Below are positions 1 through 15,289 of a stretch of 15,289 bases of DNA, one piece after another. The stretch is from Candidatus Poribacteria bacterium (GTDB lineage: Bacteria; Abyssobacteria; SURF-5), in assembly GCA_016215705.1 (NCBI GenBank), contig JACRIR010000179.1:1-15289 (forward strand). The letters run 5' to 3'. The translations under genes were made by a program, and so were the position numbers. Position 1 is the first letter of the stretch, and every line of letters begins with the position of its first letter. Under the pieces are notes generated by a model. That model saw only the letters and a list, made by a program, of their open reading frames with translations, ran no database searches and had not been told where the DNA came from.

Positions 1-2
1 CC

Positions 3-284
3 ATGCGAGCCAGGGGACACTGGAAAGAAACCGCTTCCGGCACGTTGTATCTGCGCAAGAACGGCGTGCTCGTGGGGAGCTCATCTGTCGCGCTGAAAGT
101 TGACCTTAGAGAAGTCAGAAGGGCCTTTAGCGTGACGATCAACGCCTCTGACGCTCCTGTCTGCACGTGGGAAGCGACGCTTGAGATTGCGGGCGATCCG
201 AACCCCGCGAACAACAAGGCAGTGGAGACCACCAAGGTTACCGTCAAGTCGGATGATGATGATGACAGGGAGGATGACGACTAG
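3..284 (+). CDS. C-terminal part of a probable secreted protein with an Asp-rich tail (5' end likely outside the window)
   Basis: The frame is open from the window edge to the TAG at 282-284. The first ATG lies at position 3, so the true start is probably upstream and this is most likely the end of a larger protein. The visible 93 residues are beta-rich and end in a stretch with GDPNPANNKAVETTKVTVK. The NP..NN....V.V pattern is typical of CARDB/Ig-like extracellular adhesion modules. The last ten residues are almost all Asp/Glu (DDDDDREDDD), an acidic tail that could bind Ca2+ or be disordered. There is no visible ribosome site because the upstream sequence is missing. A hairpin at 308-341 follows the stop. 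Specific function is not recognisable. The secreted-protein call is inferred from the module resemblance and from the secreted product of the next gene. Confidence 0.55.
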   Translation: MRARGHWKETASGTLYLRKNGVLVGSSSVALKVDLREVRRAFSVTINASDAPVCTWEATLEIAGDPNPANNKAVETTKVTVKSDDDDDREDDD

Positions 285-307
285 GAGATGACTGTAGCAG
301 AGTGAGG

Positions 308-341
308 TAGGGACAGACTCTTTCTTAAAGGTCTGTCCCTA
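308..341. repeat. Near-perfect palindrome, REP-like element or terminator
   Basis: TAGGGACAGAC (308-318) pairs perfectly with GTCTGTCCCTA (331-341). Inside it, CTTT (320-323) pairs with AAAG (327-330), leaving a single bulged T319 and a 3-nt loop, so about 15 bp of stem in total. The 3' flank (342-355) is T-rich but not a clean T-run, so it could end the upstream gene's transcript only weakly. The GGGACAGAC core resembles, from memory, extragenic palindromes linked to REP-associated tyrosine transposases (RAYTs). No such transposase is in the window. Confidence 0.6.
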
Positions 342-703
342 TTTCTATCTTTTCGTAGGGCCTCATATCCTCATATGCGGTAGCGAACATCTCATTTGGG
401 ATAAAGAGGGGGTCGCGAGGAGATATGCTTTCCGTCTTTTCAGGATTTCCGCAGGATACGCCAGGATTCTTCCACAACAGGGCCTTGGAGGTCCGAATCT
501 ATTCATCGCTTCTTAACTGTCGATAGGAGAGGGACTTATTTGGGGTAACCGGAAATAGCGGTAGGACGAAGAAGCCACAATGCAGATATTTTTTGTCCTA
601 AATCGTTCCAGAATTCGTAATCCCTCTTACGGAGTGTGCGCTCATGCTGTTATAAGGCATTGCAAACAAAGAAGATATCTACTCCGGAAAGACAAATAGA
701 AAG

Positions 704-719
704 TGGCATGGGAGTTGCT
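704..719 (+). promoter_or_regulatory. Sigma-54 (RpoN) promoter for the cytochrome/MopE-like gene or its leader RNA
   Basis: The sequence TGGCATGGGAGTTGCT matches the RpoN consensus TGGCAYRNNNNTTGCW at every defined position. GG lies at 705-706 and GC at 717-718, with the obligatory 10-bp spacing. The predicted start site is near 730, exactly where the structured element at 731-854 begins. The next gene starts at 1004, giving a ~270-nt leader. Two similar sites lie at 6151-6166 (minus) and 6872-6887. Confidence 0.75.
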
Positions 720-730
720 CATATCCGAGC

Positions 731-854
731 GACATTGCGGAACAATAAAAGGCGCCATCGGCGAAGACTTTGGCGAGCCCGCTGATGGCGCGAGGGAATG
801 TGGGAATTGCTTTTCCCCTTGCGTGTGAGTATACCATTGTTCCGCAAATCTGTC
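731..854 (+). promoter_or_regulatory. Multi-branched structured 5' leader or small RNA candidate
   Basis: A perfect 12-bp inverted repeat, TTGCGGAACAAT (735-746) with ATTGTTCCGCAA (836-847), encloses about 90 nt. GACA (731-734) can further pair with TGTC (851-854) across a 3-nt bulge. Inside, GCGCCATCGGCG (752-763) pairs with CGCTGATGGCGC (780-791), 12 bp including one G-T wobble. A smaller hairpin GGGAA (802-806)/TTCCC (813-817) may form a third arm. The fold is a closed three-way-junction shape starting at the predicted sigma-54 transcript start. No T-run follows, so a leader is likelier than a terminated small RNA. The terminal repeats could also be those of a small mobile element (MITE). 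I do not recognise a known riboswitch class. Confidence 0.5.
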
Positions 855-1003
855 AAATCGTCAAAGGGGGGTGATGCGTTGCATAGATGGTCTTGAGTGT
901 CTCGAGGACGTGGCGCGGGTTTTTATGCATCATTACAGTTGGAATCAACGCCACAAGCGGATCGTAATTGTATTAACGAAGTTCACTTTTAGGAGCGGGA
1001 CAA

Positions 1004-2026
1004 ATGAGATTTCGAGTTCAATCAGGAATACTTGCGCTTTTTGCGGTGGCAATGTGTCTGACGCTTTTCGTGTCGAAGACGGCTTCAGCGGAACCTGGCT
1101 TTTTCAGCAGTTACTGCGCGGGCTGTCACTCCAATGACACGACTACGTGCAACGGATGTCATTCCCATGGAGTGTGGCGCGATTCGTCGCGAACGGTCAT
1201 GAATTTGAAGGCCACGACGGACCTCGCGCAGTACAGGCCGGGTCAGACAGTCAACGTGACTTTGAGCGGCGGCTATCGTACCGGTTGGATCCGGGCAAAG
1301 CTTTATGATCATACGGGGACGGAAGTTGCCAGGGTAACCGGTCCCACGGGTATGGGCGACGACGGAACGGGTTCTGCTGCACAGCAGTTTCCGGTGATAA
1401 TGTCTGCGCCTGCGCCTTCGACACCGGGATTCTATACGTGGAGCGCCGCATGGTTCGGCAACGCCTTCGACGTTAACTTCTTCAACAATTCCCAGCACAA
1501 AGAGGAAAAGGTGTCGACCAACCAGTTCGAGGTCATCGCGCCTCCTCCTGTCTGCGCAGATGCTGACAAGGATGGCTATCAGGATTCGGGCTGCAACGCC
1601 GACCCTGCTAAAGGCGGCGGCGATTGCGACGACACGAATCCGGCAGTAAATCCGGCCGCAGTCGAGGTCTGCAACGATGGGATCGACAACGATTGCAACG
1701 GACTCATCGACTCCGGCGATACGGACTGCACGATGTTCATACTGGCGCCCGGGAACGGGTCGCATCTTACGAGCCCGCCGACCTTCATGTGGAGCGCGGG
1801 CGGAAACAATCGGTTCAAGGCCGAATTTTCCTATGATCCGTTGTTCGGCTCCATCGTGTGGGCTACGCCGGTGCTATCGACCACGAGCTACACCATGTCG
1901 GCCTCCACGTGGAGCAAGGCGCCGAGCAACAAGCAGATATTCTGGCGCGTGCGCGGCGCAAACATAAACGTAACGCCGATCGTGGTCCAGACGGGTCCCG
2001 AAGTGGCGACGTTCTGGAAGAACTAG
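1004..2026 (+). CDS. Secreted di-haem c-type cytochrome / MopE-like metal-binding protein
   Basis: The 340-residue protein starts with a signal peptide (residues 1-29, cleavage after ASA). Two haem c attachment motifs follow, CAGCH (38-42) and CNGCH (49-53), with a further HSHG, so two covalently bound haems are likely. A beta-rich Ig/FN3-like region spans about 65-178. Residues 180-242 form a MopE-type segment: Asp-rich calcium-like loop (DADKDGYQD), then DCDDTNPAVNP and CNDGIDNDCNG, the hallmark of the copper-binding MopE/SACCP family repeat. The C-terminus (about 245-340) is another FN3-like module. AGGAG at 991-995 sets the start. The gene stands alone between a sigma-54 promoter region and a strong terminator. 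Periplasmic or surface electron transfer or metal capture is plausible, but the actual substrate is unknown. Confidence 0.85.
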   Translation: MRFRVQSGILALFAVAMCLTLFVSKTASAEPGFFSSYCAGCHSNDTTTCNGCHSHGVWRDSSRTVMNLKATTDLAQYRPGQTVNVTLSGGYRTGWIRAKLYDHTGTEVARVTGPTGMGDDGTGSAAQQFPVIMSAPAPSTPGFYTWSAAWFGNAFDVNFFNNSQHKEEKVSTNQFEVIAPPPVCADADKDGYQDSGCNADPAKGGGDCDDTNPAVNPAAVEVCNDGIDNDCNGLIDSGDTDCTMFILAPGNGSHLTSPPTFMWSAGGNNRFKAEFSYDPLFGSIVWATPVLSTTSYTMSASTWSKAPSNKQIFWRVRGANINVTPIVVQTGPEVATFWKN

Positions 2027-2064
2027 ACAGAGTCTCTGCGGCCCTCGGACCGGGCAATACAAAT

Positions 2065-2106
2065 ACGAGGGGGCTGTGCATCCGTGCGCAGCCCCCTCGT
2101 TTTCTT
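2065..2106 (+). terminator. Strong intrinsic terminator, TCCG tetraloop, possibly bidirectional
   Basis: Positions 2065-2080 pair with 2085-2100 in a 16-bp stem with a single T-G wobble (2077/2088). The stem closes on a TCCG loop, a UNCG-class tetraloop known for high stability, and is followed by TTTTCTT (2100-2106). It ends the plus-strand gene that stops at 2026. It lies 26 bp beyond the stop of the convergent minus-strand gene. On that strand the tail is only moderately T-rich (ATTTGTATT), so bidirectional use is plausible but weaker. Confidence 0.92.
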
Positions 2107-2131
2107 GATTCCGGGAATGTCTTGGCTCAGA

Positions 2132-5116
2132 TTATGTCTTTTGGCTCAATTCGCGGATCATGTTCTGGTTGGTTTGGCGCTCGGGGAAGGGGAGTGAGAG
2201 AGCGTCAGCAGCTTTGAAGTCTTCGAGCGCTCTGGTTTTGTCTCCGAGCTTGAGGTACACTAATCCGCGATGGTGGCGGATGGAAGGGCTGAGCGAGTTG
2301 AAAAAGACCGCTTTTTCCAACTGTTCCTTCGCGTTCTTGTAATCGCCCTTCTGGAAGAAAATCCAGCCGAGAGTGTCCAGGTATTCGGCCTTTGAAGGTT
2401 GGCCTGTCACCGCCGCGCGCGCATGTCCGAGCGCCTGATCGAGTGTCTTGGGATTTTTCGCGAGGAGCCAGGCCAGATTATTATCGACGGTTGCAAGATT
2501 GGGGTGGAGTTCGTCTATCTTTCGATACGTTTTCACAGCGTCCGCTACGTTTCCTTTCTTCTCATAGAGTCCGGCAAGAGCCAGGAGCATGGTGACGGAA
2601 TCGGGTTCGTATTTCAGTCCGTTTCGCAAATACTCCTCGGCCTGGACCATGTTTTCCTGCCTCAGCGCCCACACGCCGAGCCGGTAGTAAGCCGGCCAGT
2701 AGGATTTGTCTGCTGTTATTGCGGAGCGGTAGTCAGCCGTCGCCCGGTCGATCTTTCCCTCCCGCTCGAGAATGCCGGCGGCAGTTTCGAGAAGGGCGGG
2801 ATTCTGCCCAACTTTTTTCAGAACAGACTCGATCCTTGCCACCGCGAGCAGATTCCACCGAAACTCGGTCAACGCAATGGCCAAATCGAGATCGTACAAT
2901 TCATTCTTGGTGAGTGATTTTGAATCGAGCAGTTTCACGTAGTTCTTCTTGAAGGGTTTCGGAATGACGGCGCCCTTGTTGACCACGTCGACCGCCTCGG
3001 CGTTCTTGCCCTGGGCCGCGAGGACATTTGCGAGGAGCAATCTATGCGGAATTACGTCCTCTGTTTCCGCCTCGCGTTCACCCAGAAATCTTGCTGCGTT
3101 CGGATAGTCTTCGTTGCTCGCAGCACCCAAAGCCTGTACGAGCCTGCCGCGGAAGCTTCTCAGCGTTTTCTCAGGGGAGGCTGGCAGGAATTCCCGGGCT
3201 TTTTGCGGGTGGCCAAGCTCCAGGGTGCACAAAGCGAGTTTCGTTCGGAACTCCTCGTTCGAGGGATTGGCGCGCGAGAGGGCGTGAAAATAGACTGCCG
3301 CCCTCGAGGCATCACCCTCCTTGGCCATAGTCTCCGCCAGAAGGTAGGCTGCATGTCCGTTTTTGGGGTCAGCCTTAAGGGTCCGCGAGAGTTCTTCACG
3401 CGCCCTGGAGTATTGATTAGCTGACAGGAACATATTGGCAAGTGTAAGACGATAGCCGATCTGTTTCGGGTTGGCGTTTATCAACTCCTTCAGAACAGTC
3501 TCGGCCTCGTCATATCGTTTCATAAGAATCAGCGCTTTGGCCAACTTAAGCCGTATCATCTGGTCTTTCGGCGCAAGGTCGGATGCTTTCCTGTATAGTT
3601 GAAGAGCCTGTTCGTGACTGCCGGCTCCAAGATAGACGCCTGCCATATTGACATATGACGCGGCAAATTTGGGATTCTTGCTAACCGCCTGATTGAAATA
3701 CCTCAAAGCATTGCCGGTGTCCTGGCGTTTGAGATAGACGAGACCCAGCAGGTTGAGGAACAAAGGGGAGTCGGGGACCTTCTTGAGCGAATCCTCACAC
3801 AGTTTTTGGGCTTTTGCAAGGTCTCCCGCTCGAAGTGCTTTGAGCGTTGCCTTAAAACTGTCGGCTACTTCATCGGGAATGCCTTGTGATTCGAGCAAGC
3901 TATCGATGTGCTCGAACGTCTGCCGTTGCGCGTCAGCCTGGATCAACAACTGCCTGGCGGATTCGTTGCCGGGATCGTCCGAGAGGACGAGGCCGATCTC
4001 GCGTTGCGCTTGCTCGAAGGAGCCTTCCGCCAGGAGAGTTTGTGCCAGCACAAGGCGATACGGCGTGTTCTTGGGTTGCAATGCCAGCGCGTTCTGAAAG
4101 GCGGATATTGCCTGGCCCATGTTGTTGGTACCTTTGAGCGCCAGGCCATGAAGATAATAGGTTTGCGGCGAAGCCGACGGCGAGCCCGCCGCCTTTGCCA
4201 GATAAGGGAGGGCCGAGGCATAATCACCTTGCTTAAGAATTATCGCGCCGAGAAGAGAATTGGATTCGACGCTTCCGGGGGCCATCTTTAGGTACGCTTC
4301 GGCTTCCCGGCGCGCGTCAGTGAGGCGGTTGCCGGAATAGTACGCTTCCGCGAGCGCCCCTCGTGCAGGAAAGCTGTTCGGGTTTTCGGCAAGGATTGCT
4401 TTGAGCGTCTCGATCGATTTGTCGGCGCGATTCGTGAATCGAAATATTTTGGCGAGGGCCAATCTTGCAGTCACGTTCTTAGGGTCGCCGACCGTGGTCA
4501 CGTTCATGAGGTGTTTCTCGGCCACCTCATATCGGTCGTCGTCCAAGGCCATCTGCGCGAGCGCGAGGCGGGATTCGACGTTGTTCGGATCAACAGAGAG
4601 GGTTTTCTCGAACCACGAAGCGGCCTCCTTCTCATTCTCTTGTTTCAATTTGAGTTTGCCCATCAAAACGAGCGCATCGACGCTCCCGGCATTTGCCAGT
4701 AAGGCGTCGCGGCACATAGCTTCGGCCAGGGCGGGTTGGTCACTTGCGGCATAAACGTCTGCTATGGATACCAGAGCTTTGATATTTAGTTTAGGATCGA
4801 GTTGCCGCGCTTTGTCGAAGGACTTGATAGCCTGCTCATAGTACCGCAGGGCGATATAGCATTTGCCCATTTGATAATGAAGGTCGGGCATGTTCGGGTC
4901 GATCGCAAAAGCATTCTGATACTCGACGAGGGCGTCCGCCGGACGTCCCCGTCGTTCGAGGATCATTCCTTTGTTGAAATGCTTGAGCTTGTTCTTGTCG
5001 GGGTTCCCGCAGGAAGCGAGCAATGCGAAGGCACACAAGGCGAGCACTGTGGCAGGTAAACAGGAACGATATGCGAAGCTTCTATTCTTACATCGTACCG
5101 TTTTCATGGGTTGCAT
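2132..5116 (-). CDS. prsT: PEP-CTERM system TPR-repeat lipoprotein, PrsT family
   Basis: The 994-residue protein has an N-terminal signal with lipobox LASC (lipid-modified Cys36), then tetratricopeptide repeats almost end to end. Examples are residues ~43-75 (KGMILERRGRPADALVEYQ) and the following HYQMGKCYIALRYYEQAIKSF. Most repeats carry the small-residue/Tyr/Ala-rich TPR pattern and end in a DPxN-like turn. Length and architecture fit the TPR lipoprotein found in exosortase A/PEP-CTERM exopolysaccharide loci (about 900-1000 residues). Family members are thought to scaffold surface-matrix assembly, but the biochemical role is not established. Met1 and Met4 (5105-5107) are both possible starts, and neither has a good Shine-Dalgarno. 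Its promoter is sigma-70-like, unlike the sigma-54-type sites of its neighbours. Confidence 0.88.
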   Translation of the reverse strand: MQPMKTVRCKNRSFAYRSCLPATVLALCAFALLASCGNPDKNKLKHFNKGMILERRGRPADALVEYQNAFAIDPNMPDLHYQMGKCYIALRYYEQAIKSFDKARQLDPKLNIKALVSIADVYAASDQPALAEAMCRDALLANAGSVDALVLMGKLKLKQENEKEAASWFEKTLSVDPNNVESRLALAQMALDDDRYEVAEKHLMNVTTVGDPKNVTARLALAKIFRFTNRADKSIETLKAILAENPNSFPARGALAEAYYSGNRLTDARREAEAYLKMAPGSVESNSLLGAIILKQGDYASALPYLAKAAGSPSASPQTYYLHGLALKGTNNMGQAISAFQNALALQPKNTPYRLVLAQTLLAEGSFEQAQREIGLVLSDDPGNESARQLLIQADAQRQTFEHIDSLLESQGIPDEVADSFKATLKALRAGDLAKAQKLCEDSLKKVPDSPLFLNLLGLVYLKRQDTGNALRYFNQAVSKNPKFAASYVNMAGVYLGAGSHEQALQLYRKASDLAPKDQMIRLKLAKALILMKRYDEAETVLKELINANPKQIGYRLTLANMFLSANQYSRAREELSRTLKADPKNGHAAYLLAETMAKEGDASRAAVYFHALSRANPSNEEFRTKLALCTLELGHPQKAREFLPASPEKTLRSFRGRLVQALGAASNEDYPNAARFLGEREAETEDVIPHRLLLANVLAAQGKNAEAVDVVNKGAVIPKPFKKNYVKLLDSKSLTKNELYDLDLAIALTEFRWNLLAVARIESVLKKVGQNPALLETAAGILEREGKIDRATADYRSAITADKSYWPAYYRLGVWALRQENMVQAEEYLRNGLKYEPDSVTMLLALAGLYEKKGNVADAVKTYRKIDELHPNLATVDNNLAWLLAKNPKTLDQALGHARAAVTGQPSKAEYLDTLGWIFFQKGDYKNAKEQLEKAVFFNSLSPSIRHHRGLVYLKLGDKTRALEDFKAADALSLPFPERQTNQNMIRELSQKT

Positions 5117-5167
5117 TGAGCAACAGGGTCACAGAAGTTTGATTAAGTCTCTCATGGTTGAGTCACT

Positions 5168-5197
5168 ATTATAATATGTGCCGTGTTCTTTATTCAA
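5168..5197 (-). promoter_or_regulatory. Sigma-70-type promoter for prsT
   Basis: On the minus strand TTGAAT (-35, plus 5192-5197) and a perfect TATAAT (-10, plus 5168-5173) are separated by 18 bp. The predicted start is near 5161, leaving a leader of about 45 nt before the prsT ATG at 5116. No sigma-54 GG-N10-GC element is present in the 164-bp gap on this strand. A weak 6-bp hairpin, CAAGAG/CTCTTG (5226-5231 and 5243-5248), sits between this promoter and the upstream PEP-CTERM gene and might reduce read-through. It has no T-run. Confidence 0.6.
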
Positions 5198-5280
5198 ATC
5201 AAAGGGCACAGGAGAGTCGAGACACCAAGAGAGGAGACTTTGCTCTTGCTGAAGACGAGATGCGCTTACTGAAATGTTCG

Positions 5281-6060
5281 CTATGATACTTTCGGTCTTC
5301 TACGCGCTGTAAGGACGCCGGCCAAGCCAATCCCTAACAGAAGACTTGTTGCCGGTTCGGGAACGACCTCACCCGCCACGGGCAACTCGATGACGTCGTT
5401 TCCGCATTCCATCGTCCAATGTATCGTGAAGTCATTGCCCCACAGATCGCCAAAAGCGTCGACAGGTATGGCCATTTCAATCACATAATGATTGTTGTAG
5501 CCAGTGCCGCCATAATAGGTGTTATTGTAGGCCAGTTGAGCATTGTATGTAGTGTCAGCGCCGCTTTCTAAGTTATACGGGTCCGATTCAGGGGAGAAGT
5601 AGGTCGATTGGCCCCAGTCGTTGGCATCCGTACCGACTATGTCGCCTGTCGTGAATAGCGCGCCGTCTCTTCCCGTTGTCTCCACTCCAAACTCATATGA
5701 GCCGTCGCTATTGAAATCAAATGCGAGATCGCCGGCGCCATAGTTCACCCCGCCATACACAGCCCCCGTGGAAGGTGTGCCGGTCACCACGGAGACATAA
5801 AGCGTATCGCCATCGTCACTGTAATATGCGTACATGGCCTCGGCATCAAATGGCTGGCCTCCCACTCCCGGCTCGACCACCCACTGCATCGAGTTCTCAA
5901 CTTTGCCGTCGATTCCTGCTTCAGGCGTCCAATCGCCCGTCTTTGGGTTCAGAGCCCAATCGTTGAGGTTTCCATCGATCGTGGACGGCGTGGCAAGCGC
6001 GACAATGGGGGAAAGAATCATAAGAGTCAGGAATGACAGCAGGATTGATGCTTTCTTCAT
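5281..6060 (-). CDS. PEP-CTERM surface protein with a carbohydrate-binding-like domain
   Basis: The 259-residue protein has a signal peptide (MKKASILLSF..., cleavage near ALA at 21-23). A beta-sandwich-like body opens with TPSTIDGNLNDW and contains many Asp, Gly, Tyr and Asn residues. The IDGNLNDW start is typical of DOMON/CBM9-type extracellular domains, so sugar binding is possible but inferred. The C-terminus is a textbook PEP-CTERM sorting signal: VPEP at 233-236, a hydrophobic helix (about 238-251) and a basic ARRRPK tail. By family knowledge it is recognised and cleaved by an exosortase (XrtA/EpsH) during export into the polysaccharide matrix. AAAGG precedes the ATG at proper spacing. 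A sigma-54-type promoter (6151-6166) lies 90 bp upstream. The exosortase itself is not in this window. Confidence 0.92.
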   Translation of the reverse strand: MKKASILLSFLTLMILSPIVALATPSTIDGNLNDWALNPKTGDWTPEAGIDGKVENSMQWVVEPGVGGQPFDAEAMYAYYSDDGDTLYVSVVTGTPSTGAVYGGVNYGAGDLAFDFNSDGSYEFGVETTGRDGALFTTGDIVGTDANDWGQSTYFSPESDPYNLESGADTTYNAQLAYNNTYYGGTGYNNHYVIEMAIPVDAFGDLWGNDFTIHWTMECGNDVIELPVAGEVVPEPATSLLLGIGLAGVLTARRRPKVS

Positions 6061-6150
6061 GTACCCTTTCTTTGCAGACGCACTCTGTTTGCGCTTTGTG
6101 AATGAGACCAGAGACTTCTATCATAAGACAAAAATATAGTTTATACTTTA

Positions 6151-6166
6151 GGCAAGAAGTATGCCG
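6151..6166 (-). promoter_or_regulatory. Sigma-54-type promoter for the PEP-CTERM gene
   Basis: Read on the minus strand the site is CGGCATACTTCTTGCC. The GG (plus 6164-6165) and GC (plus 6152-6153) are exactly 10 bp apart. It differs from TGGCAYRNNNNTTGCW only at the first and last positions. The predicted start near 6140 gives an 80-nt leader. It shares GGCAT and TTGCC with the operon promoter at 6872-6887. Confidence 0.62.
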
Positions 6167-6270
6167 TGATCATGATTATTTGTAAAATGCTATGCTACAA
6201 TGGGTTACATTGAAAACACAAATAAGTCCAGAGTAAAAAAATGATGCCAAATATACTCACTACTTTCTCC

Positions 6271-6290
6271 GTGTTGATCAAACGCAACAC
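6271..6290. promoter_or_regulatory. Dyad, possible enhancer site for a sigma-54 activator
   Basis: GTGTTG (6271-6276) and CAACAC (6285-6290) form a perfect 6-bp inverted repeat with an 8-bp spacer. It lies 105-125 bp upstream of the minus-strand sigma-54-type site, a usual distance for an enhancer-binding-protein site. I did not find a clear second copy before the other two sigma-54 promoters, so the assignment is tentative. Confidence 0.3.
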
Positions 6291-6308
6291 CAGGATGAGT
6301 GGCGAGCG

Positions 6309-6449
6309 ATGAAAGGCGGATACGGAATGAAACGAAGATCGGATGGCTCTATTCTTGAGGTGACTTTCACCCCGGACCGTGGGGGGGGGGATTTTTTCTT
6401 TTGTGATAAGGAGGGCGGAGTTTTGGTGGGTGCAGGCCGCTCAGCATGA
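6309..6449 (+). CDS. Doubtful 46-residue ORF containing a G10 tract
   Basis: The frame starts MKGGYGMKRRSDG, continues ILEVTFTPDRGGGDFFFCDK and ends GRSA. Its composition is plausible for a protein but I recognise no family. The G10 run (6381-6390) encodes three Gly codons plus the first base of Asp. Loss of one G would splice the first ~24 residues onto the frame that runs to 6588. The ribosome site is weak (GAG at 6304-6306, close to the ATG). It may not be translated at all. Confidence 0.22.
   Translation: MKGGYGMKRRSDGSILEVTFTPDRGGGDFFFCDKEGGVLVGAGRSA
6381..6390 (+). repeat. Homopolymeric G10 tract
   Basis: Ten consecutive G are followed by A and six T. Such runs are rare in sequence of balanced composition and are hot spots for slipped-strand mutation. 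A short CACCCC just upstream could pair with part of the run. A sequencing or assembly length error is also possible. Confidence 0.85.
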
Positions 6450-6477
6450 TGGACAGGAAAGAAGAAAGGAGGTGGGA

Positions 6478-6588
6478 ATGGCAAGAAGTGGCTATGCTGA
6501 ATGCCATTTTCGTGGGTTAGCGCAGATGGGAATTGCCGTTGAGTTTGCTCGTTACCCAAAAAAAGTTGTGACCCTGAGACAATGTTGA
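6478..6588 (+). CDS. Possible 36-residue small protein with a very strong ribosome site
   Basis: AAAGGAGGT (6465-6473) ends 4 nt before the ATG, a near-ideal Shine-Dalgarno and the best one in the window. The predicted peptide begins MARSGYAECHFRGLAQMG and ends in VVTLRQC, with two Cys and several basic residues and no transmembrane helix. I recognise no family. It lies in the otherwise non-coding region before the EPS operon promoter, so it could be a small regulator or a chance ORF beside a purine-rich stretch. Confidence 0.3.
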   Translation: MARSGYAECHFRGLAQMGIAVEFARYPKKVVTLRQC

Positions 6589-6871
6589 TAAGTTCAAACA
6601 GTTTTCAATCAATTTAAGCAAAGGAAAGACAATTTGAACAAATCGAGACAAGCAGAAATTTCATTTCCTGCGAGGAAGCCCTCCAGCGCAGGGTCTATGT
6701 GTTCTTGAATGAGAGTATTCGTCACAGAAAGATGCACAAGACATGGGTTTGCAGGGTGTTAGGAGTTTGCCAGTGAGGCTTCGAGTTGTCTTTTTCTTGC
6801 CCATATGCTGTGGAAAGCCAGCGACGGGAACGATATAGTCAAAGTTTTGTCGCGAACCATTGGGCGGACCG

Positions 6872-6887
6872 TGGCATGACTATTGCC
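6872..6887 (+). promoter_or_regulatory. Sigma-54 promoter of the exopolysaccharide operon
   Basis: TGGCATGACTATTGCC has GG at 6873-6874 and GC at 6885-6886 with exact 10-bp spacing. It matches TGGCAYRNNNNTTGCW at all but the last position. The predicted start near 6898 gives a ~79-nt leader before the first gene at 6977. XrtA-type loci are known to be controlled by a two-component pair, PrsK/PrsR, whose response regulator is a sigma-54 activator. That regulator would be expected nearby but is not in the window. Confidence 0.78.
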
Positions 6888-6976
6888 ATGTATTCCCAGG
6901 AGTTACGCCATGTGTTTGTGAGAAGGCGTGTGCAAGGACAGATCCAACAGCTACCTGAATTTCCGGGAGGCCTCTC

Positions 6977-7684
6977 ATGACAAGACGGCTACTTATTCTT
7001 ATCGGCTTACTGATGGTTGGTTTGATCACGGGTTGCACAGCTTTTCATGGGGCCGGCACAGTTAGCGACTATCCGGTCGTTAGGGAAGAAACCTATCATC
7101 TGCAAGCGCCTGACGAAATAGAGATTTCGGTGCTGCCGCAGGAGGAGTTGAATAGGGGAGTTACAATACGGCCGGACGGGAAGATATCGCTGCCACTGAT
7201 TGGTGACGTGTTTGTTGAGGGAATGACTCCGATGGAAGTCTCATCGAAGCTGACCGAGGAGTTCTCAAAATACGTCAAGAATCCTGTGGTTGCGGTGATT
7301 GTGACCGGCTTTCACAGCAAGAAGGTGTATGTGATTGGAGAAGTGGAAAGGCAGGGTGTTTACCCTTACACGGGTGAAATGACCGCCTTTGAGGCAGTTG
7401 AGGAGGCGGGCAGTTTCACGAGGCGAGCGGCACTGGGACGCGTAATCCTTGTTAGAGGGGATCTGAAGAATCCGAAAGTAATTGACGTTGACCTGAAGCG
7501 AGTGGTCAAAGAGGGAATGAAGCAGAACGATCTGTTCCTGCAACCGGATGATATCGTGTATATACCGCCGAACGGTTTTGCGAAGGCGGGTTACGCTATT
7601 GAGCAAGTTTTATTCCCGTTCATGCCCATTCTGGGAGTCGGCAGTTCGCTTACTTCCGTCAGAAGCCTCGAAGAGACGTTCTGA
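6977..7684 (+). CDS. Outer-membrane polysaccharide export lipoprotein (Wza family, XrtA/PEP-CTERM type)
   Basis: The 235-residue protein has a lipoprotein signal with lipobox ITGC (Cys20). A polysaccharide export (Poly_export) domain spans about 38-112, including APDEIEISVLPQEELNR and IRPDGKISLPLIGDV. One SLBB domain follows at about 115-190 (KKVYVIGEVERQGVYP, then PDDIVYIPP). The hydrophobic C-terminal segment (205-222) resembles the helix that lets Wza-type proteins cross the outer membrane. At ~235 residues and one SLBB domain it is shorter than E. coli Wza and fits the small PEP-CTERM-associated exporters. GGGAGG (6965-6970) lies 6 nt before the ATG. It is the first gene of the operon, with the chain-length gene 50 bp downstream. 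Confidence 0.9.
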   Translation: MTRRLLILIGLLMVGLITGCTAFHGAGTVSDYPVVREETYHLQAPDEIEISVLPQEELNRGVTIRPDGKISLPLIGDVFVEGMTPMEVSSKLTEEFSKYVKNPVVAVIVTGFHSKKVYVIGEVERQGVYPYTGEMTAFEAVEEAGSFTRRAALGRVILVRGDLKNPKVIDVDLKRVVKEGMKQNDLFLQPDDIVYIPPNGFAKAGYAIEQVLFPFMPILGVGSSLTSVRSLEETF

Positions 7685-7734
7685 GATTTGGGCTTGACTG
7701 TTGGCGGCGATAGTCCCAAGAGAGAACCCCTGAG

Positions 7735-9294
7735 ATGCAAGAACAAGGCAAGATAGACATCGACAAGTACCTCGATATTTTGCACAAGTATAAGTGGCAC
7801 GGGATAGTTCCCGCTCTGATTTTTGTGGTGTCATTTACCATTGGCAGTCTGTTCCTGCCCAAGGTTTACGAAAGCTCCTGCACAGTTGAGGTGGACAGAG
7901 GCACAATAGAGAATCCATTGAAGAACGGGACTGAGCGGCCTCCCGACCTCGGCGATCATCTCAGGGTGTTTTCGGAGAGCGCTCTCAAATGGGACATCCT
8001 CTCTCGAGTTGTGGACAAGGTTGGCGCTGAAGCTATTATTGAAAACAGCGACGTGTACAACATAGGGAAAGCGGCGAGAAGCGTTGGGTTGGGGAAACGA
8101 AATAGCCGTGGTTCTCGCGATGATCTTTCTCAGAAGGAGGCAGTAACGGCATTGCTGAGAAAGGGGATCAGGGTTCAGCAGAGACAGCCTAGATTTCTGG
8201 TTCTGTCATATAGAGGGACCCATTCCAGTGTCAACGCCGACATTCTCAATACGTTGGTTTCCTCACTTATCGAGGAAAAGATAAAGCTGGAGCTTACGCA
8301 GGCCGGACGGAGTTTTGAATTTCTCAAGACCGAGATGGAGAGTTATCGACAGAAGCTTGAGGAAGCCGAGGCTCGCTTGAAAGAGTTCAAGGAGCAGCAC
8401 ATATCTGAACTGCCGAATGACGCGAACATCAACTTGTCTCAGCTCTCGAACGATAAATCCGATGTTCTTGCGTGCGAGCTTGAAATGAAGGAATTAACGA
8501 CAAGGGTTCGGTACATCGATGAGGAACTTCAAAAACAGAAAGAGCTCGTTGTGTCCGAGGTCAGACGAGAAGCCAATCCGATGCTTACCGTCCTGAATGA
8601 GCGGATTGTGGACATGGAGGTCGAGCTTACGAGGCTGCGAACGAACTACACGGAACTGCATCCAAGAGTCGTGGAACTCAAAGGGCAGCTCGAGGACCTG
8701 AAGAGACAAAGAACGGAAGCCGAGAATTCCACTGTTAACAGTGAAACTTCCATGCTCAATCCGGTCCATCAGCAACTCACACAGGACAAGCAGAATACGC
8801 TTGTCCGCATCGAGGTTTTGAAGAATCGGCTTGCAAACCTGAAGAGGCGTGTTGATGAAAACGAGAAGAAAGTGCGCAGCATGCCGGCGCAGGAACAACA
8901 GCTTGTGACGCTCACGCGCAATTATGAGGTAACGTCAAACATTTATAACATGTTCCTTCAGAAGGTGGAAGAAGTCCGGGTGCAGGAAAAACTCGTTACC
9001 GATGAGAAGGATAAGGAGTCTTTTAGAGTGATCGAGTATGCGCGAGCCACTTTTGCGTCTGTGGCCCCGAACAGGATGCAGTTGTTGTTCATGATACTGT
9101 TGGCGGGCGGAGGGATATGCGTTGGCATGATGGCCTTGCTGAATTTCTTCGATGATTCGTTGAGAAGCGTAGAGGAAGCCAAGGAATTCCTCAAGAAGCC
9201 TCTCTTGGGGACCGTTCCTTCATTGAGCAGTCACGAAGGGAACGGCGCAGTGTCCGTCCGTGAAAGATTACTGAAAGCAATCGGCAAATCATAG
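7735..9294 (+). CDS. Polysaccharide chain-length determinant (Wzz/GumC-like, XrtA type)
   Basis: The 519-residue inner-membrane protein has a short cytoplasmic N-terminus, a first membrane helix (about 23-42) and a periplasmic Wzz-type segment (LPKVYESSCTVEVD). A long charged coiled coil covers about 190-420. A GNVR-like motif lies at about 393-416 (LTRNYEVTSNIYNMFLQKVE), and a second helix at about 449-471. A 48-residue cytoplasmic tail contains LLGTVPS. It has no kinase domain; that function is on the separate protein three genes on, the split arrangement of XrtA loci. Family knowledge says it oligomerises with the kinase and exporter to set polymer length. The Shine-Dalgarno is weak (AGAGAG), suggesting coupling to the upstream gene. 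Confidence 0.9.
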   Translation: MQEQGKIDIDKYLDILHKYKWHGIVPALIFVVSFTIGSLFLPKVYESSCTVEVDRGTIENPLKNGTERPPDLGDHLRVFSESALKWDILSRVVDKVGAEAIIENSDVYNIGKAARSVGLGKRNSRGSRDDLSQKEAVTALLRKGIRVQQRQPRFLVLSYRGTHSSVNADILNTLVSSLIEEKIKLELTQAGRSFEFLKTEMESYRQKLEEAEARLKEFKEQHISELPNDANINLSQLSNDKSDVLACELEMKELTTRVRYIDEELQKQKELVVSEVRREANPMLTVLNERIVDMEVELTRLRTNYTELHPRVVELKGQLEDLKRQRTEAENSTVNSETSMLNPVHQQLTQDKQNTLVRIEVLKNRLANLKRRVDENEKKVRSMPAQEQQLVTLTRNYEVTSNIYNMFLQKVEEVRVQEKLVTDEKDKESFRVIEYARATFASVAPNRMQLLFMILLAGGGICVGMMALLNFFDDSLRSVEEAKEFLKKPLLGTVPSLSSHEGNGAVSVRERLLKAIGKS

Positions 9295-9321
9295 AGAATC
9301 GTCGCATCTATCCCTGAATCC

Positions 9322-11379
9322 ATGTACCTCGAATTTTACAGACTGAAGGAGATGCCGTTTAGTCTCACGCCGGATCCGGCTTTCCTTTACTACAGCAGCG
9401 TCCACCGGCGCGCGATTGCTTTCTTGAAATATGGTCTGCAGGAGTCAAAGGGATTTCTGCAATTGACCGGCCCGATAGGCTCCGGAAAGACGACGCTGCT
9501 CCGGGCGGTGCTTTCACATCTCGACGAGAAAACGAAAACGGCCTATATCATAAATCCATGCGCTCCTTTTCCCGACCTGCTGCGGTCCATCATGAAGGAC
9601 CTCGAGATTCCCAACATTCCTCAGACCAGATTGAAGATCGAGTTGCTCGATTTCTTTCATGACTATTTGCTCGTTCAGACCAGGCGGTCTCAACGGGTCG
9701 TAGTCATATTCGATGAAGCTCAGAACCTGAGCATCAAGAACCTCGAAGAAATCCGGATGCTCTCTAATTTCGAGACAACGAAGGAAAAGCTTCTTCAGAT
9801 CGTTTTTGTGGGCCAACCTGAGCTGAAAAAGACGCTTGACGCTCCTGAATTGAGGCAGCTCAAGCAGAGAATCCAGGTGCGATATCATCTGGCGCCGCTG
9901 AACCAGGGAGAAGTGAAGGAATACATAGATCATCGTCTTCGGGTTGCCGGTTCAGATGGAAGCGTTGTGTTTTCCGATGAAGCCTGCCGCGAGATTCATG
10001 AATTTTCCGGAGGCATCCCTCGCCTCATCAATTCAGTCTGTGACGTTATGCTTCTCATAGGCTACGTGAATGAACGCAAGACATTCGATGGCTCTCAGGT
10101 CACCGAGGCGATCGATGAAATGAACGGCTCGCCTCGCGAAGATTCTCTCACGGAAGAGGCAAACGAAAAGATCGTGGGCAATAGAGGAGTCGAATGTGAG
10201 CCCGAAGATCGCGCCTGGCAGCGTATTCAAGAAGAAGCCGGGCCGGCAGACGACCCGGTGACACGGGACATTTGTGGCAAATCTGAAGACAAATTCCTCC
10301 AGTATCCGGAACAGGTCACAGAAGAGACCGAGGAAGTCCCAGAAAGTGATAATACCGACTCTGCACAGGCTGCCGTCACTGTATCTGAGCCGGATTCCGG
10401 CTTCAGCGATCCGGCGATGGAATCGAGACTGCCTCACATCGTTGTTGATGAGATGCCACAGCCGACGGAGGGGGGAGAAGCCTCTCCTGCTGTGGAATCC
10501 GTATCCGGCGAAAGAACGTCACGGAGACTCGAGCTTCTGCAGAGGACATCCAGTCGAATTCGCTCTCTTTTGCAGCGCCGTTTCTTCGCTTCGGTTCGAC
10601 GGATCGATCTTTCTCAGACACTTGCGGACAAGCGCAAGATAGCGGTCCTGCTCGATAACGGGCGGATCGTGAACGGTTATACGAGAGAGTTGTTGGATGT
10701 AAATAAACGGGGGTTCGACTTCATCCCTTGTGAACGCACAAATGGGCACGTGGAAGGATTCGTTCCTTTTGATCGGATCATTGCCGCCCGTTTCCTGGAA
10801 AGTTTCGATGGCGTTTGGGAAGAGAAACGCCACACCAAGCACAACTCGCCCAAAGGCAGAGAGATAATCGTTACGCTGAAGAACGGGATGGTAGTCGAAG
10901 GCATCACTCTTGGCAGATTCAACGCAAGGTGTGACCGGTTTTTTGTTATCTCCACGAATGGGGACGAGAAAGCGTCGTGGCTGCTCATAGAACGAACCGG
11001 CACGCTCGGCATATTGGCTGAGACCTTCAAGGATGGGATATACGCCGAGGAGTTTGAGAATCTGCCTCCATTGCCTGATGACGAGGAGAGACGGCCGGAG
11101 CCGGTTTCTGACTACGAGACAGCCGGCGACAGATTCTTTGCAGTTCAGAATTACGATTCCGCCCTGCTTCAATATCAGGAAGCATTGGAAACCGCTGACG
11201 GCCGGAAGAGGCTCAACCTCAAACTATCTCTGTGTTATTACAACCGTGGTCTGGCGCACATAAGAGCACACAGGTTTCTCGAGGCAAAGATGGACTTCGA
11301 GAAAGTGGCGGGCAGTCCTTATCTTCGAGGGAAAGCGCGCGCGAGGATGCGAGAAATAGGAAAATTGACTAAAACATAG
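9322..11379 (+). CDS. XrtA-associated AAA ATPase (ExeA/GspA-like) with long C-terminal extension
   Basis: Residues 1-270 are a typical ExeA-like ATPase: start MYLEFYRLKEMPFSLTPDP, Walker A GPIGSGKT (50-57), Walker B VVVIFDEAQ (126-134), sensor VFVGQPEL (161-168) and GGIPRLIN (230-237). The start is secure because the N-terminus matches the family, although no Shine-Dalgarno precedes it. An acidic, probably disordered linker spans about 270-430. Two related beta-rich modules then lie at about 437-495 (KIAVLLDNGRIVNGYT) and 511-572 (EIIVTLKNGMVVEGIT). The C-terminus (about 590-680) has TPR-like helices (ETAGDRFFAVQNYDSALLQY). Usual XrtA-associated ATPases end soon after the AAA part, so this one is about twice as long. 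It likely energises or regulates export complex assembly at the inner membrane. Confidence 0.9.
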   Translation: MYLEFYRLKEMPFSLTPDPAFLYYSSVHRRAIAFLKYGLQESKGFLQLTGPIGSGKTTLLRAVLSHLDEKTKTAYIINPCAPFPDLLRSIMKDLEIPNIPQTRLKIELLDFFHDYLLVQTRRSQRVVVIFDEAQNLSIKNLEEIRMLSNFETTKEKLLQIVFVGQPELKKTLDAPELRQLKQRIQVRYHLAPLNQGEVKEYIDHRLRVAGSDGSVVFSDEACREIHEFSGGIPRLINSVCDVMLLIGYVNERKTFDGSQVTEAIDEMNGSPREDSLTEEANEKIVGNRGVECEPEDRAWQRIQEEAGPADDPVTRDICGKSEDKFLQYPEQVTEETEEVPESDNTDSAQAAVTVSEPDSGFSDPAMESRLPHIVVDEMPQPTEGGEASPAVESVSGERTSRRLELLQRTSSRIRSLLQRRFFASVRRIDLSQTLADKRKIAVLLDNGRIVNGYTRELLDVNKRGFDFIPCERTNGHVEGFVPFDRIIAARFLESFDGVWEEKRHTKHNSPKGREIIVTLKNGMVVEGITLGRFNARCDRFFVISTNGDEKASWLLIERTGTLGILAETFKDGIYAEEFENLPPLPDDEERRPEPVSDYETAGDRFFAVQNYDSALLQYQEALETADGRKRLNLKLSLCYYNRGLAHIRAHRFLEAKMDFEKVAGSPYLRGKARARMREIGKLTKT

Positions 11380-11488
11380 CGGCAAGCGAGGTTGTCAGGA
11401 ACAATGCCCGTTTTTGCGTTATTCGACACCTCCAAAATGGGAACAGATCTCCGACATTTGGCTTATTGCGGCAGAAAGAACGCAGCGT

Positions 11489-12322
11489 ATGTCTAGAATT
11501 GAAAGAGCACTGAGAAAAGCCGAGGAAGAACGACTCAGGAAACTGCCTGAGGAGCCCTCTCAAGATGACCACAAAATGAGCGTGCTTGTAACTCCCGAGG
11601 GTCTGACCGAAACGCCTTTGGAAGAGAGCAAGCTTACGCAGCATTCGGAGCACTTCAGGAAGATAGCGGCTAAGCTCAAGTTTTGCGGCGAAAACATTAG
11701 AGCCACGGACGTCGCTTTCACGAGTGCCGTTAGCGGTGAGGGGAAGACTACAAACGCCATAAACTGCGCCATCTCGCTCTGTCAGGATTTCAACTTGTCC
11801 GTGTGCCTGGTGGATTGCGACCTGCGCAATCCGAGTGTTTCGAAATATTTCAGATCAAACGGGAGTCCGGGAATGGTCGAGGTTCTCAAAGGCGAAACCG
11901 ACATCGGCTCAGTGATTCAATCCAGCCCCGTGAAAGGTCTTTCGATCGTACATACCCACAAAGTGGGCAAGCAATCACTGTCTCTCTTTAATAGCGATCG
12001 GCTCAGACGGGTTGTCCAGGACCTTCGGGAACGGTTTGATTTTGTTTTGTTCGATACACCGCCTATTCTTCCTGTCGCTGATACGGTGGTTTTATCTCGT
12101 CACGTCTCTTCAGTGGTCCTTATTGTCGAATCAGGGAAAACGCGCAGGAAGCATATCGAACAGATTCTTGAGCAGATAGACAAGGATAAAGTCATCGGAT
12201 TTATTATGAACTACAAGACGCACAGAATGCCCGAAATGTATAACTATTCGAAATACTATCACTATGGCTCAGAGGGAAGCCAGAATGGCCAAGATCAGAA
12301 TAAAGGCCAAACGCAGGGCTAG
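11489..12322 (+). CDS. Tyrosine-protein kinase for exopolysaccharide synthesis (BY-kinase, XrtA type)
   Basis: I chose the ATG at 11489 rather than the one at 11414 because MSRIERALRKAEEER is the usual family start. The protein is then 277 residues. It has Walker A SAVSGEGKTT (79-88), Walker A' VCLVDCDLR (105-113) and Walker B FVLFDTPP (185-192), the three-motif signature of bacterial tyrosine kinases. The C-terminus carries a tyrosine cluster, YNYSKYYHY (251-259), the expected autophosphorylation site. It lacks membrane helices and would be activated by the cytoplasmic tail of the chain-length protein, phosphorylation state cycling with polymerisation. A 109-bp gap separates it from the ATPase gene. 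The HTH gene starts 15 bp after its stop. Confidence 0.92.
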   Translation: MSRIERALRKAEEERLRKLPEEPSQDDHKMSVLVTPEGLTETPLEESKLTQHSEHFRKIAAKLKFCGENIRATDVAFTSAVSGEGKTTNAINCAISLCQDFNLSVCLVDCDLRNPSVSKYFRSNGSPGMVEVLKGETDIGSVIQSSPVKGLSIVHTHKVGKQSLSLFNSDRLRRVVQDLRERFDFVLFDTPPILPVADTVVLSRHVSSVVLIVESGKTRRKHIEQILEQIDKDKVIGFIMNYKTHRMPEMYNYSKYYHYGSEGSQNGQDQNKGQTQG

Positions 12323-12337
12323 TGAGGAAATGAAATA

Positions 12338-12550
12338 ATGCCCCAGATTGAAGATGAAATCCTGACTGGACAAGAAGCTCAGGAGCTTCTGAAGATCAGC
12401 CGCTCGACGCTGTGGAAGCTGACGCGCCAGAAGCAAATTCCGGCCTATCGAGTGGGGAACGGAAAGACCTCCAAGCTTCGATACAAGAAATCTGAGCTCA
12501 TCTCGTGGCTCAATTCGAACCGGGTGGACTGGGAAGAGCTTGAATCCTGA
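12338..12550 (+). CDS. Small excisionase-family HTH (MerR-like) DNA-binding protein
   Basis: The 70-residue protein has the HTH_17/excisionase pattern: LTGQEAQELLKISRSTLWKL (9-28), then the wing-like IPAYRVGNGKTSKLRYKKSE and ISWL. Although the family is named for phage and integron excisionases, many members are ordinary small transcription factors. There is no integrase, attachment site or other mobile gene nearby. GAGGAA (12324-12329) lies 8 nt before the ATG and overlaps the end of the kinase gene region, so it is translated from the operon transcript. It may act on the operon or on a DNA site elsewhere. The target is unknown. Confidence 0.8.
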   Translation: MPQIEDEILTGQEAQELLKISRSTLWKLTRQKQIPAYRVGNGKTSKLRYKKSELISWLNSNRVDWEELES

Positions 12551-12627
12551 AGGATTCCCAGAATCTGAGCCAGTTTCTGCGCCAAGAGTCTTGATGAATG
12601 ACAGTTCAGGAAGATGGTTAGCTTCCT
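12542..12627 (+). promoter_or_regulatory. Two small hairpins between the HTH and NusG-like genes
   Basis: GAATCC (12542-12547) pairs with GGATTC (12552-12557), and the TGA stop codon of the HTH gene sits in the 4-nt TGAA loop. A second hairpin, AGGAAG (12608-12613) with CTTCCT (12622-12627), follows. Neither has a T-run, so these are at most attenuation, processing or translation-coupling elements. Confidence 0.35.
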
Positions 12628-12708
12628 AATTCTGACGGCGCTCTATCGGCCATTCAATGATATCGGTCCCACAGAGGATTGAACCTCATAGAATAAGACG
12701 CTATTAGG

Positions 12709-13317
12709 ATGCGTCACTTCAATCATGAATATGCGAGAGACAAGATGACTGGACTGATTGATTTAAGAAAAGAGAACATTGCGAAGCGTGAACCGGAGCA
12801 TTCGCTGGATTTCTTATCCCTAAGCAATGATCCGAATAAGAAATGGTGTGTGTTGCATACGAAATCGCGCAGGGAGAAGAAGCTAGCCCAAAGATGTTCG
12901 CAACTTGGCATCCAATACTACTTGCCGCTGAGGAAAAGCGTCACAGGCAGGAGAGGGAGAAGGCATGTTTCAGATGTTCCTCTATTCCCGGGGTATCTAT
13001 TCTGTTGCATGGACAGAGGGGAATGCTGGGGCTTGCTTCAAACCGACCACATTGCGAATGTGTTGGATGTCGTCGATCAAAAGGGCCTGGTAACTGATTT
13101 GAACAACATCAAAGACGCCTGCGAAAGAGGCGTGCTCTTGAAGCCATGCGCGCTTGTGGACAGAGGTCAACGCGTCCGTATCCTGGACGGTCCATTTGCC
13201 GGTCTTGAGGGTATCGTTAGAAAGCACCTGGGCGGTTTTCGACTCGTGCTCACCATGGAGTGCATTCAACAGGCCGTCGCTTGTGAAGTGGATGTCCGGA
13301 TGGTTGTGCCCATCTGA
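12709..13317 (+). CDS. Specialised NusG paralogue (RfaH/UpxY/LoaP-like antiterminator)
   Basis: The 202-residue protein has an NGN domain (about 45-140): KKWCVLHTKSRREKKLAQR, YYLPLRK, and the diagnostic PLFPGYLF (91-98). A KOW domain follows at 152-180 (GQRVRILDGPFAGLEGIV). NusG paralogues inside long polysaccharide operons ride with RNA polymerase and prevent early termination, so this one probably serves the operon it sits in. The first ~44 residues are an unusual charged extension. The start is uncertain: the ATG at 12709 has only TTAGG touching it, whereas Met13 (12745) has GAGAGA at reasonable spacing. Gaps of 158 bp before and 187 bp after, with hairpins in both, suggest regulated expression. 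Confidence 0.87.
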   Translation: MRHFNHEYARDKMTGLIDLRKENIAKREPEHSLDFLSLSNDPNKKWCVLHTKSRREKKLAQRCSQLGIQYYLPLRKSVTGRRGRRHVSDVPLFPGYLFCCMDRGECWGLLQTDHIANVLDVVDQKGLVTDLNNIKDACERGVLLKPCALVDRGQRVRILDGPFAGLEGIVRKHLGGFRLVLTMECIQQAVACEVDVRMVVPI

Positions 13318-13388
13318 GGCATCGCCGTTGATGTTGAACAGATAGTACTTTTTACGCAGTTGCAGTCATAACATAAGTATTTGCAATA

Positions 13389-13454
13389 GGTTGCGACAGG
13401 AAGAATGGAGCAACCGAAAGGGACGGAGTGTGTGAGCCGTCAGATCGGTTTCTC
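13389..13454 (+). promoter_or_regulatory. Competing hairpins in the leader before asnB, possible antiterminator target
   Basis: Two structures share the bases 13412-13415. Hairpin A is GGTTGC (13389-13394) with GCAACC (13410-13415). Hairpin B is GAG (13408-13410)/CTC (13452-13454), AACCGA (13412-13417)/TCGGTT (13445-13450) and GACGG (13422-13426)/CCGTC (13437-13441), with a 10-nt loop and a 4x3 internal loop. Forming A blocks the base of B, which is the logic of a switch. There is no classic T-run, and no promoter is evident. The location right after a NusG paralogue gene suggests a recognition element. That is inference. Confidence 0.42.
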
Positions 13455-13504
13455 TCGTGGTAACAATGTGGGCCTGGTGCAGTCCTGATAAAGAATAAGC
13501 TTCC

Positions 13505-15289
13505 ATGTGCGCTATTTGTGGAATCCTGAATCTCACTAATTCTGACAAGATTGATCCCAATGTCTTGCGGACGATGGTCTCAATGGTGCGCCATCGCGGC
13601 CCTGATGAGGCCGGGACCTATATGGATGATCGTGTAGGTTTGGGGCATGCGCGGCTCAGCATAATCGATTTAAGCGGCGGGAAACAGCCTCTTTGCAACG
13701 AGGATAGAAGCGTGTGGGTCGTCTTTAATGGCGAGATATTCAATTACATCGAACTCCGCAGGCAGCTTGAAAGTCTTGGGCACAGTTTTCGTACTGATTC
13801 CGATACCGAAACGATTGTGCATGCATACGAGGAATATGGCCACGAGTGTTTGCGTCATTTCAATGGGCAGTTTGCATTCGCATTGTGGGACTCGAATTCA
13901 CACGAGTTGTTTCTGGCCCGGGACCGGCTCGGGATCAGGCCGCTCTTCTATTGCATTCAAGGCGGGCGCTTCATTTTTGGCTCGGAGATCAAATCTATCG
14001 CCGCACATCCTGCAGTGAACCTGGAAATTGACCCCGCCGGCCTCGATGAGGTCTTTACGTTCTGGGCCACGCTTGCGCCGGCGAGCGCGTTCAAGGAGAT
14101 ATGCGAAGTTCCCGCCGGTCACTACGTCGTGATCCGAAACGGTGACCTAAACGTCAAGCAATATTGGAGTCTCGAGTTTCCGTCCCCCGGCTCAGAGCCG
14201 GTGGAATCGGAAGAGCATTATGCCGAGGCGCTGCGTGAGCACTTGATTCAGTCGACCCGGCTCCAGTTGCGGTCCGATGTGCCGGTGGGAGCGTATTTGA
14301 GCGGCGGATTGGACTCGTCCATCATCACTACTATCATCAAGAAATACACGTCTTCACCGTTGATAACTTTCTCAATTCGCTTCGAGGATTCGCACTATGA
14401 CGAAGGCGGCTACCAGGCGGAATTGATTAAGAGCCTCGGAACAAGGCATTCGGAATATGTGTGCTCCTCCGCCGATATTGCCGAAGCATTTACCGATGTT
14501 ATCTGGCATACCGAGAAGCCCATTTTGCGAACAGCGCCGACGCCGCTTTTCTTCCTGTCTCGTCTGGTCAGAGAAAAAGGGTTTAAGGTTGTGCTGACGG
14601 GAGAAGGCGCCGACGAGTTTCTGGGTGGCTACAATATTTTCAAAGAGGCCAAGATTCGGCGGTTCTGGGCGAGGCAGCCGGAGTCGAAGTTGCGGCCGCT
14701 GTTGCTGCAAAAGCTCTATCCATATCTGGCGCAGGCGTCTTCGCGGCCATCGTACTATTGGCAGACATTTTTCCGGACGGACCTCTCGAACACAGACCTG
14801 CCTTACTATTCGCATATTCCTCGGTGGAGCAACACTGCGAAAATCAAGACGCTGTTCTCCGAAAGGGTTAAGTCTGAAGTAGGACACCGAGACACCATCG
14901 CTGCGGTCAGTTCGATCTTGAATCCGAATATCAACAGATGGGCTCCACTTTCGCGCGCGCAATGGGTGGAGGCTGCGACGTTTCTCTCCCCATATTTGCT
15001 GAGCTCACAGGGAGATCGCGTGGCAATGGCTCATTCAGTCGAAAGCCGATTCCCGTTTCTCGACCATAATGTGGTTGAATTCTGCTCGCTTATTCCTCCG
15101 AAATACAAACTCAGAGTCCTCAACGAAAAGTACATCCTGAAGAAGTGTATGTCTGAAGAAATACCTTCTGCGATTTGTCGAAGGCCGAAACAGCCCTATC
15201 GGGCGCCGGACAGTGTTTGCTTTCTTGGCGCGGGCGCGCCTGAATACGTCAAGGAGTTGCTATCCGAAAGGGAACTGGCGCGGACGGGC
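13505..15289 (+). CDS. asnB: Glutamine-dependent asparagine synthase-type amidotransferase (XrtA-associated), 3' end cut by window
   Basis: The frame is open for 595 codons to the window edge, and the family is about 600-650 residues, so little is missing. It starts MCAICGILN: Cys2 becomes the N-terminal nucleophile of the class II glutaminase domain. RHRGPD (29-34) and NGEIFNY (75-81) are glutamine-site motifs. The synthetase half has the ATP-pyrophosphatase loop SGGLDSS (266-272) and GEGADEFLGG (366-375). All key residues are present, so it should hydrolyse glutamine and amidate a carboxylate through an adenylate. In exosortase A loci such enzymes are thought to amidate a uronic-acid-type sugar in the polymer rather than make asparagine. 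Canonical members have MCGI; Ala3 here is a minor variation. The Shine-Dalgarno is poor. Confidence 0.94.
   Translation, partial: MCAICGILNLTNSDKIDPNVLRTMVSMVRHRGPDEAGTYMDDRVGLGHARLSIIDLSGGKQPLCNEDRSVWVVFNGEIFNYIELRRQLESLGHSFRTDSDTETIVHAYEEYGHECLRHFNGQFAFALWDSNSHELFLARDRLGIRPLFYCIQGGRFIFGSEIKSIAAHPAVNLEIDPAGLDEVFTFWATLAPASAFKEICEVPAGHYVVIRNGDLNVKQYWSLEFPSPGSEPVESEEHYAEALREHLIQSTRLQLRSDVPVGAYLSGGLDSSIITTIIKKYTSSPLITFSIRFEDSHYDEGGYQAELIKSLGTRHSEYVCSSADIAEAFTDVIWHTEKPILRTAPTPLFFLSRLVREKGFKVVLTGEGADEFLGGYNIFKEAKIRRFWARQPESKLRPLLLQKLYPYLAQASSRPSYYWQTFFRTDLSNTDLPYYSHIPRWSNTAKIKTLFSERVKSEVGHRDTIAAVSSILNPNINRWAPLSRAQWVEAATFLSPYLLSSQGDRVAMAHSVESRFPFLDHNVVEFCSLIPPKYKLRVLNEKYILKKCMSEEIPSAICRRPKQPYRAPDSVCFLGAGAPEYVKELLSERELARTG

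Follow-up and report, generated by a model that had tools for sequence, protein, structure and literature searches.

Sigma-54 promoters of an EPS/PEP-CTERM locus in Candidatus Abyssobacteria: probably two circuits, with a candidate leader RNA before secreted cytochromes

Genes of the locus

The window, that is the whole stretch of DNA that was analysed, is one entire contig of 15,289 nucleotides (G000:C106) from a 5.47 Mb draft genome that is 92% complete. The source organism belongs to Candidatus Abyssobacteria, an uncultured deep-subsurface lineage (a class assigned to Hydrogenedentota), and its genome was compared with those of two close relatives from other Candidatus Abyssobacteria genera, G001 and G002, the latter being Candidatus Abyssobacteria SURF_17. 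The window encodes a secreted diheme protein with two CxxCH motifs, an Ig-like beta domain and one MopE-type motif (1004..2026, + strand), followed on the opposite strand by prsT, the gene for the XrtA/PEP-CTERM TPR lipoprotein (2132..5116, - strand; TIGR02917, 336 bits with a cut-off of 312), and by a PEP-CTERM protein gene (5281..6060, - strand), whose product exceeds the cut-offs of both TIGR02595 and PF07589 and has an orthologue in G002 with 45% identity. The EPS operon (6977..12322, + strand) encodes a Wza-like export protein, a chain-length determinant, an XrtA-associated ATPase and a tyrosine kinase. A NusG/UpxY-like antiterminator gene, located within the EPS cluster (12709-13317, + strand), may govern elongation through the cluster. 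At the left end of the window, a gene fragment (3-284, + strand) resembles the C-terminal part of a MopE-like protein of G001 (KNGVLVGS...CTWEA...GDPNP), so that the fragment probably represents the last part of a second, tandem MopE-like gene.

The components of the XrtA/PEP-CTERM system, namely exosortase, PrsT and PEP-CTERM protein, are all present in the genome. The exosortase, encoded on another contig (G000:C55), exceeds the cut-off of TIGR02602 and lies below that of the XrtA-specific model (181 vs 208 bits). The same contig carries a second PEP-CTERM gene downstream of a gene for an 804-amino-acid secreted protein (L163:5859-9327), which is preceded, 57 nt upstream of its start, by a strong sigma-54 site, TGGCACAGGCTTTGCC.

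The two CxxCH motifs of the diheme/MopE-like protein are invariant across its homologues, and the protein is consistent with a secreted c-type cytochrome. The likeness to MopE of Methylococcus capsulatus consists of one 30-amino-acid PF11617 motif, which scores 42 bits against a cut-off of 27. In MopE itself, copper is bound by two histidines and a kynurenine (PMC3423442), while the protein described here has two CxxCH heme motifs; since the match is to the PF11617 motif only, metal handling is not implied. An AlphaFold model of the protein had a mean pLDDT of 60, only parts of the Ig-like beta domain being confident, and a search of the PDB with this model returned generic Ig folds.

Sigma-54 sites and their conservation

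The original prediction placed three sigma-54-type promoters in the window, and their coordinates, strands, GG-N10-GC spacing and shared GGCAT and TTGC blocks were all verified, as were the genes lying behind them. The first site, TGGCATGGGAGTTGCT (704..719, + strand), precedes the diheme/MopE-like gene, with a predicted transcript start near 730; the second, CGGCATACTTCTTGCC (6151..6166, - strand), precedes the PEP-CTERM gene, with a predicted start near 6140; the third, TGGCATGACTATTGCC (6872..6887, + strand), precedes the EPS operon, with a predicted start near 6898. Each is correctly oriented upstream of its gene, the EPS and PEP-CTERM sites at ~90 nt from the start codon and the MopE-like site at ~285 nt.

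The window contains exactly three matches to the pattern GGCATN5TTGC, as compared with a mean of 0.17 over 200 shuffles, a single one of which reached three; the slightly wider GGCAYN5TTGC returns the same three sites, a number reached by no shuffle. A looser scan of the window (TGGCACN5TTGCW with three mismatches) gave 59 sites where 62 were expected, with no excess over chance. Only the strict match is therefore informative, and the evidence consists of strict matches together with conservation. Genome-wide, TGGCAYN5TTGC has 67 matches, as compared with 12 for the reversed control, and the genome encodes the rpoN gene on which the prediction depended (TIGR02395, 454 bits, cut-off 277).

The strongest evidence for the predicted sites is their conservation in the sister genera. 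The EPS-operon site is kept in three of three genera and the PEP-CTERM site in two of two. The G002 locus has the same architecture, with a divergent EPS operon preceded by TGGCATAGTTGTTGCC (L128:5887), a PEP-CTERM gene preceded by TGGCATGTTACTTGCC (L128:6576) and then prsT, and in G001 the orthologous EPS site is TGGCACAGAGATTGCC (L129:6656). Furthermore, TGGCAYN5TTGC is found ~285-410 nt before the start codon in six of seven MopE-like homologues from the three genera; the only one without it is second in tandem after another MopE-like gene, at a contig end. The three sites of the window are thus considered genuine sigma-54 (-24/-12) promoters, their transcript starts being predicted from the position of the sites. 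As for prsT, the sigma-70-like promoter previously assigned to it was recovered as a 10/12 match (5168..5197, - strand), and no sigma-54-like site was found upstream of the gene.

A conserved hairpin in the cytochrome leader

The predicted leader of the diheme/MopE-like transcript (~285 nt, vs ~90 nt for EPS and PEP-CTERM) contains, near its 5' end, a conserved 49-nt hairpin (747..795, + strand), a candidate cis-acting RNA with a covarying stem in four copies. Even when three mismatches were tolerated, the genome contained no more than two copies of the 23-nt core of the hairpin, GGCGAAGACTTTGGCGAGCCCGC, each of them in a MopE-like leader. A covariance model built from three copies recovered all three of them in a search, together with an independent fourth copy that had not been used in the model (G002:C105:4056-4104, E 3.7e-10); this copy is located 28 nt behind the sigma-54 site TGGCATAACAATTGCT, upstream of a multiheme cytochrome gene of G002 without the MopE motif. 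In the four copies 96.4% of the cells pair, and five both-side changes are distributed over four pairs. This covariation was matched by 2 of 500 shuffles, and the signal was destroyed by sliding the partners. Related sequences can beat such shuffles without any structure, and four sequences are few, so that the hairpin is a strong lead and not proof; as such it is the most interesting by-product of the analysis. The hairpin was absent from the other three MopE-like leaders that bear a sigma-54 site, and no Rfam match was found in the leader (E up to 5) or in the three other hairpin loci (E up to 1).

It may be tentatively proposed, at a little less than even odds, that the hairpin represents a new type of cis-acting leader RNA, as its first known example. 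Situated at the 5' end of the transcripts that arise from sigma-54 promoters of secreted c-type cytochrome genes in Abyssobacteria, this RNA would tune the mRNA after initiation through signal sensing, protein binding or a block to decay. The asymmetric loop is the most conserved part of the hairpin, the changes in the arms are compensatory, and the element always lies just downstream of the predicted transcript start. These features argue against a DNA site (an inverted-repeat operator or a downstream activator site) or a generic 5' mRNA-stabilising stem, an explanation that nevertheless keeps a substantial share of the probability: part of the arm sequence (GYGCCATY) is common to three of the only four known copies, as in an operator, and the longer leader folds little better than shuffles (z -1.4). 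In Geobacter, GEMM-Ib (cGAMP) riboswitches likewise form a structured 5' leader before secreted cytochrome genes (PMC6456294); unlike GEMM-Ib, the element described here is a single 49-nt stem-loop without an Rfam match. A candidate leader RNA would thus stand before secreted cytochromes, at the place where Geobacter uses cyclic-dinucleotide riboswitches.

Other matches to the hairpin, in the genomes G129, G266, G183, G181 and G046, had E values from 7e-5 to 7e-3 per genome, which over 290 genomes is chance level, and they were accompanied by no convincing sigma-54 site or cytochrome; they were discarded. Hairpins with the same loop core were seen in unrelated genomes (L200:1501-1554 and L203:1501-1551), in one case followed by a T run, again at chance level over 290 genomes. 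In addition, six MopE-like leaders (window 730-1003, L078, L079, L080, L082 and L083) contain runs of at least five G (five of six) and of at least four C (six of six), counts that were equalled by 6 of 500 and 15 of 500 shuffles, respectively, and that possibly reflect long-range pairing near the start codon.

Activators and circuits

Control of PEP-CTERM genes by PrsK/PrsR and sigma-54 is known from Proteobacteria (Haft 2006, PMC1569441; pepA of Aquincola, PMC9850573), and the sigma-54 motif of these genes was found only in that group (Haft 2006, PMC1569441). The locus described here is similar in that a single-gene PEP-CTERM unit is preceded by a sigma-54 site at a comparable distance, ~90 nt falling within the reported range (mean 71, maximum 221 nt; PMC1569441), and in that the nearby prsT lacks such a site, as in Aquincola, where prsT is RpoN-independent (PMC9850573). 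It differs in that the host lies outside Proteobacteria, Haft motif 1 is absent and no protein passes the PrsK or PrsR model; moreover, the EPS operon has a conserved sigma-54 site, whereas the EPS genes of Aquincola seemed RpoN1-independent (PMC9850573). A Haft-like sigma-54/PEP-CTERM arrangement is thereby extended to a deep-subsurface lineage outside Proteobacteria, apparently with a different activator and with the EPS operon included.

In the 92% complete genome no protein passes the PrsR model (TIGR02915; best 439 bits, cut-off 502.6) or the PrsK model (TIGR02916; best 109 bits, cut-off 300, with matches confined to the C-terminal kinase region), although in a draft of this completeness a true PrsK/PrsR could be missing. 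The TTTACA end of Haft motif 1, a motif expected ~63 nt (32-92) before the sigma-54 site, was absent at this distance from all three promoters: an exact TTTACA is found only 14 nt before the PEP-CTERM site, with none at the other two sites or in the orthologues, and TTTACT, which has one mismatch, is found 65 nt upstream of the PEP-CTERM site. By position, the candidate counterpart of PrsK/PrsR is a kinase/NtrC pair that adjoins the XrtA-system deacetylase on G000:C55, the contig of the exosortase and not that of the window. The same pair is found beside the deacetylase in G001 (G001:C75), downstream of the EPS operon, and the two NtrC proteins are orthologous (67%). Since the XrtA-linked NtrC fails the PrsR model and its contact loop reads GAFTTA (L163:15675-17066, G000) or GAFTSA (L166:4250-5659, G001) instead of GAFTGA, its ability to activate sigma-54 is in doubt.

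A candidate activator site, AAGACAATTTGAACAA (6626..6641, + strand), lies between the EPS operon and the PEP-CTERM gene, 246 nt before the EPS promoter. The element AAGACAAtnTgAACAa is common to the EPS promoters of the three genera, at -246, -255 and -246, and in G000 and G002 it is located in the intergenic region that also contains the PEP-CTERM promoter. None of 63 upstream regions of other sigma-54 sites scored as high; the score of 59.2 exceeds the shuffle maximum of 57.0 by a small margin and derives from three sequences only, and when G001 is left out the element falls to rank 2 of 63. It was not found upstream of any of the six MopE-like genes that bear a sigma-54 site; since such sites are short and degenerate, this absence is a weak indication of a different activator. 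Use of the element as a genome-wide regulon marker was abandoned: its exact matches number six, including one in the window, and with one mismatch there are 131 matches vs 74 for the control, which makes the search uninformative. When motif discovery was applied to the MopE-like upstream regions, the result was a weak element resembling ATTTGGGGT, rejected for inconsistent position and mixed leave-one-out ranks.

The genome encodes ~30 full-length NtrC-type activators, and sigma-54 sites precede open reading frames that, by eye, read as DnaK, GroES, ClpB, pilus and flagellar proteins; sigma-54 therefore serves many functions here, and genes with the same type of promoter need not be induced together. 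The number of activators, the lack of a protein that passes the PrsK or PrsR model, the distribution of the EPS element and the differing leader lengths favour two sigma-54 circuits, one for the matrix (EPS/PEP-CTERM) and one for secreted cytochromes with a candidate leader RNA, a reading to which we assign a probability of about 0.6; the activator motifs, taken alone, are weak. The divergent EPS and PEP-CTERM promoters would form a single matrix circuit, in which RpoN polymerase at both is probably switched on by a single NtrC-type activator that binds between them (candidate site 6626-6641), so that the polysaccharide and the sorted matrix protein would be produced together. The promoter at 704 would belong to a separate sigma-54 set for secreted c-type cytochromes, whose transcript would start near 730 with the hairpin close to the 5' end of a long leader, where it probably adds control or stability after initiation.

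The original prediction had instead joined all three promoters in one PrsK/PrsR regulon, in which a PrsR-like activator would jointly turn on the EPS operon and the production of the PEP-CTERM and diheme/MopE-like proteins, matrix production being induced jointly with extracellular electron or metal handling. The three sites do lie within 6.2 kb, in two genera the XrtA deacetylase has the kinase/NtrC pair linked to it, and the exterior of the cell is a frequent theme of sigma-54 regulons elsewhere (PMC4641369). This explanation is unlikely: besides the lack of PrsK/PrsR above cut-off, of motif 1 and of the canonical GAFTGA in the XrtA-linked NtrC, the EPS element is missing before the MopE-like genes, which have a different leader architecture and whose paralogues and homologues keep their sigma-54 promoter on contigs without the EPS operon; moreover, the metal component of the proposal goes back to the PF11617 motif. 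A chance resemblance of the three sites, with the genes using other promoters, is very improbable, for even though the PEP-CTERM site has C where the consensus TGGCA begins with T, a weak sigma-70-like match (6186-6158) overlaps it, and 23 of the 67 strict genome matches fall inside open reading frames (44 being intergenic, by a crude ORF call), the counts against shuffles and the conservation at orthologous positions across genera oppose it.

The two-circuit reading separates circuits whose sigma-54 promoters, taken by themselves, look the same. A comparable case is the RpoN regulon of Geobacter sulfurreducens, where sigma-54 acts as a global regulator whose targets include pili, flagella and the cytochromes of extracellular electron transfer (PMC2725144); unlike the genes described here, diheme-domain homologues in Geobacter, Anaeromyxobacter and others showed no convincing upstream sigma-54 site, with two weak hits. 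Finally, the sites that precede the DnaK-, GroES- and ClpB-like open reading frames (L013, L106 and L112, on G000:C45, C246 and C251) hint at heat-shock genes under sigma-54 in this lineage.

Follow-up and report, generated by a model that had tools for sequence, protein, structure and literature searches.

The locus and its sigma-54 promoter

The window analysed here is a stretch of 15,289 nucleotides from Candidatus Poribacteria bacterium, very probably a member of a lineage of uncultured deep-subsurface bacteria. Near its left end lies a gene whose product carries a signal and haem and MopE-type metal-binding motifs; the gene is preceded by a long leader (Table 1). The protein has paralogues in all three genomes compared in this work, namely the window's own genome (G000) and two family relatives (G001 and G002), which together represent three genera, and it shows no match to the PEP-CTERM motif. 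An XrtA/PEP-CTERM polysaccharide cluster makes up the remainder of the window and encodes PrsT, a PEP-CTERM protein, export and chain-length proteins, an ATPase, a kinase and an UpxY/NusG-like protein. About 90 nt ahead of the export gene at 6977 lies a second sigma-54-like site, TGGCATGACTATTGCC (6872-6887, plus strand), which deviates from the strict sigma-54 pattern in its last base.

Table 1. Features of the leader region and target gene (window coordinates)
Feature	Position	Strand	Details
Candidate activator site CACAATGCAGATATTTTTTGTC	576..597	+	Resembles TTACAATTCGGATATTTTTTATC upstream of the G002:C105 copy (visual and MAFFT comparison)
Sigma-54 promoter TGGCATGGGAGTTGCT (TGGCAT-N5-TTGCT)	704..719	+	Predicted start ~730
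Outer inverted repeat, left arm	735..746	.	p = 0.001; significant in the window only
U-tract CTTTTATTG after hairpin	743..751	-	First 9 positions: 7 T (minus side) vs 1 T (plus side)
Predicted antisense small RNA, ~78 nt	744..821	-	Start ~821, end within U-tract ~744; fold z -3.16
Predicted sRNA terminator hairpin	752..791	-	sRNA-strand loop GGCUCGCCAAAGUC (complement of 766-779)
23-nt stretch identical in the G000:C163 paralogue leader	760..782	+	Perfect complement of the window sRNA
-10 box TATACT (extended TG), predicted antisense sRNA promoter	828..833	-	17-nt spacer; shuffle p < 0.001
Outer inverted repeat, right arm	836..847	.	Inside spacer of the predicted antisense sigma-70 promoter
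-35 box TTGACA, predicted antisense sRNA promoter	851..856	-	Promoter scan
Target gene, secreted protein	1004..2026	+	CAGCH and CNGCH haem motifs, MopE metal-binding motif (PF11617, E 1.1e-10)

The sigma-54 promoter named in a preliminary description of this DNA is borne out by genome-wide counts, as the pattern TGGCAYN5TTGCW is strongly enriched across the three genomes (44, 38 and 39 occurrences vs 3, 6 and 9 with a reversed control). The transcription start follows from taking the GC at 717-718 as positions -13/-12. Each of the three genomes encodes dozens of sigma-54 activators, and the site is present in all five close paralogues with readable upstream DNA, with a deviating last base in one of them; an equivalent site also precedes two genes unrelated to the target family. 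With regard to the PrsK/PrsR sigma-54 regulon, the locus has the -24/-12 motif, and the genome holds no PrsR (TIGR02915) above the family cut-off (best 452 bits, cut-off 502.6). The candidate activator site is weak when scanned as a lone pattern. A sequence similar to TTACAATTCSGAT... (576-597, plus strand) precedes the sigma-54 site by approximately 110-140 nt in three or four of the copies described below. Further downstream, a G-run, AAAGGGGGGTGATG (865-880, plus strand), recurs in several paralogue leaders regardless of whether the hairpin is present or absent, at roughly 100-150 nt ahead of the start codon.

A hairpin conserved in five sigma-54 leaders

The preliminary description depicted positions 731-854 as a closed three-way junction that starts exactly at the sigma-54 start and would serve as a cis-regulatory leader or a stable small RNA. 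Its central 12-pair hairpin (752-763/780-791) is well founded, with a single G.U among the 12 pairs and a z of -3.3 when folded alone; the fold of the region 720-860 has a z of -3.34, equalled by 1 of 200 shuffles. The outer 12-bp repeat is likewise perfect (TTGCGGAACAAT paired with ATTGTTCCGCAA), and about one flank shuffle in 1000 yields a helix of this quality, while the third hairpin, GGGAA...UUCCC (~803-817), is present and weak.

Further copies of the hairpin were identified in two ways. A DNA search returned the G002:C105 copy and, within the window's own genome, another one upstream of the C163 paralogue; inspection of all sigma-54 leaders added those at G002:C126 and G001:C120. Searched against the three genomes, a covariance model built from the five copies (R1) gave strong matches to these alone (E 4.8e-15 to 1.8e-8), the next match having an E of 0.8. 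All five sit just downstream of sigma-54 sites in a single orientation. Three precede paralogous MopE-type cytochrome genes, another a locus where a small ORF containing CxxCH stands together with a multihaem cytochrome gene (Paired_CXXCH), and the remaining one a glycosyltransferase gene. The proposed association with secreted cytochrome/MopE-like genes stands, the hairpin being tied to their sigma-54 promoters. The stem covaries, with two-sided changes in four stem pairs vs none or one when the partner strand is slid. Three further paralogue leaders have a sigma-54 site and lack the hairpin, which is therefore not required for such promoters.

The closed junction fares differently from the hairpin. 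The outer helix is significant in the window only, nothing comparable being found in the other four copies (p 0.75, 0.20, 0.12 and 0.08), and the junction was therefore rejected as a conserved unit. The exact coincidence of the structure's edge with the sigma-54 start does not recur either, since the edge of the hairpin lies anywhere from about +11 to +35 in the five copies. A hammerhead-like CUGAUG string in the right arm was dropped as a candidate, as it is merely stem sequence and is absent from C163, and by-eye inspection of the leaders revealed no short ORF consistent among the copies.

As the preliminary description had recognised no known RNA class, so did Rfam, c-di-GMP riboswitches included, yield no match at the gathering score (best E 0.015, far below cut-off), and a riboswitch or other known class was rejected on this basis. 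The best-conserved part of the hairpin is its loop, GACTTTGGCGAGCC on the sense strand. Elsewhere in the genome this pattern is no more frequent than a control (7 matches vs 7), and an exact-pattern scan for it across the genome contig collection gave chance matches only, within unrelated sequence.

Approximately 385 further genomes were searched, and outside the family these contain look-alikes only, the best of which are in G266 (E 4.8e-5 and 2.4e-4). In this genome, which belongs to another phylum, L303 (1495-1555, minus strand) holds a terminator-like hairpin whose loop, ACUCGGCAAAGUUAUC, almost matches the loop of the G002:C126 copy. This hairpin follows a MazF/PemK-like gene at a distance of about 200 nt and has no good promoter, and the resemblance may be due to chance. 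A different conserved leader or sRNA is seen in all three genera at L172 (1501-1640, minus strand), L204 (201-340, plus strand) and L226 (201-340, plus strand). This element directly follows a sigma-54 site, comprises two hairpins around TTTCTCCTCATTGGGCTGGGTG..CACCCAGCCTCCTCTCCTTT with an exposed, anti-Shine-Dalgarno-like CUCCUC/UCUCCUUU, and has no match in Rfam.

A predicted antisense sRNA gene on the minus strand

The strand opposite the leader carries what reads as a complete small gene. In four of the five copies a near-consensus sigma-70 promoter points into the hairpin from the minus strand (TTGACA-17-TATACT, TTGACG-17-TATAAT, TTGACA-17-TAAAAT and TTGCAA-17-TAAAAT), with a spacer of constantly 17 nt, a -10 box that ends 36-40 nt ahead of the hairpin and a shuffle p <= 0.001 in each case. 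The first nine positions after the hairpin hold 7, 7, 7 and 8 T on the minus side of these four vs 1-2 on the plus side, the U-tract of the sRNA strand corresponding to an A-rich run ahead of the hairpin on the sense strand. Given this minus-strand promoter and a U-tract confined to the minus side, the hairpin is most likely the intrinsic terminator of an sRNA of about 78 nt, which is predicted to fold into a small 5' hairpin followed by the terminator hairpin. Nothing like the antisense promoter was found in the three hairpin-free paralogue leaders. An unbiased scan of 122 sigma-54 sites detected the antisense promoter-terminator unit at these four only, against a background of 4 in 2066 random strand-windows, and no such unit in the sense orientation (0/122). 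Judged as a cis-encoded antisense sRNA, the element thus has its own opposite-strand promoter in 4/5 copies and its own intrinsic terminator, on the minus side only, also in 4/5. A test based on wobble pairs favoured neither strand.

A model of the whole sRNA gene built from three copies (R2) recovers its sources at about 1e-20 and matches G001:C120 (0.003 in a local search) and C163 (0.34 in the whole genome, 0.004 locally) weakly. C163 is the only copy of the five to have lost the antisense promoter and U-tract.

The anatomy of the sRNA gene and its association with sigma-54 leaders are thus supported by sequence. The structure is real and conserved, and a minus-strand antisense sRNA gene explains it best, in preference to a closed-junction leader that starts at the sigma-54 start. 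Of the two roles first envisaged, that of a small RNA is the one upheld, with the gene apparently placed on the opposite strand under its own sigma-70 promoter and terminator. The element is accordingly likely to be a sigma-70-driven, intrinsically terminated antisense sRNA gene that lies within a sigma-54 leader. As the palindrome is also present in the sense leader, a second role in the mRNA is possible.

Proposed mechanism and alternative explanations

In sequence, the predicted sRNA is the complement of roughly +15 to +92 in the sigma-54 mRNA leader, and about 91 nt separate its promoter from the sigma-54 promoter towards which it points. The sRNA probably acts as a brake on the cytochrome gene. 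It is proposed that while the sigma-54 activator is idle, constitutive synthesis of the sRNA would hold the gene silent, both through collision of convergent polymerases and through pairing of the sRNA with any leader that is made. Pairing would be initiated by a kissing interaction between loops, at the conserved loop of the terminator hairpin, CUCGCCAAAG. Strong firing of the sigma-54 promoter would override this silencing, and the terminator would halt antisense transcription just before the sigma-54 promoter and in this way protect it.

Other functions can be envisaged for the same hairpin. It could work in the sense mRNA as a structured 5' leader of sigma-54 transcripts, that is as a riboswitch, a protein-binding or a stability hairpin. 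Its position at about +10 to +35 of the transcript in all five copies, the covarying stem and the loop that C163 retains after the loss of its antisense promoter all agree with this, but it leaves both the four near-consensus antisense promoters at a fixed distance and the minus-side-only U-tracts unexplained, and with an outer junction that is not conserved and no Rfam family match it is considered quite unlikely. The U-tracts could also belong to a simple intrinsic terminator that shields the sigma-54 promoter against read-through on the antisense strand and produces no dedicated sRNA. A dedicated sigma-70 promoter 36-40 nt upstream in 4/4 intact copies and the conservation of the loop make this very unlikely.

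The loop also bears on how the sRNA might act. Its sequence has been kept, something that an RNA acting purely as a cis-antisense would not require, and this favours a real sRNA that acts mainly in trans on unrelated mRNAs, its placement opposite a sigma-54 leader being either incidental or a means of coupling its level to that promoter. Against this, every copy lies opposite a sigma-54 leader, the loop complement is not enriched elsewhere and Hfq was not found, and such a role is deemed unlikely. Scarcely credible is a mobile repeat, such as a MITE or REP-like palindrome, that landed near these genes by chance. A palindrome at several loci would fit, yet the scattered copies that the preliminary description named as a sign of a MITE were not found: the three genomes hold five copies only, all at sigma-54 leaders, in a single orientation and at a fixed place relative to the promoter. 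Copy number and placement together refute it.

A possible trans target at the C163 paralogue

The preferred antisense sRNA would act on its own leader, and the orphan copy at C163 suggests a wider reach. Apart from the 23-nt identity listed in Table 1, the leaders of C163 and the window align poorly, and an identity of this length in such a background points to trans pairing between the paralogues. The computed duplex of the window sRNA with the C163 leader lies 10 sd beyond shuffles, and as the loop is kept between the loci the window sRNA can probably pair with the C163 leader as well. By sequence comparison, the C163 leader is a possible trans target of the window sRNA. Trans action is mildly weakened by the failure to detect Hfq in any of the three genomes. 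G002 carries two intact copies, whose loops, UUUGGCGAGCC vs UUUGCCGAGGC, differ by a paired G/C swap that would lower cross-talk, although this is one case only. It may tentatively be imagined, and as a whole is rather doubtful, that antisense sRNAs with conserved kissing loops form a network over sigma-54-dependent extracellular cytochrome and polysaccharide genes, in which the changed G002 loops insulate and the orphan C163 leader is regulated in trans.

Relation to known systems and significance

RNAI/RNAII, CopA/CopT and Sok are short, sigma-70-driven antisense RNAs whose hairpin loops seed pairing with a complementary leader. The sRNA predicted here is likewise short, sigma-70-driven, furnished with hairpin loops and directed at a complementary leader. 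Unlike these plasmid and type I antitoxin RNAs, its targets are chromosomal genes for secreted cytochromes and a glycosyltransferase, and no toxin or replicon was seen.

The nearest studied precedent appears to be RnaG of the Shigella flexneri icsA gene, a 450 nt RNA of a single locus that is transcribed from one of two convergent promoters 120 nt apart and acts by kissing-loop pairing, transcriptional interference and attenuation, the last at a terminator of the sense leader (PMC5394118). Like RnaG, the element described here is, as predicted from sequence, an antisense RNA with a strong convergent promoter inside the 5' leader of its target. It differs from RnaG in its length of about 78 nt with a terminator of its own, in its sigma-54 target and in its occurrence at several loci in several genera. 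A sense terminator of the RnaG type is not found in the window, G002:C105 or G001:C120 copies, the only candidates being at C163 and G002:C126; since this terminator is not conserved, the comparison lends no support to an RnaG-like attenuation step.

In its sigma-54 promoters, long leaders and XrtA/PEP-CTERM polysaccharide region the locus also resembles PrsK-PrsR control of PEP-CTERM genes (Haft 2006, PMC1569441; PepA, PMC9850573); the passages on which this comparison rests describe no leader or antisense RNA. A literature search of partial coverage found no description of an antisense RNA against a sigma-54 leader, and as far as these searches show, there is no earlier account of antisense RNAs that directly oppose sigma-54 leaders and are conserved from genus to genus. 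The arrangement recurs in related genera at cytochrome and sugar-polymer genes, and its C163 paralogue offers a natural setting in which to see whether an antisense RNA acts in trans. If real, the arrangement would constitute an RNA brake on an activator-dependent promoter of surface cytochromes, in deep-subsurface bacteria in which no Hfq was detected.
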